Below are positions 1 through 64,000 of a stretch of DNA of 64,000 bases, piece after piece. The stretch comes from Krasilnikoviella flava (lineage in GTDB: Bacteria; Actinomycetota; Actinomycetes; Actinomycetales; Cellulomonadaceae). The translations under genes were made by a program, and so were the position numbers. Numbering within the stretch: position 1 is the stretch's first letter; each line of letters begins with the position of its first letter. Below the pieces are notes generated by a model, which worked only from the letters and a program-made list of their open reading frames with translations, did no database searches and was not told where the DNA came from. Location of the stretch: assembly GCF_900167525.1 (NCBI RefSeq), contig NZ_FUZQ01000005.1, forward strand, positions 384,572-448,571. Reading direction: 5' to 3'.

Positions 1-54
1 TCCTGCTCGGGCTCGTCCTCCTGCTCGGGCTCGTCCTCCTGCTCGGGCTCGTCG
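1..54. repeat. 18-bp coding tandem repeat (three units, open at the edge)
   Basis: Positions 1-18, 19-36 and 37-54 repeat the same 18-bp unit with one change in the last base. On the minus strand they encode a repeated six-residue Glu/Asp/Pro/Gln block in the gvpO-like gene. The array is cut by the window edge, so its true copy number is unknown. Confidence 0.9.
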
Positions 55-167
55 TCCTGCTCCGCTCGCTCGCGTTCCGTCTCCGTGGCACGGGCGGGAC
101 GGCCGTGTGTCGCCGGCGGACGTCGTCGGGGCGCCGGGGCCCGGTGCGGGCCTCTGGCCGGGCTCAT
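1..167 (-). CDS. Probable gas vesicle protein GvpO, N-terminal part (cut by window edge)
   Basis: The ATG at 165-167 overlaps the gvpG stop as ATGA, so this is the next gene of the gas vesicle operon; only about 55 codons are in the window. The first 30 residues are rich in Arg/Pro, then the chain becomes strongly acidic with a six-residue DEPEQ-type repeat encoded by an 18-bp tandem repeat that continues to the edge. Actinobacterial GvpO proteins often have a low-complexity charged N-terminus before a conserved C-terminal domain, which would lie outside the window. The GvpO call is therefore inference from position and composition; another Gvp minor protein with a charged leader is possible. 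Confidence 0.5.
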   Translation of the reverse strand, partial: MSPARGPHRAPAPRRRPPATHGRPARATETERERAEQDDEPEQEDEPEQEDEPEQ

Positions 168-415
168 CGCACTCCTCCTCGCCGCCGACGGCTCGACTCC
201 AGGAGCCGCGCGACCAGCTCCCGCTCGACCGCCTCGGCCTCGCTCGCGCTGATGGACTCTTCCTCCCGGGCCCGCGCCACCTCGTCGAGCTGCTTGCGGA
301 TCGTGCCCGGGTCGTACCACTCCCGTTCGGCCTCGGAACGGACCTGCTCGGCCACCCACGCGACTCCCCGCACAGGAGCGAGCGGCAGGAGGACGATGGA
401 GCTGAGGAGTCCCAC
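164..415 (-). CDS. gvpG: Gas vesicle protein GvpG
   Basis: Small (83 aa) charged, helical protein. It has the GvpG layout: a hydrophobic start (MGLLSSIVLLPLAPVRG), a WVAEQV stretch, then a Glu/Arg-rich coiled-coil-like tail with the IRKQLDEV..REEESIS pattern. GvpG is a minor gas vesicle protein needed for assembly in the cytoplasm. The start is GTG at 413-415, three bases after the gvpF/L stop, and the stop overlaps the next ATG, so the gene is embedded in one transcript. Length matches the family (about 80-90 aa). Confidence 0.9.
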   Translation of the reverse strand: MGLLSSIVLLPLAPVRGVAWVAEQVRSEAEREWYDPGTIRKQLDEVARAREEESISASEAEAVERELVARLLESSRRRRGGVR

Positions 416-418
416 GCC

Positions 419-1180
419 TCACACCTCCTCGGCGAAGTCGTACGGCGCCTGGGGGCCGACGAGACGGACGGACATGCGGTCGGCCACCTGGGCGGCAAGG
501 CCCTCGAGCGCGTCCTCGAGCGGCACCGCGTCCTCGCGGCGGACAAGGAGGGCGAGGTCTGCGACGTCCCCCGATCGCGTGACCTCATGGGCGCGGCTCG
601 CCTGCGTGAACGCCGAGACCGCCGCGACGACGAGCTGTTCGTCACGGGCTCGTCGCCGTTCGAGCCCGGCGACGACGAGCTCGCCCAGACGCAGACGCTC
701 GTGGTACGTGCTGACCTCCGAGCGTCCTCGCGTGATCGAGCGAAGGTGGCGGATCTCCGGGTCCTCCGCGACGAGCTGGGCGAGGACCGCCTCCTCGCGG
801 TAGCGCGCGAACACGGTGAACTGCACCGTGCCCGCCAGCGCCCTCAGGGCGTCCGCGTGACGGGCCTGGTGCTCGACCGGGACGGCGTCGGGCAGCGACT
901 CGTCGCTCGTCGTGGCGCCGAAACGCATCGGGAGCACGGTCTCAGCGCGAGCGACGGTGTCGAGGACCTGGGCGTGGACACGCACGTCGTCGGGCAGCCC
1001 GGGCTCCCTGCCCGAGGGTGCGTCGGAGACGAGTGCCGCGACCCGCCCGAGCCGGATGACCCTCACCAGGTTCCCGTCGATCCCGGCGAGGTCGTCCGGC
1101 GGCCGGGCGGCCGAGGGCACGAGACCATAGAGGTACAGGCGCTGCGCGCGGGTCCTGGTGGGCTGCAGCGTCCCGGTCAC
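419..1180 (-). CDS. Gas vesicle protein GvpF/GvpL family
   Basis: This 253-aa protein begins with the family's YLYGLVP segment (residues about 16-23). It keeps the central [16 protein letters not shown] motif (about 84-99) and ends near VGPQAPYDF, all hallmarks of GvpF/GvpL. These proteins are accessory assembly or chaperone components that bind GvpA. The start is GTG, and its GTGA overlaps the end of gvpA. Actinobacterial clusters usually carry both a GvpF and a GvpL copy; only one is inside the window, so which paralogue this is cannot be decided. Position directly after gvpA favours GvpF. Confidence 0.92.
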
Positions 1181-1590
1181 GACGACCCCTGGCTGGCACG
1201 TCGGCGCGTGCGCTGCGCCTTCTTGCCGTCACCGTCGTCCTCGTCCTTGCCGCCCGTCATGGCCTCCTTCGCGCCGGAGACCATGCCCTTGACCTTGCTC
1301 CGGGACCCGCCCTCCGAGAGGTCGTTCACCAGCTCGGGCAGCTCCCTTCCGCCGGTCTGCTCCAGGTCGAGTCGGTTCGTGGCCTCCGCGAAGCGCAGGT
1401 ACGTGTCGACGCTCGCGATCACGATTCGCGCGTCGATCGTGATCAGCTCGATGCCGACGACGGACACGCGGACAAAGGCGTCGATCACCAGGCCCTTGTC
1501 GAGGATGATGTTGACGACGTCTGCCAACGAGGACGACGACGGTCGGTCCAGATACCCGCTCGAGCGTCTCGTGGTGGTGACCTCACTCAT
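1177..1590 (-). CDS. gvpA: Gas vesicle structural protein GvpA with charged C-terminal tail
   Basis: Residues about 13-65 carry the GvpA core ([20 protein letters not shown], then the [21 protein letters not shown] stretch). This is the hydrophobic protein that forms the ribbed gas vesicle wall. The protein is 137 aa, much longer than the usual 70-75 aa, because of a Lys/Asp/Gly/Arg-rich tail of about 60 residues. Long tails are known in actinobacterial GvpA. The ATG at 1588-1590 was chosen because GGGAGGA sits just upstream; an earlier in-frame start at 1620 lacks a ribosome site. The stop overlaps the gvpF/L GTG. Confidence 0.93.
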
Positions 1591-1616
1591 GCTTCCTCCC
1601 GGTCTACGGGCCGGAG

Positions 1617-2618
1617 TCAACGACTCCTGCTGCGCCTGGTTCGCGGCCGCTCCTCGACCTCTTTCTCACCCTGCTGCTCTTCCTCGCCTTCCTCTTCCTC
1701 GCCTTCCTCTTCCTCGCCTTCCTCTTCCTCGCCTTCCTCTTCCTCGCCTTCCTCTTCCTCGCCCTCTTCCTCGCCCTGCCCCTCCTCGTCGGCGACCACC
1801 TCGTCGTGCGTGCGCACGATCTCCTCCTCCTGGATCTCCGCGCGGTAGCCCTCGACGTCGTCCGGGTGCAGGATGACGTCGGTCATGACGTGGTGGACGA
1901 AGAACTTGAGCTCCAGCCGCAGCCGTCGCCCGACAGGACGCCACACGTTCGCGACCTTTTCCACGAAGCCGCGGGGCCGGTACTCGACCACGACGACGAT
2001 GCGGGTCAGGTCGTCCGCCAACGCGTGGAAGGTCACCGCGCCGCTCAGCGTCCCCTTGTCGCCGGTGGACTCCCACACCACCCTGCGGGTCGCGATCTGG
2101 TCGACGATCGTCGCCTCCCAGCGGCGGTGGGACCAGAACACCTTGCCCTCGAACGAGACGGTGCCCTCGTCCTGGTCCAGGTCGGCGCTCTCGACCTTCT
2201 TCATGAAGTCGGGCCAGGCGTCGTAGTCCGTCCAGGCGTCGTACACGACGTCGATCGGGGCGCCGACGTCGATCGACTCGATGATGTTGATGAACCGGTG
2301 GCCACCGCCGCTGCCGCCGTCTCCGCCACCGAACAGGCCGGTCACCTTTTCCTTCGCGGCGGCCATGGCCGACGCGGCCCCCGCCTTGAGCGGCGACTTT
2401 CCCTCCGCGAGCGCCTCGCCGCCCTTCTTGGCCGCCGCGGCCATGGGACCGCCGCCGTCGGCATAGTTGGTCAGCCGGTCGGTGACGGAGCCGGCCTTGT
2501 CGGCGACGGCGCCGACCGCACGGTCACCGAGCGCGCGGGCCAGGGCACCGACGGAGCCCGTCAGCTTTCCGACCACACCCGTGGCCTTGTCGGTGCCGGA
2601 CTTCACAGTCTCACTCAT
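1617..2618 (-). CDS. SRPBCC/START-fold protein of gas vesicle operon (GvpZ-like) with acidic repeat tail
   Basis: This 333-aa protein has three parts. Residues about 1-105 are an Ala/Gly/Lys-rich helical leader. Residues about 106-250 form a polyketide cyclase/dehydrase (SRPBCC) domain starting at [21 protein letters not shown] and including WPDFMKKVE. The tail is almost purely Glu, with a five-residue GEEEE repeat, ending in an Arg-rich cap. In Streptomyces gvp clusters a cyclase/dehydrase-like protein (GvpZ) occupies a matching place; its role is unknown. The ATG at 2616-2618 is preferred over the adjacent GTG (2619-2621) because AGGAG then lies at a normal distance. Confidence 0.8.
1689..1763. 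repeat. 15-bp coding tandem repeat (five perfect units)
   Basis: Five identical 15-bp units (1689-1703, 1704-1718, 1719-1733, 1734-1748, 1749-1763) are flanked on each side by a 12-bp partial unit. They encode the GEEEE repeats at the C-terminus of the SRPBCC protein. Perfect identity, including third codon positions, suggests recent slippage expansion. Confidence 0.95.
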
Positions 2619-2641
2619 CACGATCTCCTGTCCGGTCCGGT

Positions 2642-3295
2642 TCAGGACGACTTGCGGGCGCGAGAGGATCGCGAGGACGAGCCGGACCCCGACGAGGTGC
2701 GGGTTCGCGACGTCCCGGATCGGGAGCCCGAACCCGACGACGTGCGGGAGCCGCCGCCGCTCGACTTGGCCGCCGGACGCCGGCGCGCAGGGGCCTTCTT
2801 CGGAGCGGGAGGCTCCTCCTCGTCCTGACCCTCGTCTGCTGCCTCAGCCTCGGAGTCTTCCTCGTCAGGTGCTTCCGCCTCCGACTCCTCCTCACCGGCG
2901 GTGTCCTCATCGGAGGGCATCTCGTCCTGGGGCGCTTCCTCGTCCTCCGGCGCTTCGTCCTCGTCGCCGGCGGCGCGGTCCTCCTCGCCTGGGACGCCCG
3001 CCTGCAGCTTCGTGGTCAAGGCGTCCACGCGGTTGGTCACCGCAGCGAGCGCCGCGTCCTTGCTCGCGCTGACGAGACGGCCGGTGACGTCGTCCTTGAG
3101 CCGCTGCACCTGGGGTGATGCGGCAAGGTCCTTCAGGCCGCTCATCCGGCCCATCAACTGCCCGCGGGTCGTCTCGTCACGCAGTCTGTTGCCCGCCACG
3201 GCGGCACTGATGAGCACCGCAGTCTTCAGCCTCTTGGTCCTGCCGAGCAGATAGCCCCCGAGGAGGATCCCGGCAAGCTTGAGCTTCTCGTCCAT
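2642..3295 (-). CDS. Gas vesicle operon protein, GvpY-like, with acidic and basic tails
   Basis: This 217-aa protein starts MDEKLKLAGILLGGYLLGRTKRLK, a glycine-rich short hydrophobic segment followed by a GRTK basic patch. I recall this start from the actinobacterial gas vesicle operon proteins called GvpY (often mislabelled DNA primase). A helical middle (about 40-95) is followed by a long Asp/Glu tract and a final Ser/Arg/Gly-rich basic tail. It is the first gene of the operon, 23 bp before the SRPBCC gene. The ATG at 3293-3295 follows a G-rich Shine-Dalgarno stretch; the longer frame to 3370 has none. Function unknown. Confidence 0.65.
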   Translation of the reverse strand: MDEKLKLAGILLGGYLLGRTKRLKTAVLISAAVAGNRLRDETTRGQLMGRMSGLKDLAASPQVQRLKDDVTGRLVSASKDAALAAVTNRVDALTTKLQAGVPGEEDRAAGDEDEAPEDEEAPQDEMPSDEDTAGEEESEAEAPDEEDSEAEAADEGQDEEEPPAPKKAPARRRPAAKSSGGGSRTSSGSGSRSGTSRTRTSSGSGSSSRSSRARKSS

Positions 3296-3771
3296 CGCAA
3301 CAACCCCCCACGGGTGGTCGGTCGATCGGAACCAGCGCTCTGCTTGACTGGCGTTTGCAGCGTGACACACTCGCGGTGGGCTCGCGGGGCCGTTGCCGCG
3401 CGCACTCGCTCCCCGGCGTCGCGCCGGCTCCGACGCGGCTCAGGACGCGACTCAGCCGGACCTGGCGGGCGGCACAACCTCCGTCGGGTCCACGTCGGGC
3501 CGGAACCTGGCAACGTCCGTTATTAGTGGCCGTCGGTATTCCCCTGCGCATGGAGTGGTTGAGTCCAGCTGGTGGTGGCGGTTCATCCCCGACGGGGAAC
3601 TTCGGAGACGGCGTGGCCCGACGGCCCTGAACGACGCCGGCCGAGCCGTCTGCCAGGTCAGGGGCAGGAGGCCCCCGCCGACTTGCGGCGCGAGGGTCTA
3701 CGTTGGGCCACGAGGCACTCGGGAAGGCGGTGGCGTCACTCGCGAGGAGTGTTCCGCCCGAGATGGACCAG
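3296..3771. other. Intergenic region between gas vesicle operon and MFS gene
   Basis: This 476-bp gap holds no convincing gene. It should contain the gas vesicle operon promoter (minus strand, near 3320-3400), though no clear -35/-10 pair could be fixed. It also holds the left copy of a 39-bp repeat (3504-3542) whose second copy lies upstream of the glutaminase gene. Confidence 0.6.
3504..3542 (+). repeat. Direct repeat A, left copy (39 bp)
   Basis: This 39-bp segment matches 6899-6937 at 36 of 39 positions in the same orientation. The three mismatches all fall in the same codon phase (repeat positions 10, 22, 28). The two copies bracket the glutaminase-MFS operon. Nature unknown: recombination site, duplicated coding fragment or shared regulatory site. 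Confidence 0.8.
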
Positions 3772-5412
3772 CTACTTCGCCGGTGAGGGGTCGGGGATCT
3801 CGTCGGGGCGGTAGCGGGGTAGGCGGCTGGCAGGGAAGATCGCCGTCGCGCTGACTCCGGCGAGGATGAGCAGCCCGAACTGCAGCGTGTTCAGGCGGGC
3901 CTCTTCGTTGATGGCGACCGCGGCCTCGACCTGGGTCTCGGTGGCGTCGGTGGCGTCGAGGACGGTGCGCAGCTCGTCGTTGCTGACGAAGTTCGTGTTG
4001 TCGAGGTCGACCTGGGCCACGAGCGACGGGGGCAGCTCGGCGTGCTCGACGACCGCGCGACCGACGGTGAAGGTCAGGATCGTCACCAGCATGGCGCCGG
4101 CGATCGCGGTGCCGACGGCCGAGGCGAGGTTCTGCGTGGTGCCACGGATGGATCCGACGTCCCCGGCGAGCGTCTTGGGAGCCGCGGTGACCAGGACGTT
4201 GAAAACGAGGGTGACGAGCGCTCCTTGCCCGACGCCGAAGACGAACAGGCCCAGGATCGTGGGCAGTGTCTCCCAGTTGTTCGTCACCACGAACGACAGC
4301 CACAGCAGGGCCGCGGTGGTCAGGACGAAGCCGAAGACGCCGATGGTGCGCGGCGGGTAGCGCTTGTAGAAGCGCACGACGAGGGTCGCGGTGACGAACA
4401 CGGTGAGGTTGAACGGCATCATCGCCAGTGCCGTGTCGAACGGTGTGCGGCCCTGCACGATCTGGATGTACAGCGGGACCGTGAAGTTCAGGGCGGCCTC
4501 GAGCGCGACGACGACGAACATCGCGTAGACCGCCGCACGTTCGCTGGGGCGTACGAGAACGGACAGGTCGACCAGCGGGACCTTGCCGGCGGCGGTACGA
4601 CGCCTGGTCCACCAGAAGAACGTCTGCCCGAGCACGATCCCTACCAGCACGAACACCGGCGCGGGCGACAGACCGCCGAGGGCGAACGGGGCGCCTGGTG
4701 AGGCGTAGAACAGGCCCCAGGAGTTGAGGTTGTTGAACCCGAGAGTCAGCAGCACGATCGCCGCGCCGATGATCGTGGCGGCGACCAGGTCGATACGGAC
4801 CCCGGGGTCACCGCGGTCGGCTCGTAGCGTGAAGGAGAAGGCGAAGACTGCCACCGCCAGGACGAGCACGATACCGAAGACCGGGCGCCACCCGACGAGG
4901 GTGCCGAGCGCGCCACCGATGAGGAAGGCGCTGACCCCCGAGATCGCGCGGGCCGAGCCGAGCGAGCCCACGGCGGTGGCCTGCTGCGCACCGCGGTAGT
5001 TCTCCGCGATCAACGCGACCAGGGACGGCACGATGATCGCCGCCGACGCACCGGCCACCGCCTGTCCTGCGATCGCCCACCCGACGGACCGGGAGAAGAT
5101 CATCAGCAGCGCCGAGAGGGCGAACGTCGCCACGACGACTCGAAAGATCGTCACCCACCCGATGCGCTGACCGAGCTTGGCACCAGCCATGACCAGAGCC
5201 GCCACCGCGAGCCCGTACACGACGATGGTCGAGCTCGCCACGGTCGGCGGGACCCCGAAGTCCTCGACCATCCCGCCCAGCGACACCGGCAGCGCGGCAA
5301 CGTTGAACGACATCAGCACCTGCGCCAGGAACAGGCCCACCATCGGTAGCCACGACCGACGCTCCTCGCTAGGGGGCACGACGGTCTCCTCCGCGACGTC
5401 TCGAGCACTCAT
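3772..5412 (-). CDS. MFS transporter, DHA2 (EmrB/QacA-like) drug/proton antiporter type
   Basis: This 546-aa membrane protein has many hydrophobic segments, a number consistent with 14 membrane spans. It has a motif-A-like GAKLGQRIGW after the second span and a motif-C-like AGASAAIIVPSL in span 5. Such proteins export drugs or metabolites in exchange for protons. An extracytoplasmic insert follows about residue 440 (VEHAELPPSLVAQVDLDN), as in several actinobacterial DHA2 proteins. Its ATG overlaps the glutaminase stop by one base (TGATG), so the two are translationally coupled. Substrate unknown; coupling to glutaminase makes an amino-acid-related substrate conceivable. Confidence 0.88.
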   Translation of the reverse strand: MSARDVAEETVVPPSEERRSWLPMVGLFLAQVLMSFNVAALPVSLGGMVEDFGVPPTVASSTIVVYGLAVAALVMAGAKLGQRIGWVTIFRVVVATFALSALLMIFSRSVGWAIAGQAVAGASAAIIVPSLVALIAENYRGAQQATAVGSLGSARAISGVSAFLIGGALGTLVGWRPVFGIVLVLAVAVFAFSFTLRADRGDPGVRIDLVAATIIGAAIVLLTLGFNNLNSWGLFYASPGAPFALGGLSPAPVFVLVGIVLGQTFFWWTRRRTAAGKVPLVDLSVLVRPSERAAVYAMFVVVALEAALNFTVPLYIQIVQGRTPFDTALAMMPFNLTVFVTATLVVRFYKRYPPRTIGVFGFVLTTAALLWLSFVVTNNWETLPTILGLFVFGVGQGALVTLVFNVLVTAAPKTLAGDVGSIRGTTQNLASAVGTAIAGAMLVTILTFTVGRAVVEHAELPPSLVAQVDLDNTNFVSNDELRTVLDATDATETQVEAAVAINEEARLNTLQFGLLILAGVSATAIFPASRLPRYRPDEIPDPSPAK

Positions 5413-6446
5413 CAGCGGGACTCCGTTCCTTCAGGCATCCGAGCAGGGTGTTCGGCCACGCGCGGCGCCGAGGCAAAGACATTGAGACCGAGCGTCCGGG
5501 ACAGGTACGCGGTGGCGCGCTGACCGCGCACGCTGTTTCCGGCCGGGTCAAGGGGCGGGGAGAACGTGCCGATCGCACCCTTCCCGGGAGCCACCGCGAC
5601 GATGCCACCAGCGACCCCAGACTTCGCCGGCAGCCCGATCTCGAACAGCCACTCCCCCGACCGCTCGTACATCCCGGTCGCGGCGAGCACCGCGAGCGTG
5701 TCCCGGCACACCTGCCCCGAGACCACGCGTTCTCCCGTGACCGGGTTGACCCCGCCGTCCGCGAGCGTGGCCCCCATCACCGCGAGATCGTGAGCGCTCA
5801 CACGCAGCGCGCACTGACGCGTGTACACGTCGACCACCTCGAGCGGGTCGACCTCGATCCGGCCGTAGCTCTGCAGCAGCCGCGCGATCGCCTTGTTGCG
5901 CATGTTCGTCGCCGACTCCGACCGATACACCTCATCGTCGAGCTCGAGCTGACGCCCCGCGAAGGCCGACAGCCCGCCGCGGACGTTCTCCCACTGCTCG
6001 CCGAACGACGCCCCAGGCATCAGTGCCGTCGTGGCGAGCGCACCGGCGTTGACCATCGGGTTCATCGGGTGCCCGTCGTTGAGCTCGACCGCGATCACCG
6101 AGTTGAACGGCAGGCCGGTGTTGTTCACCCCGACGCGTTCGAGGACGTCCTGGTGCCCGAACTCCTCGCACACCAGCGCGTACACGAACGCCTTCGAGAT
6201 CGACTGGACGGAGAACTCGACCTCGGTGTCCCCCGCGCCGTGCACGGCGCCGCCCGACTCGGCCACGCACACCCCGTACAGGCCGGGATCCACCGTCGCG
6301 AGCACCGGAATGTAGTCCGCGACGACACCGTCATCAACGTCGCGGTACCGCGCATGCGCAGCGCCCACCAGGTCTTCGACCCGGTCCCAGCCAGGCAGGG
6401 AGCCGGTCGACACCTCCTGCTCGATGCCCTCGACGTCCGTCTCCAC
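5412..6446 (-). CDS. glsA: Glutaminase (serine-dependent, GlsA type)
   Basis: This 344-aa enzyme hydrolyses L-glutamine to glutamate and ammonia in the cytoplasm. Family features are VADYIPVLA near residue 45, the catalytic SVQSISKAF motif (Ser-x-x-Lys, about residues 79-87), NTGLPFNS, HPMNPMVNAGAL, SESATNMRNKAIARLL, and a C-terminal GLPAKSGVAGGIVAV block. The GTG at 6444-6446 was chosen because GAAGAGGG lies upstream and the family begins there. Longer upstream ATGs would add an atypical leader. It precedes the MFS gene with a one-base overlap. Ammonia release by glutaminase can buffer acid, and a glutamate decarboxylase lies 16 kb away. Confidence 0.92.
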   Translation of the reverse strand: METDVEGIEQEVSTGSLPGWDRVEDLVGAAHARYRDVDDGVVADYIPVLATVDPGLYGVCVAESGGAVHGAGDTEVEFSVQSISKAFVYALVCEEFGHQDVLERVGVNNTGLPFNSVIAVELNDGHPMNPMVNAGALATTALMPGASFGEQWENVRGGLSAFAGRQLELDDEVYRSESATNMRNKAIARLLQSYGRIEVDPLEVVDVYTRQCALRVSAHDLAVMGATLADGGVNPVTGERVVSGQVCRDTLAVLAATGMYERSGEWLFEIGLPAKSGVAGGIVAVAPGKGAIGTFSPPLDPAGNSVRGQRATAYLSRTLGLNVFASAPRVAEHPARMPEGTESR

Positions 6447-6871
6447 GACAACCCTCTTCCGCCGGTCTGCTCGAGCAACTGCGATGCTCGCACGCACGAC
6501 AGCACACCGCAGTGCCAAACCAATTTCGGGGACGTTACGCATCGCGAACAGCAGGGTCATTCCGCGGGTCATGCCACGCTGGCGGACTGGTGAAAGTTGA
6601 CCTTGGACCGTCATGGCGTCTCTCTGATTGCTCGTCGCCGGCCCGGCGGCCGACGCCGGACGGCGGACTCCGCTTCGGGGCCCGGGATCAATGCAACGGC
6701 AGCCGCGGACCGCCAACCAGATCCGCTTCCTCCCAGGGTCTGCTAGTGCCCTTCACCAGAGACATCAGCAGCTGTGACCAACTGGAGTGACCGAGCATTG
6801 CCAGCACGCTGCGCGTCCCAGAGAGTTCTTCGGTGGGGCAGCGTGTTCGCAGGCCAATCAGGGTGTTGGGG

Positions 6872-6899
6872 TCTCCATCGGAGACAACTCTGGACGTAA
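6872..6899 (+). repeat. Repeat B, left copy (ligase 3'-end-like, possible attachment site)
   Basis: This segment matches 14996-15023 at 25 of 28 positions, with an exact 15-bp core at 6885-6899. On the minus strand it reads LRPELSPMET, matching the ligase C-terminal LRPELHPLEI at the other copy. It lies at the left border of the recombinase-bearing region and joins repeat A at base 6899. Confidence 0.75.
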
Positions 6900-6937
6900 A
6901 CCTGGCACCGTCCGTTATTCGTGGCAGTCGGTATTCC
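6899..6937 (+). repeat. Direct repeat A, right copy (39 bp)
   Basis: This is the right copy of the 39-bp repeat at 3504-3542 (36/39 identical). It begins exactly where repeat B ends. Confidence 0.8.
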
Positions 6938-7051
6938 TCGCGCTCGGAACGGGTCGCACTGCGTCAGACGCGCCGAGCGGTGCCCCGGCGGCTGGGACCG
7001 ACATGATCCGTGTCGGGGTCCCAGCGCCGGGGCGTTGGCGGTGCTGGATGG

Positions 7052-7423
7052 TCAGCGGGGCGAGATGCGTACGGTGGCGGACTTCGGTCCCGCACCCTGC
7101 ATGATGGGTACGGCCGAGCTACCGGGGTACTTGGCCTCGTACGCCGCGTCGATCTCCGCCTCGTTCTCGGGCCCCGCGGCTTCGAACGTGACGTCGTAGT
7201 ACGCGTCGGCGACACGCACCCGGCCCGCGCCCTGGGCGAGTGCTGCTTGGTACCAGCGGGATTCCGGACCGTTGGCGGCGCGCACGTAGACCGTGCCGCC
7301 CACGACGAGGGCCCAGGTCTGGGTATCGGTCCCGTAGGTGGTGCCGTCCTCGCGGAACGGGGCCACGAACAGGTCTTGGGTGGTGGCGATGGTCTCGAGC
7401 TGTTCTGCGGTCCACGCGCTCAT
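7052..7423 (-). CDS. DUF2255 family protein
   Basis: This 123-aa soluble protein has the DUF2255 pattern. It begins SAWTAEQLETI, has WALVVGGTVYVRAANGPES (about 44-62), then GRVRVADAYYDVTFE and a C-terminal AAYEAKYPG...ATVRISP. The fold resembles a flavin-reductase/split-barrel-like domain, but the function is unknown. Members commonly sit beside oxidoreductases and HTH regulators, as here (113 bp downstream of an aldo/keto reductase). The ATG at 7421-7423 has AGGAG upstream; an in-frame ATG eight codons earlier has none. Confidence 0.85.
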   Translation of the reverse strand: MSAWTAEQLETIATTQDLFVAPFREDGTTYGTDTQTWALVVGGTVYVRAANGPESRWYQAALAQGAGRVRVADAYYDVTFEAAGPENEAEIDAAYEAKYPGSSAVPIMQGAGPKSATVRISPR

Positions 7424-7536
7424 GAGCGTCTCCTGGTAATCGCGCATCGTGGTGTCGGGGTCGGTTGGCTGGATCGGTGCGGTGCGGCGGCGGTCTGTCA
7501 GAAGTTCTAGGCCGGCGCGGACCGCCTTGTGGGTCC

Positions 7537-9568
<2,032 letters not shown>

Positions 9569-9616
9569 ACTGCCAGTGCCTCCCTGGGCTCGGACGGGCG
9601 ACGTACGCTCCCAGTC

Positions 9617-10513
9617 ATGGACATCCGGAGCGACCTCCGCGAGTTCCTGACCACCAGACGGGGCAGGCTCACCCCGGCCGACGTCGGGCTCCCCGACTTC
9701 GGCGGCCGCCGACGCGTTCCCGGCCTTCGCCGCGAAGAGGTCGCCCTGATGGCCGGGATGAGCGTCGAGTACTACGTGCGCCTTGAGCGCGGCAACGCCA
9801 CCGGCGTCTCGGAGTCCGTGCTCGAGGGCATCAGCCGCGCCCTGCAGCTCGACGACGCCGAACGCTCCCACCTCTACGACCTCGTGCGAGCGGCGAACGA
9901 AGGGGCGCAGCCCCGCCGCCGCCGAGGCCCCGCCCGGCAGGAGAAGGTCCGCCCGCCCGTGCAGCAGCTCCTCGACGCGATGAGGGACGTCCCCGCTTTT
10001 GTGCAGAACGGACGACTCGACATCCTCGCGATCAACGCACTCGGCCAGGCGGTGTTCTCCGAGATGTACGTCCAACCGCAGCGCCCCGCGAACTTCGGCC
10101 GCTTCGTCTTCCTCGATCCGCGCGCCCAGACCTTCTACCGCGACTGGGACGCTGCCGCCGCCCAGACTGTGGCACTGCTGCGCTCCGAAGCAGGTCGCGC
10201 CCCGCACGATCGTGTCCTGAGCGACCTTGTCGGGGAGCTCAGCGTCAAGAGCCAGGACTTCCGCGCCCTGTGGGCCTCCCACGACGTCCGCCAGCACGAC
10301 ACCGGCATCAAGAGCATCACCCACCCCGTCGTCGGCGACCTCGACCTGCAATACGAGGCGATGGCCCTCGCCTCCGGGCCGGGACTCCAGCTCATCGCCT
10401 ACAGCGCTCCCCCGACCAGCACCACAGCCGACGCCCTCACCATGCTGGCCAGCTGGGCGGCCACGCAGCACGAACGCACCGGCCCGACGTCAGAGTCGAG
10501 CGAGAGCCGCTAG
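9617..10513 (+). CDS. XRE-family transcriptional regulator with MmyB-like ligand-binding domain
   Basis: This 298-aa protein has an N-terminal helix-turn-helix (residues about 8-80, with RRVPGLRREEVALMAGMSVE and YYVRLERG typical of this class). A C-terminal MmyB-like domain (about 105-275) binds a small ligand such as a fatty acid in related structures. Features include VPAFVQNGRLDILAINAL, RFVFLDPRAQTFYRDW and DLDLQYEAM. The ATG is at 9617. The gene is divergent from the SDR-AKR-DUF2255 genes. In actinobacteria such regulators typically control an adjacent SDR or AKR gene, so local repression is likely. Confidence 0.92.
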   Translation: MDIRSDLREFLTTRRGRLTPADVGLPDFGGRRRVPGLRREEVALMAGMSVEYYVRLERGNATGVSESVLEGISRALQLDDAERSHLYDLVRAANEGAQPRRRRGPARQEKVRPPVQQLLDAMRDVPAFVQNGRLDILAINALGQAVFSEMYVQPQRPANFGRFVFLDPRAQTFYRDWDAAAAQTVALLRSEAGRAPHDRVLSDLVGELSVKSQDFRALWASHDVRQHDTGIKSITHPVVGDLDLQYEAMALASGPGLQLIAYSAPPTSTTADALTMLASWAATQHERTGPTSESSESR

Positions 10514-10655
10514 ACCCCTGCCGGGCGCCTGGAACACGGACACTCGGCGCGCAAAGGACTACAGACCGCTCCCTGGTGGCAGCAGCGCGCACCGCTGAGA
10601 CGGGCACGGTCACGCCCGCCCTACCCTGACGAAACACCAGGAGAACAACCGCACC

Positions 10656-11753
10656 ATGACAGACCTCGCAGCGCCCATCTCGTGGGGCGCGTCCCGATCG
10701 GCCAACCGCATCGCGCTGGCCCCGATGACCAACAAGCAGAGCCACTCCGATGGAAGGCTCAGCGACACCGAGATCGCCTGGCTCGCTCGCCGAGCCGCAG
10801 GCGGCTTCGGAACGATCATCACCGGCGGCTACGCGGTCTCGCCGGAGGGAAGAGTCTGGGAGGGGCAGGCCGGCGTCTACTCCGACGACCACATCGCCCC
10901 GCTGGCGCGGCTTGCCACGGCCCTGGCTCCGACAAGCACGCCCGGGATCGTGCAGCTCATCCACGGCGGTTCTCGCTTCACTCCCGAGATCGCGCGCGCT
11001 CAAGGGATCTCGGCATCGGCCGGAAGCAGCTGGCGGTCAGCGACAGACCGCGACGTCGAGCGTCTCGTCGACGCGCACCGCTCCGCGGCCCTCCGCGTGC
11101 AGGCAGCCGGTCTGCAAGGGATCGAGATCCACGCCGCCCACGGTTACCTCCCCGCACAGTTCATCAGCCCGACGGAGAACACCCGCACAGACCAGTGGGG
11201 CGGAGAGCTGAACGCCCGGGCCCGGTTCTTGCGAACGCTCGTGCAGACCGTCCGGTCCGCGGTCGGACCCGAGTTCGTCGTCGGCGTTCGACTCTCCGCA
11301 GAGGACCCGCGGCGCGGCATCACTCCCCAAGAGACGGCAACCATCGCAGGCTGGATCGCGCAGGACGGGATCGACTACCTGCACCTGTCCCTCCGCAATG
11401 CGCTCGCCACATCGGCCGACCACCCGAATACCCACCCCCTCCGCCTCATCCGGGCGGCGATCCCCTGCGAGGCCCGTCTCGTCGTCGCGGGAAAGCTATG
11501 GAGCCCGCAGGACGCCAGACTCGCCCTGGCCCAGGGAGCGGACGTCGTCGCCCTGGGACACGCAGCCATCCACCACCCCGACTGGCCGCAGGAAATGGCC
11601 GATCCGACATGGACCCCGACACCACCACCCACGAGCACAACTCGACTGACCGCGCTCGGAGTCAGCGATCCGTTCCTCCGCTACCTGCGCGAGAACTGGC
11701 CCGAGACGGTCATGGAGGCCGCGCCCAAGGACCGCACCTCTGGTGGGGTGTAA
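10656..11753 (+). CDS. NADH:flavin oxidoreductase, Old Yellow Enzyme family
   Basis: This 365-aa FMN-dependent TIM barrel has the LAPMTNKQS FMN-contact loop (residues about 21-29) and VQLIHGGSRF (about 100-109). It also has GIEIHAAHGYLPAQF (about 157-171, the substrate His pair region) and ENTRTDQWGG, the NNRxDxYGG-type signature. These enzymes reduce activated C=C bonds using NAD(P)H. The ATG at 10656 has AGGAG 11 bp upstream. It follows the MmyB-like regulator in the same direction by 142 bp and fits the redox cargo theme of this segment. Confidence 0.92.
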   Translation: MTDLAAPISWGASRSANRIALAPMTNKQSHSDGRLSDTEIAWLARRAAGGFGTIITGGYAVSPEGRVWEGQAGVYSDDHIAPLARLATALAPTSTPGIVQLIHGGSRFTPEIARAQGISASAGSSWRSATDRDVERLVDAHRSAALRVQAAGLQGIEIHAAHGYLPAQFISPTENTRTDQWGGELNARARFLRTLVQTVRSAVGPEFVVGVRLSAEDPRRGITPQETATIAGWIAQDGIDYLHLSLRNALATSADHPNTHPLRLIRAAIPCEARLVVAGKLWSPQDARLALAQGADVVALGHAAIHHPDWPQEMADPTWTPTPPPTSTTRLTALGVSDPFLRYLRENWPETVMEAAPKDRTSGGV

Positions 11754-11856
11754 CTCCCAGCGTGATGGCCCTGGACTCAAGGCGACCGAGAGAGGAAGCT
11801 GCGCGGCCCTGTCTCCCAGCAAAACCAGCAACGGCGTGGGCGAAGGTTGAGAAGCC

Positions 11857-13419
11857 TCAGCGGCCGTTCGGCCGCCTCACCGTGGACACCGACGGACGCA
11901 CGCGCTCGTCGACGAGGTGCATGTACCCGGTCCAGTCTCGTGCGGCTCGCCTCGTCCAGTTCACGGCCGCTGCGACGCTCAGGCCGAACAGGTCACAGAT
12001 CACCGACGCGGGGAGATCGGCGGCCAGTCCGATGAGGGCGGCATTGCGGGACTGGCGCACGGACAAGCTGTGCGTACGCAGCCGGGCCTGCAGCCCCGTA
12101 AAGGTCACGTGCCCCGCTGTGCCGCGACCAGGGAACAGCCAGCTCGGGGCGTTGGCCCGTGCGTCGATAAGCGGTGCGCCACCGGACGGTATGGGTGCGG
12201 GTAGGCGGGTGAGGATGCGGCCAAGCCTCGGCGGGACTGTGACGGCCGGCGCGCCGGTCGTCGTGCGGAAGGCGGTCACGATGTCCGAGCCGGCCTCGAT
12301 GACCAGGTGGTCGCGGGTGAGCTCGATGATGCGTTGGAGTGGAATCCCGTAGAGCAACAGGAGGGCACCGGCCGCGCGGACATCGTCAGGAATCGACGTG
12401 TCCGTGAGACATCGGCGCAGTTCGGCCCAGCGCCGTTCCTCACTCAGCAAGATCGTGGGTTCGGTTCTCTCGGGGTACGTCACGGTGAGGCGTTCGACCA
12501 GGCTGCGCCGCACCGCCCACCGCAAGAAGTCGCCGGTCGCGGCGCGCTGGGTGTGCGTTGCCTGCTCGAGCCACGCGTCCAGGGTCGGCTGGTCGAGGGC
12601 TCCGAGGGGTACGGCGTTGGATTCGAGCCACTTGAGCAGCGCGCGGACGGCGGCGATTCGTTGCCATGCGGAGCGAAACTGGGGGTAGGTGAAGCGCCCG
12701 GATTCCTCGTACCGTCGCCGTGCCCGGCGCAGGTACCACCACGACGCGTAGGCGCGCACGATCGAACGGGGACTCGGCGCGAGGTCCGCGGTGATCTTCT
12801 CGACGATAACGTCGAGCCGTGCCAGAGGATCCTCGCGCTCAGGAAGGATCTCGAGCTCGACCAGGGTGCGCCGTAGTGACCACACCTCACGCTCGTCGTA
12901 AGTGTCGAGAGCCTCGTGGCTGATCGGGGTGCCTCGGTCGAGGAGTTCCCCCAGGACGCGTGCGCCCCCACGAGGGTTGGTCAGCCATTTCATGACCGAA
13001 CGTGGACGCCGGCTTCCGCGTAGGGCGGTGGTCAATGTCTCGATCGGGCTGCCGGGCGGAGCGTCCCCGAAGGCCGTCCGCAGCTGGTCGCCGAGCGCGC
13101 ATCTGACGCACAGCAGATTCTTGTAGGGCTCTTCGCCACCGCCGCACCGTAGGCAGACGTAGGAGTACCGGTAGCTGCCAGAGCATGGCCCGCAGATCGT
13201 TGGAACGAGGAGTTCGTCGTTGGCGGGCGCGTCTGGGTGGCCGACAAGGACGCGGATCTTCGAGCACGATGCGCAGGGGCGTGGGGTCGATCGACCGCGG
13301 TGGTAGCACGTTGCGCAGACGTGCCCTATGGGCCAGCGTGCCGAGTAGACCCGCATCTGGCCGCAGATCGCGCAGCGCACGGGCAGGCGCTCGTAGGTCT
13401 TGCGGCTCGTCGTCGCCAT
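11857..13419 (-). CDS. Zinc-ribbon protein with degenerate tyrosine-recombinase-like domain
   Basis: This 520-aa protein has five CxxC-type pairs in the first 115 residues (RCAICG, CATCY, CASCS, CGPC, CLRCG and CVRC), forming zinc ribbons. A SAM-like core-binding region follows (about 250-320), then a region resembling a tyrosine recombinase catalytic domain (about 360-500). It has LLLYGIPLQRIIEL (box I position), SWLFPGRGT and RQSRNAALIGLAADLP (box II position). The usual His-x-x-Arg, the LGH motif and the Tyr nucleophile are not recognisable (LFGLS and WTGYM stand there), so it is probably catalytically dead. The ATG (13417-13419) overlaps the XRE stop as ATGA. It likely acts with the integrase upstream. 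Confidence 0.75.
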   Translation of the reverse strand: MATTSRKTYERLPVRCAICGQMRVYSARWPIGHVCATCYHRGRSTPRPCASCSKIRVLVGHPDAPANDELLVPTICGPCSGSYRYSYVCLRCGGGEEPYKNLLCVRCALGDQLRTAFGDAPPGSPIETLTTALRGSRRPRSVMKWLTNPRGGARVLGELLDRGTPISHEALDTYDEREVWSLRRTLVELEILPEREDPLARLDVIVEKITADLAPSPRSIVRAYASWWYLRRARRRYEESGRFTYPQFRSAWQRIAAVRALLKWLESNAVPLGALDQPTLDAWLEQATHTQRAATGDFLRWAVRRSLVERLTVTYPERTEPTILLSEERRWAELRRCLTDTSIPDDVRAAGALLLLYGIPLQRIIELTRDHLVIEAGSDIVTAFRTTTGAPAVTVPPRLGRILTRLPAPIPSGGAPLIDARANAPSWLFPGRGTAGHVTFTGLQARLRTHSLSVRQSRNAALIGLAADLPASVICDLFGLSVAAAVNWTRRAARDWTGYMHLVDERVRPSVSTVRRPNGR

Positions 13420-13748
13420 CAGGCGTGATCGGGACGGCGGATCCTCGTGCGTTGCACGTCGGGTGCGGGTCCGGCTGGCCCGCCGGCGCTGGTCCTCTTG
13501 GCGACCTGCTGGTCGACCACGATGACGCGCAGGAGGTCGTTCGGAGTGCATTGCAGGATGTCGCACAGCGCGGCGAGTGTGTCGGTGCTCAAGCGTTGAG
13601 GTGTGGACGTGACGAGGCGGTAGACCTGCTCGCGAGAGAGGTGAACGCCGCGCTCGGCCAGCAGGGGCACGAGGTCTGTGGTGGCGAACAGTCCCCGTTC
13701 GGCCATGCGCAGGCGCAGGTCCCATTCGACGGCCATCTTCTTGATCAC
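13419..13748 (-). CDS. Small XRE/Cro-type helix-turn-helix protein of the recombinase trio
   Basis: This 109-aa protein has a helix-turn-helix at residues about 10-75 (MAERGLFATTDLVPLLAERG, HLSREQVYRLVTSTPQRLS, LAALCDILQCTPNDLL) and a basic, Pro-rich tail. It is probably a DNA-binding regulator or directionality factor for the flanking recombinases. The GTG at 13746-13748 overlaps the integrase stop (GTGA), with AGGAGG upstream; an ATG four codons later is an alternative. Its own stop overlaps the next start, so all three genes are translationally coupled. Confidence 0.85.
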   Translation of the reverse strand: MIKKMAVEWDLRLRMAERGLFATTDLVPLLAERGVHLSREQVYRLVTSTPQRLSTDTLAALCDILQCTPNDLLRVIVVDQQVAKRTSAGGPAGPAPDVQRTRIRRPDHA

Positions 13749-14893
13749 GGGCCTTCCTCCTCGGGGTCGTGCCACAGGTCTGGTTGGTGGGAGGTGATCG
13801 CTCGGCGTAGCAGCGTATTGCGGTAGGCGTCGGAGACGCCGGTGTAGATGGCAGTGGTGGCGGCATAGGCGTGGCCGACCTGCTCCTGGACGAACCGCTC
13901 GGGGTAGTCGAACTCGACCAAGTGCGTGACGTAGGAGTGCCGCAGGCTGTGCAGGTCGAGTGCCGGGTCCAGTCCCGCGGCATCGCGGGCCCTGGCGAAC
14001 GCGGTGTTGATCCCGCGCCAGTCGAGCCGACTTCGTCGTTCGGTCACCCACACGGCCGGGTGCTTGCCCGGGTCGAAGCGGGGGCGGACGTCCTCGATCC
14101 ACTGGTCGAGGATGGGCACCACCCAGTCCATCTCCGGCACGAGCATGACCGTCCGCCGCTGAGCTGCTCCGCCTCGCCTGGCCTTGCCCCACCGCACGTA
14201 CAACGCCCCGAACCGGCCGAACGCCGGAACCTTGGGATTGCGTCGAAGGTCGTGCAGATCAAGGCCCCACGCCTCGCGTCGCCGCAGCCCGAACGCATAG
14301 ACCGCCTTGAGGATTGCCGCATCGCGCTGGGCTGCGAGGGAACCCTTTCGGCGTCGACGCCGCACCATGTCGACGTTGTCGTCTGCCGCGTCGAACAGGA
14401 GCTGTACCTCGTCATAGGTCAGTGGTCGCCTTCCGGGCGACCCCTCGTACTCGCTGGAGTGCACGACGCTGTTCCACTCGTCGAGCACCTGCTGGGGTGC
14501 TTCACCGAACCGTTCCAAGCACACCGCCACCCACCCGTACCGGGGATCGGTCACGTACTCGAGAAACATCCGCAGGTTGCCGGTGTAGGACCGGGCGGTC
14601 GAGACCTGCCGGGCGCCAGACTGGCCGCTGATGAACGCTTCGACCTCTGCCGCCGTCCACTGCCAGGGGTAGAGGTTCGAGAACTCGACCATGCGCCGCA
14701 CCATCCGAAGACGGTGTCCGATCGTGCTGGCCTTGAGGAACCGCACCCGCTGCTGCCGCGCCCAGCCCTCAAGCATCGCGTCCAGGACCGCGGACTCGGG
14801 CTGAAGCAATCCCAAGCCGTCGACCAGCACCAACCGCGCAGCACCAGGCAATTCCGGCCCTGAGCTCGACTCGGTCACGGTTGCATCTAACAC
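13745..14893 (-). CDS. Tyrosine recombinase/integrase
   Basis: This 382-aa site-specific recombinase has an N-terminal SAM-like DNA-binding region (about residues 35-130). The catalytic domain (about 150-365) has a complete active site: Arg in FGLRRREAW (about 203), Lys in RWGKARRG (about 235), HSLRHSY (about 316-322), VGHAY (about 340) and Tyr in AIYTGVSD (about 349). It cuts and rejoins DNA through the tyrosine. The GTG at 14893 is the only possible start near the N-terminus and has a weak ribosome site. It is first in a three-gene unit and lies about 100 bp from the 15-bp repeat in the ligase 3' end, the typical place for an integrase beside its attachment site. Confidence 0.95.
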   Translation of the reverse strand: MLDATVTESSSGPELPGAARLVLVDGLGLLQPESAVLDAMLEGWARQQRVRFLKASTIGHRLRMVRRMVEFSNLYPWQWTAAEVEAFISGQSGARQVSTARSYTGNLRMFLEYVTDPRYGWVAVCLERFGEAPQQVLDEWNSVVHSSEYEGSPGRRPLTYDEVQLLFDAADDNVDMVRRRRRKGSLAAQRDAAILKAVYAFGLRRREAWGLDLHDLRRNPKVPAFGRFGALYVRWGKARRGGAAQRRTVMLVPEMDWVVPILDQWIEDVRPRFDPGKHPAVWVTERRSRLDWRGINTAFARARDAAGLDPALDLHSLRHSYVTHLVEFDYPERFVQEQVGHAYAATTAIYTGVSDAYRNTLLRRAITSHQPDLWHDPEEEGP

Positions 14894-14951
14894 AACATTG
14901 AGTCATGAGCACAAGGGGCCCTTGTCGGCGGGCCGCCGGTGCTGCAACCGT

Positions 14952-15985
14952 TCACTCTGGCAAGGCGTTTCCGCTGGTCCCGGTGGGTGGCGAGATCTCC
15001 AACGGATGCAACTCTGGACGTAACCGCACGAGGCGCAGGGCGTGCCGGAAGGCGCCGCCCGTCCAGGCGGCTTCGGCGCTGACCTCGATGACGACCGCCT
15101 CGACGAGCGTCAGGACGACCGGGCGGCGACCGTTTCCGAACGTGCCGAACACGCCCGGGGCGACCCGTCTCGGCCAGGGACGGCTGCCGCGTGGCTCCCA
15201 GAGGTGGAGCGCGAGGGCCTGACGGGCGGCCGGCGGGAGCGGAGCGCGACCCACGATGCGCAGCTCTGCCTCGATCGGGAGCCCGGCGACGGCCTCGCGC
15301 GGGGCGGTGCGCGATCCGATCACCGCCCCGCAGAGGACGTCGATGGTGGGGCGCGGTGCTTGATCTCGAGCCGGTCGCGAGGCCCGCCACGGTAGGTCTG
15401 GTCCGCACCCTTGACCACGAGACCCTCCACAGCGGCCACCCCGTAGGTCGCGAACCAACGGCGCGCTTCCTCGACGTCGGTCGTGACGGGCGACAGGTTC
15501 AGGGGCGGGTGCCATGTCTCGGCACGCTCCTCGAGCAGCGCCCGACGCTGGGTACTGTGGCAGGCCTCGCATGTCGTCGCCACCACTGACGAGGATGTCG
15601 AAGACGGCCGGCGAGGCGGGGTGCTCTCGCGCGGACCTCGTTGCCGTGCGTGGCGCGCGCCCCCTGCGCTCCTGGAGGGCGTCGAAGTCCAGGTGTCCTC
15701 CGGACCACACCACCAGCTCGCCGTCGAGCACTGTCCCCTGGGGCCACCTGCTCGATGGCCGCACCGGCGACGTCGGGGAAGCTCGGTGTCAGGTCTGTCC
15801 CCTGTCGCGACCACAGGTCCACCCGGGCGTCGTCGCGCGCGACGACGCAGCGGAAGCCGTCCCACTTCGGTTCATAGAGACACCCTCCGGGGAGCGCGCC
15901 AGCGCAGGGACCTCGTCGACCGGGCGGGCGAGAGCCACCTCGACCGGCAGGACGAACCCCGGCGGCAGGCCCAGGAGTTCGCGGC
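14952..15985 (-). pseudogene. ATP-dependent DNA ligase (LigC/LigD-ligase type), frameshifted
   Basis: Ligase sequence is spread over three frames on this strand. A start-like region (LPPGFVLPVEVALARPVDEVP) is followed, in another frame, by the adenylation motif CLYEPKWDGFRCVV with the catalytic Lys. Then come GTVLDGELVVW (motif III) and LDFDALQERRG, VFDILV, then in a third frame ALLEERAETW, LSPVTTDVEEARRWF and GLVVKGADQTY. A return to the second frame gives the OB-domain end (EAELRIVGR, FRHALRLVRLRPELHPLEI). At least four frame changes are needed and no start codon is evident, so it is a pseudogene. The 3' end carries repeat B. Confidence 0.85.
14996..15023 (+). repeat. Repeat B, right copy in ligase 3' end (possible attachment site)
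   Basis: This is the 28-bp partner of 6872-6899 (25/28 identical, exact core 15009-15023). It encodes LRPELHPLEI of the ligase C-terminus on the minus strand and sits about 100 bp upstream of the integrase start. Confidence 0.75.
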
Positions 15986-16038
15986 CACGACGTCTCGTCG
16001 TATCCCCGCGCAGCCCCGGACGGCGACCCGGGACGGGA

Positions 16039-16073
16039 AAGACCCCCGACCTGTCCCACAGGTCGGGGGTCTT
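16039..16073. terminator. Strong bidirectional hairpin terminator
   Basis: Perfect 16-bp arms (16039-16054 and 16058-16073) with a CCC loop. On the minus strand it follows the tRNA-like remnant, as expected for a tRNA terminator. Confidence 0.85.
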
Positions 16074-16080
16074 CTCGTGA

Positions 16081-16102
16081 GGTGGCCGACACCGGGTTCG
16101 AG
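16081..16102 (-). pseudogene. tRNA 3'-end remnant
   Basis: On the minus strand the bases read as the last T-loop/acceptor part of a tRNA: a TCGAAC loop, CCGGT stem half, GTCGGCC acceptor half, then A. No matching 5' part can be built upstream, so only about 20 nt survive, next to a terminator hairpin. It may be an old attachment site or a decayed tRNA gene. Confidence 0.45.
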
Positions 16103-16459
16103 CAAGCAACGTCCGCTGCTCTGACCAGCATCGACGATGCTTCTGAACCTGCCGTGGGCCACCGGATGGGCCCACGATTCGCAGCTCGGGAGAGCCGGAC
16201 TCACCACTGGGGCGGTCGCCGTACGGGCATCCGCCACAGTCACCTCAGCGGCTGGAGAGCGGTCTCTGCGGCATTCTGCAGAGACCGCTGCGGCTCGGCC
16301 AGACCTGGGTGAATTGGAGGCTCGGCGCGCCTTGGGTCGGGACAGGGCTCCGGGCCTGCTCCTAGACTTGAGGCGAGACGTCCGTTGGGTTGTCGCCGAA
16401 CAGGACGCTGCCAATATGCCGGCTGTTCGCAGTGACGGCAGAGAGCCACGGGTCAGAGG
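16103..16459. other. Intergenic region upstream of LAL regulator
   Basis: No gene seen. It holds a strong inverted repeat at 16258-16289 and probably the regulator's promoter. Confidence 0.5.
16258..16289. promoter_or_regulatory. 12-bp perfect inverted repeat upstream of LAL regulator
   Basis: Arms AGCGGTCTCTGC (16258-16269) and its exact complement (16278-16289) are separated by 8 bp, about 170 bp before the LuxR-type gene. No T-run follows, so an operator is more likely than a terminator. Confidence 0.4.
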
Positions 16460-19246
16460 ATGAGCAACCCCGACGGGCGTTCGCGAGGGGCGTCGCATCT
16501 CCCCTCGGCGAAAGGCCGGACGGGGCCGGTGACCCACGCCTATCGGGCACCTGAGCCGTGGACCCCGACCGCTGCGGAGCACCAGGCGCGCGGGCCGCGC
16601 ACCCCAGGCGAAGCGGTCCTGTCGACTCCGATCACGAAGGTGACGATTCCCCATCTCGGAGAGCAGGTCCTCCCCCGCGGCCGGCTGATGTCGGTCTTCG
16701 ACGAGGTCGTCGTCGACCGACCGGTGACCCTCGTGGCCGCACCGGCCGGATTCGGAAAGACCTCTGCCCTCGTCCAGTGGTGCTGCCACACGGAGACCAC
16801 CGTCGGTTGGCTGACGGTAGACGAGTTCGACGGCGACCCTCGCCGGTTCTTCCGTCACGTCGTCGCCGCGCTGCAGGTTGCGGCGCACGGGGACGACAGG
16901 CCTGACGCCGGGCCGCTCCTGGATATCGCCTTCCGCGATCCGATCGGGCGATGGCCCGAGGCCGCGAGTTGGCCCGACCACCACGACGAGCTCCTGCGCG
17001 CGCTCGAGGCGCTCGAGGCGCCGCTGGTCCTGGTCGTCGACGACCTCCACCTCCTCGCGGGAGCCGAGTCCCGGGAGATCATGGCACGGTTGATCCGTCT
17101 CACCCCCGGCGAGCTCCATCTCCTCCTGTCCAGCAGGTCGGACCCGGAGCTCCCGCTGCACCGTCTGCGCCTGGCCGGTGGCCTCGGCGAGGTGCGCGAG
17201 CGCGACCTCGCCTTCTCCGACCACGAGATCGACAGGCTCGCCGCCATGACAGGCCCGTCGCTCTCGCCCGAGGTCGTCAGGTCGCTCAGCGCGCTGACCC
17301 GAGGATGGCCGGCCGCGGTGCGCATGGCTCTCCTCACCGTCGAGCACGAACCGGATCCCGTCTATCGCCTGGCCGGAATGCAGGGGATCGACCTCTCGCT
17401 CACGGAGTACCTGACCGAAGAGGTGCTCGGCTCGCTCCGGCCGGCGCTGGCTCGATTCATCCTGCGGGCCACCATCGGCGATCGTATCGACGCAGGGCTG
17501 GCCGACACGCTCCACGGCGGTCCCGGCGGCGCCGAGCTGCTCGCCGAGGCCGCCCGCCGGGGCGTATTCCTGGCGCCCCAGACGGATACCGACGGCGAAC
17601 CGTCCTACCGCTGGCACCCGGTGTTCGCCTCCCAATGCCGAGCCATCATGCGCAAGGAGTCGCCCGAGATCGTCCGTGAGCTGCACCGGGCGGCGGCGAA
17701 CCACTGGCGCGCCCGGGACGCCGTCGAAGCCGTCACCGCCGCTCTCGCGGCCGGCGACGCCGACCTGGCCGCCGACGTGCTCACGGAGCGCTGGCCCGAG
17801 CTCCTCGTCCGGAGCGACTCCAGCGCGCTGGCGAGCCTGTGCCACAAGATCCCGGCCTCGCTGTCGGAGGACGCCGAGATCCTCCAGCTTCGCGCCGTGG
17901 GGGAGCTCCTCGACGGCCGCCCCACCGACGGCACGATGGGACGCGCCCGCGCCCGCGCCGGGCAGCTGCCGCCTGGGCGTCGGCACCGGTTCGCGCTCAT
18001 CGACGTGCTGGTCTCCAACTTCCTGGCGCCGGGGAGGCCCGGCCCCGACGAGGCGGTCCGCCGGGGAAGCGCGGCGCTGCGCGACGTCGCGGACGCACCA
18101 GTCGCCCGCGCGCTCGGGCACCTGCTCGTCGGCGAGGCGGCCGCACAGCTCCAGGGCGACCCCTCGACGTCGGTCGGCCATCTGCACGAGGGCGCGACTC
18201 TCGCCGTGCAGCACCAGCTGCCGGCGATCGCCTTCGCGTGCCGAGCCTCGATGTCCGCCCCGCTCTTCATGAGCGGACAGTTCGATGAAGCCGACTCGCT
18301 CGCCCGCGACTCGATCGGCCGGGCACGCAGAACAGGCCAGCACTGGGCCAGCATCGTCGTCCCCGCGTACCTGACGAGCGGTCTCGCCGACTTCTGGCGA
18401 GACGAGCTCGTGTCCGCGCAGCGCAGCCTCGATCAGGTGGTCCGGCTGGCCACGCCGCGACAGGCCGGCTACCGGCTCCATGCGGTGACCGTCCTGGCGC
18501 TGATCGCCGTGGCGAACCAGGACGCGGCCTCCCTGGCGCGTGCGCACGCGCTCGCGACGCAGAACTGTGAGACGGCTTCCCCGTACCTGGCGGGGTTCGT
18601 CCGGATGGTCGACGCCATCGAGGCTGACGCCCGAGGCAACGAGGAACGCGCCGTCGCTGAAGTGAGAACCCTGGACTCGAGCGAGCAGCACCCCATCGCC
18701 AACCTGTGGGGAGCGGAGCTCCACCGGCGATCCGGGGACGCCGCCGGAGCCTGGGCTGCGCTCGCCCGGATCGCCCCAGAGCAACGGGTCGGCCACGTCG
18801 ACGTGGCCGCCACGCTCACCGAGGCACTGTTGGAGCACGACCGCGGCAACGCCGGCGAGGCGCAGCGCCGGCTCGAGCTGGCGCTGGAGGCGGCAGGCTC
18901 CTTCTCGATCCGTCGCCCCTTCGTCGAACGAGGACCGGATCTCCGCGGCCTGCTCGACGACCACCACGCCCGGGGCAACCGGCACGTCGGGCTGGTGGCC
19001 GACCTCATCGATCGGATGCAGCAACCCGGGGACGGCCACCGGAAGCGGTCGTACTGGGAGCTGACGGACCGGGAGCACACCGTGCTGTCCTACCTGCGCT
19101 CGCCGATGACGACGACCGAGATCGCCGAGGCGCTGTTCGTCTCGTCCAACACCGTCAAGACGCACCTGCGGGCGATCTACCGGAAGCTCGGGGCCGGCGG
19201 CCGGCGTGACGCCATCCGGATCGCGACCGAGCGTCATGCCCTCTGA
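16460..19246 (+). CDS. LuxR-family regulator of the large ATP-binding (LAL/MalT-like) type
   Basis: This 928-aa protein has an N-terminal STAND NTPase domain with Walker A APAGFGKTS (about residues 93-101) and Walker B LVLVVDDLHLL (about 187-197). TPR-like helical repeats occupy the middle (about 400-830). A C-terminal LuxR helix-turn-helix (about 860-925) includes LTDREHTVLSYL, EIAEALFVSSNTVKTHL and IYRKLG. Such proteins bind an inducer and ATP, then activate transcription, like MalT. Length is typical. It lies alone among decayed genes; its target is unknown. Divergent frames on the opposite strand are shadows. Confidence 0.95.
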   Translation: MSNPDGRSRGASHLPSAKGRTGPVTHAYRAPEPWTPTAAEHQARGPRTPGEAVLSTPITKVTIPHLGEQVLPRGRLMSVFDEVVVDRPVTLVAAPAGFGKTSALVQWCCHTETTVGWLTVDEFDGDPRRFFRHVVAALQVAAHGDDRPDAGPLLDIAFRDPIGRWPEAASWPDHHDELLRALEALEAPLVLVVDDLHLLAGAESREIMARLIRLTPGELHLLLSSRSDPELPLHRLRLAGGLGEVRERDLAFSDHEIDRLAAMTGPSLSPEVVRSLSALTRGWPAAVRMALLTVEHEPDPVYRLAGMQGIDLSLTEYLTEEVLGSLRPALARFILRATIGDRIDAGLADTLHGGPGGAELLAEAARRGVFLAPQTDTDGEPSYRWHPVFASQCRAIMRKESPEIVRELHRAAANHWRARDAVEAVTAALAAGDADLAADVLTERWPELLVRSDSSALASLCHKIPASLSEDAEILQLRAVGELLDGRPTDGTMGRARARAGQLPPGRRHRFALIDVLVSNFLAPGRPGPDEAVRRGSAALRDVADAPVARALGHLLVGEAAAQLQGDPSTSVGHLHEGATLAVQHQLPAIAFACRASMSAPLFMSGQFDEADSLARDSIGRARRTGQHWASIVVPAYLTSGLADFWRDELVSAQRSLDQVVRLATPRQAGYRLHAVTVLALIAVANQDAASLARAHALATQNCETASPYLAGFVRMVDAIEADARGNEERAVAEVRTLDSSEQHPIANLWGAELHRRSGDAAGAWAALARIAPEQRVGHVDVAATLTEALLEHDRGNAGEAQRRLELALEAAGSFSIRRPFVERGPDLRGLLDDHHARGNRHVGLVADLIDRMQQPGDGHRKRSYWELTDREHTVLSYLRSPMTTTEIAEALFVSSNTVKTHLRAIYRKLGAGGRRDAIRIATERHAL

Positions 19247-19272
19247 CCTGCCCGTGGGGCATGCGCCGGGCC

Positions 19273-19921
19273 TCAGACGTCGGCTCCACGGCGGCCCGGC
19301 TCCGGGGTCTCGGCGAAGATGGTGGACCAGTCGTTCTTCATGCTGACCACGGTCCATCCGCTGCTTTCGGCCTGCTCGAGCGCGCGCTCGGCACCGGAGT
19401 CGCACTCGAACTCCCGCTCGGCGTCGTCGTGCCGCACGAGCAGCCGCAGGAAGGGCCGGTCGTCGTGGCGGGTGTAGTCGAGCATGGGGATGTCGCCGTT
19501 GGCGTTGCCGGCGGCGAGCATCGGACGTCGCCCCGTCCGGCTCCAGATCCGGGCCCATCGGCGCGTACCCGCACGCGAGGTAGCTCCGGTCCAGGGTCAG
19601 GTGGCGCGTCTGGCGGAGGAACGCGTCGGACTGCGCCGTGAACTCCTCGACGCTGATGCCGGCGAAGGCCTCGAGGATGCCTGCCATGAGGGCGGGGAGC
19701 TCGGTGTCGTCACCGGCGTAGCGGGCGTCGACCACGCGACCGAACCAGGCCGCGTCTCGCGTGTGAGCCGCCTTCCAGGGCTGACGTGACCGCAGGCTGC
19801 GGTCGACCTCGGCCATCGCCGCGAGCCGTCGGACGATGAAGTCGGCCTGGATCGGCATCGGCTTCTCGCACCACAACGTGCCGTCGTTGTCGAAGACGGC
19901 GACCCGGCGCTCGGACGGCAC
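19273..19921 (-). pseudogene. HAD-superfamily phosphatase with internal deletion and frameshift
   Basis: The first part (from 19921) has the HAD motif I AVFDNDGTLWCEKP and continues to SYLACGYAPMG. The sequence then jumps straight to RIWSRTGRRPMLAAGNANGDIPML (HAD motif IV) in another frame and ends VSMKNDWSTIF. Full-length relatives that I recall have roughly 80 further residues between these points, including motifs II and III. The gene has therefore lost an internal segment and its frame near 19550 and is presumably inactive. Confidence 0.85.
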
Positions 19922-20009
19922 GGGCTCAGCGCCGTCCGCGCCCCTCGTGCGACGGACGAACTGCTCGATGGTCTCTCGGGCCGGGCCGGCGTCCCAGCTC
20001 GAGAGCCGC

Positions 20010-20255
20010 TCACAGGATCGCCTCGGGAGGGCCGTCGGACGACTCAGTCGCCGCGGAGCCTGCGGACACCTGGTGGACGTCGCGCACGGTCATTCCCAGG
20101 TCGGCGAGCACGGCGATCATGCCGGTCAGCGCCGACGCGTCCTCGATGGTGCAGGTCAGCACCGTGGCGGCCTTCTGGGGCTGTGCCGTGACGGTGGCGT
20201 AGTCCGCCAGGTGCGATGGGTCGATCCTGCCGTCGACCCGGATCTCGTAGATCAT
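20010..20255 (-). CDS. Small conserved hypothetical protein
   Basis: This 81-aa protein starts MIYEIRVDGRIDPSHLADYATVTAQPQKAATVL and is predicted to be an alpha/beta domain, like small ACT-like or BON-like folds. I do not recognise a named family. It lies between the HAD pseudogene and a DUF7144-like membrane gene on the same strand. In similar genomes such small proteins sit with the sulfatase/HAD set, so it may have lost its partners. The reading frame is intact. Confidence 0.6.
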   Translation of the reverse strand: MIYEIRVDGRIDPSHLADYATVTAQPQKAATVLTCTIEDASALTGMIAVLADLGMTVRDVHQVSAGSAATESSDGPPEAIL

Positions 20256-20307
20256 GGCGCCGCCTCCACGTCGCGATCCCTTCTTCTCGCCGGGGCCCGA
20301 GGGGACC

Positions 20308-20769
20308 TCAGCGCCTCCGGAGCTCCTGACCGTGCATCGAGAGGGCGAAGATGATGATGACGTCTATCGCGATCACGATGCTGCTCCACACCGGGTAGGC
20401 CGCGATGAACGCGAAGCTGGTCACCGCACTGACGATCGCGAGCAGGATCCCGACGACGCGGGCCCAGGTCTGGCCGGCCAGGAGGCCGATGCCGGCCAGG
20501 AGCACGACGACGCCACCGATCAGGTGCACCCATCCCCACGCGGTGTAGTCCAGCTGGACGGTGAGCCCGCTGGAGCCGACGAGAAAGTACTCGTCGTTGA
20601 ACAGCGCGACCACGCCCTGGATGGCGTGGAACAGCCCGAGCATGATCATCAAGGTGCCGGCGAAAACCACCCAGCCCGCCCAACCGGTGGTCTCGGGGGT
20701 CTGCGTGAACTGGCCGGGCGAGCTCTGGCCGCGCGGGCCGTAGGCAGCTGCCGAGGCGGGGTCGGTCAT
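20308..20769 (-). CDS. DUF7144-like four-span membrane protein
   Basis: This 153-aa protein has a short Ser/Gln-rich cytoplasmic start and four hydrophobic segments: GWAGWVVFAGTLMIMLGLFH, a YTAWGWVHLIGGVVVLLAGIG segment, ARVVGILLAIVSAVTSFAF and VWSSIVIAIDVIIIFALSMH. The GWxHLIxG and YPxWS patterns are common in actinobacterial proteins of this type, often copied near stress genes. Function unknown. The ATG at 20767-20769 follows AGGAG; longer in-frame extensions overlap the fragment behind it. Confidence 0.75.
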   Translation of the reverse strand: MTDPASAAAYGPRGQSSPGQFTQTPETTGWAGWVVFAGTLMIMLGLFHAIQGVVALFNDEYFLVGSSGLTVQLDYTAWGWVHLIGGVVVLLAGIGLLAGQTWARVVGILLAIVSAVTSFAFIAAYPVWSSIVIAIDVIIIFALSMHGQELRRR

Positions 20770-20898
20770 GTCGGGCTCCTGGGTCGCAGGGTCGTGCGGA
20801 TGTCCGTCCAGCGTGCGGCACTCGACGCGCCGGCGTCCTCGCCCGCGGCGGGTGAGCTGTCGCCCGCCCCACCTCGACGCCAGGATCGTTCGCGTGGA

Positions 20899-21122
20899 CA
20901 TGCCCGACATCGCGCGTGCGATCGACGCAGCGATCGCCATCGCCGTGTCACTGGGTCTGTCGGCCGACGACGCGACCGGCCCTCCAGAACTCCAACAAGC
21001 TCGCGCTGCACCTGAGGCCGTGCGGGGTGCTGGCTCGGGTCGCTCCTGTGGGGCAAGAGGTGGCACAGCTGGAGGTAGACGTCGCTCGACAGCTCGCCGA
21101 CCTGGGGTCTCCCGTTGCCCCG
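20899..21122 (+). pseudogene. Phosphotransferase (APH-like) N-terminal fragment
   Basis: DIARAIDAAIAIAVSLGLSADDA in one frame continues, after a frameshift near 20980, as LQNSNKLALHLRPCGVLARV then AQLEVDVARQLADLGSPVAP. This is the N-lobe start of an aminoglycoside/choline-kinase-like phosphotransferase. It then stops abruptly and is joined to an arylsulfatase fragment. The catalytic lobe is missing. Confidence 0.65.
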
Positions 21123-21565
21123 CCGAGAGCACGATCGTCGTCTACAGCACGGACAACGGCCCGCACATGAACAGCTGGCCGGACGGCGGGATGACCCCGT
21201 TCCGCAACGAGAAGAACTCGAACTGGGAGGGCGCCTTCCGGGTGCCCGAGCTCATCCGCTGGCCCGAGCACGTCCCGGCGGGCGCGGTGTCGAACGAGAT
21301 CGTGCAGCACCACGACTGGCTCCCGACCATGCTCGCCGCCCGCCGGCGAGCACGACGTCGTCGAGAAGTGCAAGGCGGGCCACGCGGTCGGCGAGGTGAC
21401 GTACCGGGTGCACATCGACGGGTACGACCTTCTGCCGTACCTGACGGACCAGGAGGAGAAGAGCCCCCGTCAGGGCCTGGTCTACTTCTCCGACGACGGC
21501 GACGTCCTCGCGCTGCGGTTCGACCACTGGAAGGTCGTCTTCATGGAGCGAGGAGAGCCCCGCGC
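21123..21565 (+). pseudogene. Arylsulfatase C-terminal fragment, frameshifted
   Basis: STIVVYSTDNGPHMNSWPDG, then PFRNEKNSNWEGAFRVPELI and VQHHDWLPTMLAA, are in one frame. After a frameshift near 21340 follow VVEKCKAGHAVGEVTYRVHI, DGYDLLPYLTDQEEKSPRQG and LRFDHWKVVFMERG. This is the middle and C-terminal part of a formylglycine-dependent sulfatase. The N-terminal half, with the Cys-x-Pro-x-Arg modification site, is absent, as is the extreme C-terminus. Confidence 0.85.
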
Positions 21566-21569
21566 GGCA

Positions 21570-21890
21570 CGTCCACGTCGACGAGTTCTGGATGGACGTC
21601 CACGCCGTGACGAATCGGCAGTACGCGCGGTTCGTGGCGGACACGGGCTACGTGACCGTCGCGGAGCGCCCGCTCGATCCCGCCGAGTTCCCGGGCGCCC
21701 CGCCGGCGAACCTCGTGCCGGGCTCCCTGGGTTCGCGCCGCGTCATCAAGGGCGGGTCGTTCCTCTGCGCCGACACGTACTGCGGTACCGGCCCGCCGCC
21801 CGCCAACCGCAGATGATCGACACGGGCATGAGCCACGTCGGCTTCCGGTGCTGCGCGCAGCCCCCTCGTCTCACCCGTCGGGGATGAGTC
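21570..21890 (+). pseudogene. Formylglycine-generating enzyme (SUMF1-like) remnant
   Basis: The frame gives VDEFWMDVHAVTNRQYARFV, then ADTGYVTVAERPLDPAEFPG and PPANLVPGSL. It jumps directly to RRVIKGGSFLCADTYC and, after another shift, DTGMSHVGFRCC. These are the two ends of a sulfatase-maturing FGE enzyme with most of the catalytic middle deleted. The adjoining arylsulfatase fragment is its natural substrate gene, so a sulfatase system has been lost here. Confidence 0.85.
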
Positions 21891-21945
21891 GGTCGCACGG
21901 GGACCGGACGAGGATGTGCCCTGACGACCGACGGAGGAGGCGAGG

Positions 21946-22176
21946 ATGAGGGTGCGCCCGGTCGCGGTCAACGCGGTCATCGCCTGGCTGTTCGTCGTCG
22001 GCTCGTCGTGCTTCGCGCTGGGCGCGACTCGTCGGACGCAGCTTCCGGGCACCGTCTTCTTCCACGTCAGCGCCTTCGGCGCCCTCACGTACAACGCCAC
22101 CGCGGCCGAAGAGGACCGGCACGTCTGGCGGGCGGCGGTCCAGACCCGCGTCACCGACCGAAGGAGAAGTCCATGA
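21946..22176 (+). pseudogene. Remnant of small membrane protein
   Basis: The frame starts RVRPVAVNAVIAWLFVVGSS, a single membrane span, then changes abruptly to GTVFFHVSAFGALTYNATAA and EEDRHVWRA. Related actinobacterial proteins that I recall have several more spans between these points, so this 76-codon frame looks internally deleted. It overlaps the start of the decarboxylase gene by 4 bp. It could still be expressed as a short peptide. Confidence 0.5.
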
Positions 22177-23546
22177 GCACCTCGCCACGCGACGTCGACG
22201 CGGCACTGTTCGGCAACCGCTTCGCCATCGAGGAGGTCCCCACCCGCGAGTTCCCCGCGGAGGGCATGTCCGCCGTCGATGCGATGCGGCTGCTCGGGGA
22301 GGACCTGGCGCTGGAGGGCGACCCCGCCCGCAACCTCGCGACGTTCGTGACCACCTGGATGGAGCCCGAGGCCCAACGGGTGATCGCGCAGAACCTGCAC
22401 CGCAACTTCATCGACCACGCGGAGTATCCCCGGACGGCGGAGATCGAGCAACGGTGCATCCGCATGCTCGCCGACCTCTTCCACGCGCCGGGCGAGACGA
22501 CCGGCGCGCGCACCCAGGGATCGTCCGAGGCGATCATGCTCGGGGCGCTCTCGCTGAAGTGGAACTGGCGCAAGCGCCGCGAGGCGGAAGGCGCGTCGAC
22601 GTCGAGCCCGAACCTCGTGTTCGGCGGCGACGTCCACGTCGTCTGGGAGAAGTTCTGCCGGTACTTCGACGTCGAGCCGCGGATCGTGCCGTTGACGCCG
22701 GGCAAGTACACGATCGGCCCCGAGGACGTCGCCCCCCACGTCGACGAGAACACGATCGGGGTAGCCGCCGTCCTCGGCACCACGTTCACCGGGCACAAGG
22801 ACGACATCGTGGGGATCAACGACCTGCTGGTGCGGCTCAAGCGGGAGCGTGGGCTCGACGTCCCCCTGCACGTCGACGGCGCGAGCGGCGGCTTCGTCTG
22901 GCCGTTCCTCTACCCCGACTCCCCCTGGGACTTCCGCCTCGAGCAGGTGAGGTCCATCAACGTGTCCGGTCACAAGTTCGGGCTCGTCTACCCCGGCATC
23001 GGCTGGCTGATCTTCCGCGAGCGGGCCGACCTCGCGCCGGACCTCGTGTTCACGGAGAACTACCTCGGCAAGACCGACGCCACCTTCACCTTGAACTTCT
23101 CGACCGGCTCCGCGATGGTCCTGGCGCAGTACTACAACCTCGTGCGCTACGGGCGCGCCGGGTACACCTACATCATGCGCAACATGCAGCTCAACGCCCA
23201 GGTGCTGGCGGAGAAGCTGCAGGCCATGGGCCGCTTCGAGCTGATCGGGGCCGGCGAGGAGCAGCTGCCACTGGTCGCCTTCCGGCTCGCGGAGCAACAG
23301 CCGTACGACGAGTTCGACATCGCCTGGCAGCTCTCCGCCGAACGCGGCTGGATGGTCCCGGCGTACACCCTGCCGCCCGACGCGCAGGATGTCACGATCA
23401 TGCGGGCGCTCGTGAAGCAGACGCTCAGCCGCGAGCACGTCGACACCCTCGCGCGAGACATCGAGGAGGCCTGCGCGACCCTGGACAAGAAGGGCGGCGT
23501 GCACGAGACGGAGCGGCGCCGGATCGTGACGGGCAGCGGCCACTGA
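22173..23546 (+). CDS. gad: Glutamate decarboxylase
   Basis: This 457-aa PLP enzyme converts glutamate to GABA and CO2, consuming a proton. Features are FVTTWMEPEA (about residues 50-59), TGARTQGSSEAIMLGAL, LGTTFTGHKDDI, DVPLHVDGASGGFVWPF (PLP aspartate) and the PLP lysine in INVSGHKFGLVYPG (about 265-278). The GadB-type C-terminus is slightly shorter than in E. coli. The ATG at 22173 has AAGGAGA upstream. Converging with a cation/proton antiporter gene 14 bp away, it fits acid resistance, but no GABA/glutamate exchanger is in the window. Confidence 0.95.
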   Translation: MSTSPRDVDAALFGNRFAIEEVPTREFPAEGMSAVDAMRLLGEDLALEGDPARNLATFVTTWMEPEAQRVIAQNLHRNFIDHAEYPRTAEIEQRCIRMLADLFHAPGETTGARTQGSSEAIMLGALSLKWNWRKRREAEGASTSSPNLVFGGDVHVVWEKFCRYFDVEPRIVPLTPGKYTIGPEDVAPHVDENTIGVAAVLGTTFTGHKDDIVGINDLLVRLKRERGLDVPLHVDGASGGFVWPFLYPDSPWDFRLEQVRSINVSGHKFGLVYPGIGWLIFRERADLAPDLVFTENYLGKTDATFTLNFSTGSAMVLAQYYNLVRYGRAGYTYIMRNMQLNAQVLAEKLQAMGRFELIGAGEEQLPLVAFRLAEQQPYDEFDIAWQLSAERGWMVPAYTLPPDAQDVTIMRALVKQTLSREHVDTLARDIEEACATLDKKGGVHETERRRIVTGSGH

Positions 23547-23560
23547 GGGTCGCGCAGGTC

Positions 23561-24763
23561 CTAGGCCGGCCCTCGCAGGTCGACGCCGCCGTGGTCGAGG
23601 TCCGGCTCGGCCCTCCCCCGCCGGTGGAGGGCCACCGCCACCCCCGGGAAGATCATCATGGAGAGCACGCCGGCCCCGACCAGGGCCGCGGCGTTCTCGG
23701 GCAGCATGTGACCGGTCCTCAGCCCGACCGCCGCCAGGGCCACCAGCAGCGGGAGCGCGGTCGCCGTCAGGAACGTCATCTGCCACCGCTGGCTCCTGTC
23801 CAGGTCCTTGCGGTAGAGGAACATCGACGGCAGCCCTCGCACCACCAGCAGCAGCAGGAAGAAGACGACGAGCCGGAGCGGTGCCTCCGCGATCGACGCG
23901 AGGTCCAGGTCCATCCCCGACGCCACGAAGAAGACCGGGATGAAGAACCCGTACCCGACCGCGTCGAGCTTGGTCTCCAGGGACTGGACGTCGCCCGGCG
24001 CCCACCTCTTGAGGACCACCCCCGCGAGGAACGCCCCGAGGACGACGTCGAGGCCGAACTCGGACGCCACGACGAGCAGCACGAACAGCAGCGCCACCGT
24101 CAGGCGAAGCGTCGTCTGCGACGTGGCGTTCTCCCCCTGGCGGACCGTGGAGGAGAACCGTGCCAGAAAGGTCAGTCGAGGAAGAACGGTGAACAGCAGC
24201 GCCACCAGGAACATCGCGACCAGCGACGCGAGGCCCAGGAACTTGCCGTTCGCGCTCAGGAAGATGGCGATCCCCACGATCGGCAGGAACTCGCCCACCG
24301 CTCCCGCGGGCATCACGAAGGACGCGAACCGTCCGCCGAGCATGTCGTTGTCCCGCAGGATCGGCAGCAGGGCGCCGAAGGCTGTCGTCGTCAGCCCCAG
24401 CGCCACCGGGACGAACGCGTGGACGAAGCCCACGGCGGCGAGCACCCCGGTCACCGCGACGGCGATGCCGGCCGTCACGAACCACCCCACGACCGCGCGC
24501 CGGCCGACGTGCTGCCGGAACAGGCCGAGCTCCAGCTCGTAGCCCGCCATGAGGAAGAGGAAGCCCAGCCCCACGTCGGCGATCAGGGTCACGCTGGCCG
24601 GGTCCGCCCACCCGAGGACCTGGGGCCCGATGACCACGCCGCCGACGATCAGCACGACGACCTGAGGCAGCCGGAGACGGCCGGACATCGCCACGACGAA
24701 CGGCGCCAGCGCGGAGACGATCGCCACCGCGAGGAGGGTGACGAGAGCCGTCTGAACGTCCAA
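23561..24763 (-). CDS. Cation:proton antiporter, CPA2 family
   Basis: This 400-aa integral membrane protein has about 12 hydrophobic segments: PQVVVLIVGGVVIGPQVLGW, DVGLGFLFLMAGYELELGLF (family signature), FGALLPILRDNDML, FASFVMPAGAVGEFLPIVGI and DVVLGAFLAGVVL. It probably exchanges Na+ or K+ for H+ across the cell membrane. The start is TTG (24761-24763) with GGAGG upstream. It is convergent with glutamate decarboxylase; together they suggest pH homeostasis. No regulatory TrkA-N domain follows, as in short CPA2 members. Confidence 0.92.
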   Translation of the reverse strand: MDVQTALVTLLAVAIVSALAPFVVAMSGRLRLPQVVVLIVGGVVIGPQVLGWADPASVTLIADVGLGFLFLMAGYELELGLFRQHVGRRAVVGWFVTAGIAVAVTGVLAAVGFVHAFVPVALGLTTTAFGALLPILRDNDMLGGRFASFVMPAGAVGEFLPIVGIAIFLSANGKFLGLASLVAMFLVALLFTVLPRLTFLARFSSTVRQGENATSQTTLRLTVALLFVLLVVASEFGLDVVLGAFLAGVVLKRWAPGDVQSLETKLDAVGYGFFIPVFFVASGMDLDLASIAEAPLRLVVFFLLLLVVRGLPSMFLYRKDLDRSQRWQMTFLTATALPLLVALAAVGLRTGHMLPENAAALVGAGVLSMMIFPGVAVALHRRGRAEPDLDHGGVDLRGPA

Positions 24764-24915
24764 CCCAGGTCCTCCGGTCGCTCGGCCCTTCGGCTAGTCC
24801 TGACCGCATCCTGGGGGTCCGGGCCGCCGAGCCGCATCACCCCGCAGGCATGAGCTCCCGGGCGCCCTGCACCACGGCCGGGGGGCGGGCACGGGGACCT
24901 CCCCGGCGAACGGCC

Positions 24916-25797
24916 CTACGCCCCGTCGGGACGATGGATCGCTTCCGGCGCCCGAGATGGCCCGCCGACACCCTGGCGGTCCTGGAGCAGCGCGAACCGC
25001 TGCGCCTCCCCGTCGCCGAAGCTGAGCCTGACCGTCTCGTCCAGGGCCTCGAGGTGTCGCCGCACCGCGGGCCGGTGCGCCGGGAGCACGACGTCGTCGA
25101 GGTCCTCCAGCATGGCTCGCAGGCGACGGCACGTCTGCGGGGACCCTCGCCCGTACTGCTGGATCTCGGAGACGCCCAGGTCCAGGTAGTCGTCCCAGCT
25201 GCGGGTGCGCACGGCGAGCCTGAGGTGTCCGTCCGCATCGACGGACGTCCCGTGCTCGCTCCGCTCCCGCGACCCGACGCCGGCGAGCAGGTCCCCGAGG
25301 TGGTTGATCATCTGGGTGGCGGTCGTCGGGTCGTTGACCGCGGGCGAGAGCGCCCGGAGCGCGATGTCGACGATGATGCGCACCGCGAAGGCCGGGTCCT
25401 GGTCGATCGTCCGCTCGTGGCCGAGAGCGACCTTGCCACGGAGGCGGCGCAGGACCCGAGAGCTCGGCGAGCCGTAGACGTCCATCACGACGCCGCCGAC
25501 GGGGACGAAGTCTCCGACCGTGCACCGGAAGACGCACGTCAGGTCGTGCTTCGTCGCGACGGCGACGATCCCCCGGGCGTCGAACGCCTGGATCGCCCCG
25601 GACCTCGTGGAGTGCAGCGGGACGGCGGAACCTCGAACCTCTCCGCTGCGGCGGCCGTGCCCACGCACGGCCGGTTCCACCCGAGCGGACCCGGCCAGGA
25701 CCGCGAGGCCCGACCGGGCAACCGCGGCCGCCACCGCCACCGGTCGCAACGCGTGCACGAAGCGGTCCAGGTAGAGCAGGAGCAGGACCAGGTCGGC
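24916..25797 (-). pseudogene. DUF2254 membrane protein, N-terminally truncated
   Basis: The frame matches the C-terminal two thirds of DUF2254 proteins: LYLDRFVHALRPVAVAAAVA, GIVAVATKHDLTCVFRCTVG, DPAFAVRIIVDIALRALSPA and VNDPTTATQMINHLGDLLAG. The four N-terminal membrane spans expected for this family are missing, because at about 25797-25815 the sequence switches to an oppositely oriented NDH-2 fragment. A cytoplasmic fragment could be made only from an internal start. Probably inactive. Confidence 0.75.
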
Positions 25798-25814
25798 CGC
25801 TCGCAGCGCCGACG

Positions 25815-26498
25815 TCGGTGCGACTGGTCGACCTCGGCCACGCCCTGCTCGCACCGTTCACCGATCGCTCGCACCGCTATGCGCTCGACAAGCTCACCGC
25901 GATGGGTGTCGACGTGACGTTCGGCGTCGCAATGGCCTCCGTGGACGTCGGCTCGGCGACCCTCTCGGACGGGTCGTCGGTCGTGACCGACACCGTGATC
26001 TGGGCGGGCGGGATCTCGGGCGCGTCGCTCGTGGACCTGACCGGCATCCCGGCCGGGCGTGGAGAACGGATCGACGTCGCCGCGGACCTGACCGTCCCCG
26101 GCCACCCCGGTGTGTTCGCCGTCGGCGACGTCGCGAACGTGCCTGACGCCGCCGGCGGGACGCTCCCGCAGCTCGGGTCTGTCGCCCAGCAGACCGGAGT
26201 CTGGGCGGGCAAGAACATCCGGGCGATGCGGGACGGGGCCACGCTCGTCCCCTTCCGCTACCACGACAAGGGCATCACGGCGATGATCGGCCGCAACGCA
26301 GCCGTCGCCGAGGTGGGTCCGCACCGCCACCAGATGGAGGGCCCCTTCGCCTTCGCCGCCTGGCTCGGGCTGCACGGCGTCCTCCTGTCGGGCTTCCACG
26401 ACCGCGTGGACGCCGTCATGAACTGGGCCGACGACTACGTTCACCACGCACGCGCTGGCGCCCGGGGGCTCGAAGCTGCCAGACATCGACCGAGCTGA
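25815..26498 (+). pseudogene. NADH dehydrogenase type II (NDH-2) C-terminal fragment
   Basis: About 226 codons begin in mid-domain with RLVDLGHALLAPFTDRSHRY. They continue VIWAGGISGASL, HPGVFAVGDVANVPDAAG (FAD-binding), LPQLGSVAQQTGVWAGKNI and FRYHDKGITAMIGRNAAVAE, and end in a foreign tail. The N-terminal roughly 170 residues with the FAD GxGxxG fold are absent. The last 80 bp overlap the 3' end of the GH32 gene on the other strand, so both ends of the fragment are rearrangement junctions. Confidence 0.8.
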
Positions 26499-28836
26499 AC
26501 ACGGTCTCCCCGCCGTCCGAGTACAGCAGGATCCCCGTGCTCAGGGCGGTGTCGCCGTCCTTGCGCGTGGGATAGATCCGGTTGGAGAACGCGGCGGCGT
26601 CGTTGACGAAGACGTCGATCACCGAGTGGTCGACGAACACGTGGAACCTCACGGGTTTCCCGAAGGCGGCCTCGTCGTAGGGGGCGCGCAGGAGCACCGC
26701 CTCCTCGTTGTCGAAACCGCTGCTCGACCTGGTCTTGTCGATGACCAGGTCCCCGTTGTCGTAGTAGATCCGGGTGATCTCCTGGTTGTCGGGGGATGCC
26801 GCGATGCTGATGCCGTACCTCGTGCCGGTGCTGGCAGGGTCGACCTGGGCGAGGATCTCGACCTGGCTGCCCTTCGCGTCAAGCCGGTTGTCACCGTTGA
26901 CGACGACGTCGGTAACACTCTGCTTCGTGCCGCGCAGGGTCTGCAGCTGTGGGAGGGCGCGCTGGCCGAGGGTCTTGCCGTCGGCGAGCAGGCGCCACTC
27001 CCGCGGCAGGCTGTAGGTGTGTGCCCAGCCGAGGTCGAGCTGCATCTGGGAGCTGGACCGCTCGTCGACGATGCCGATCCCCACGAGCTTGCCTTCCGGG
27101 CCGGGGGCGACGGCTGGTGACAGGTGGCCGTGGATCACGTCCAGCGGCTTCGGCGTGGCCTGGAACGGGGTGAACTGCTTGCCGTCCCAGGTGCCCGTCC
27201 AGTAGACGCCGCGCGTGTACGGCTCGGTCAGCTTGGACACCGTGCCGCCGATGGGGTTGGCCACGAGGATGTACACGTCGGTCCCGTCGTGGGTGCCGAG
27301 CATCTCGAACACCGGCATCTCCCAGATGACCGAGCCGATGTCCATCGACCCGAACTCCACGGTGGAGAACGGCGCCTGCACGCGGGTCCACTGCCCGTCC
27401 ACGCTCGACGCGGTGTAGTGCGCGAGGCCGCCGCCGCTGTCCACGGCAGCGCCGACGATCATGTGCCAGGTGTCCCTGTCCTGGAACAGGTACGGGTCGC
27501 GCATGTCGTTCACGCCGGTCCTGTCGAACAGTCCCGCGGGGTCCTTCGTCCACGTGGCAAGGTCGGGGTCGCTGCTGGTGGCCCGCGTGACGCCCGGGTC
27601 GAACGGACCGCCGTAGTTCACCGTGGTGAAGAACGCGTACGCGGTCCCGTCGACCGACACGACGTCCCCCGACCAGATGCCCTTGGACCCCTGCCCGGTG
27701 AGGCCCTCGCCTGCAACGGCCCCGAGCTTGGCCTCCCGGTCGTTGAGCTCGGGGTGGAGAGCGTCGGCATGGTTCGTCCACGTCACCAGGTCGGCGCTCG
27801 ACATGTGGCCCCAGTGCATCTGCGACTTGAACGGGCCGTTCGGGGTGCGCTGGTAGAACAGGTGGAAGTTCCCACCGTGCTCGACGAGGCCGTGCGGCTC
27901 GTTGGTCCAGTTGGCCGGCGGCATGGCGTGGAAGCGGGGCCGCAGGACGTCGTCGGCGAACCGCAGTCCCGTGACCTGCAGGGCCTCGTCCGCGGTGCCG
28001 GCCCCCGCGATCGCCGCTGTGTACTCCACGGCGAGCGTGGCCTTGTCACGGGCGACGGCGTAGATCTTCGTGTCGTCGTAGGCCGCGTCGAGGGCGTTGA
28101 CGAGGAAGATGTCCATCGTCTCGTCCTCGGCGGCCTTGCCGATGACCAGCGGCGCTCCCGCGGCCAGGTCGAGGGTCGCCCCGGCGGGGATCTCCAGGCG
28201 CGCCTCCTGGGTCCCCTCGCTGCTGTCCATCTGCAGCCGCAGCTCGCCCGCCTCGCCGTCGACGACGGCAGCGATGTGCACCCACTCGTACAGCGGGAAC
28301 AGCCATGGCGCCGTGAGGGTGCGCACCTGCCCGTCGATCGTCGCGGTGAACCACCACTCGCCGTAGGTGTTGACGCCGAGGTCGAAGCCGGCAGTCTCGG
28401 TGCGTTGGTGGATGATCGACGACGAGGTCAGCTCTTCGTAGGGCTTCTCGGTCCCGGAGGGGTAGCTCTCCAGGGCGATCCAGGTCTGGACCGTCATCTG
28501 CGAGGTGATCGGCGCGGTGAACTCACCGGTCGCCCACGTCGAGAAGCCGTCGGTGCGGAAGGCGTTGCCCCGCACGCCCGGCACACGCTCGGCCGGATTG
28601 TTCACCACGTGTGCTCCGAACGTCTTTTGCCCGACGGCGTCGAGAAACTCGGTGGACCCGTTCGCCTCGTCGTAGGTCAGGTGCAGCACGGGTTCCGCGG
28701 CGCTGGCCGCGCCGGCCGTGATCGGTCGTGGCACACCCACGGCAGCCGCTGCCGCCGCCACCGTCGCACCGCGCAGGAACGTCCTGCGCCCCAGCAGGTG
28801 CCGCTCGCCCCGGCCCGTCCGTCGCTGTTCCGTCAT
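26416..28836 (-). CDS. Secreted GH32 fructan hydrolase (levanase/levan-transferase type) with LamG-like domain
   Basis: This 806-aa protein has a Tat signal (RRTFLRG, then an Ala-rich core and ASAAEP cleavage region, about residues 1-47). A LamG/concanavalin-like domain (about 50-265) comes before the GH32 five-bladed propeller and beta-sandwich (about 290-790). The nucleophile motif reads NWTNEPHGL rather than WMNDPNG. The RDP motif (NDMRDPYLF) and acid/base segment (WEMPVFE) are present, so activity is likely but of the NEPH subgroup, which I associate with levan-specific enzymes. The ATG has AGGAG upstream. The last 25 residues after VDVWQL are probably not native, since the sequence there runs into the NDH-2 fragment. 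Confidence 0.88.
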   Translation of the reverse strand: MTEQRRTGRGERHLLGRRTFLRGATVAAAAAAVGVPRPITAGAASAAEPVLHLTYDEANGSTEFLDAVGQKTFGAHVVNNPAERVPGVRGNAFRTDGFSTWATGEFTAPITSQMTVQTWIALESYPSGTEKPYEELTSSSIIHQRTETAGFDLGVNTYGEWWFTATIDGQVRTLTAPWLFPLYEWVHIAAVVDGEAGELRLQMDSSEGTQEARLEIPAGATLDLAAGAPLVIGKAAEDETMDIFLVNALDAAYDDTKIYAVARDKATLAVEYTAAIAGAGTADEALQVTGLRFADDVLRPRFHAMPPANWTNEPHGLVEHGGNFHLFYQRTPNGPFKSQMHWGHMSSADLVTWTNHADALHPELNDREAKLGAVAGEGLTGQGSKGIWSGDVVSVDGTAYAFFTTVNYGGPFDPGVTRATSSDPDLATWTKDPAGLFDRTGVNDMRDPYLFQDRDTWHMIVGAAVDSGGGLAHYTASSVDGQWTRVQAPFSTVEFGSMDIGSVIWEMPVFEMLGTHDGTDVYILVANPIGGTVSKLTEPYTRGVYWTGTWDGKQFTPFQATPKPLDVIHGHLSPAVAPGPEGKLVGIGIVDERSSSQMQLDLGWAHTYSLPREWRLLADGKTLGQRALPQLQTLRGTKQSVTDVVVNGDNRLDAKGSQVEILAQVDPASTGTRYGISIAASPDNQEITRIYYDNGDLVIDKTRSSSGFDNEEAVLLRAPYDEAAFGKPVRFHVFVDHSVIDVFVNDAAAFSNRIYPTRKDGDTALSTGILLYSDGGETVFSSVDVWQLRAPGRQRVRGERSRRPSS

Positions 28837-28880
28837 CGCAACAAGCTCCTTCTCGTGTCTATCGTTACTTCTCGGACTCT

Positions 28881-29795
28881 TCAGAGCTCCGCCAGGTACG
28901 GCGGGTTCGCGCCCGCGCGGCCCACCGTGACGGCGGCCACCCGGGAGGCGAAGTCAAGAACGGCCTCGAGGGCCGTTGCGTCGGCCCGGTGCAGCCCGTC
29001 CCGCCGGTCGGCGCCGGTCAGGCCGCGACCGTGCAGGGCGGCGAGCAGGCCACCCATGAAGGCGTCCCCCGCGCCGACGGTGTCGACGATCTCCACCGGC
29101 CGTGCCGGTACCTCAAGATGCCGGCCGTGGGACCGGACGGCCGTCGCCCCGCGCCCGCCGTGAGTCACGACGACGAGGGCGCACCCGAGGTCGTTCGCCC
29201 AGGTGGAGGCGACGTCGAGCGGCTCGGCGTCCGGGTGCAGCCAGCCGAGGTCCTCCTCGCTCACCTTCACGACGTCGGCGGCGGCGACGAGCCCCTCGAC
29301 GCGCGCCAGGACGACCTCGACGTCGCCCATGATCGACGGGCGCAGGTTCGGGTCGTACGTGATCGTCGCGGACCGCCGAGCGTCGTGGATCATCCGCAGC
29401 AGAGCGTCGGCCGGCACCGTGTCCGCGACCGCGGCGATCGAGCCCGTGTGCAGGACGCTCACGTCCTGCACCGGCGCGGCCGTCGCGAGGTGCCACTCCA
29501 GGTCGAACTCATAGGTCGCGCCACCACCGGCGTCGAGGCGCGCGAGGGCGCTCGAGGTGCGGGACGCGCCCAGCGACGCCGGCAGCACGGTGACGCCCGA
29601 CGCCTCGAGGTGATCGACGACGCCGGCACCGGCCTGGTCGCGCGCGAGCCAGGTCAGCAGATCGACCGACCTGCCCAGTCGGGCCAGGCCGAGCGCGACG
29701 TTGGCCGGGCTCCCTCCCGGGTGCTGCGCCCGGGCACCGTTGCCGTCCTCGACGATGTCGACGAGAGCCTCGCCCACGACCACGAGCTCGCTCAT
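28881..29795 (-). CDS. Fructokinase, PfkB carbohydrate kinase family
   Basis: This 304-aa kinase phosphorylates the fructose released by the GH32 enzymes. It has the PfkB signature 1 (HPGGSPANVALGLARLG, about residues 25-41), DPNLRPSIM, and signature 2 with the catalytic base in DTVGAGDAFMGGLL (about 247-260). The ATG (29793-29795) overlaps the upstream GH32 stop as ATGA, so it is translationally coupled. An inserted Arg/Asp-rich loop follows signature 2 (about 262-275). ATP-dependent fructose 6-phosphate formation is the expected role. Confidence 0.92.
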   Translation of the reverse strand: MSELVVVGEALVDIVEDGNGARAQHPGGSPANVALGLARLGRSVDLLTWLARDQAGAGVVDHLEASGVTVLPASLGASRTSSALARLDAGGGATYEFDLEWHLATAAPVQDVSVLHTGSIAAVADTVPADALLRMIHDARRSATITYDPNLRPSIMGDVEVVLARVEGLVAAADVVKVSEEDLGWLHPDAEPLDVASTWANDLGCALVVVTHGGRGATAVRSHGRHLEVPARPVEIVDTVGAGDAFMGGLLAALHGRGLTGADRRDGLHRADATALEAVLDFASRVAAVTVGRAGANPPYLAEL

Positions 29796-31189
29796 GCCGC
29801 GGCGACCTCGCGCACGGTGACCCGCGTGAGCGGGGTGCTCGGGAAGACGAGCTGGGTGAGCGCGGTGAGCCCGCCGCACGCGAAGACCTCGAGCACGCAC
29901 CCGTCGACGACGACGGTCAGGTCCACGGTCGCGCCGGCGTCGTGCAGCGGCGCAGTGTCGACGGAGGGGAACGCCGGGTGGAACTCGGTGTCACCGCTGC
30001 GCCGACGGTCGCCGGTGAGCGTCCGCGCCGCCGCGTCCACGGTGAGGACGACGGCGTCAGGTCCGTCGCCGTGCAGCACGATCTCGTGCCTCCGGCCCTC
30101 GTCGGTCGGGACCTCGACCTCGTGGACGACGAGCCCGTCGCGGGGTTCCTCCGGAAGCACCGGCCGCTGGACGACGCGATCACGTCCGTCGGTCGTGCGG
30201 ACGAGCTCGAGCTCGCGTGCGAGCGACATCGCCGAGCGCCACGGCGCGGTGGGGGTGTCGTTCGCATAGTCCCAGTTGCTGGCCCAGCCCACGGTGAGCC
30301 GCCGACCGTCCGCGACCCCGTTGAACGACACGGGCGCGTAGTAGTCGCGGCCGTGGTCGAGCCAGTCGGCCCCCTGCGGCCCGCCCCCGGGCCCGTCCGG
30401 GACGAAGGTGGTGCCGTCGAAGTCGCCGACGAAGTACTGGACTCCGGAACCGCCGGCGACGCCGCCCGGATTGAGGCTGACGATCATCACCCAGCGCGCC
30501 CGGTCGGTCCCGCGGACTGACAAGGGGAACAGGTCGGGGCACTCCCAGACGCCGCCGGTGGCGTGCGCGGGCCCGAAGGTGGACAGGTGGTGCCACTGCT
30601 TGAGGTCGTCGGAGCGGTACAGCACCACCTGGCGGTCGGCGGCCTCGACGGCTGCCATCACCCAGTAGCCGTCGCCGTCCGCGCCGTCGTACCAGAACAC
30701 CTTGGGGTCGCGGAAGTCGGCGCTCTCCCGGTCGAGCACGGGGTTGCCCTCGTACCGCGTCCAGGTGCGCCCGTCGTCCAGGCTGTAGGCGAGGGACTGC
30801 GCCTGCCGGCCGGCGAGCGTCGGGTGCGTGGGCCGGTACGCGCTCGTGTAGATCGCCACGAGCGCGGTCTGTCCGGGCCCGGCGAATCCCGCGGTGTTCT
30901 TCTCGTCGACGACGGCGCTGCCGGAGAAGATCTCCTCGGTGTCGGTGTGCCGGATCGCGACAGGCTGCTCGGTCCACGTCACGAGGTCGGTGGACGTCGC
31001 GTGGCCCCAGGACATGTTGCCGTGCGTGTCCCCGTGCGGGTTGTTCTGGAAGAACAGGTGCCAGGTGCCGTCGTGGAACACCAGGCCGTTGGGGTCGTTC
31101 AGCCAGGTGTCGTGGGCGGTGAAGTGCGCGACCGGGCGCAGGTGCGTGGTGGCGCGATCCTGCGCCCGGTCGACGGTGGTGTCTGTCAC
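29792..31189 (-). CDS. Intracellular GH32 beta-fructosidase (sucrose/fructo-oligosaccharide hydrolase)
   Basis: This 465-aa enzyme lacks a signal peptide. It carries canonical GH32 motifs: DTWLNDPNGLVF with the nucleophile Asp (about residues 27-38), SGSAVV, DFRDPKVFW (stabiliser, about 161-169) and GVWECPDLFPL with the acid/base Glu (about 207-217). It probably cleaves fructose from short fructo-oligosaccharides or sucrose imported by the ABC transporter. GTG start at 31189 overlaps the binding-protein stop (GTGA). Together with fructokinase it completes a cytoplasmic pathway; the secreted GH32 paralogue acts outside. Confidence 0.94.
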   Translation of the reverse strand: MTDTTVDRAQDRATTHLRPVAHFTAHDTWLNDPNGLVFHDGTWHLFFQNNPHGDTHGNMSWGHATSTDLVTWTEQPVAIRHTDTEEIFSGSAVVDEKNTAGFAGPGQTALVAIYTSAYRPTHPTLAGRQAQSLAYSLDDGRTWTRYEGNPVLDRESADFRDPKVFWYDGADGDGYWVMAAVEAADRQVVLYRSDDLKQWHHLSTFGPAHATGGVWECPDLFPLSVRGTDRARWVMIVSLNPGGVAGGSGVQYFVGDFDGTTFVPDGPGGGPQGADWLDHGRDYYAPVSFNGVADGRRLTVGWASNWDYANDTPTAPWRSAMSLARELELVRTTDGRDRVVQRPVLPEEPRDGLVVHEVEVPTDEGRRHEIVLHGDGPDAVVLTVDAAARTLTGDRRRSGDTEFHPAFPSVDTAPLHDAGATVDLTVVVDGCVLEVFACGGLTALTQLVFPSTPLTRVTVREVAAA

Positions 31190-32802
31190 TGATCGGTCTC
31201 CATGAAGCGGTCGTAGGCCTGCTGGTAGGTCGCGGTGACCTCGTCTACCCCGAGGCTCTCGAGCTGGGAGACGTACGCGTCCCACTCGCCGTCGATGGTG
31301 CCGTCGACGATCCAGGCGGCGAACTTCTCCTTGACGAGGGTCTTGATGTCGGTCTCCGGGTAGGAGACCTGGTCCAGCTCGTCGTTGGAGAGCAGGACCG
31401 GCGGGTACTTCTCGTTCGCTGCGAACGGCTCGTAGTACTCCTGCACGAGCTTCTGGCGCTCCGCGGCGCGGGGCTCCGGGGCGACGACGGTCTCGAAGTC
31501 CTCGGCGGTGGTGATCCGCGGGCCGCCGGGCGCGACCTGCTGGCGGCGCTCGCCCTCGGACGTCCCCTTCGGGGCCGGGATCTGCACCAGGAGACCGGAC
31601 TCCGGGTCCTTCTCGAGCGTCACGCCGATCGGCCCCCACGACGTCTCGGCCGACATGACGGGGTCGTAGAGCCGGTCCGCCCACCGCATCGTGGCCACCG
31701 GGTACTTGTTGGCCCGGGTGATGGCCATGGCCCCTCGGCTGATCTCCTGGTTGTTGGTGACGCTCGCTCGCTGCTGACCGTCGGATCCCTCGAGGACGCC
31801 GACGATGGCGTAGTCGTCCAGTCGGTTCTCGCCCACCATCTCGTCGAGCTCCCACCAGAAGAACGAGCCCAGCACCGGAGCGTCCGCCTTGCCCTTGGCC
31901 AGGTACGCGACGTCGTCCTGGGAGAACGACTCGGGGTCGATGAGGCCGTCGGCGTACCAGTCCCCGAGGCCCTTCACCCCGGCGCGGTACTCGTCGGTGT
32001 TCGCGGTGAACTCGACCTTCCCGTCCCGCACGATCCGATGGTCGTTGTTCTCCGGCTGGCCGCCGAGAGCGGTGATGAGGTCCCAGGGGTTCGCCGCGAA
32101 CGAGTCAGGGCGGAAGCTCAGCGGGATCTCGTCGGCCTTGCCGTTGCCGTTCGGGTCCTGGGTGGCGAACGCCTGGAGCGCCTGGTGGTACTCCTCGACC
32201 GTGCGCGGCATCTCCAGGCCGAGCTCGTCCAGCCACGTCGTGTTGATGAACAGGAAGTTGGGGTACGGCAGGATGCCCAGCTCTTCGACCGACGGCAGCG
32301 TGTAGATGTGTCCGTCGGAGGCGGTGATCGCCGCCCGGACGTCCAGCCGCTCGTCGAGGATCTTCTTCAGGGTCGGGGCGTGCTCGTCGATGAGGTCCTC
32401 CAACGGCAGCAGCGTGCCGTTGGTGCCGTTGTCCACGACCTCAGCGTCGGTCAGGCCCGAGTTGAACAGCACGTCCGGCAGGTCGCCGGAGGCCAGCATC
32501 AGGTTCTTCTTCTCCTGGTAGACCTGATCGGGCAGGTTCTCCCACTCGATCGCGATGTTCGTGTCCTGCTCCCACCGCTGGACGAGCTCCATCTCGGAGT
32601 AGTCCGGGGCGAGCGCGGACTTCGACCCGCCGAAGCTGAGGGTGAGGGTCTTGTCGACGATCGGGAGCCCGTCGGCGTTGAGCCCGTAGTCGGCCGAGGC
32701 GTCCTCGATCTCGGTGGTCTGCTCGGACCCGCCGCTGCACGCGGCCAGGGCCAGCAGGGTGAGGGTCGTGACGGCAGGGATGACAAAACGGCGGTGTCTC
32801 AT
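31186..32802 (-). CDS. ABC transporter sugar-binding lipoprotein
   Basis: This 538-aa extracellular binding protein has a lipoprotein signal peptide with lipobox LLALAACSGG (about residues 14-23), so it is anchored to the membrane outer face. Long family-1-like binding proteins of this size pair with LplB/LplC-type permeases for oligosaccharides. Features include DPNGNGKADEIPLSF, a calcium-like loop. The ATG at 32800-32802 is chosen over one eight codons upstream because GAGGAGC lies at the right distance. The gene feeds the GH32-fructokinase genes, so fructo-oligosaccharides are the likely ligand. Confidence 0.9.
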   Translation of the reverse strand: MRHRRFVIPAVTTLTLLALAACSGGSEQTTEIEDASADYGLNADGLPIVDKTLTLSFGGSKSALAPDYSEMELVQRWEQDTNIAIEWENLPDQVYQEKKNLMLASGDLPDVLFNSGLTDAEVVDNGTNGTLLPLEDLIDEHAPTLKKILDERLDVRAAITASDGHIYTLPSVEELGILPYPNFLFINTTWLDELGLEMPRTVEEYHQALQAFATQDPNGNGKADEIPLSFRPDSFAANPWDLITALGGQPENNDHRIVRDGKVEFTANTDEYRAGVKGLGDWYADGLIDPESFSQDDVAYLAKGKADAPVLGSFFWWELDEMVGENRLDDYAIVGVLEGSDGQQRASVTNNQEISRGAMAITRANKYPVATMRWADRLYDPVMSAETSWGPIGVTLEKDPESGLLVQIPAPKGTSEGERRQQVAPGGPRITTAEDFETVVAPEPRAAERQKLVQEYYEPFAANEKYPPVLLSNDELDQVSYPETDIKTLVKEKFAAWIVDGTIDGEWDAYVSQLESLGVDEVTATYQQAYDRFMETDQ

Positions 32803-32895
32803 CGGTTCGCTCCTCGCGATTGCCATGGTGAATGGATGTCAGTGGGCGGTGACGGGCGCACGGGTTCTCGGCGCCCTGAGGAATATGCCCGTCGG

Positions 32896-33861
32896 TCAGC
32901 TCTTGACCGCGCCGAGCAAGGCGCCCTTGGTGAAGTGCTTCTGCATGAAAGGCAGGGCGATGAGCAGCGGAATGGTGGAGATGACGATCATCCCGTACTT
33001 CATCAGCTCTCCCATGCGCTGTGCCGCGGCATAGGAATCGACAGCGCCGGCACCTCCGGATGCGGAGACCTCCGACTGGATCAGGATGTTCCGCAGCACG
33101 AGCTGCAGCGGGTACTTGTTCTCGTCGTCGAGGAAGATCAGCGCGTCGAAGAACGCGTTCCAGTTCGCAACGAGATGGATCATCACCATGAGCGCGATCA
33201 GCGGCTTCGACAGCGGCAGCACGATCCGCCAGAAGAAGCGGAAGTCGTTGGCCCCGTCGAGCTGGGCTGCGTCACGCAGCTCGTCCGGGACGTTGCTCTC
33301 GAAGAAGGTGCGGGCGATGATCAGGTTCCACACGCCCACCGCACCCGGCAGGACGACGGCCCACATGGTGTTGAGCATCCCCAGCTCCTGCACCACGAGG
33401 TAGCGGGCGATCAGCCCGCCGTCGATGAACATCGTGACGACGAACAGCAGCATGAAGAACGTGCGGCCGAACAGGTCGCGACGGGACAGCGCGTAAGCCC
33501 CACAGAGGATCGTCGCGACGCTGATCGCCGTCCCCACCACCGTGTAGAGCACGGAGTTGGCGAACCCTCGCAGGATCCCCGGGTCCGACAGGATCTTGGC
33601 GTAGCCCTCGAAGGTGAGCCCGCGGGGCCACAGCCAGACGTCGCCGTTGAGGATCGCGGACGGCTCGCTGACCGAGGCGACGACGACGAAGTACAGCGGG
33701 TAGAGGATCACGACGATCGCGCAGAGCAGGGTGGCGGTCACCACGATCGTGAACGCCCTGTCGGCGCCGGACTCACGCTGGCGGCGGTGCCGCCGGACGG
33801 GCTGCGGGTCCGGCTTCGAGATCGAGGCCGTCGTCTCGACGGGAGGTCGGGTGGTCGTCAT
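32896..33861 (-). CDS. ABC sugar permease, LplC/YtcP-like
   Basis: This 321-aa inner-membrane permease has six hydrophobic segments after a charged N-terminal tail of about 35 residues. The EAA-like cytoplasmic loop reads DELRDAAQLDGANDFRFFWR (about residues 213-232), which contacts the ATPase. It is paired with the permease upstream. The 93-bp gap to the binding protein may hold a stabilising or translation-tuning site. No ATPase is encoded here, so a shared MsiK-type ATPase elsewhere is expected, as usual in actinobacteria. Confidence 0.93.
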   Translation of the reverse strand: MTTTRPPVETTASISKPDPQPVRRHRRQRESGADRAFTIVVTATLLCAIVVILYPLYFVVVASVSEPSAILNGDVWLWPRGLTFEGYAKILSDPGILRGFANSVLYTVVGTAISVATILCGAYALSRRDLFGRTFFMLLFVVTMFIDGGLIARYLVVQELGMLNTMWAVVLPGAVGVWNLIIARTFFESNVPDELRDAAQLDGANDFRFFWRIVLPLSKPLIALMVMIHLVANWNAFFDALIFLDDENKYPLQLVLRNILIQSEVSASGGAGAVDSYAAAQRMGELMKYGMIVISTIPLLIALPFMQKHFTKGALLGAVKS

Positions 33862-33868
33862 GGCGTCA

Positions 33869-34816
33869 TCACCACAGGCTCGTCTTGTTGGCCCGTCGCG
33901 CGACCCAGTTGAAGGTCAGCAGCAGGGCGAGGTTGATAAGGGAGTTGAACAGCCCGATGGCGGCCGAGTAGCTGAACTGGGCGCCCTGCAGGCCGGTCTT
34001 GTACACGTAGGTCTGGATGACCTCGGACGTGGGGAGGTTGAGGTCCGTCTGCATCAGCAGGACCTTCTCGAACCCGAGGTTGAAGAGGTTCCCGATCGCC
34101 AGGATGAACAGGATCGTGATCACGGGCAGGATTCCGGGGATGTCGATGTGCCACATCCGCTGCCACTTGTTCGCCCCGTCGACGCGGGCGGCCTCGTGCA
34201 GCGCCGGGTCGATCGCCGTCAGGGCGGCGAGGTAGACGATCATCGAGAACCCGGCGTTCTGCCAGATGTCCGACCCGATGTACAGGGGGCGGAACCATTC
34301 GGGCGACCCCATGAAGAAGACGGGGTCTCCCCCGAATGCCGTGATCGCGTTGTTCACGATCCCCGACCGCGGCGAGAAGAGCAGGTAGATCATCCCCACG
34401 ACCACGACGACGGAGATGAACGACGGCGCGTAGAGCACGGTCTGGGTGAACTTCTTGAACCGGTCGCTCGCGAGCTGGTTGACGACCAGCGCCAGGATGA
34501 TCGGAACAGGAAAGGCGAGGAGCAGCCCGAGCGCGTTCACCGTGAGGGTGTTGACCATGAGCCGCTCGAACTGGAACGACTCGATGAAGCGGGTGAAGTG
34601 CTCCAGGCCCACCCACGGGCTACCAATAAATCCGTCGACCGGGTTGTAGTCCCGGAAGGCGATCTGGGCGCCGAACATCGGCCAGTACTTGAAGACCAGG
34701 ACGTAGACGACGGCCGGGGCAAGTAGTACGTATAACTGCCAGGATCTCGACGCCCTCCGCCACCAGGGCGTGCGGCGCGCGACGATCGTCGTCGGGGCCT
34801 CTGCTTGAGCTGTCAT
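33869..34816 (-). CDS. ABC sugar permease, LplB-like
   Basis: This 315-aa membrane protein begins with a basic WWRRASRSW region. It has six spans and the EAA loop DPALHEAARVDGANKWQRMW (about residues 202-221). It forms the transmembrane channel with the LplC-like partner 7 bp downstream. The ATG at 34814-34816 overlaps the LacI gene stop as ATGA, so the regulator and transporter are cotranscribed and translationally linked. A longer in-frame start exists inside lacI but lacks support. Confidence 0.93.
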   Translation of the reverse strand: MTAQAEAPTTIVARRTPWWRRASRSWQLYVLLAPAVVYVLVFKYWPMFGAQIAFRDYNPVDGFIGSPWVGLEHFTRFIESFQFERLMVNTLTVNALGLLLAFPVPIILALVVNQLASDRFKKFTQTVLYAPSFISVVVVVGMIYLLFSPRSGIVNNAITAFGGDPVFFMGSPEWFRPLYIGSDIWQNAGFSMIVYLAALTAIDPALHEAARVDGANKWQRMWHIDIPGILPVITILFILAIGNLFNLGFEKVLLMQTDLNLPTSEVIQTYVYKTGLQGAQFSYSAAIGLFNSLINLALLLTFNWVARRANKTSLW

Positions 34817-35862
34817 TCGTGCACCTTCGCACTCGCCACCGATCCCCGAGGGACCAATGAGCACTCGATGGGATGGTCGGACACCTCGTCGGAACGCGTC
34901 CCGAGGAGGGCATCCAGGGCGCTGCGAGCCATCTGCTCGAACGGCAGCGCCACGGTCGTCAGGCCAGGGTCCAGGTACGGCGCGAGCGTCTCCTGGTCGT
35001 CGAAGCCGACGATCGAGCAGTCGTCGGGGATGCGCAGACCGAGCGCCTCGAGGGCTCGATAGGCACCCCAGGCGGTCCGGTCGTTGCCGCAGAAGATCGC
35101 GGTCGGCACGACGGGGCCCTCCATGAGCTCGCGCGTCAGGGCCAGGCCGTCCTCGACGACGCCGCCCCCGTAGCGCACGAGCCGTTCGTCGAACGCCACG
35201 CCGGCCTCGTCCAGCGCCCGCCGGTACCCGGCCATCCGGCCGATGCCGGCCGGCAGGTCGCTCTCAGGGGTCTGGATGTTGATCATCGCGATACGCGTGT
35301 GGCCGGCGCCGAGCAGGCACTGCGTCGCGGTATGGCCGCCCAGCTCCTCGTCGGGGAAGAAGCTCGGCACCTTGCCGTCCGCCTCCCGCGCGTTGAGCAC
35401 CACGGCAGGGATGTCCTCCAGCGCAGCGGGGAGGTGCACGACCCGGTGATACATCGAGCCGTAGACCACTCCGCGCACCCGGTAGGAGCGCATCATGTCG
35501 ATCGCGGCCGCCTCGAGCGCATTGTCCCCAAAGGAGTCGACACTCAGGATCACGTGCCCGGTCTCCCAGGCCAGCTCCTGCGCCCCCTTCAGCAGGCGGC
35601 CCGCGAAGGGTGCGCTGGCGACCTCGTCGGAGACGAAGCCGATCAGGCCGGACTCGCCGCTGCGCAGCGACTTGGCGAACGCGTTGGTGCGGTAGTCCAG
35701 CTCTCGCACCGCGTCCAGGATCCGCTGCCTGGTCGCGTCCGAGACGCGACCGCGCCCGGCGTCGTTCAGGACGAGCGAGACCGACGCCTGCGAGACACCG
35801 GCCAGACTGGCGACGTCCCACATCGTCGGCTGCTTCGACCCGCCGTTCCCGACTCGCGGCAC
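34813..35862 (-). CDS. LacI-family repressor of the fructan operon
   Basis: This 349-aa regulator has an N-terminal HTH (PTMWDVASLAGVSQASVSLV, about residues 11-30, then LNDAGRGRVSDATRQRI). A periplasmic-binding-protein-like sensor domain (about 70-345) includes IFCGNDRTAWGAYRALEALG and IVGFDDQE. It likely senses fructose or a fructo-oligosaccharide and represses its own operon. The GTG at 35860-35862 has a strong GAGGAGGTGA upstream; the longer ATG at 35904 does not. It is the first gene of a seven-gene operon and overlaps the permease gene. Confidence 0.92.
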   Translation of the reverse strand: MPRVGNGGSKQPTMWDVASLAGVSQASVSLVLNDAGRGRVSDATRQRILDAVRELDYRTNAFAKSLRSGESGLIGFVSDEVASAPFAGRLLKGAQELAWETGHVILSVDSFGDNALEAAAIDMMRSYRVRGVVYGSMYHRVVHLPAALEDIPAVVLNAREADGKVPSFFPDEELGGHTATQCLLGAGHTRIAMINIQTPESDLPAGIGRMAGYRRALDEAGVAFDERLVRYGGGVVEDGLALTRELMEGPVVPTAIFCGNDRTAWGAYRALEALGLRIPDDCSIVGFDDQETLAPYLDPGLTTVALPFEQMARSALDALLGTRSDEVSDHPIECSLVPRGSVASAKVHE

Positions 35863-35921
35863 GCCGTCACCTCCTCGTGGACCTAACGTCGACCGTGACG
35901 TCATTCGTATAACTGACCGCC

Positions 35922-35942
35922 CCGAACGTTAGGAGCGTTCGG
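35922..35942. promoter_or_regulatory. Palindromic operator of the fructan operon
   Basis: Perfect 7-bp arms CCGAACG (35922-35928) and CGTTCGG (35936-35942) with a 7-bp spacer lie 60 bp upstream of the lacI start. On the minus strand a TATACG -10-like hexamer follows downstream, so a repressor here would block the promoter. Likely LacI autoregulation. Confidence 0.6.
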
Positions 35943-36209
35943 CGGTGCGTGTCAACCGCCGGGCGGGATGAATCCGCCCGGCGCAGTTCAGGCTGCGACC
36001 ACCAAGGGTCGATCTCCCACGACGACAGGACGAACGCGGACGTCACGCCGGCCCTGCGTCGTCGCAGGTCAGGCCCAGGACCTTCCGAAGTCCGAGGGCC
36101 GCCAGGGGCCCGTCATCACGCCGGTCTGAGCCTTGTGGATTGGCCCACGGCACTCACGACGAAGGCCCCTGATCAGCGTTTCCGCTGGCCAAGGGCCTTC
36201 TGCGTCGGG
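35943..36209. other. Gap between fructan operon and tRNA-Val
   Basis: No gene seen; it contains the terminator hairpin of the tRNA at 36161-36200. Confidence 0.5.
36161..36200. terminator. Hairpin terminator after tRNA-Val(CAC)
   Basis: Outer arms GAAGGCCC (36161-36168) and GGGCCTTC (36193-36200) enclose a second CAGCG/CGCTG stem. It lies just 3' of the minus-strand tRNA. Confidence 0.7.
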
Positions 36210-36281
36210 TGGGCGATACTGGGTTCGAACCAGTGACCTCTTCGGTGTGAACGAAGCGCGCTACCACTGCGCCAATCGCCC
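36210..36281 (-). tRNA. tRNA-Val(CAC)
   Basis: Cloverleaf on the minus strand: acceptor GGGCGAT pairs with ATCGCCC, D-arm GCGCAGTGGTAGCGC, anticodon loop TTCACAC (anticodon CAC) on a CTTCG/CGAAG stem, T-arm GTTCGAAC. Discriminator A at 36210; CCA is not encoded. Confidence 0.95.
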
Positions 36282-36374
36282 GGTGCGTGGACGATATTAG
36301 CCACAGATCGGGGGGCGGACCAAACCGACCGGCCGTGGTGCGGCGCAGTCCGCGTCCGGCGCCGGCGGCGGGGG

Positions 36375-37241
36375 TCAGGGGTCGAGGCGCTCGCGGCAGT
36401 TCGTCTCGAACAGCTCGCGCGCGGCACGGGTCACGTCGCCCACGCCCACGTCAGCGCCGTCCAGCCAGACGACGGGCTGCACGTTGCGGCCCGACGACGT
36501 GAGCGCGAGCTGCGCGCGTCCCTGCGTCACTTCGTCGAGCACGGTGAACGGCAGCTCGCCCTCCTTCGCTTCGCGGACCGGCAGGCCCTCCTCCGCCGCC
36601 CACTCGAGCGTGAGCGCGCGGGTGATCCCCGCGAGGCACCCGGACTCCAGCACCGGTGTGACCAGCTCGCCGTCCCGCTCGACGAAGACGTTCGAGCCGG
36701 TCCCCTCGCACAGGTCGCCGACGGTGTTGGGCATGATCGACTCGTCGCCGCCCTTGCCGACGGCGTCCGCGAGCGCCACGACGTTCTCGGCGTAGGACGT
36801 CGTCTTGAGGCCGGCGACGGCGGACCGCTCGTTGCGCGGCCAGGGCGACCGCGCCGACCGCGACGTCGGGGCCATGGCCGACTGCTGCGCGGCCACCACG
36901 ACCGTCTGCGGCGCGTCGACCCTGCCCGAGCCGAGGGGGCCGACCCCTGCCGTGACGGTGATCCGGAGCCGGCCGTCGAACGGCCCGTCGAGGCGCACGG
37001 CCTCGGCCAGGGCGGCGTCTACCCCGTCGCGCACCTTCTGCTCGTCGGGAGCGGCCAGCCCGAGTCCGGTCGCGGAGCGCGCGAGGCGGCGCAGGTGTCG
37101 CGTCAGCGCGAACGCCCGCCCGTCGAGGACCGTGCACGTCTCGAAGACACCGTCCCCGACCGTGATGCCGTGGTCGACGGCGCTCAGCGCCGCCTCCTCC
37201 TGCCCGACGAGGCGGCCCTCCGCCCAGATCACCAGACTCAT
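36375..37241 (-). CDS. Class IV aminotransferase, aminodeoxychorismate lyase-like (PabC)
   Basis: This 288-aa fold-type IV PLP enzyme has VDHGITVGDGVFET at the N-terminus (about residues 22-35), the PLP lysine in GLKTTSYAENV (about 144-154), and the diagnostic CEGTGSNVFV (about 178-187). It ends with a GITRALTLEW helix and an LTSSGRNVQPV turn. It probably splits aminodeoxychorismate to p-aminobenzoate and pyruvate for folate. A PabB-like gene lies 2.9 kb away on the same strand, supporting PabC over a D-amino acid or branched-chain aminotransferase. Confidence 0.82.
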   Translation of the reverse strand: MSLVIWAEGRLVGQEEAALSAVDHGITVGDGVFETCTVLDGRAFALTRHLRRLARSATGLGLAAPDEQKVRDGVDAALAEAVRLDGPFDGRLRITVTAGVGPLGSGRVDAPQTVVVAAQQSAMAPTSRSARSPWPRNERSAVAGLKTTSYAENVVALADAVGKGGDESIMPNTVGDLCEGTGSNVFVERDGELVTPVLESGCLAGITRALTLEWAAEEGLPVREAKEGELPFTVLDEVTQGRAQLALTSSGRNVQPVVWLDGADVGVGDVTRAARELFETNCRERLDP

Positions 37242-37402
37242 AGGGCCAGTGTGCCCGACATCACGCACCAGCGGCGTCGCCCCGGGCGCGCGAGTTCACC
37301 CCCGCTTCACCCCGCGCGTTCGTAGCAGCCACACTGCCGCCCCGCTCACCATCGAAGAACGGGTCGCGACAGCGCGGCCCTCGCACGATCGGGGTGGTCG
37401 GC

Positions 37403-37903
37403 ATGAGACAGGTCTTCCGCGTGCTCGCGTACGTCGTCGCCGCGGGCGTCGTCGTCCAGGCCGCCGTGATGGTCTACGCGGTCGCCGGAATGGGTCTCTT
37501 CATCGACGAGGGCGGGGTTCTCGACCAGGCCGCGATGGAGCAGTCCATGTCCGGGGAGGCGCTGTTCCCGGAGGAGATCGGGCTGATGCTCCACGGCATG
37601 ACGGGCACGATGGTGCTGCCGATCATCGCCCTGCTGACGTTCGTCGCGTCGTTCTTCGCCGGCGTGCGCGGTGCCTGGCGGTGGGGCCTCGCGATCTTCC
37701 TCCTGGTGGCGCTCCAGGTCACGCTCGGCATCGCGGGGCACAGCGTGCCCTTCCTCGGGGCCCTGCACGGGGTCAACGCCCTGCTCCTGTTCGGCGTCGC
37801 GATGTACACGGGCTGGCGCGTGACGGCACGCGACCGGGCCATGCACGCGACACCCGCCCTCGCGGCGCCTGGCGGTATGACTGCCGGCGGCGTGACGCCC
37901 TGA
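37403..37903 (+). CDS. Four-span membrane protein (DUF6220-like) paired with multicopper oxidase
   Basis: This 166-aa protein has four hydrophobic segments (VLAYVVAAGVVVQAAVMVYA, VLPIIALLTFVASFFAG, GLAIFLLVALQVTLGIAG and LHGVNALLLFGVAMY). His residues within or beside the spans (LHGMTG, GHSVPFLGALHG) are suggestive of heme or metal binding. The ATG at 37403 was preferred over GTG 37394, as GGGGTGG lies upstream. It precedes the multicopper oxidase by 12 bp, so the two are cotranscribed; the protein might be an electron-transfer or assembly partner. That role is inference. Confidence 0.7.
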   Translation: MRQVFRVLAYVVAAGVVVQAAVMVYAVAGMGLFIDEGGVLDQAAMEQSMSGEALFPEEIGLMLHGMTGTMVLPIIALLTFVASFFAGVRGAWRWGLAIFLLVALQVTLGIAGHSVPFLGALHGVNALLLFGVAMYTGWRVTARDRAMHATPALAAPGGMTAGGVTP

Positions 37904-37915
37904 CCCGCCGGCGTC

Positions 37916-39451
37916 ATGGCGGCGGACCGTTCCCCGGTGCTGCGGCGTGTGGTCGCCGGACTGGTGGCGGCGGCCGTCCTGGTGCCGCTCGTGCTCCTCT
38001 GGCAGACCAGCCGGGTGCCCGGGCGGTTCTCCGTCACGGAGGCGGGGGCGTTAGAGCGCGGCAGCGGGCCCCGCGTCACGACGCTCGACGGCCACGACGG
38101 CCACACGGGCGGTCACGACGCCGCTGCCACGAGCGTCGACGCGCTGGTGGCGCCGTCCGGACCGCCGGACGTGGCCGTCACGTTCACCGCGCGTGCCGAG
38201 CGCGTCGAGATCGTGCCCGGCACGACGGTCGACGCGTACACCGTGAACGGCACGACCCCCGGCCCGACGCTGCACGCCACGCAGGGCGACCTGGTCGAGG
38301 TCACGTTCGTCAACGAGAGCGTGCCGGGCGGCGCCACGCTGCACTGGCACGGTGTCGACGTGCCGAACGCGGCGGACGGCGTCGCGGGTGTCACCCAGGA
38401 CGCTGTTCCCGTCGGCGGCTCGTTCACGTACCGGTTCGTCGCCTCCGACGCGGGCACGTACTGGTACCACTCGCACCAGGTCTCGCACGAGCAGGTCCGC
38501 AAGGGGCTGCTCGGGGCCCTGGTCGTGAGCCCGTCGCCGGGCGCACCGGTCGCCGGAGGGCGCGACGTCGCGCGGCTGCTGGGCGACGCCGTCGACGTGC
38601 CGGCGCTCGTGCACCGGTACGGGCCGCGGCGCACCGTGCAGGGGGCGCCCGGCGACCTGCCGGTCGACGTCCCGGCGGGCCGGGCGGCTCGCGTCCGGGT
38701 GATCAACACCGACAACGGCGTGCTCCCGGTCTGGGTGGGCGGCGCGGCGTTCCGCCTGGTCGCGGTCGACGGAACCGACGTGCACGACCCGCCCGAGGTG
38801 CGCGACCGGGCCGTCGTCGTCCCCGCCGGAGGCCGCGCGGACCTGCTCGTCGTCGCACCCGCCGACGGCTCGACGGCGCGCGTCGAGCTCGGCGGCGCCT
38901 CCGCCGTCGTCGTCGGCCAGGACGGGGCGGCATCGGCCCCGACGCGCCGTCCGAAGGCGACCCTCGATCCGCTGACCTACGGCACGCCGGCCCCGCTCGG
39001 CCTGGATCCGGCCCGGGCCGACCGCTCCTTCGACTACGTCGTCGGCCGGGCGCCGGGGTTCCTCGACGGCAAGCCCGGCATGCACTGGACGGTGAACGGG
39101 CACACCTACCCCGACGTGCCGATGTTCGAGGTCGCACAGGGCGACGTCGTGCGCATGCGGATCGACAACCGCAGCGGCGTCCCGCACCCCATGCACCTGC
39201 ACGGGCACCACGTCGTCGTGCTGGCGCGCGACGGCGTGGCCGCGAGCGGCAGCCCCTGGTGGACCGACTCCCTCGAGGTCGGCGACGGCGAGGCCTACGA
39301 CGTCGCGTTCGTCGCCGACAATCCCGGCGTCTGGATGGACCACTGCCACAACCTGCCCCACGCGACCCAGGGGTTGGTGGCACACCTCATGTACACGGGG
39401 GTCACGACGCCTTACCTGCTGGGGCACGACAGCGGCAACGTGCCCGAGTGA
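37916..39451 (+). CDS. Multicopper oxidase (laccase-like), membrane-anchored or secreted
   Basis: This 511-aa protein has an N-terminal hydrophobic segment (RRVVAGLVAAAVLVPLVLLW, residues about 10-29), so it acts outside the membrane. Copper ligands are complete: LHWHG (about 141-145), YWYHSHQ (about 182-188), HPMHLHGHH (about 423-431) and WMDHCHNLPH (about 473-482) with the type 1 Cys. It oxidises phenolics or metal ions and reduces O2 to water. A His/Asp/Gly-rich stretch (DGHDGHTGGHD, about 58-68) after the anchor may bind copper. Confidence 0.93.
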   Translation: MAADRSPVLRRVVAGLVAAAVLVPLVLLWQTSRVPGRFSVTEAGALERGSGPRVTTLDGHDGHTGGHDAAATSVDALVAPSGPPDVAVTFTARAERVEIVPGTTVDAYTVNGTTPGPTLHATQGDLVEVTFVNESVPGGATLHWHGVDVPNAADGVAGVTQDAVPVGGSFTYRFVASDAGTYWYHSHQVSHEQVRKGLLGALVVSPSPGAPVAGGRDVARLLGDAVDVPALVHRYGPRRTVQGAPGDLPVDVPAGRAARVRVINTDNGVLPVWVGGAAFRLVAVDGTDVHDPPEVRDRAVVVPAGGRADLLVVAPADGSTARVELGGASAVVVGQDGAASAPTRRPKATLDPLTYGTPAPLGLDPARADRSFDYVVGRAPGFLDGKPGMHWTVNGHTYPDVPMFEVAQGDVVRMRIDNRSGVPHPMHLHGHHVVVLARDGVAASGSPWWTDSLEVGDGEAYDVAFVADNPGVWMDHCHNLPHATQGLVAHLMYTGVTTPYLLGHDSGNVPE

Positions 39452-39475
39452 CGCCGCCCCGTGACCGGTGGACGC

Positions 39476-40111
39476 TCAGCGCCGCAGCACCAGGTGCGTC
39501 ACCTCGGGCGTGACGCGCGCGGATACCGTCCGCAGCACATGCGTCCCTACGCCGTCGAACAGGCGCACCCCCTCGACGTCGAGCACCACGGGCGCGACGT
39601 GCAGCCGCAGCTCGTCGATGAGGTCGTCGGCGAGGAGCTGGTTGACCGTCGTCGCACCGCCCGCCACCGAGACGTCCCGGTCCCCCGCGGCCTCCCGTGC
39701 CCGGGCGAGGGCCTCCCGCGGTCCGCCGGTGACGAAGTGGAACGTGGTGCCGCCCTGCATCTCTATCGGCTCGCGCTCGTGGTGCGTGAGCACGAAGACG
39801 GGCGCGTGGTACGGCGGGTCCTCACCCCACCAGCCGCGCCAGGCGAGGTCCCACTCCCCGCGGCCGGGGCTGAACATGTTCCGGCCCATGACGAACGCGC
39901 CCGCCGCGGTGATCGCGTCGAGCTCCGCACGGTGGTCGTCCGGGTTGTCGAACATCCACGCGTGCATGATCCGTTCGCCGTCCCCGACGCCGTCGCCGAA
40001 GGGCTGGTCGAGGGACTGGTTCACCCCCGCCGAGACGAGGTCCAGCGAGATCCCGAGGTCGCACGTCACCTGTGTCATGCCAGTGGGACGCCTCGGACGG
40101 GCAGGACTCAT
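39476..40111 (-). CDS. Dihydrofolate reductase-like protein (RibD C-terminal domain family)
   Basis: This protein of up to 211 aa has the RibD_C/DHFR-like fold. It has VTCDLGISLDLVSAG at the start of strand 1, an AGAFVMGRNMFSPG NADPH-binding turn, TFHFVTGG, and AGGATTVNQLLADDLIDELRL near the end. Such proteins reduce pteridine- or pyrimidine-like substrates, but the true substrate is unknown. The start at 40111 overlaps the PabB stop as ATGA; an in-frame ATG at 40078 begins with the family's usual N-terminus and is a realistic alternative. Cotranscribed with pabB, so a folate-related role is possible. Confidence 0.85.
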   Translation of the reverse strand: MSPARPRRPTGMTQVTCDLGISLDLVSAGVNQSLDQPFGDGVGDGERIMHAWMFDNPDDHRAELDAITAAGAFVMGRNMFSPGRGEWDLAWRGWWGEDPPYHAPVFVLTHHEREPIEMQGGTTFHFVTGGPREALARAREAAGDRDVSVAGGATTVNQLLADDLIDELRLHVAPVVLDVEGVRLFDGVGTHVLRTVSARVTPEVTHLVLRR

Positions 40112-41256
40112 CGGTCCAGGTCAGCCACCCCGTCGGGGGTCGATGCGAGGCCCACCAGCCGGGCCGCCTTCAGCTCTGTCTCGTCCCACTCGCGGGCCGG
40201 GTCGCTCCCCCACGTGATCCCGGCACCCGTGCCGAACCGCAGCACGCCCCCGCCCGGCTCGTCGGTCCACCAGAACGTGCGGATGCCGACGGCGAGCTCG
40301 GCCCGCCCGGCGTCGCCGTCGACCCAGCCCACGGCGCCGCAGTACGGGCCGCGGGCGGTCGGCTCGAGCTCGGCGATGAGCCGCAGCGCCGACGACTTGG
40401 GCGCCCCGGACACCGAACCCGGCGGGAACGTGGCCTCCAGCACCCGGCCCCAGCGCCCGGACCCGCCCGTCTCGAGCAGCTCGCCGCGCACGCGCGAGAC
40501 GAGATGGACCAGGCCGGGGTGCTCCTCGACGCCGAGCAGGCCGGTCACCTCGACCGTGCCGGGGCGGCAGACGCGCTGCAGGTCGTTGCGTACGAGGTCG
40601 GTGATCATGACGTTCTCCGCACGGTCCTTTGCGGTGAGGCCGTCGGGAGTGCGCGCCGTGCCCTTGATCGGCCCCGAGCCGAGCGAGGCCGTGCCGTGCG
40701 GTGCGACCTCGAGTGACAGGTACAGCTCGGGCGAGGCGCTCACCACCCACACCGGGTCGAGCCCGCTCGCCGCCGGCACGTGGACCGCCGCGGCGTACGG
40801 GGCGGGGTTGCCTGCCGCGAGCCGGGCGGCCAGGGCCGCGGCGTCGGGCTCGACAGCGGCGCCCGCCCCGGCCGTGGTGGCCAGCGGGGCGGAGAGCACC
40901 CGACACACGTTCACCTGGTACACGTCGCCGCGACGCACCCTCTCCCGGACCGTCGCGACGGCGCGGACGTAGGTGTCGCGGTCGAGCGAGCTCGTCCAGA
41001 CCGACGCCGCCGGCCCGCGCCACCCGCCGACGGCGGTGTTCGTCGCGGGAGCCGGGCCCACGTCCGCGAACCGCCACGCGCGGGCGCGCCCGCCGGGTCG
41101 CGTGGCGCCGTCGCGCCCGATGCCGGCCTCGAAGTCGACGACGACGAACCAGAGCCCGGAGTCGAGCCGCTCCGGGTGCTCGGCGAGGTCGACGCTCTCG
41201 ACGGCGCGCGTCGCGCGGCGGCCGGCGAACGTGGCCCAGGAGGTCGGCTCGTGCAC
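40108..41256 (-). CDS. pabB: Aminodeoxychorismate synthase component I (PabB-like, chorismate-binding)
   Basis: This 382-aa chorismate-utilising enzyme has RRGDVYQVNVCRVLSAPL (about residues 108-125), WVVSASPELYLSL, GPIKGTARTPDGLTAKDRAEN (the PabB Lys in IKGT, about 198), MITDLVRNDLQRVCRPG, TFPPGSVSGAPKSSAL and a Tyr/Cys GAVGW loop. It forms aminodeoxychorismate from chorismate and ammonia. The PIKGT motif with Lys favours PabB over TrpE. A PabA amidotransferase is not in the window. The start is GTG at 41256. The PabC-like gene nearby supports the pathway. Confidence 0.9.
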   Translation of the reverse strand: MHEPTSWATFAGRRATRAVESVDLAEHPERLDSGLWFVVVDFEAGIGRDGATRPGGRARAWRFADVGPAPATNTAVGGWRGPAASVWTSSLDRDTYVRAVATVRERVRRGDVYQVNVCRVLSAPLATTAGAGAAVEPDAAALAARLAAGNPAPYAAAVHVPAASGLDPVWVVSASPELYLSLEVAPHGTASLGSGPIKGTARTPDGLTAKDRAENVMITDLVRNDLQRVCRPGTVEVTGLLGVEEHPGLVHLVSRVRGELLETGGSGRWGRVLEATFPPGSVSGAPKSSALRLIAELEPTARGPYCGAVGWVDGDAGRAELAVGIRTFWWTDEPGGGVLRFGTGAGITWGSDPAREWDETELKAARLVGLASTPDGVADLDR

Positions 41257-41318
41257 AGCAGCACGCTAGTGGCTCGCGGGAGCAGCCTGGTGGGCCCCGC
41301 TCCCGCGCGGAGGGGCGA

Positions 41319-41348
41319 TTGGACGGACCGCCAGGGGTCCACTAATGT
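41319..41348 (+). promoter_or_regulatory. Promoter of first tRNA unit
   Basis: -35 TTGGAC (41319-41324), 18-bp spacer, -10 TAATGT (41343-41348), about 52 bp before tRNA-Gly. Confidence 0.7.
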
Positions 41349-41399
41349 TTGGGGCGCGCCAGAACGGCGGACACCGCAGGGTGTCCTGGTGATGGTCGC

Positions 41400-41472
41400 G
41401 CGGATGTGGCTCAGTTGGTAGAGCATCACCTTGCCAAGGTGAGGGTCGCGGGTTCGAATCCCGTCATCCGCT
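41400..41472 (+). tRNA. tRNA-Gly(GCC), copy 1
   Basis: Acceptor GCGGATG/CATCCGC, anticodon loop TTGCCAA (anticodon GCC) on a CACCT/AGGTG stem, T-arm GGGTTCGAATCCC. CCA not encoded. Confidence 0.95.
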
Positions 41473-41526
41473 CGGAGGCCCACTCTCTGATCGACTCGCC
41501 ATGAGCGTCGGGAGAGCACGTCTCAA

Positions 41527-41597
41527 GGTGGGTTGGCCGAGAGGCGAGGCAGCGGCCTGCAAAGCCGTATACACGGGTTCGAATCCCGTACCCACCT
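41527..41597 (+). tRNA. tRNA-Cys(GCA)
   Basis: Acceptor GGTGGGT/ACCCACC, anticodon loop CTGCAAA (anticodon GCA), T-arm GGGTTCGAATCCC. The only Cys tRNA in the cluster. Confidence 0.95.
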
Positions 41598-41605
41598 CGC
41601 AGCAC

Positions 41606-41680
41606 GGGCGATTGGCGCAGCGGTAGCGCGCTTCCCTGACACGGAAGAGGTCACTGGTTCGATCCCAGTATCGCCCACCA
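41606..41680 (+). tRNA. tRNA-Val(GAC), copy 1, CCA encoded
   Basis: Acceptor GGGCGAT/ATCGCCC, anticodon loop CTGACAC (anticodon GAC) on CTTCC/GGAAG. Discriminator A then genomic CCA (41678-41680). Confidence 0.95.
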
Positions 41681-41687
41681 GCATCAC

Positions 41688-41720
41688 GAAGCCCCCGACC
41701 GGGATCCGGTCGGGGGCTTC
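41688..41720 (+). terminator. Terminator of first tRNA unit
   Basis: Perfect 15-bp arms (41688-41702, 41706-41720) with a 3-base loop, followed by GTCGTTCTCC. Confidence 0.9.
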
Positions 41721-41803
41721 GTCGTTCTCCGCCTCGCCCACAGATGCACGGCGTGCGCCGCCGGCGGCTGATGCGGACAGCGTCGCAGGTCACACGCTCG
41801 CGA

Positions 41804-41834
41804 TTGGACCAGCGCGCCACAGGTCGAGTACTGT
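41804..41834 (+). promoter_or_regulatory. Promoter of second tRNA unit
   Basis: -35 TTGGAC (41804-41809), 19-bp spacer, -10 TACTGT (41829-41834), about 50 bp before the second tRNA-Gly, matching the first unit. Confidence 0.6.
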
Positions 41835-41883
41835 TCCACAGGCGCCGAGAGGCCAGGGCAGCAGCCCTGAACCGACCGGTCGT

Positions 41884-41956
41884 GCGGATGTAGCTCAGCT
41901 GGTAGAGCATCACCTTGCCAAGGTGAGGGTCGCGAGTTCGAATCTCGTCATCCGCT
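41884..41956 (+). tRNA. tRNA-Gly(GCC), copy 2
   Basis: Same anticodon and acceptor as copy 1 with a few changes (D-stem region and T-stem GAGTTCGAATCTC). Confidence 0.95.
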
Positions 41957-42009
41957 CCGAGCTCTGCACTCCCCTCACCTCGAGGGCGCGGGGAACGCAG
42001 CAGCCGGAC

Positions 42010-42084
42010 GGGCGATTGGCGCAGCGGTAGCGCGCTTCCCTGACACGGAAGAGGTCACTGGTTCGATCCCAGTATCGCCCACCA
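42010..42084 (+). tRNA. tRNA-Val(GAC), copy 2, CCA encoded
   Basis: Appears identical to the Val copy at 41606, including the encoded CCA (42082-42084). Confidence 0.95.
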
Positions 42085-42088
42085 GCAC

Positions 42089-42118
42089 AAGGCCGTCCCG
42101 GCCCACCGGGGCGGCCTT
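42089..42118 (+). terminator. Terminator of second tRNA unit
   Basis: 13-bp arms (42089-42101, 42106-42118) with one G:T wobble and a CCCA loop, followed by TCCTCG. Confidence 0.85.
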
Positions 42119-42171
42119 TCCTCGTCCGTACTCCGTCGCCGTCGCCGTTCCCACGGCGTAGCGTCGAGGGC

Positions 42172-42498
42172 ATGTGCCGCAACATCACGACCCTGCGCGG
42201 GCTCGAGCCGTCCGCCACCGACGAGGAGATCCGGGCCGCCGCGGAGCAGTTCGTCCGCAAGGTGACGGGCGTCCAGCGCTCGGCGGGCGCCGCCACCCGC
42301 GAGCCCTGCGAACAGGCCACGGCCGAGATCGCGGAGATCGTCACCCGCCTGCTCGACGAGCTCCCCGCCCGCCGGCAGCCGCCGAAGACGGTGCCGCCGC
42401 TGCGCCGCGAGGAGGTGCAGGCGCGGATCGCCGCGCGACAGGCCGCCCGCGAGGAGCACGAGCGGTTGCACGAGCTGGGGATCGCGCACAGCCATTAG
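42172..42498 (+). CDS. DUF2277 family protein
   Basis: This 108-aa protein opens with MCRNITTLRGLEPSATDEEI, the conserved DUF2277 start, followed by AAEQFVRKVTGVQ and a helical, Arg/Glu-rich tail. It looks all-helical and cytoplasmic. Function unknown, but widely conserved in bacteria, and the invariant Cys at position 2 may be functional. The ATG at 42172 follows a G-rich stretch. It lies downstream of a tRNA terminator, so it has its own promoter. Confidence 0.9.
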   Translation: MCRNITTLRGLEPSATDEEIRAAAEQFVRKVTGVQRSAGAATREPCEQATAEIAEIVTRLLDELPARRQPPKTVPPLRREEVQARIAARQAAREEHERLHELGIAHSH

Positions 42499-42508
42499 GC
42501 TCGCCCGC

Positions 42509-42820
42509 GTGGATCTGCCCTCGCCCGCCCCTGTCGACGCACCCTCCGTCGCGCCCGACCCGGTCTCCGCGACGATGCACCGCGCCAAGGCGCAGGCCCG
42601 CGCCTCCCACGTCACCGTGGGGCAGGTCCGGCACGGCGACGGCGGCGCGGTCGAGATCGACTGCTCCTGCGGGATGGTCCTCACCAACGGGCCGGACTGG
42701 TCCCTCGACGAGCACATCCGCCTGCACCGGGCCGAGGCGCGCTACGTCGCCCTGAGCCGCGTGGCACCCGCGGGCATGCCGCGACTGGTCCCCGTGGGGG
42801 CGGACCGCCTCCCGCGCTGA
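42509..42820 (+). CDS. Small hypothetical protein with CxC and histidine motifs
   Basis: This 103-aa protein (GTG start) lies 10 bp after the DUF2277 gene, probably cotranscribed. A central beta-rich part (HVTVGQVRHGDGGAVEIDCSCG) is followed by WSLDEHIRLHRAE. The CSC and HxxxH residues are arranged like a zinc-binding site, though this is inference. Similar short proteins occur in related genera with an acidic/Pro leader. Family not recognised. Confidence 0.65.
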   Translation: MDLPSPAPVDAPSVAPDPVSATMHRAKAQARASHVTVGQVRHGDGGAVEIDCSCGMVLTNGPDWSLDEHIRLHRAEARYVALSRVAPAGMPRLVPVGADRLPR

Positions 42821-42829
42821 CGCGCGCGG

Positions 42830-43063
42830 TCAGAGCTCGTCCGGGTCGTCCCAGGAGACTCCGCTCGAGGCGCCCTCGATGGGACCGAGCTCCGCCGCGG
42901 AGAGCGACGCGGGCGCCTTTGCCGCGTCGCCCCCGGACCTGGCGTCCCGGTACCGATCGTCCAGCAGGCGCCGCCGGGGTGCCAGCCTGGCCTGCGAGGC
43001 GATCGACTCGTCCAACCTGTCCACCGGCACCGTGGGTCGGGTGCCTGTGTCTTCCGTGCTCAT
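42830..43063 (-). CDS. Small hypothetical protein, polar
   Basis: This 77-aa hydrophilic protein starts MSTEDTGTRPTVPVDRLDES. It has RRRLLDDRYRDARSGGDAAK in the middle and an acidic end (SWDDPDEL). No signal, span or known motif. It is probably disordered. Codon usage matches the neighbours and it converges with the preceding gene by 9 bp, which supports it as a gene, but expression is uncertain. Confidence 0.5.
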   Translation of the reverse strand: MSTEDTGTRPTVPVDRLDESIASQARLAPRRRLLDDRYRDARSGGDAAKAPASLSAAELGPIEGASSGVSWDDPDEL

Positions 43064-43234
43064 AGGCCCAGGTCTAGCAGCCGCCGGAGGTCGACGCCCG
43101 CGCTTGGCACACTATTTATTTGTCAGGCGTCGCAACCCGACACCCCGCCCCGAAGGCCGGACGCCGAGCGGACGCCACCGGCGGACCGCCTTGCCCGCGG
43201 CATCCGGCACCCGGACGCGGGGCCGCGAAGATCG

Positions 43235-44902
43235 GTGCCGGTGGCTAGAGTGTCCGCCGTGACCGCTGCCGATGCAGGCCTCGCCGACAAGGCGGCACCC
43301 GGACCCCCACCCCCGATCCCCCGGACGCGAGACCGTTGGCCGGGCCCCCGCCCGTTGCTGTGGGCGCCGCGGGCCCGCACGGTCGAGATCGTGCTGCCGG
43401 CGACCGACGCACGCCTCCCGCTCCGCCTCGTCGGGGCGCACGAGCCCGGGTACTGGCGTGCCGACGCCGAGCTCGCGCACGGCACCGACTACCTCTTCTC
43501 CGTCGACGGGGGCACGCCGGTGCCCGACCCGTGCAGCACCTGGATGCCGCACGGGGTGCACGGCGCGTCCCGCGTGCTCGACCAGGAGTTCGGCTGGACG
43601 GACGGGGCATGGCGTGGCGCCGACCTCGACAGCGGGGCCCTGCTGCGCGTCGACCTGCCCACCTTCACCTCCGCAGGCACCCTCGACGCGGCCGCCGACC
43701 GCCTCGAGGACGTCGCCGCGACGGGCGTCGTCGGGGTCGAGCTCTCCCCCGTCGCGACCCACGACCCCGCCCACGGTCCCGCCGCCGGCGTCCGCCTGTT
43801 CGCCGTGCACGAGCCGCTCGGCGGCCCACCCGCGCTGCAGCGGTTCGTGGACCACGCCCACCGGTGCGGCCTCGCCGTCGTCCTGGACGCGCCCCATCGG
43901 TGGGCCGTCGCCGACGACCTCGGTCTGCACGCGTTCGGCCCCTACGCCACGGGCTCGCGCATCGGCCCGCGCACCGGCGCGCGACCCGGCCCGCCGGGCT
44001 CCGACAGTCCGCGGATCAACCTGGACGGCGGCGGGAGCCGCGGGCCGCGCGACTTCCTCGTGGCCGACGCCGAGCGGTGGCTGCGGGACTTCCACGTGGA
44101 CGGCCTGCTGCTCGACGTCGACGCCCTGGTGGACCGCTCGGCCGTGCCGTTCCTCGGGGAGCTCGCGGAGGACGTCCACGGCCTCGGCGAGCAGCTCGGC
44201 CGTCGCCTGCACCTCCTCGTCGACGGACCTGGGCGCAGCGACCGGCTCACGACCGTCGTGCACCACATCCTCGCCTCGCCCGGCGACGCCGACCCCGTCC
44301 AGGACCTCCGGCGGCTCGCGCACGAGGTGTTCCCGCCCACCACGTCCCCCTGGCGCCCGCCGAGCCTGCGGCGGGCACACCGCGCCACCCAGCGTGCCGC
44401 GTCGGTGCTGGTGAGCGACCTCACGCGCCTGCCCGCCGCGAACCGGTCCGTCCCGTGGACGCCCGACGCCGGTGCGGCCGGCGGGGCGGTCGCGACGGTG
44501 ACCGACGACGACCGGGCCTGCCTCCTGACGTTCGCGATCCTCGCCGGGACACCGCCGGTGCTCGACACCGAGCACGTGCCCGTGCCCGTGCGGGACGAGC
44601 GGGCACGACGCCTCGTCGACTGGACCCGGGCGCTGCTGGCGCTGCGGCCCGCCGCGTCGGCGGACCGCGACCTGCCCGTGGAGGTACGGACCGAGGGGAC
44701 GACCCTCCTCGGCCGGCGAGGACGCACCGCCGTCGCTCTCGTGACCGGCACGGAGCCCGCCGACGTCGACGTCTCCTCGCTCCCGTCCGACTCCCGCGTC
44801 GTGGCCGCCTGGGACCCCGCGGGGACGACGCTCCGCGACGGTGTCCTGCGGATCCCGCCCCGGTCCCCCGCGGTGCTGCACCACGGACCGAGCGAGCGGT
44901 AG
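43235..44902 (+). CDS. TreZ-like (GH13-fold) protein with altered active site
   Basis: This protein of up to 555 aa resembles malto-oligosyltrehalose trehalohydrolase. It has an N-terminal beta domain (LWAPRARTVEIVLPATDARL, YWRADAEL, DGGTPVPDPCSTWMPHGVHG), then a TIM-barrel-like part, and a C-terminal domain with DWTRALLALRP. The GH13 nucleophile region reads DGLLLDVDALVD, where relatives have the RLDA pattern (the Arg is lost). The acid/base region reads HLLVDGPGRSD where ESDLN is expected (Glu lost). The barrel also seems shortened. It may be non-catalytic. GTG starts at 43235 or 43259 are both possible. Confidence 0.7.
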   Translation: MPVARVSAVTAADAGLADKAAPGPPPPIPRTRDRWPGPRPLLWAPRARTVEIVLPATDARLPLRLVGAHEPGYWRADAELAHGTDYLFSVDGGTPVPDPCSTWMPHGVHGASRVLDQEFGWTDGAWRGADLDSGALLRVDLPTFTSAGTLDAAADRLEDVAATGVVGVELSPVATHDPAHGPAAGVRLFAVHEPLGGPPALQRFVDHAHRCGLAVVLDAPHRWAVADDLGLHAFGPYATGSRIGPRTGARPGPPGSDSPRINLDGGGSRGPRDFLVADAERWLRDFHVDGLLLDVDALVDRSAVPFLGELAEDVHGLGEQLGRRLHLLVDGPGRSDRLTTVVHHILASPGDADPVQDLRRLAHEVFPPTTSPWRPPSLRRAHRATQRAASVLVSDLTRLPAANRSVPWTPDAGAAGGAVATVTDDDRACLLTFAILAGTPPVLDTEHVPVPVRDERARRLVDWTRALLALRPAASADRDLPVEVRTEGTTLLGRRGRTAVALVTGTEPADVDVSSLPSDSRVVAAWDPAGTTLRDGVLRIPPRSPAVLHHGPSER

Positions 44903-44925
44903 CGCCGCCACGGATCGTGGCGGCG
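44903..44925. terminator. Bidirectional terminator between TreZ-like gene and zapE
   Basis: 10-bp perfect arms CGCCGCCACG (44903-44912) and complement (44916-44925) around GAT, between convergent stops. Confidence 0.65.
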
Positions 44926-44931
44926 TGGCGG

Positions 44932-46023
44932 TCACACCGCCAGGCGCCGGCCCTCCTCGGCCAGGGCGCCGAGGCGTGACAGGGCCCGGAAGTACTTCTT
45001 GCGGTAGCCCCCACGCAGCATCTCCTCGGAGAACAGGTGCTGCCCGGCGTCGCCCGCGAGGAGCACGGGCACGTCCCGGTCGTACAGGCGGTCCACCAGC
45101 ACGACGAGCCGCAGCGCCACCTCCTGGCGCTGCACCGGCCGCACGCCCGTGAGCGCCACCATCTCCACGCCGTCCAGCAGCGCGCCGTACCGGCTCGGGT
45201 GCACGGTGGCGAGGTGGGCGAGCAGGTCCTCGAACTCGTCGAGGACGGCGCCCCGACGGGCGGCCGCCGAGCGCGCCACGACGTCGGCCGACAACGGGGT
45301 CGCCTCGGTCACGACGGCACGGTGGCGGTAGTCCTCGCCGTCGACCCGCAGCACCTCGAAGCGGGACGACAGGGCCTGGATCTCGCGCAGGAAGTCCTCG
45401 GCCGCGAACCGGCCCTCGCCCAGCGCCTCGGGCAGCGTGTTCGACGTCGCGGCCAGGGCGACGTCGCGGTCCGCGAGCTCGCGCAGGAGGCGGGACATCA
45501 GCACCGTGTCGCCCGGGTCGTCGAGCTCGAACTCGTCGATGCAGACCAGGCGGCGGGTGGCGAGCGCCTCCACCGTCGGCAGGAAGCCGAGGGCGCCCAC
45601 GAGGTTCGTGTACTCGACGAACGTGCCGTACGCGACGGACCTCTCGCCGAGCTCCGCGGTGACCGCGTGAGCCAACGAGGTGAGCAGGTGGGTCTTGCCG
45701 ACGCCGAACCCGCCGTCCATGTACACGGCAGGCGCGGCGCGACGGCGACCGAACAGCGCCTTCAGCCCTGACGACCGCGGCGCCGCGGTCTCGCGCGCGA
45801 CCTCCTGCAGCCGCGCGGGCACCGTCGTCTGGCTCGGGTGGGCGGGGTCGGCGCGGTAGGTCGAGAAGCGAGCCTGCGCGAAGTGGCGCGGCGGCACGAG
45901 GTCGGCGAGCAGCCGGTCCGGCGAGACGGTCGGGCGGACCGCCGACAGGGACGGCACCCCGCCGCCCGGCGCGGGGTTCGGGGGCGTCGCGGCCTGGTCC
46001 TGCGTGAGCGTCACGACCGTCAA
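44932..46023 (-). CDS. zapE: ZapE/AFG1-family ATPase
   Basis: This 363-aa AAA-type ATPase has Walker A GGFGVGKTHLL (about residues 103-113), Walker B LVCIDEFELDDPGDT (about 158-172) and sensor segment ALAATSNTLPEAL (about 186-198). It ends RFxxLCxxLxG-like as RYGALLDGVEMVAL and LRLVVLVDRLYDRDVPVLL. ZapE in E. coli associates with FtsZ; mitochondrial AFG1 helps degrade proteins. The role here is probably in division under stress. It has 30 extra N-terminal residues rich in Pro/Ala. ATG or GTG starts are both possible near 46023. Confidence 0.9.
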   Translation of the reverse strand: MTVVTLTQDQAATPPNPAPGGGVPSLSAVRPTVSPDRLLADLVPPRHFAQARFSTYRADPAHPSQTTVPARLQEVARETAAPRSSGLKALFGRRRAAPAVYMDGGFGVGKTHLLTSLAHAVTAELGERSVAYGTFVEYTNLVGALGFLPTVEALATRRLVCIDEFELDDPGDTVLMSRLLRELADRDVALAATSNTLPEALGEGRFAAEDFLREIQALSSRFEVLRVDGEDYRHRAVVTEATPLSADVVARSAAARRGAVLDEFEDLLAHLATVHPSRYGALLDGVEMVALTGVRPVQRQEVALRLVVLVDRLYDRDVPVLLAGDAGQHLFSEEMLRGGYRKKYFRALSRLGALAEEGRRLAV

Positions 46024-46052
46024 GGCTACGCCGCGTCAGTACGCTGGCCGAT

Positions 46053-46862
46053 GTGAGATCTGCCACGACGCCGCTCGACCTGCTCGTGCCCGGGCCCGAG
46101 CACCTCCCTGCCGACCCCGCCGAACGGCGCCTGGACGCGCTATACTCCCCCGCCTCCGACGCCGGGCACGGCCCGTACGTGCAGGCCAACTTCGTCAGCA
46201 CGGTCGACGGCGGCGCGTGGGGTCCGGACCACCTCTCCGGCTCGATCAACGACGACGCCGACTGGCGGGTCTTCCGCGTGCTGCGCGCCGCGGCCGACGT
46301 CGTCCTCGTCGGCGCGGGCACGGCCCGCCACGAGGGGTACACCGCGCTCGACCGGCCGCGGGACCTCCCCACGGCAGGCGACCGGCCCCTCGAGCTCGCC
46401 CTCGTCACACGCTCCGGCCGCGTGCCGCAGCAGCTCGCCGACGGCGACCGGCCGCCGCTGGTCCTCACCGGTCAGGCGGGCGCGCGGACGGCCGCACGGA
46501 TGCTGCCCCCCGACCGCGTGCTCACGGTGGCGTCGGCGCAGGACCCTGACGACGTCGACCTGCGGGCCGGGCTCGCCGCCCTCGCCGCACGCGGCCTGGC
46601 GCGCGTCCTGTGCGAGGGCGGGCCCACGCTGCTGGCCACGCTGCTGGCGGGCGGCCTCGTCGACGAGCTGTGTGTCACGACGAGCCCGTGCCTGGTCGGC
46701 CCGGGGCCGTCGCGGATCGTCGCGGCCTCCCCCGCCGGGTCACCCGGCCAGACGCCGCCCGCGGCCGGGATGCCGGCCGCACCGCCGGTGCCGGCGCGCC
46801 TCGCGCACCTGCTGCACGCGCCGGACACGGGCACCCTCCTGGCGCGCTGGCTGCTGCGCTGA
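46053..46862 (+). CDS. RibD C-terminal-domain (pyrimidine reductase-like) protein
   Basis: This 269-aa stand-alone reductase domain has ANFVSTVDGGAW (about residues 47-58), FRVLRAAADVVLVGAGTARHEGY (NADPH loop, about 76-98) and GLARVLCEGGPTLLATLLAGGLVDELCVT (about 183-211). Typical substrates are riboflavin pathway pyrimidines, but stand-alone actinobacterial members are uncharacterised. The GTG at 46053 was taken; the gene is divergent from zapE by 29 bp, sharing a promoter region. Confidence 0.88.
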   Translation: MRSATTPLDLLVPGPEHLPADPAERRLDALYSPASDAGHGPYVQANFVSTVDGGAWGPDHLSGSINDDADWRVFRVLRAAADVVLVGAGTARHEGYTALDRPRDLPTAGDRPLELALVTRSGRVPQQLADGDRPPLVLTGQAGARTAARMLPPDRVLTVASAQDPDDVDLRAGLAALAARGLARVLCEGGPTLLATLLAGGLVDELCVTTSPCLVGPGPSRIVAASPAGSPGQTPPAAGMPAAPPVPARLAHLLHAPDTGTLLARWLLR

Positions 46863-46962
46863 GCCCGCCGTCCGGGCGAGGACGGCGAGGCGCGCGTCAC
46901 GTCCTGCCCCGCGACGACCCTCTGGCCTCGCATCCGCGGCCCCGGGTGACTACGGTGCTGGC

Positions 46963-47460
46963 ATGCCGACGACCGTCGTCCTCACCGAGGACGCCCTCAC
47001 CGACGCCGACGTGGCGCACATCCTGTCCCTGCACGACGAGCGGGCCGAGCGCTACCGCGTGCTCGTCCCCTCGGACACCGACCGCAACGTGGTCGCCGCG
47101 ATCATCGACCACCTGTGGGTCGGCGAGCTGCGCGCGGCCGGGCAGGACCTCGTGGGCAAGGAGCCCACGGCCGAGCAGGCGAAGGAGACGGCGGCCCAGC
47201 GCCTCGAACGATCGCTCGCCGGGCTGCGCGCCGCCGGAGCCGTCGCCGACGGCGCGGTCACCGAGGAGGACCCGCTGCCCGCACTGGCCGCGGCCGTCGC
47301 CGCGCAGGGCGGGCCCGACGGCGTGCAGGACGTCGTCGTCGTCACCTACCCCCACGTGGTCGCGGACACCTTCCGCTCCGACTGGGCCTCCCGCGCCCGC
47401 GAGCACCTGCACGTCCCCGTGCTGCACCTGTACGCCGGGACCAGCGAGATCGGCGACTGA
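46963..47460 (+). CDS. Conserved hypothetical protein (nucleotide-binding-like fold)
   Basis: This 165-aa protein begins MPTTVVLTEDALTDADVAHI and has alternating strands and helices, YRVLVPSDTDRNVVAAIIDH, an Ala/Glu-rich helical middle and VQDVVVVTYPHVVADTFRSD near the end. The layout suggests a Rossmann-like or universal-stress-like fold, but no catalytic motif is visible. Function not recognised. The ATG at 46963 is preferred over longer frames that overlap the reductase gene. A strong hairpin terminator follows. Confidence 0.7.
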   Translation: MPTTVVLTEDALTDADVAHILSLHDERAERYRVLVPSDTDRNVVAAIIDHLWVGELRAAGQDLVGKEPTAEQAKETAAQRLERSLAGLRAAGAVADGAVTEEDPLPALAAAVAAQGGPDGVQDVVVVTYPHVVADTFRSDWASRAREHLHVPVLHLYAGTSEIGD

Positions 47461-47482
47461 ACCCGACCCTCTGCGAGCCCAT

Positions 47483-47529
47483 GACACGCATGAAGGCCCC
47501 GTCCGGCGGACGGGGCCTTCATGCGTGTC
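47483..47529. terminator. 22-bp perfect inverted repeat, bidirectional terminator
   Basis: Arms 47483-47504 and 47508-47529 are perfectly complementary with a 3-base GGC loop, between two convergent genes. Confidence 0.85.
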
Positions 47530-47550
47530 GAGGGCAGGCCCTGCGTGACG

Positions 47551-48294
47551 TCAGCGGACGCGGTGCCCGGCATGCTCGATCGTGGCCCGCACCAGCTCGT
47601 CCATCGAGTCGAGGAAGGGCTCCTCGTCGAGCAGGTGGTGGTCGACCGCCGCGACCGACAGCTCCGTGCAGCCGAGCACGACGACCGACGCCCCCCGCTC
47701 CACCAGCCGGGCGGCGACGCCGCGCAACGCGTCGGGGTCGGCCGGGTGGCCGGCCTTGACCTGGTCGTAGATGACCGCGTTCACGACGTCCTGGTCGGCC
47801 ACGTCGGGGACGACGACGTCGACCTCGTGGGCGGCGAACGCGTCGTCGTACACCTTCGACGCGACCGTCCCCGCCGTGGCCAGCAGCCCGACCCGCTCGA
47901 GCCCCGGCACCCGCGCGCGGGCCGCCGCGACGGTCACGTCGACGATCGACACGAACGGCACGGTGATCGCGTCGAGCACCTGCTGGGTGAAGTAGTGCGC
48001 GGTGTTGCACGGCATCACCAGGAACTGCACGCCGAAGTCCTGCAGGCGACGGGCGTCGCGCGCGAGGACGGGCCCCGGGTCGGCGGGCGACCGGCCGAGC
48101 ACGAAGTCCGTGCGGTCGGGGATCGTCGCGTGGTTGAGGACGACGAGGTCCACGTGGTCCTGGTCCCGCTCGGCCACGGTGCGCTGCACCACGCGCTGCA
48201 GGAAGTACGCGGTGGCCAGCGGGCCGACGCCGCCGATGACGCCGACGGGCCGGTCCTCGACCCGCTCCTCGGCGCCCTCGGCGACGGTCGTCAC
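47551..48294 (-). CDS. Aspartate/glutamate racemase family protein
   Basis: This 247-aa cofactor-independent racemase has GVIGGVGPLATAYFL (about residues 18-32), both catalytic cysteines in VMPCNTAHYF (about 94-103) and VVLGCTELSVAA (about 207-218), and NHATIPDRT. It interconverts L- and D-aspartate (or glutamate). The GTG start overlaps the upstream ATP-grasp stop (GTGA), and it is last in a four-gene operon. With the two ATP-grasp ligases, production of D-Asp or D-Glu for the peptidoglycan cross-bridge is the most likely job. Confidence 0.92.
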   Translation of the reverse strand: MTTVAEGAEERVEDRPVGVIGGVGPLATAYFLQRVVQRTVAERDQDHVDLVVLNHATIPDRTDFVLGRSPADPGPVLARDARRLQDFGVQFLVMPCNTAHYFTQQVLDAITVPFVSIVDVTVAAARARVPGLERVGLLATAGTVASKVYDDAFAAHEVDVVVPDVADQDVVNAVIYDQVKAGHPADPDALRGVAARLVERGASVVVLGCTELSVAAVDHHLLDEEPFLDSMDELVRATIEHAGHRVR

Positions 48295-49613
48295 GCGTCC
48301 TCCCGGGCGCCCTGGGGCGCGGCGGGGCCGGTCCAGGCCAGCGCCCGCGACTGCGCCACCGGGTAGTGGCGCGCGTACTTGCGGAACTGGTTCAGCTGCG
48401 ACACCAGCAGGTAGGCCACCCGGCGCGGGTCCCACTCCTTGCGGTACCACAGCGGGTTGGACGCGCGGCGGGTCAGCTGCAGGCGTCGCGTCCGGGACCT
48501 GGTCGCCGGGTCCACGACGTAGCGCCGCAGCAGCGCCCCCGGCAGCACCGTGTACAGGTGCTCCGTGGTGACCTCGCCGTCGCCCGAGAGCGGCACGTCC
48601 GGGCCGAGCACCGCGCGCGGGTCCGGGTCCAGGCCGCGCAGGTGCTCGTGCACGTAGAACTTCACCGGGTTCGCACCCGTCGACGTCACGTAGTAGTTCG
48701 AGCGGCCGAGGCGCGGGTTGAGCTCGAAGAACACGTACCGGCCGTCGCGCGGGTCGTACTTGAGGTCGAAGTTCGCGACGCCGGTCCAGCCGACGTGCTC
48801 GAGCAGGCGGCGCGCCTGCTCGACGACCTCGTGCTGGGTGCCGGTGACGATCGCGGCCGGGTTGCCGAGCGCGCCGGGGGCGTGCTCCTCGAGCAGCACG
48901 TGCCCGAACGACGAGAACCGCACCTTGCCCTGGGCGTCGCTGTAGCACGTGAGGATCCGCATGCCGGAGTCGTCGCCGGGGATGTAGTCCTGCACCACGA
49001 ACGAGCCGACGTAGCCGGCGTCGCGCACCCGCGCGAGCAGGTCGAGCAGCTCCGGGCGCGTGTCCACGAGGAATACCTTCTTCTTCCCCGCGAACTCGAC
49101 GTCGTGGTAGGCGGCGGTGCTCGCCGCCTTCGCGATCACGGGGAACGTGAGGCCGCTGGTGTCCGGCTCCGTGCCCGACGCGACGTCGTGCACCACGGTC
49201 GTCGGGTGCGCCAGGCCGAGCTCGGCGCAAAGGGCTCCGAACTCCTCCTTGTCGGTGAGGCGCAGCAGCAGCTCCTCACCCACGTACGGCACGAGGTAGC
49301 GGTCCTCGAGGCGGTCGCGGTGCTGCACCAGCATGCGCACCAACCAGTCGGCCGAGCCCACGACGACCAGGTCCGCGTCGGGGTGCTCGTCGGCGATCCG
49401 GCGCAGCCGCGCCACGATCGCCTCCGGGTCGTCGATCCGCGGCTCGGCCACGTGCGTGAGGATGCGCGAGTGCCGCACCAGACCCGTGGACGCGCCGGAC
49501 ACCACCACCGAGCGCACGCCGTACGCCTCGTGGAAGGCCCGGGCCAGGCTGTACGCGCCGATGTCGCCGCCCAGGACGACGGGCTGCAGCCGCCGCTGCG
49601 GGGTCTGCGTCAC
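48291..49613 (-). CDS. ATP-grasp carboxylate-amine ligase, paralogue 1 (D-aspartate ligase-like)
   Basis: This 440-aa ATP-grasp protein has an N-terminal Rossmann-like part (PVVLGGDIGAYSLARAFHEA), an ATP-binding lysine loop around FPVIAKAASTAAYHDVEFAG, and the Mg-binding FFELNPRLGRSNYYVT. A YIPGDDSGMRILTCYSD stretch is shared with its paralogue. Such ligases join a D-amino acid to a peptidoglycan precursor side chain (as AslA in lactic acid bacteria) or form other amide bonds. The GTG overlaps the paralogue's stop. Function by family and neighbours; substrate unknown. Confidence 0.82.
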   Translation of the reverse strand: MTQTPQRRLQPVVLGGDIGAYSLARAFHEAYGVRSVVVSGASTGLVRHSRILTHVAEPRIDDPEAIVARLRRIADEHPDADLVVVGSADWLVRMLVQHRDRLEDRYLVPYVGEELLLRLTDKEEFGALCAELGLAHPTTVVHDVASGTEPDTSGLTFPVIAKAASTAAYHDVEFAGKKKVFLVDTRPELLDLLARVRDAGYVGSFVVQDYIPGDDSGMRILTCYSDAQGKVRFSSFGHVLLEEHAPGALGNPAAIVTGTQHEVVEQARRLLEHVGWTGVANFDLKYDPRDGRYVFFELNPRLGRSNYYVTSTGANPVKFYVHEHLRGLDPDPRAVLGPDVPLSGDGEVTTEHLYTVLPGALLRRYVVDPATRSRTRRLQLTRRASNPLWYRKEWDPRRVAYLLVSQLNQFRKYARHYPVAQSRALAWTGPAAPQGAREDA

Positions 49614-50962
49614 GATTCCTCCTTGGCGCCGCTGCTCGCCGACGCGCCGGCCACGGTGTTGGCCGCGTAGTTCCGGCGCAGCGCCTCGAGCGGGTAGAAC
49701 TGCCGGTACTTGCGCACGTGGTTGAGCATCGCCGTCAGCACGTACAGCCGGCGACGCGGCGACGCGTCGGCCTTGTAGCGCAGCGGGTGCACGGTGCGCC
49801 CCGAGCGCTGCAGCCGCACGACGCGGGCGTGCAGCTCGGGGTCCAGCACGTACGAGCGCAGCAGCCGCTTCGGCACGACGGCGTACAGCACCTCGCGGTC
49901 GGCCGTCACCGGCTCGCGCCGCACACCGTGCACGACGTCGTCCACCAGCGCCTCGGTCGGGTTCTGCCCGCCCGCCGTGAGGTAGTAGTTGTTCCGCCCG
50001 ATGCGCGGGTTCTGCTCGAAGAACTTGAACACGCCGTCGCGCGGGTCGAGCTTGACGTCGAAGTTCGCGAACCCGCGCCAGCGCGTGTGCTCGAGGATCC
50101 GCTGCGCCGCGTCGAGGATCTCGTCGATGGGCTCGACGATCATCGCCGACGGGTTGCCGCGGGCGGCCGGCGTGCGCTCCTCGAGGAGCACCTGAGCCGA
50201 GGCGCGCAGCGTGACCCGTCCGCTCGTGTCGGCGTAGGCCGTGACCGAGCGCATGCGCGTGTCGTCGCCGGGGATGTTCTCCTGCACCAGGAACCGGCCG
50301 CGGAAGCCCGCCTCGCGCAGCGAGATCATGAGCCGGTCCAGCTCGGCCGGCGTCGCGATCTCGTAGATCTTCTTCTTCCCGGCGAACTGCACGTCGTGGT
50401 AGTCGGCGCTGCTCGCGGGCTTGGCGATGACCGGGTAGTCGAACCCCACGGGCAGCGGCTCCCAGCCGGGCTCCGCCGCGCGCGCGAAGTCCTGGATCAC
50501 CGTCGCCGGCGTGGGGATGCCGAGCTCCGCGCACACCGCCTGGAACTCCGCCTTGTCGGAGATCCGGTCGATGAGCGCGGCGTCCGCGAACGGCAGGACG
50601 TAGCCGGCGGCCTCGAGGGCGGCGCGGTGGTGCACCAGGACCCGCACCACCCAGTCCATGTTGGTGAGGAGCACGAGCGTGCGGCCGGTGGCCGACAGCC
50701 GGCCCGCGACATCCTGCAGGACCGCGACGATCTGCTCCGTCGCGGTCCCGGAGAGCTCGGTGTCGACGATGCCCGAGTGTGCGATCGGGCCCGGCTCCGC
50801 GAACGCGACCACGGTGGTGCGCACGCCGTAGCGCTCGTGGAACGAGCGGGCGAGGGCGTACACGCCGATGTCGGACCCGACGATGACGGGCTGGAACCCG
50901 GGGTCGGGACGCGTACCCGCGGCCGTGCCCCCGGTGCTGGTGGTGCTCACGGGTGCGCTCAT
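49610..50962 (-). CDS. ATP-grasp carboxylate-amine ligase, paralogue 2
   Basis: This 450-aa protein is clearly homologous to the following gene over its length: PVIVGSDIGVYALARSFHER, YPVIAKPASSADYHDVQFAG, IPGDDTRMRSVTAYADTSG and FFEQNPRIGRNNYYLTAGG. It has a flexible Ser/Thr/Gly leader of about 22 residues. It overlaps gnd by ATGA at its start. Two paralogous ligases in one operon fit a two-residue cross-bridge, each adding one amino acid; this is inference. Confidence 0.82.
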   Translation of the reverse strand: MSAPVSTTSTGGTAAGTRPDPGFQPVIVGSDIGVYALARSFHERYGVRTTVVAFAEPGPIAHSGIVDTELSGTATEQIVAVLQDVAGRLSATGRTLVLLTNMDWVVRVLVHHRAALEAAGYVLPFADAALIDRISDKAEFQAVCAELGIPTPATVIQDFARAAEPGWEPLPVGFDYPVIAKPASSADYHDVQFAGKKKIYEIATPAELDRLMISLREAGFRGRFLVQENIPGDDTRMRSVTAYADTSGRVTLRASAQVLLEERTPAARGNPSAMIVEPIDEILDAAQRILEHTRWRGFANFDVKLDPRDGVFKFFEQNPRIGRNNYYLTAGGQNPTEALVDDVVHGVRREPVTADREVLYAVVPKRLLRSYVLDPELHARVVRLQRSGRTVHPLRYKADASPRRRLYVLTAMLNHVRKYRQFYPLEALRRNYAANTVAGASASSGAKEES

Positions 50963-52395
50963 GCCTCCTGCTCGGAGCGGTCGGCCGACCACTCGGTGTG
51001 GAAGGTGCCCTCGCGGTCGGTGCGGCGGTAGGTGTGGGCGCCGAAGAAGTCGCGCTGCGCCTGGATGAGCGCGGCGGGCAGCCGCTCGGCACGCACGCCG
51101 TCGTAGTAGGCCAGCGACGACGAGAACGCCGGCGTGGGCACCCCGTTGAGAGCCGACTGCGCGACGACGCGGCGCCAGGCCGCGAGGCCGTTGGAGACGG
51201 CGTCCGTGAAGTACTCGTCGGCCAGCAGCAGCGGCAGGTCGGCGTCGCGCTCGTAGGCCTCGGTGATGCGGTTGAGGAAGCGTGCGCGGATGATGCAGCC
51301 GCCGCGCCAGATGCGGGCCATGGCACCGCGGTCGACGTCCCAGCCGTACTCGGCGGACGCGGCGGCGATCTGGTCGAAGCCCTGGCTGTACGCGACCACC
51401 TTCGACGCGTACAGGGCGAGGCGCACGTCCTCGACGAACGCGTCGCGGTCGGTGATCTCCCACGTGCCGGCGTCGGCGGGCAGCGCCGCACGGCCGGCCT
51501 CGCGCTGCGGCACGGAGCCCGACAGCGCGCGGGCGAAGGTCGCCTCGGCGATGCCGGTGATCGGGACGCCGAGGTCGAGGCCGTTCTGCACCGTCCAGCG
51601 GCCGGTGCCCTTCTGCTCGGCCTGGTCGAGCACGACGTCCACGAACGCGCTGCCGGTGGCGGCGTCCACGTGCTGCAGCACGTCCGCCGTGATCTCGATG
51701 AGGAAGGACTCGAGGTCGCCCGTGTTCCAGTCGGCGAAGATCTGCCCGATCTCGGCGGCCGACGCGCCCAACCCCTGCTTGAGCAGGTCGTAGGCCTCGG
51801 CGATGAGCTGCATGTCGGCGTACTCGATGCCGTTGTGCACCATCTTGACGAAGTGGCCGGCGCCGTCCGGCCCGACGTAGGTGCAGCACGGCGTGCCGTC
51901 CACCTTCGCGGAGATGTCCTCGAGGATCGGGCCGAGGCTCGCGTACGACTCGCGGGTGCCGCCGGGCATGATCGACGGGCCGTTGAGGGCGCCCTCCTCG
52001 CCGCCGGACACACCGGTGCCCACGAAGTGCAGGCCCTTCGCGCTCAGCGCCTTCTCGCGACGGATCGTGTCCGGGAAGTGGGCGTTGCCGGCGTCGACGA
52101 CGATGTCGCCCTCCTCCAGCAGGGGCACCAGCTCATCGATCACGGCGTCGGTGGCGGCGCCCGCCTTGACCATGATCACGACCTTGCGCGGCCGCTCCAG
52201 GGAGGCGACGAAGTCGGCCATCGACTCGGAGGCCACGAAGTCGCCCTCGTGCCCGGCGTCGGCGATCAGCGACTGGGTCTTCGCGGACGACCGGTTGTGC
52301 ACCGCCACCGTGTAGCCGTGCCGCGCGAAGTTGCGGGCGAGGTTGCGGCCCATGACCGCAAGGCCGGTCACGCCGATCTGGGCACGAGCTGTCAT
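50959..52395 (-). CDS. gnd: 6-phosphogluconate dehydrogenase (decarboxylating)
   Basis: This 478-aa enzyme oxidises 6-phosphogluconate to ribulose 5-phosphate with NADP+. It has the nucleotide-binding IGVTGLAVMGRNLARNFARHG (residues about 7-27), HNRSSAKT (NADP-type Arg), GTGVSGGEEGALNGPSIMPGG, VKMVHNGIEYADMQLIAEAY (catalytic Lys/Asn) and IWRGGCIIRARFL. Length is standard. Its stop overlaps the next start, so it is the leading gene of an operon with cell-wall-type ligases, an unusual partnership. An upstream promoter should lie between 52396 and 52589. Confidence 0.96.
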   Translation of the reverse strand: MTARAQIGVTGLAVMGRNLARNFARHGYTVAVHNRSSAKTQSLIADAGHEGDFVASESMADFVASLERPRKVVIMVKAGAATDAVIDELVPLLEEGDIVVDAGNAHFPDTIRREKALSAKGLHFVGTGVSGGEEGALNGPSIMPGGTRESYASLGPILEDISAKVDGTPCCTYVGPDGAGHFVKMVHNGIEYADMQLIAEAYDLLKQGLGASAAEIGQIFADWNTGDLESFLIEITADVLQHVDAATGSAFVDVVLDQAEQKGTGRWTVQNGLDLGVPITGIAEATFARALSGSVPQREAGRAALPADAGTWEITDRDAFVEDVRLALYASKVVAYSQGFDQIAAASAEYGWDVDRGAMARIWRGGCIIRARFLNRITEAYERDADLPLLLADEYFTDAVSNGLAAWRRVVAQSALNGVPTPAFSSSLAYYDGVRAERLPAALIQAQRDFFGAHTYRRTDREGTFHTEWSADRSEQEA

Positions 52396-52589
52396 CGTTT
52401 CCCTGCTTCCGTCGGTTCTCGGTACGGGTCGGGCGGTCGGGTGGCGGCGACTGACGCACGCGCGCCCCTGCCCGGGAGCCGGGACCAGCGTAGTCGGCGC
52501 GGCGGCCGAGGTGTACGGACCATCACGATCCGGACACGACCGGCGCCTCGCCGCGTCGGTCCTCCCGACCTGGCGCTGCGCGCCGTACG

Positions 52590-53243
52590 GTGGCTGACGT
52601 GACCGGCGACCGCACGGGCGACTCCAGGCAGGATCCCAGGCAGGTGCCCGCACCGTTCGCGGCCGCGCTGGCGTCCCTGCGCGAGCGGCGGCTGCGCGGC
52701 GAGGTGCACCTCGCCGAGATCCCCGGCCCCACGCGCGTGGCGCCGTACTCGGTGGCGCTCGAGGGCGAGGTCACCGACCCCGACGGCGAGGACGTCGCCA
52801 CCGGCCGGTTCGTCGTCCTGCACGACCCCGACGGCCAGGAGACGTGGCAGGGCACGTTCCGGGTGGTCACGCTGGTGCGGGCCACGTTCGAGCCCGAGCT
52901 CGCCGCGGACCCCCTGCTGGCCGACGTCGCGTGGACCTGGGTGACGGAGTCGCTCTCCGGCGCCGGCGTGGAGGCGCTGGCGATCGGGGGCACCGTGACG
53001 CGCGTGCTCTCCCAGAGCTTCGGGGCGCTGGCGGCCACGCCCGACGCCGTGGACCTCGAGATCCGCGCCTCCTGGACCCCGACCGACACCGCGCTCGGCG
53101 TCCATCTCGCCGTGTGGGCCGACCTGATGACCACCGCCGGCGGGCTGCCGCCGCTGCCCGACGGCGTCACCTCCCTGGCCTCGCGCTCTACCCCCCGGGC
53201 GCACCCACGCCCGGGGTCACGACCGCATACCGTGGGCCCATGA
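52590..53243 (+). CDS. DUF3000 family protein
   Basis: This 217-aa actinobacterial conserved protein contains PAPFAAALASLRERRLRGEV, EIPGPTRVAPYSVALEGEV, ATGRFVVLHDPDGQETWQGT and a C-terminal TLVRATFEPELAADPLLADV region. It looks cytoplasmic. Function unknown, but the gene is routinely found next to RNase D (HRDC) genes in actinobacteria, as here, where its stop overlaps the next ATG (ATGA). GTG at 52590 or 52599 may be the start. Confidence 0.88.
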   Translation: MADVTGDRTGDSRQDPRQVPAPFAAALASLRERRLRGEVHLAEIPGPTRVAPYSVALEGEVTDPDGEDVATGRFVVLHDPDGQETWQGTFRVVTLVRATFEPELAADPLLADVAWTWVTESLSGAGVEALAIGGTVTRVLSQSFGALAATPDAVDLEIRASWTPTDTALGVHLAVWADLMTTAGGLPPLPDGVTSLASRSTPRAHPRPGSRPHTVGP

Positions 53244-54469
53244 GCTCAGCAGTCCCCCCGACCGCCACCGACGTCGTCCCGCTCACCGAGCCCGCGGACG
53301 GCGTCGGCCGCGTCGTCGACACCCCGGCCGCCCTCGACCGCGTGGTCGAGCGGTTCGCGGCCGGCACCGGCCCCGTCGCCGCCGACGCGGAGCGCGCCTC
53401 GGGCTACCGCTACGGCCAGGCCACGTATCTGGTGCAGCTGCGACGCGAGGGCGCCGGCACGGCGCTGCTCGACCCGGTCGCGCTGCCCGACCTGTCCGCG
53501 ATCGGCGACGCCGTGGGCGACGCCGAGTGGGTGCTGCACGCCGCCTCCCAGGACCTGCCGGGCCTCATCGAGCACGGGCTGCGGCCCGCCCGCGTCTTCG
53601 ACACCGAGCTCGCCGCTCGGCTGCTCGGCCTCGAGCGCGTGGGGCTCGCCGCCGTCGTCGCGGAGCTGCTCGGGCTGGGCCTCGCGAAGGAGCACTCCGC
53701 GGTCGACTGGTCCACCCGCCCGCTGCCGGAGGACTGGCTGCGGTACGCGGCGCTCGACGTCGAGGTGCTGGTGGAGCTGCGGGACCGGCTGGCCGAGCGC
53801 CTGGAGGCGGACGGCAAGGCGGAGTGGGCGGCGCAGGAGTTCGAGGCCGAGCGCACCGCCGCTCCCCCGGCGCCGCGCCTGGAGCCGTGGCGGCGCACCT
53901 CGGGCACCCACACCCTGCGCGACCGCCGCCAGCTCGCCGTGGTCCGCGGCCTCTGGGAGGCGCGTGACGCGAGCGCCCGGGCCCGGGACGTCTCCCCCGG
54001 CCGGGTGCTGCCGGACCGCGCCATCGTCGCGGCGGCCCGCGCCCTGCCGCGCACCGTGCCGCAGCTCACGGCCCTGCCGGAGTTCGCGGGCAAGGCCACC
54101 CGCCGCCGCGCGCCCGCGTGGCAGCGAGCGATCGACGAGGCCCTGGCCCTGCCGGAGGACCGGCTGCCGAGCCAGCGCGGACCGCGCACGGACGGCCCTC
54201 CGCAGCCGCGCGCCTGGGCCGAACGAGACCCCGTCGCAGCACGTCGTCTCACGACGGCACGCGAGCTCCTCGCGACGATGTCCGGCGACCTGCACGTGCC
54301 GGTGGAGAACCTGCTGCAGCCGGACGCCCTGCGCCGCCTGTGCTGGACGCCGCCGGACCCGGCGCGCGCCCCCGAGATCGCGGAGTTCCTGCGCGGGCGC
54401 GGGGCCCGACCGTGGCAGATCGAGCTGGTCGCGGCACCGCTCGGGTCCGCCTTCGCCGCGCTTCCCTGA
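53240..54469 (+). CDS. rnd: Ribonuclease D-like 3'-5' exonuclease with HRDC domain
   Basis: This 409-aa protein has an N-terminal DnaQ-type exonuclease domain (about residues 25-200). It has VAADAERASGYRYGQATYLVQL (DxE motif I), VLHAASQDLPGL, ARVFDTELAARLLGLERVGL (motif II) and WLRYAALDVEVLVEL (motif III, Y/DxxxD). An HRDC domain follows (about 240-320), then a second helical C-terminal region. It trims the 3' ends of RNAs such as tRNA precursors. Translationally coupled to DUF3000. Confidence 0.92.
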   Translation: MSSAVPPTATDVVPLTEPADGVGRVVDTPAALDRVVERFAAGTGPVAADAERASGYRYGQATYLVQLRREGAGTALLDPVALPDLSAIGDAVGDAEWVLHAASQDLPGLIEHGLRPARVFDTELAARLLGLERVGLAAVVAELLGLGLAKEHSAVDWSTRPLPEDWLRYAALDVEVLVELRDRLAERLEADGKAEWAAQEFEAERTAAPPAPRLEPWRRTSGTHTLRDRRQLAVVRGLWEARDASARARDVSPGRVLPDRAIVAAARALPRTVPQLTALPEFAGKATRRRAPAWQRAIDEALALPEDRLPSQRGPRTDGPPQPRAWAERDPVAARRLTTARELLATMSGDLHVPVENLLQPDALRRLCWTPPDPARAPEIAEFLRGRGARPWQIELVAAPLGSAFAALP

Positions 54470-54529
54470 CCCGTTCCCGCAGCGGGGTGATACCCGGTCT
54501 CACCATGGTCTACTCTTGTTCCCGGTACT

Positions 54530-54548
54530 CGCGGTAGCGTGTACCGCG
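54530..54548. promoter_or_regulatory. Inverted repeat upstream of beta-oxidation operon
   Basis: Perfect 7-bp arms CGCGGTA and TACCGCG separated by 5 bp, 86 bp before the thiolase start. A likely operator for a fatty-acid-responsive repressor; the regulator is not in the window. Confidence 0.45.
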
Positions 54549-54633
54549 GTGCCGCCCCACCGGGTCGGCACCCGAGAGCGGCGTCGCTCGTCGGACGCCG
54601 AAGTCCCGACCCCCGCCTGCGGATGGAGCTTCC

Positions 54634-55884
54634 ATGACCACACGGAACCCGGCCCGCCGCGCGCTGCGCGACGTCGTCTTCGTCGAGGGCGTGCGCACGC
54701 CGTTCGGCAAGGCCCGGCCCGACGGCCTGTACGCCGAGACACGCGCCGACGACCTCGTCGTCAAGGCCGTCCGCGAGCTGCTGCGCCGCCACCCCGAGCT
54801 GCCGGGCGAGCGCGTGGACGAGGTGGCCATCGCCGCCACCACCCAGCAGGGCGACCAGGGCCTGACCCTCGGCCGCACCGTGGGGATGCTCGCAGGCCTC
54901 CCCCAGACCGTCCCCGGCTTCGCCATCGACCGCATGTGCGCGGGCGCGATGACCGCCGTCACGACCACCGCCGCCGGTATCGCCACGGGCAGCGCGGACG
55001 TCGTGGTCGCGGGCGGCGTCGAGCACATGGGTCGCCACCCGATGGGCTTCGACGCCGACCCCAACCCCCGCTTCCTGTCCGAGAAGTTGGTGGACCCCGA
55101 GTCGCTCAACATGGGTGTCACGGCCGAGAACCTGCACGACAAGTTCCCGCACCTCACCAAGGAGCGCGCGGACGCCTACGCCGTGAACAGCCAGGCCAAG
55201 TACGCCAAGGCGCTGGCCAACGGCGACATCGGGCCCGAGCTCGTGCCCGTCGCGGTCCGGTCGACCGAGCAGGGCTGGGGCCTGGCCACCGCCGACGAGC
55301 TGCCGCGACCCGGCACCACCGTCGAGGGCGTCGCGAACCTCAAGACGCCGTTCCGCCCGGGCGGCCGCGTCACGGCGGGGAACGCCTCGCCGCTCACCGA
55401 CGGCGCCACCGCCGCGCTGCTCGCCTCCGGTGACACCGCCGCCGAGCTGGGCCTGCCCGTCGCGATGCGCATGGTCTCGTCGGCGTTCGCGGGCGTGGAC
55501 CCCTCGATCATGGGCTACGGCCCGGTGCCGGCGACGGACAAGGCCCTCGCCCAGGCCGGCCTCGCCATCGAGGACATCGGCCTGTTCGAGATCAACGAGG
55601 CCTTCGCCGTGCAGGTGCTGAGCTTCCTCGACCACTACGGCATCGCGGACGACGACGAGCGCGTCAACCCGTACGGCGGTGCCATCGCCGTGGGCCACCC
55701 CCTGGCCAGCTCCGGCGTGCGGCTGATGATGCAGCTCGCGCACCAGTTCGCGAAGCACCCCGAGGTCCGGTACGGCGTCACCACCATGTGCGTCGGCCTC
55801 GGCCAGGGCGGCACGGTGATCTGGGAGAACCCCCACCACGCCGACTACTCGGGCCACACCACCGCGACGGACGAGGAGAACTGA
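54634..55884 (+). CDS. fadA: Acetyl-CoA C-acyltransferase (3-ketoacyl-CoA thiolase, FadA-type)
   Basis: This 416-aa thiolase performs the last step of beta-oxidation. The catalytic Cys is in FAIDRMCAGAMTAV (about residue 95), the His is in GGAIAVGHPLASSGVR (about 354), and the second Cys is in TTMCVGLGQGGTVIWE (about 388). The ATG at 54634 follows GGAG. It ends 3 bp before the large beta-oxidation subunit gene, so the two form the FadA-FadB complex. Length is normal for this family. Confidence 0.95.
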   Translation: MTTRNPARRALRDVVFVEGVRTPFGKARPDGLYAETRADDLVVKAVRELLRRHPELPGERVDEVAIAATTQQGDQGLTLGRTVGMLAGLPQTVPGFAIDRMCAGAMTAVTTTAAGIATGSADVVVAGGVEHMGRHPMGFDADPNPRFLSEKLVDPESLNMGVTAENLHDKFPHLTKERADAYAVNSQAKYAKALANGDIGPELVPVAVRSTEQGWGLATADELPRPGTTVEGVANLKTPFRPGGRVTAGNASPLTDGATAALLASGDTAAELGLPVAMRMVSSAFAGVDPSIMGYGPVPATDKALAQAGLAIEDIGLFEINEAFAVQVLSFLDHYGIADDDERVNPYGGAIAVGHPLASSGVRLMMQLAHQFAKHPEVRYGVTTMCVGLGQGGTVIWENPHHADYSGHTTATDEEN

Positions 55885-55887
55885 CCC

Positions 55888-58047
55888 ATGCCCGAGAACA
55901 CGACCGAGACGACGGGCGCCGGCGTCCGCGCCGAGCGCGTCACGCACTCCCTCGTCCGGGACGTCGAGCTTCCCGGCGGCGCGGGCACCCTCGCGCTCGT
56001 CACGCTCGACAACGGCCTGGACCACACCAAGCCGAGCACCCTGGGCCCCGAGGGCATGGCCGAGCTCACCGCCGCGCTCACCGCGCTGCAGGAGCGCGCC
56101 GGGCGCGGCGAGATCGCCGCCGTCGCCGTCACCGGCAAGCCCTACTTCCTGGCCGCCGGCGCCGACCTGCTGCAGGTCTCCACCGTCACCTCCCACGACC
56201 AGGCGCTCGAGCTCGGCCGCTCCGGTCACGGCGCCTACGAGCTGCTGCACACCATGGGCGCGCCCACCTTCGCGTTCGTCAACGGGCTGGCGCTCGGCGG
56301 CGGCCTCGAGGTCGCGCTCAACTGCGACTACCGCACCGTGTCGTCCGACGCCCCCGCGCTCGGGCTGCCCGAGACCGGCCTCGGCCTGGTGCCCGGCTGG
56401 GGCGGCGCCTACCTGGTGCCGCGCCTCGTCGGCATCGAGAAGGCCGTCGACGTCATCCTCACCCGGCCCGCCACGCAGAAGCCGTTCAAGCCGGCGGAGG
56501 CCGCGCAGATCGGCCTGGTCGACCAGCTCCTCGAGCCGGCAGACTTCCTCGAGCAGTCGCTCCTGTGGGCCTCGCGCGTGCTGCGCGGCGAGGTCGAGGT
56601 GCCCCGGCGCGAGCTCGACCCGCAGCCGGTGTGGGACGCCGTCGTCGCGGCCACGCGCCAGCGTCTCGACGCCGTCGTCGCCGGGTCGCGACCCGCGCCC
56701 TACCGTGCCCTCGACCTGCTCGCCGCCGCCCGCACGGCCACGCGCGAGGAGGCGTTCGCCGCCGAGGACCAGGCGCTGGCCGACCTCATCATGTCCGACG
56801 AGATGCGCGCGAGCGTGTACGCGTTCCAGCTCGTCTCGGGCGGCAAGAAGCCCGCCGGCGCCCCGGACAAGAGCCTGGCCCGCCCGGTCACCCGGGTCGG
56901 CATCGTCGGCGCCGGGCTCATGGCGGCGCAGATCGCGCTGCTCGTGACCCAGCGCCTCGGCGTGCCGGTCGTCATGCGCGACCTCGACCAGGAGCGGGTC
57001 GACAAGGGCCTCGGCTTCGTCCGGTCCACCGTCGAGAAGCTCGTCGGCCGCGGGCGGATGACGCCCGAGGCGGCGGCGCGCATCGTCGCGAGCGTGCACG
57101 GCACGACGGAGATCGGCCAGTTCGCCACCTGCGACGTGGTGATCGAGGCCGTCACCGAGGTCATGGGCCTGAAGAAGAAGGTCTTCGCCGAGCTCGAGGG
57201 CATCGTGTCCGAGGACACGATCCTCGCGACGAACACCTCGGCGCTGTCCGTCACCGAGATGGCCGCCGACCTGGCGCACCCGGAGCGCGTGGTCGGCATC
57301 CACTTCTTCAACCCGGTGGCCCAGATGCCGCTGGTCGAGGTCGTGAAGGCGCAGAAGACCTCCGACGAGGCCCTCGCCACGGCCTTCGCGATCACGAAGA
57401 AGCTGCGCAAGACCGCCGTGCTGGTGGCCGACCGGCCCGGCTTCGTGGTCAACCGCCTGCTGGTGCTCGTCATGGGCAAGGTCGTCGAGGCGATCGAGAA
57501 CGGCACGTCCGTCGAGGTCGCCGACACCGCGCTCGCGCCGCTCGGATTCCCCATGCCCACGTTCGAGCTCTTCGACCTGGTCGGCCCGGCCGTCGGGCTG
57601 CACGTCCTCACGTCCCTGCGCGAGGACCTGGGCGACCGCTTCCCGACGTCCCCCGGCCTGGAGAAGATCGTGGCGGACGGCACGCGCGTCGTGCTGGACC
57701 GCCCCGCCCCCGGGCTGCCTCGACCGGTGGACCCGGCGATCCAGGCCGTGTTCGGCGAGGCGCTGGCCGCGGGCGAGCAGGGTCGCCACGGCACCCCGGT
57801 GCTCGACGCGGCGGGCGTGCTCGACGCGGTGCTGACGGCCCTGACCGTCGAGGTGGGTCACATGCTCGACGAGAGCGTGGTGGCCGGCCCGCCGCAGATC
57901 GACCTGGCCATGATCCTCGGCGCCGGGTGGGGCTTCCACACGGGCGGCATCACGCCGTACCTCGACCGCGCCGGGTACTCCGCGAAGGTCCTGGGCCGTC
58001 GGATCCTGCCCGACGGCGTCGCCAACGTCCCCGAGGCCGTCGCCTGA
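55888..58047 (+). CDS. fadB: Fatty acid oxidation multifunctional protein (enoyl-CoA hydratase / 3-hydroxyacyl-CoA dehydrogenase)
   Basis: This 719-aa fusion has an N-terminal enoyl-CoA hydratase domain (about residues 1-230) with YFLAAGADLLQVS, FVNGLALGGGLEVALNCDYR and PETGLGLVPGWGG (catalytic Glu). The C-terminal 3-hydroxyacyl-CoA dehydrogenase domain (about 330-700) has the NAD loop VGIVGAGLMAAQIALL, ATNTSALSVTEMA, VGIHFFNPVAQMPLVEVV (catalytic His) and DRPGFVVNRLL. It converts enoyl-CoA to 3-ketoacyl-CoA, which the thiolase upstream cleaves. A strong terminator follows. Confidence 0.96.
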   Translation: MPENTTETTGAGVRAERVTHSLVRDVELPGGAGTLALVTLDNGLDHTKPSTLGPEGMAELTAALTALQERAGRGEIAAVAVTGKPYFLAAGADLLQVSTVTSHDQALELGRSGHGAYELLHTMGAPTFAFVNGLALGGGLEVALNCDYRTVSSDAPALGLPETGLGLVPGWGGAYLVPRLVGIEKAVDVILTRPATQKPFKPAEAAQIGLVDQLLEPADFLEQSLLWASRVLRGEVEVPRRELDPQPVWDAVVAATRQRLDAVVAGSRPAPYRALDLLAAARTATREEAFAAEDQALADLIMSDEMRASVYAFQLVSGGKKPAGAPDKSLARPVTRVGIVGAGLMAAQIALLVTQRLGVPVVMRDLDQERVDKGLGFVRSTVEKLVGRGRMTPEAAARIVASVHGTTEIGQFATCDVVIEAVTEVMGLKKKVFAELEGIVSEDTILATNTSALSVTEMAADLAHPERVVGIHFFNPVAQMPLVEVVKAQKTSDEALATAFAITKKLRKTAVLVADRPGFVVNRLLVLVMGKVVEAIENGTSVEVADTALAPLGFPMPTFELFDLVGPAVGLHVLTSLREDLGDRFPTSPGLEKIVADGTRVVLDRPAPGLPRPVDPAIQAVFGEALAAGEQGRHGTPVLDAAGVLDAVLTALTVEVGHMLDESVVAGPPQIDLAMILGAGWGFHTGGITPYLDRAGYSAKVLGRRILPDGVANVPEAVA

Positions 58048-58087
58048 CACGCCCTCCTCGGAGACCCGAGCCGCAAGGCTCACGAGT

Positions 58088-58128
58088 CACCGGTGGCCCG
58101 GTCCCTCGTCGGGACCGGGCCACCGGTG
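58088..58128. terminator. Strong terminator after fad operon
   Basis: Perfect 18-bp arms (58088-58105, 58111-58128) with a 5-base loop, between convergent genes. Confidence 0.9.
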
Positions 58129-58183
58129 CACCGGGACACGTGCGCGAGGGACGCCGGTCGCCGACCGGCCCGCGTCCCGCGGC

Positions 58184-59572
58184 CTACCCCGCGCCTCCCA
58201 CGGCGCGCCGGACGGCCTCCACCGTCCTCGCGACGTCGTCGTCGTCCGTGGACCAGTTGCTCACGGAGACGCGCAGGACGTCCCGGCCCTGCCACCGGGA
58301 GCCGGAGATCCACGTCTCGCCGTCGGCGAGGAGTCGCTCGCCGGCCGCGCGAGTCCGGGCGTCGTCGCCGAGCGCGAGGCACACCTGGGTGTAGACGACG
58401 TCGTTGACGACCCGCACGCCGTCGATGCCCGCCACGCCCTCGGCGATCTCCCGGGCGCGCCGCGCCAGCCCGCCGACGAGCCCTGCCAGGCCGCCACGCC
58501 CCAGCGAGCGCAGCGCCGCCCAGGTCGGCACGCCCCGGGCGCGCCGCGAGAGCTCAGGCGCCTTCTCGTACGGGTTGCCGGGGCCGGGAGCGTCCACGAG
58601 GTACGCCGTGTGCACGCCGAAGGCCGCGCGGACGGCGGCCGGGTCCGCGACCACGGCGACGCCGCAGTCGTAGGGCACGTTGAGCGTCTTGTGCGCGTCC
58701 GTGGCCCAGGAGTCGGCGTCCTCGACTCCGCGCACGAGGTGCGCGAGGTCCGGCGCCGCGGCCGCCCAGAGGCCGAAGGCGCCGTCCACGTGCGCCCACG
58801 CCCCGTGCTCGTGCGCGAGCGGGATCGCCGCGGCGAAGGGGTCGAACGACCCGGAGTGCACGTTGCCGGCCTGCAGGGCGACGATCGTCGGTGTCCCCGG
58901 CGGCCCGTCGGCGAGCGCTGCGGCCAGGGCGTCCACGCGCAGACGGCCCTGCTCGTCGGCCGCCACCACCGTCGGGGCGCCGAGCCCGAGATAGCGCAGC
59001 GCCAGGTCGACGGAGTCGTGCCGCTCCGCACCGACCAGCACGCGGACCGGCGGCCCCCCGGTCAGACCTCGGTCGTGCACGTCCCACCCGGCGCGGGCGA
59101 GCACGGTCCCGCGCGCCGCCGCGAGCCCGGTGAAGCTCGCCGTCGTCGCCCCCGTCACGAAGCCCACGTCGGAGCCCGCGGGCAGGCCGAGCGCGTCGAG
59201 CACCCACCGGCCCGCCGCTTCCTCGACCGCGACGACGCCCGGCGTGGAGAAGCGCATCCCGGCGTTCTGGTCCCAGGCGCTCACCAGCCAGTCGGCGCCC
59301 AGCGCCGCGGGCAGGGTGCCCCCCATGACCCAGCCGAAGAACCTGCCCGACCCGATCGCCATGAGGCCGGGCTCGACGCGCGCGGCGAGCTCGTCGACGA
59401 CTCCCGCGGGATCGAGCCCCCGATCGGGGAAGGGGCCGGCGAGGCTGTCGCCGACGGCGTCCGCGTCGATGCGCGGTGGCACGGGGCGTTCGCCCACGTC
59501 CTCGAGCCAGGCCCGCGCGTGGTGGGCGGCGCGATCCAGCGCACCGTCGAAGTCCTTGCCTCGCACCGTCAT
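58184..59572 (-). CDS. PLP-dependent decarboxylase, group II (aromatic-L-amino-acid/glutamate decarboxylase-like)
   Basis: This 462-aa fold-type I PLP enzyme has GFVTGATTASFTGLAAARG (PLP phosphate loop), TIVALQAGNVHSGSFDPF, HEHGAWAHVDGAFGLWAAAA (PLP Asp), and the PLP lysine in SWATDAHKTLNVPYDCG (about residue 300). It resembles pyridoxal-dependent decarboxylases and related enzymes that act on amino acids; the substrate is unknown. The ATG at 59570-59572 follows GGAGCA. It stands alone, divergent from the GCS2 gene by 125 bp. Confidence 0.9.
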   Translation of the reverse strand: MTVRGKDFDGALDRAAHHARAWLEDVGERPVPPRIDADAVGDSLAGPFPDRGLDPAGVVDELAARVEPGLMAIGSGRFFGWVMGGTLPAALGADWLVSAWDQNAGMRFSTPGVVAVEEAAGRWVLDALGLPAGSDVGFVTGATTASFTGLAAARGTVLARAGWDVHDRGLTGGPPVRVLVGAERHDSVDLALRYLGLGAPTVVAADEQGRLRVDALAAALADGPPGTPTIVALQAGNVHSGSFDPFAAAIPLAHEHGAWAHVDGAFGLWAAAAPDLAHLVRGVEDADSWATDAHKTLNVPYDCGVAVVADPAAVRAAFGVHTAYLVDAPGPGNPYEKAPELSRRARGVPTWAALRSLGRGGLAGLVGGLARRAREIAEGVAGIDGVRVVNDVVYTQVCLALGDDARTRAAGERLLADGETWISGSRWQGRDVLRVSVSNWSTDDDDVARTVEAVRRAVGGAG

Positions 59573-59697
59573 CTGGGTGCTCCTTCGCGACCGGCCTCGG
59601 GGCTTCCCAGGGTACCGAGGGAACGGCCGGGTCGCGCCGGTCGGCGTCGCCCCGGCATCCTCCGGCGACGACCGGGTGCCTGTGTGACACTTCCCCG

Positions 59698-60807
59698 ATG
59701 AAGCGGACGATGGGCATCGAGGAGGAGTTCCTGCTGGTGGGGGACGACGGACGGCCGGTCGCACGGGCGAGCGAGGCGCTCGACGCCTCCGAGGTCGTGG
59801 GTGACCTGACCCGGTCACCCGAGACCGGCGGGGGCGCGCTCGAGACGGAGTTCATGGAGGAACAGCTCGAGACGGCGACGCACCCGCGCCACGACCTCAC
59901 CGAGCTCGCCGCCGAGATCCGCGCGGGCCGGCAGCGCGCACAGACCGCGGCCGACCGGGTCGGGGTACGCGTCGCGGCGCTGGCCACCTCCCCGTGGCCG
60001 TTCGAGGGCACGACGGTGGCCCGCCTGCGCTACCTGGAGGCGCGGGCGGCGTTCGGCCTCACGGCGCGCGAGCAGCTCACCAGCGGCTGCCACGTGCACG
60101 TCGCGGTGGCCGACGACGCCGAGGGCGTGGCCGTGCTCGACCGCATCGGGCCGTGGCTGTCGGTGCTGCTCGCGCTCAGCACGAACTCCCCCTTCTGGCA
60201 GGGCGAGGACTCCGGGTTCGCGAGCTACCGCTCGCAGGTGTGGGCGCGCTGGCCCACGTCGGGACCGGCGCGCTCGTTCGGGTCGCCCGAGGCCTACCGT
60301 CAGGCGGTCGACGACCTCGTCGCGACCGGGACGATCCTCGACCGGAACATGGTCTACTTCGACGCGCGGCTCTCGTCGCGCTACCCCACCGTCGAGATCC
60401 GCGTGGCCGACGTCTGCCTCGACGCCGACACGGCCACCCTGCTGGGTGCCCTCGCCCGCGGCCTCGTCGAGACGGCGGCCCGCGAGGCGGCCGAGGGTCT
60501 CGCCGCGCCGGTGCTGCGCCCGGAGCTGCTGCGCACCGCCGCGTGGCGTGCCGGGCGCTCGGGGCTGTCGACGGAGCTGCTGTCGCCGCACACCTGGCGG
60601 CCCGCGCCCGCGCACGACGTCGTCGGGCAGCTCGTGGCGCACGTGCGCCAGGCACTGGTGGACGCCGGGGATCTGGACGCCGTCACCGACCTGCTCGGGC
60701 GGCTGTGGGCCGGCGGCGGCGGGGCCGCCCGGCAGCGCGCGTGGCACGCGGAGTCGGGCGACCTGCGCGCCGTCGTCGACCGCGCCGTCGAGGCCACCCA
60801 CGCCTGA
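59698..60807 (+). CDS. Carboxylate-amine ligase, GCS2 (YbdK) family glutamate-cysteine ligase
   Basis: This 369-aa enzyme has the family start MKRTMGIEEEFLLVG (residues about 1-15, metal-binding Glu cluster), ETEFMEEQLETAT, TSGCHVHVAVAD, LSTNSPFWQGEDSGFASYRS and YPTVEIRVADVCLD. It forms gamma-glutamylcysteine weakly in related proteins; the physiological product in actinobacteria is uncertain because they use mycothiol. It is isolated, followed closely by a convergent PIG-L deacetylase, a family that includes mycothiol biosynthesis enzymes, but this is not evidence for a link. Confidence 0.92.
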   Translation: MKRTMGIEEEFLLVGDDGRPVARASEALDASEVVGDLTRSPETGGGALETEFMEEQLETATHPRHDLTELAAEIRAGRQRAQTAADRVGVRVAALATSPWPFEGTTVARLRYLEARAAFGLTAREQLTSGCHVHVAVADDAEGVAVLDRIGPWLSVLLALSTNSPFWQGEDSGFASYRSQVWARWPTSGPARSFGSPEAYRQAVDDLVATGTILDRNMVYFDARLSSRYPTVEIRVADVCLDADTATLLGALARGLVETAAREAAEGLAAPVLRPELLRTAAWRAGRSGLSTELLSPHTWRPAPAHDVVGQLVAHVRQALVDAGDLDAVTDLLGRLWAGGGGAARQRAWHAESGDLRAVVDRAVEATHA

Positions 60808-60824
60808 GCGCACGCGCCTGGCCG

Positions 60825-61577
60825 TCAGTCGTCCCAGCCCATCCGCAGCACCTCGAACGGTGTCGCGTGCGCCACGCCGAGCCGCGGCCCGGTGGCCGAC
60901 GTCATCCGCGCGAGGAACTCCGCCGGGTCGAAGTGCTCCCACCCGAGCCCGTCGAGGTAGGCGGCGTGCGCGCGCAGCGACGCCACCCCGGCGTCGAAGG
61001 TCGCCGTGACGTCCACGCCGTGGCCCGCGTCGGGGGACCCGGCGACCCACACCTGCCGCACGCCGCCCCACGGCTCGAGCCCGTCGGCCCCGAGCTGGTC
61101 GCGGAACACCCACCGGTTGCCGGCGTCGCGCACGGCGTCGACGACGGCGCGCCCCGTCGCGATGTGATCGGCCTGGTTGAGCATCCCGCCCGGGAAGGTC
61201 TCGCGGTAGTTGCCGGTGATCACGACCTCGGGGCGGCGGCGCCGGATCGCACCGGCGATCGCCCGGCGCAGCGTCAGGCCGTACTCGATCACCCCGTCCG
61301 CGAACCCGAGGAACTCGACGTCGTCGACCCCGACGGCGCGCGCGGAGGCGACCTGCTCCTCCTCGCGCACCCGGCGCGCCTCGTCGGGGTGCATGCCGTC
61401 GATCCCGGCCTCGCCGCTGGTCACCATCGCGTACGTCACGCGCTTGCCCTGGCCCGTCCAGCGCGCGACCGCGGCGGCCGCGCCGAACTCCATGTCGTCC
61501 GGGTGCGCCACCACCGCGAGCGCCGTCGTCCAGCTCTCGTCCAGGGGCCGCAGCGGTGCGTCGTCGGGCGTCGTCAT
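60825..61577 (-). CDS. PIG-L family zinc deacetylase
   Basis: This 250-aa zinc-dependent LmbE-like deacetylase has AVVAHPDDMEFGAAAAVARW (zinc His/Asp/Asp, about residues 21-40), VTSGEAG, REEEQVASARAVGVDDVEFL and the second histidine in NQADHIATGRAVVDAV (about 134-149). It removes acetyl groups from N-acetylglucosamine-type substrates. MshB- and Mca-like members act in mycothiol metabolism, but this one lacks clear subgroup marks. The ATG at 61575-61577 gives the family's normal length. Confidence 0.9.
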   Translation of the reverse strand: MTTPDDAPLRPLDESWTTALAVVAHPDDMEFGAAAAVARWTGQGKRVTYAMVTSGEAGIDGMHPDEARRVREEEQVASARAVGVDDVEFLGFADGVIEYGLTLRRAIAGAIRRRRPEVVITGNYRETFPGGMLNQADHIATGRAVVDAVRDAGNRWVFRDQLGADGLEPWGGVRQVWVAGSPDAGHGVDVTATFDAGVASLRAHAAYLDGLGWEHFDPAEFLARMTSATGPRLGVAHATPFEVLRMGWDD

Positions 61578-61629
61578 ACCGTCACGCTAGCGACGCCCGC
61601 CCGCACAGGCACGCCTTGCGGCGCCCCTC

Positions 61630-62499
61630 TCAGTAGGTCGTCAGCCCGTGGGCGCGGAAGACGTCCCGGACGACCTCGGTGGCCTCGGCGCTCGGGGGCT
61701 CGGTGTCGTCGAGCTCGTAGGCACGGCCGAGCCCGGCCCACTTGTCGCGCGCCATCTGGTGGAACGGCAGCACCTCGACGCGCTCCACGGTGCCGGGGCG
61801 CACGGCCTCGATGTCGGCCGCGTGCCGCGCGACGGCCGCGACGTTCGCGGAGTCGTCGGTGAGCCCGGGCACCAGCACGAACCGCACCCAGACCTTGACG
61901 CCGCGCTCGGCGAGGCGGCGCCCGAAGCGCAGCGTCGGGGCGAGCGAGCGACCCGTGACGCGCCGGTACGTCTCCTCGTCGCCCGCCTTGATGTCGAGCA
62001 GGACGAGGCCGGTGTCGTCGAGCATCGCGTCCGTCGCGTTCGCGCCGAGGAAGCCCGAGGTGTCGAGCGTGGTGTGCACGCCCAGCTCCTTGGCGCCCCG
62101 CAGGACGCGCGCCGCGAACGCGGGCTGCATGAGCACCTCGCCGCCCGAGAGCGTGAGGCCGCCCCCCGTGGCGTCGAAGATGCCGCGGTACCGCGCCACG
62201 CGGGCCAGCAGGTCCTCGGCGAGCACGGGCTCGCCGTCCTTCATCGCGAGCGTGTCGGGGTTGTGGCAGTACAGGCACCGCAGCGGGCAGCCGCTGAGGA
62301 AGACGGTGAGGCGGGTCCCCGGGCCGTCGACCGCGGTGACGAGCTCCCAGGAGTGCACGGAGCCGAGCTCGCCCGAGCGCATCAGCGCCAGGCGCTCGGA
62401 CCGCCCGACGTCGGTCGGGTCGAGCGTCTCGATACCCCGCAGTCCGGCGCCGGCCCGGCGCCGGGAGGGGGCGTCCAGCAACGCCGGGCCGGCAGTCAT
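61630..62499 (-). CDS. pflA: Pyruvate formate-lyase activating enzyme
   Basis: This 289-aa radical SAM protein has the [4Fe-4S] cluster motif in FLSGCPLRCLYCHNPDT (CxxxCxxC, about residues 70-86), GGGLTLSGGEVLMQPAF and TLDTSGFLG. It generates the glycyl radical on pyruvate formate-lyase. It has an N-terminal extension of about 35 residues compared with E. coli PflA; an internal Met at residue 40 (MRSGELGSVHSWE) could be the true start. Located 2 bp after pflB, so cotranscribed. Confidence 0.94.
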   Translation of the reverse strand: MTAGPALLDAPSRRRAGAGLRGIETLDPTDVGRSERLALMRSGELGSVHSWELVTAVDGPGTRLTVFLSGCPLRCLYCHNPDTLAMKDGEPVLAEDLLARVARYRGIFDATGGGLTLSGGEVLMQPAFAARVLRGAKELGVHTTLDTSGFLGANATDAMLDDTGLVLLDIKAGDEETYRRVTGRSLAPTLRFGRRLAERGVKVWVRFVLVPGLTDDSANVAAVARHAADIEAVRPGTVERVEVLPFHQMARDKWAGLGRAYELDDTEPPSAEATEVVRDVFRAHGLTTY

Positions 62500-62501
62500 G
62501 G

Positions 62502-64000
62502 TCAGAGCCCCCCGTGGAAGGTCCGCGACAGCACGTCCAGCTGCTGCTCGCGGGTCAGCCGCACGAAGTTCACCGCGTATCCGGAGACGCGGATCGTGAG
62601 CTGCGGGTACTTCTCCGGGTGCTCCATCGCGTCCTCGAGCGTCTCGCGCACGAGGACGTTGACGTTCATGTGGTAGCCGCCTGAGCCCACGGACGCGTCG
62701 AGCAGGCCGGCCAGGTTCGCCACCTGCTCCTCGCGGGTGCGGCCGAGGCCGGACGGCACGACGGTGTTGGTCAGCGAGATCCCGTCCTGCGCCTGGTCGT
62801 AGGGCAGCTTGGCCACCGACAGGGCGGAGGCGAGCATGCCGTGGGTGTCCCGGCCGTTCATCGGGTTGGCGCCCGGCGAGAACGGCTCGCCCGCGCGGCG
62901 GCCGTCCGGGGTGTTCCCGGTGGCCTTGCCGTAGACCACGTTGGACGTGATCGTCAGCACCGACTGGGTGGGCACCGCGTCGCGGTACATCTTGTGGCTG
63001 CGGATCTTGGCCATGAACGACTCGACCAGCTCGACGGCGATCGCGTCGACACGGTCGTCGTCGTTGCCGTAGGCCGGCCAGTCACCGTCGGTCTCGTAGT
63101 CCACGACGATGCCGCGCTCGTCCGCCACCGGGATCACGGTGGCGTACCGGATCGCCGACAGGGAGTCCGCTGCGACCGACAGACCCGCGATGCCGCAGGC
63201 CATCGTGCGCAGCACGTCCCTGTCGTGCAGGGCCATCTCGAGCCGCTCGTACGCGTACTTGTCGTGCGACCAGTGGATGCAGTTCAGCGCCTCGACGTAC
63301 GTCTCCGCGAGCCAGTCCATGGTGCGGTCGAAGCGGGCGCGCACGTCGTCGTAGTCGAGCGGCAGGCCGGGGGCGACGGCGGGGAACGCGGGCGAGACCT
63401 GCTTGCCGGTGACCTCGTCCTTGCCGCCGTTGATCGCGTAGAGCAGCGCCTTGGCGAGGTTCACGCGAGCGCCGAAGAACTGCATCTGCTTGCCGACGGC
63501 CATCGGCGAGACGCAGCACGCGATGGCCGCGTCGTCGCCCCAGGCGGGCCGGATCTGCTCGTCCGACTCGTACTGCACGGCCGACGTGTCGATCGAGACC
63601 TTGGCGCAGAAGTCCTTGAACCCTCGGGGCAGCCGCGGGCTCCAGAAGACGGTCATGTTCGGCTCAGGCGCCGGCCCCAGGTTGTACAGGGTCTGCAGGA
63701 AGCGGAACGAGTTCTTGGTGACGAGCGGGCGGCCGTCCTCGCCCATGCCGCCGATGGTCTCGGTGACCCACGTCGGGTCGCCGGAGAACAGGGCGTCGTA
63801 CTCCGGGGTGCGCAGGAAGCGCACGATGCGCAGCTTGATGACGAAGTCGTCGACGATCTCCTGCGCCTCGGGCTCGGTGAGGCGCCCCGCGGCCAGGTCC
63901 CGCTCGATGAAGACGTCGAGGAACGTCGACGTGCGTCCCAGCGACATCGCGGCGCCGTTCTGCTCCTTCACCGCGGCGAGGTAGCCGAAGTACAGCCACT
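62502..64000 (-). CDS. pflB: Pyruvate formate-lyase, C-terminal two thirds (cut by window edge)
   Basis: This continuous frame of about 499 codons enters from the right edge. It contains the catalytic Cys-Cys pair in [19 protein letters not shown] and the glycyl radical site in [18 protein letters not shown] near the C-terminus. E. coli PflB has 759 residues, so about 260 N-terminal residues lie outside. It splits pyruvate to acetyl-CoA and formate under anoxia. With pflA it indicates fermentative capacity, typical of Cellulomonas-like actinobacteria. Confidence 0.96.

Follow-up and report, generated by a model that had tools for sequence, protein, structure and literature searches.

The question raised by this locus of Krasilnikoviella flava is whether the 3´ end of an ATP-dependent DNA ligase gene has served as the target of an integrated element. 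The window, that is, the whole stretch of 64,000 nucleotides that was analysed, contains a pair of direct repeats, one of them at the ligase gene end:

6872-6899, minus strand: left repeat copy, TCTCCATCGGAGACAACTCTGGACGTAA, within a ligase-like end at 6858-6899 that forms the junction of elements A and B
14996-15023, minus strand: right repeat copy and int-proximal attachment site, TCTCCAACGGATGCAACTCTGGACGTAA
14952-15974, minus strand: target gene, ATP-dependent DNA ligase, with a frame shift near 15736 and an uncertain start

As the preliminary description had reported, the two copies share the same orientation, are identical at 25 of 28 positions and contain an exact 15-mer, which occurs exactly twice in the 4.85-Mb genome (reversed control, 0). 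The left copy, read there as a displaced ligase-like end, indeed encodes LRPELSPMETPTP and then a stop. The right copy does lie in the ligase coding end, as was claimed, but the gene is read in two frames: Pfam DNA_ligase_A_M matches the ORF at 14952-15764, below the curated cut-off, and intact family ligases, aligned by tblastn, span 15974-14967 across the two frames. Because of this shift, the ligase is either a pseudogene or contains a sequencing error.

The insertion of an element at the ligase end is well supported, because a core site of the family lies at the right copy and a terminus at the left, and int is found behind three further ligases. Very probably, the window holds two site-specific integrative elements, A (about 6,900-15,010) and B, stacked at this gene end. 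Element A belongs to an actinobacterial family whose members encode an integrase together with a small HTH protein and a pseudo-recombinase of the zinc-ribbon type, represented here as follows:

13745-14893, minus strand: int, tyrosine recombinase of 382 aa (PF00589, E 5e-20)
13419-13748, minus strand: xre, Cro/C1-type HTH protein of 109 aa (HTH_26, Pfam)
11857-13419, minus strand: znr, zinc-ribbon protein of 520 aa with 12 invariant cysteines and a predicted tyrosine-recombinase-like fold
14995-15011, minus strand: core site A, TTGCATCCGTTGGAGAT in the ligase sense, at -118 of the int start (family consensus TTGCATCCGATGCAACA)
14879-14895, minus strand: site B at the int start, TTGTGTTAGATGCAACC

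The int gene begins 103 bp inward of the right copy, at 14893, where about 100 bp had been estimated. With all motif residues present (R204, H315-x-x-R318, H341 and Y350), its product is a complete, active-looking tyrosine integrase, encoded next to one attachment site. In all 11 znr members, Trp stands in place of the catalytic Tyr. The Pfam scan of znr gave no match, and a profile search against solved structures returned two matches, with E values of 0.33 and 0.92. When a structure model of medium confidence (pLDDT 75, pTM 0.44) was searched with Foldseek, ranks 1-21 were all tyrosine recombinases, with low TM-scores by query length (0.22-0.31 across these ranks). The fold call therefore depends on the agreement of the ranks and on the motifs, which suggest that znr is a degenerate, catalytically dead recombinase paralogue. 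Of 396 genomes of the order, 46 contain a match to znr, as do 235 plasmid records. Relatives in phage or viral records were found for neither protein (znr, zero matches across 50,697 phage records; int, six pattern matches in viral contigs, none confirmed).

Core site A agrees with the family consensus at 12 of 17 positions in the window, and a score of at least 12/17 at this interval is reached in 23 of 27 loci, compared with 0.33% of 5200 control segments. Two loci situated at ligases (L144 and L155) score only 9/17, keeping the gene-side half alone. Site B is a probable arm or operator site: a similar motif is present at the int start in most of 21 loci, and one genome (G420) has kept it although int is gone.

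The repeat pair is not outstanding in a blind search, where it stands near chance level. Its ungapped score is 19, and 60 Markov simulations of the search gave a maximum of 19 and a mean of 14.35. Seven other 11-kb stretches of the window score 14-18, except for two overlapping ones; an unrelated duplication lies inside these two, which score 42. The zero matches obtained in 100 shuffles are no test, because the search pattern was derived from the pair itself. The pair becomes significant through its position at the family core site. When 44 bases around this site were used, the partner scored 21.5 (33/44) and the next best place in the 64 kb scored 11; at eleven other loci, the same search peaked at 9-11.5 in ten cases and recovered a true partner in Parafrankia (23.5). 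By plain similarity, a distal partner of core site A was thus found at only 2 of 12 loci, and a similar search across twelve plasmid loci gave no clear partner.

Beyond the trio of int, xre and znr lie the cargo of element A, comprising five redox and regulatory genes, and the far end of the island:

10656-11753, plus strand: NADH:flavin oxidoreductase of the OYE family (Pfam)
9617-10513, plus strand: MmyB-like HTH regulator (Pfam)
8613-9455, minus strand: short-chain dehydrogenase (Pfam)
7537-8514, minus strand: aldo/keto reductase (Pfam)
7052-7423, minus strand: DUF2255 protein (Pfam)
6899-6937, minus strand: distal terminus of element A, GGAATACCGACTGCCACGAATAACGGACGGTGCCAGGTT
3504-6898, minus strand: element B, with glutaminase and transporter genes; no recombinase gene seen
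5412-6716: glutaminase of element B (Pfam)
3772-5412: transporter of element B, which we take to be of the MFS type
3504-3542, minus strand: distal terminus of element B, followed by a ligase-like end
3452-3505, minus strand: ligase-like end, FRPDVDPTEVVPPARSG and then a stop, the outer island boundary

The distal terminus is composed of two GAATAnCGnAC motifs followed by GCCAGGT. The termini of A and B are identical at 37 of 44 positions and are the only two in the genome at no more than three mismatches. The earlier proposal of an element of about 8.1 kb at the ligase 3´ end was right in essence, but its extent was incomplete, the second terminus at 3,504-3,542 having been missed. From this second terminus and its ligase-like end it follows that element B is stacked on A, in an island of 3,452-15,023. 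Element A has direct repeats at both ends, one of them inside the target gene end, and a displaced gene end is found beyond each far end (6858-6899 and 3452-3505). The segment 6872-6899 is probably an internal junction and not the outer left end, and the native ligase tail is probably that at 3452-3505; the last codons of the target gene would come from element A.

Within the genus, the ligase fragment has no match among the 15 other genomes listed. Conservation of the glutaminase flank in G003, G013, G016 and G017 ends at 6419-6454, and that of the right flank in G005 begins at 16339; the ligase is absent in both cases, and the comparison yielded no empty site. Further afield, int lies directly behind a ligase end in Cellulomonas hominis (L144), a Micrococcales MAG (L155) and genome G895. 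Among the first three ligase loci, nucleotide identity with gaps left out is 80-85% in int, 95-100% in the core and 67-80% in the flanking ligase; int and ligase seem to have diverged to a similar degree, and some loci could descend from one insertion. The G895 ligase is 71% identical to that of the MAG over residues 34-361, in one piece, and is followed after 82 bp by int and then by two termini with a ligase-like end at each; znr is interrupted in this genome. At the C. hominis locus, the repeat search revealed no second core, and two termini (G328:C21:1933 and 219) lie 44-46 kb from the ligase.

By a rule formulated after such sites had been viewed, 19 of the 35 family loci have a distal terminus downstream of int and 16 have none; upstream or on the opposite strand it was never found. 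Across loci, the distance between site A and the terminus ranges from 3.4 to 25.6 kb. A consensus that contains no ligase codons retrieved ten distinct terminus-like sites. Eight of them adjoin in-frame RP[DE] codons, whereas none of 17 termini located at other targets does so; among 24,000 randomly chosen places, 308 do. Of 221 family genomes, 14 have a terminus combined with ligase codons, at 22 places in total and several as arrays (reversed control, 0). Of these 22 tails, 19 stop within 30 codons; for 8 of the 14 genomes, the stretch analysed showed no ligase. The displaced ends vary widely (RPDVDPTEVV, RPDTEVSSV, RPDAEVSAV, RPDVPVEEAQPP, RPDAAVESV), as native ligase tails do. Moreover, one chromosome (G646) carries two 99%-identical copies of 3.84 kb with the trio inside both; complete identity sets in close to the stop codons of two host genes that resemble each other. 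The ligase end thus looks like a docking site at which cargo genes accumulate, with similar stacks in related bacteria.

It is proposed that the circular form of the element would recombine with the ligase codons for Arg-Pro-Glu/Asp (approximately CGTCCAGA). The incoming element would supply a substitute ligase tail on the int side, at core site A, and the old tail would be pushed outwards, beyond the distal terminus. The regenerated site could recombine again, adding further elements, including recombinase-less ones such as B that would be mobilized in trans, and repeated addition would produce cassette-like arrays. The model entails strand exchange at the ligase codons and assigns putative roles to the HTH and zinc-ribbon proteins.

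A more modest delimitation would make the trio alone (about 11,802-15,023, 3.2 kb) the minimal element and the cargo at 6,900-11,801 an independent neighbouring unit. The copies in G646 contain little beyond the trio. In G475 the trio is missing, but the cargo block is there, 76-83% conserved and matched by blastn over 6900-11744 of the window; two termini spaced by 4,982 bp enclose it. This delimitation is nevertheless unlikely, since no terminus was found in the window to separate znr from the cargo, the nearest one following znr being at 6,899, and kilobases lie between znr and the terminus at other loci.

It is even less probable that a ligase-element block, born of one ancient insertion, moves as a plasmid unit and that ligase ends are not targeted repeatedly. 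Such a block would fit with the mutual resemblance of the ints at ligase loci, the abundance of relatives of this ligase on plasmids (201 records) and the position of the MAG copy among plasmid-type ORFs, presumably ParB and ArdC. However, the displaced ends differ as widely as native ligase tails, the arrays vary in spacing and cargo, and with a joined ligase and int query none of 336 plasmid records reaches 80% coverage in one place. Some of the plasmid matches to this query start at residue 308, perhaps by chance extension through the core site. Finally, a chance repeat beside a ligase fragment that is a mere neighbour would agree with the best of the 60 simulations, which equals the blind score, but is highly improbable: distant members conserve the signals present at the two repeats, and the ligase-like ends stand out from their controls.

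The stacking of A and B at the ligase end recalls integron cassette arrays, in which recombinase-less units sharing one end sequence are stacked. Int differs in falling outside the integron integrase family by cut-off (TIGR02249, 49.7 bits against 265). It can tentatively be suggested that the ligase 3´ end, plasmid-borne in many relatives, is an integron-like actinobacterial platform, on which ordered cassettes would be handled in trans by the integrase and the znr-type pseudo-recombinase. The cassettes of such a platform would be recombinase-less units with a common 40-bp terminus, concerned with metal resistance, redox functions, transport and perhaps defence.

Other known systems share single traits with element A. 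According to PMC3414803, Tn554-related actinobacterial transposons have their tyrosine-recombinase genes side by side and occur in the same genera, both on plasmids and on chromosomes; they combine a long recombinase (611-828 aa) with a short one and, in many, TnpC. In contrast, element A has one catalytic Int, an HTH protein (HTH_26) as the middle gene and a zinc-ribbon protein that lacks the catalytic Tyr. The TnpC-less families Famint36 and Famint41 of that text might correspond to the trio. Recombinase-in-trio (RIT) elements, mostly from alpha- and beta-proteobacteria, also have three adjacent genes, but all three encode tyrosine recombinases (PMC3414803), which is not the case in A. The SE elements (SE-6945 and SE-6283/Tn6283) are comparable in that SE-6945 is integrative, 7.1 kb long and cargo-bearing, with four conserved genes and imperfect inverted core motifs; they differ in their two catalytic recombinases and other targets, and strand-biased circularization has been shown for them (PMC9345347). 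Genomic islands and ICEs likewise use the 3´ end of a gene for attachment, with int adjacent to the site as a rule in ICEs; their targets include trmE (PMC8409611), guaA (PMC4701971) and tRNA genes (PMC3218068). The target of A is a DNA ligase gene, and no relaxase or conjugation gene was recognized by Pfam among its eight genes, which separates it from ICEs and IMEs. Among the matches listed from open papers, and in passages of PMC3414803, PMC9345347, PMC3218068, PMC8138268, PMC4701971, PMC9317374 and PMC2647930, no ligase gene is named as an attachment site and the int-xre-znr trio is not described.

End signatures are now available for an element family that is widespread in Actinobacteria and for which no name was found, and they allow the elements and their cargo to be delimited from sequence, over the distances between site A and the termini given above. 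The DNA ligase gene is added to the known docking genes, and recombinase-less units stack there. Furthermore, if the partner that the family conserves is a recombinase paralogue without catalytic activity, it would represent a component of site-specific recombination that can be tested.

The preliminary description had proposed an integrated element at the 3' end of the ATP-dependent DNA ligase gene, bounded by a 28-bp repeat pair. Both copies were located, at 6872-6899 (left copy) and 14996-15023 (right copy), with a shared 15-bp core that occurs twice in the whole genome. A best repeat nearly equal to this pair is also found in other parts of the window and in simulations, so the pair alone is weak evidence, and the case for an element depends on the sequences located at each copy. 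On those sequences the proposal was upheld and extended by a second, stacked element, by signatures of both ends and by recurrence in relatives. The window very probably contains two integrative elements, A and B, stacked at the ligase gene end, a new variant of gene-end-targeting integrative elements. They are arranged in the following order:

Ligase body
Core site A, the int-side attachment site, in the right copy (14996-15023)
int, minus strand, reading from the right copy: tyrosine recombinase (PF00589, full catalytic set)
xre, minus strand, after int: small HTH protein (HTH_26)
znr, minus strand, after xre: zinc-ribbon protein, no Pfam match
Redox cargo of element A: OYE, MmyB-like regulator, short-chain dehydrogenase, aldo/keto reductase, DUF2255
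Terminus A (6899-6937), then LRPELSPMETPTP and a stop
Glutaminase and transporter
Terminus B (3504-3542), then FRPDVDPTEVVPPARSG and a stop

Probably, 6858-6899 is the start of element B, and FRPDVDPTEVVPPARSG beyond terminus B is the native ligase tail. To the left of this island, 1-3370 holds what we take to be a gas-vesicle-like cluster (GvpA/J- and GvpF/L-like proteins). A direct duplication at ~48741 and 50033 (ungapped score 42, 1,292 bp apart) is unrelated to the island.

The genes int, xre and znr (the trio) are adjacent to one another in most loci examined, and znr is interrupted in the genome G895. Of 396 genomes in the order, 46 have a znr match (E 1e-10), as do 235 plasmid records (E 1e-5); phage records gave none. 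Residues 1-107 of its product carry 12 invariant cysteines, and Foldseek ranks 1-21 for the predicted fold are tyrosine recombinases, with low TM-scores. With residue equivalences assigned by reading motifs, the catalytic Tyr is replaced by Trp in 11/11 relatives and the His that opens HxxR by Arg in 10/11, and the box-I Arg is absent in 8/11.

Core site A is a near-palindrome, TTGCATCnGATGCAACA, found in most loci 113-145 bp upstream of int, with -118 and -119 as frequent positions. A score of at least 12/17 in this interval was obtained in 23 of 27 loci, compared with 0.33% of 5200 control segments. Four loci fell below it: L055, L141 and two that lie at ligases, L144 and L155. The right copy includes the site at -118 (12/17). 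The two copies in the window do not agree between the half-sites (CATCCG versus TCTCCG), so either these bases have mutated since or identity is not required there. Core site A lies at a ligase gene end in the window, C. hominis L144, G895 and MAG L155, where the ligase reading frame is uninterrupted over 340 aa. Among the first three ligase loci, identity (gaps left out) is 95-100% in the core, 80-85% in int and 67-80% in the flanking ligase.

Other target genes include nrdH, in a Rhodococcus plasmid and, as we interpret the translation, in two mycobacteria, and presumably an NlpC/P60-like gene in Parafrankia and, twice in G646, ATP-binding-protein-like genes. In G646 the trio occurs as two 3.84-kb copies, 99% identical, on one chromosome (L234/L236 and L235/L237), and the two genes whose ends they occupy resemble each other; the copies offer a good model for mapping element ends. 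In Nocardia takedensis L152 (9021-9856), a perfect core site A (17/17) lies just 3' of a gene with distant similarity to ligases (~30% to those used here); a further type of ligase is perhaps the target. In L055 and L153, site B, a motif near the int start, is a compound of inverted half-sites, e.g. GATGCAACATTGTTGCATC, which might point to int autoregulation.

The distal end was defined through G475, where a DNA search recovered the whole cargo block without the trio (76-83% identity, with blastn limits at 6900 and 11744). The block is flanked there by a 40-bp direct repeat whose two copies are 4,982 bp apart. This repeat sequence also occurs in the window as the two termini, 6899-6937 and 3504-3542 (37/44 identical), reading GGAATACCGACnnnnnCGAATAACGGACGnnGCCAGGT in the ligase sense. 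Under a looser rule (GAATAnCGnAC twice with at most 4 substitutions, followed by CCAGT or a close variant), 19 of 35 loci have a terminus on the downstream side of int, 3.4-25.6 kb from core site A, with no match on the opposite strand or upstream of int; since the rule was shaped after such sites had been seen, the control is this strand and side contrast rather than the count. The 16 loci with no terminus by this rule are L141, L143, L144, L145, L153, L155, L156, L158, L169, L171, L172, L055, L234, L238, L239 and L240; three of them are short contigs (L145, L155, L156), and the termini of L144 lie on the same contig, past the stretch searched.

A consensus free of ligase codons (cut-off at least 25/39, repeated loci removed) gave 10 distinct sites, versus 1 for its reversed form. 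In 8 of them RP[DE] follows in frame, as in ligase C-termini, and 7 of these 8 reach a stop within the 75 bases read. The two misses are window 42113, which is not a ligase end, and the inner G475 site, which reads RLDW and a stop. RP[DE] occurred at 0/17 termini from family elements that use other targets and at 308/24,000 random places. Furthermore, when terminus and ligase codons were combined into one pattern, 22 places matched, spread over 14 of the 221 family genomes (reversed pattern, 0). RP[DE] is partly built into this pattern; independently of it, 19/22 tails terminate within 30 codons, and many run on like ligase tails, e.g. RPDMHPDEVSPPPTTA and RPELDPVEVSPPAGTA, each ending in a stop.

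Same-strand groups by this pattern occur in G925 (4 places, 46 kb), G895 (2), G924 (2, one contig), G328 (2) and G475 (2); the window's group of 2 comes from the consensus search without ligase codons. For 6 of the 14 genomes (window, G328, G895, G500, G495, G420) the stretch read includes the ligase. For G475, G925, G917, G924, G477, G436, G492 and G940 none was found there; in these eight it may be far away, lost or decayed, and G477 has a ligase on another contig. In G925 (C1:2805190-2851018, L267-L270), the four termini with ligase-like codons lie on the same strand; the 90 kb read gave no match to either the ligase or the trio. L122 (G149, 6820-11351) is a ligase 3' fragment carrying a tail known from elements, and the 20 kb retrieved gave no match to the trio; what we take to be transposase-like sequence lies upstream and Abi-like genes downstream, and the locus is possibly a decayed array.

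Units without the trio were found in G475 (5.0 kb), G500 (2.2 kb; presumably ArsR-like, transporter and oxidoreductase genes), G495 (3.4 kb) and G420, where the ligase core and site B are kept and int is not. In Parafrankia, the two members of the pair are separated by 8.3 kb, with a TIR-NACHT protein encoded between them.

The ends, the gene-end location and the stacking are evident at the sequence level. Mechanistically, a circular form would have been recombined with the ligase core by Int, with the ligase tail replaced by that of the element. The regenerated sites would accept further units, and loss of the trio would leave units without it, moved in trans.
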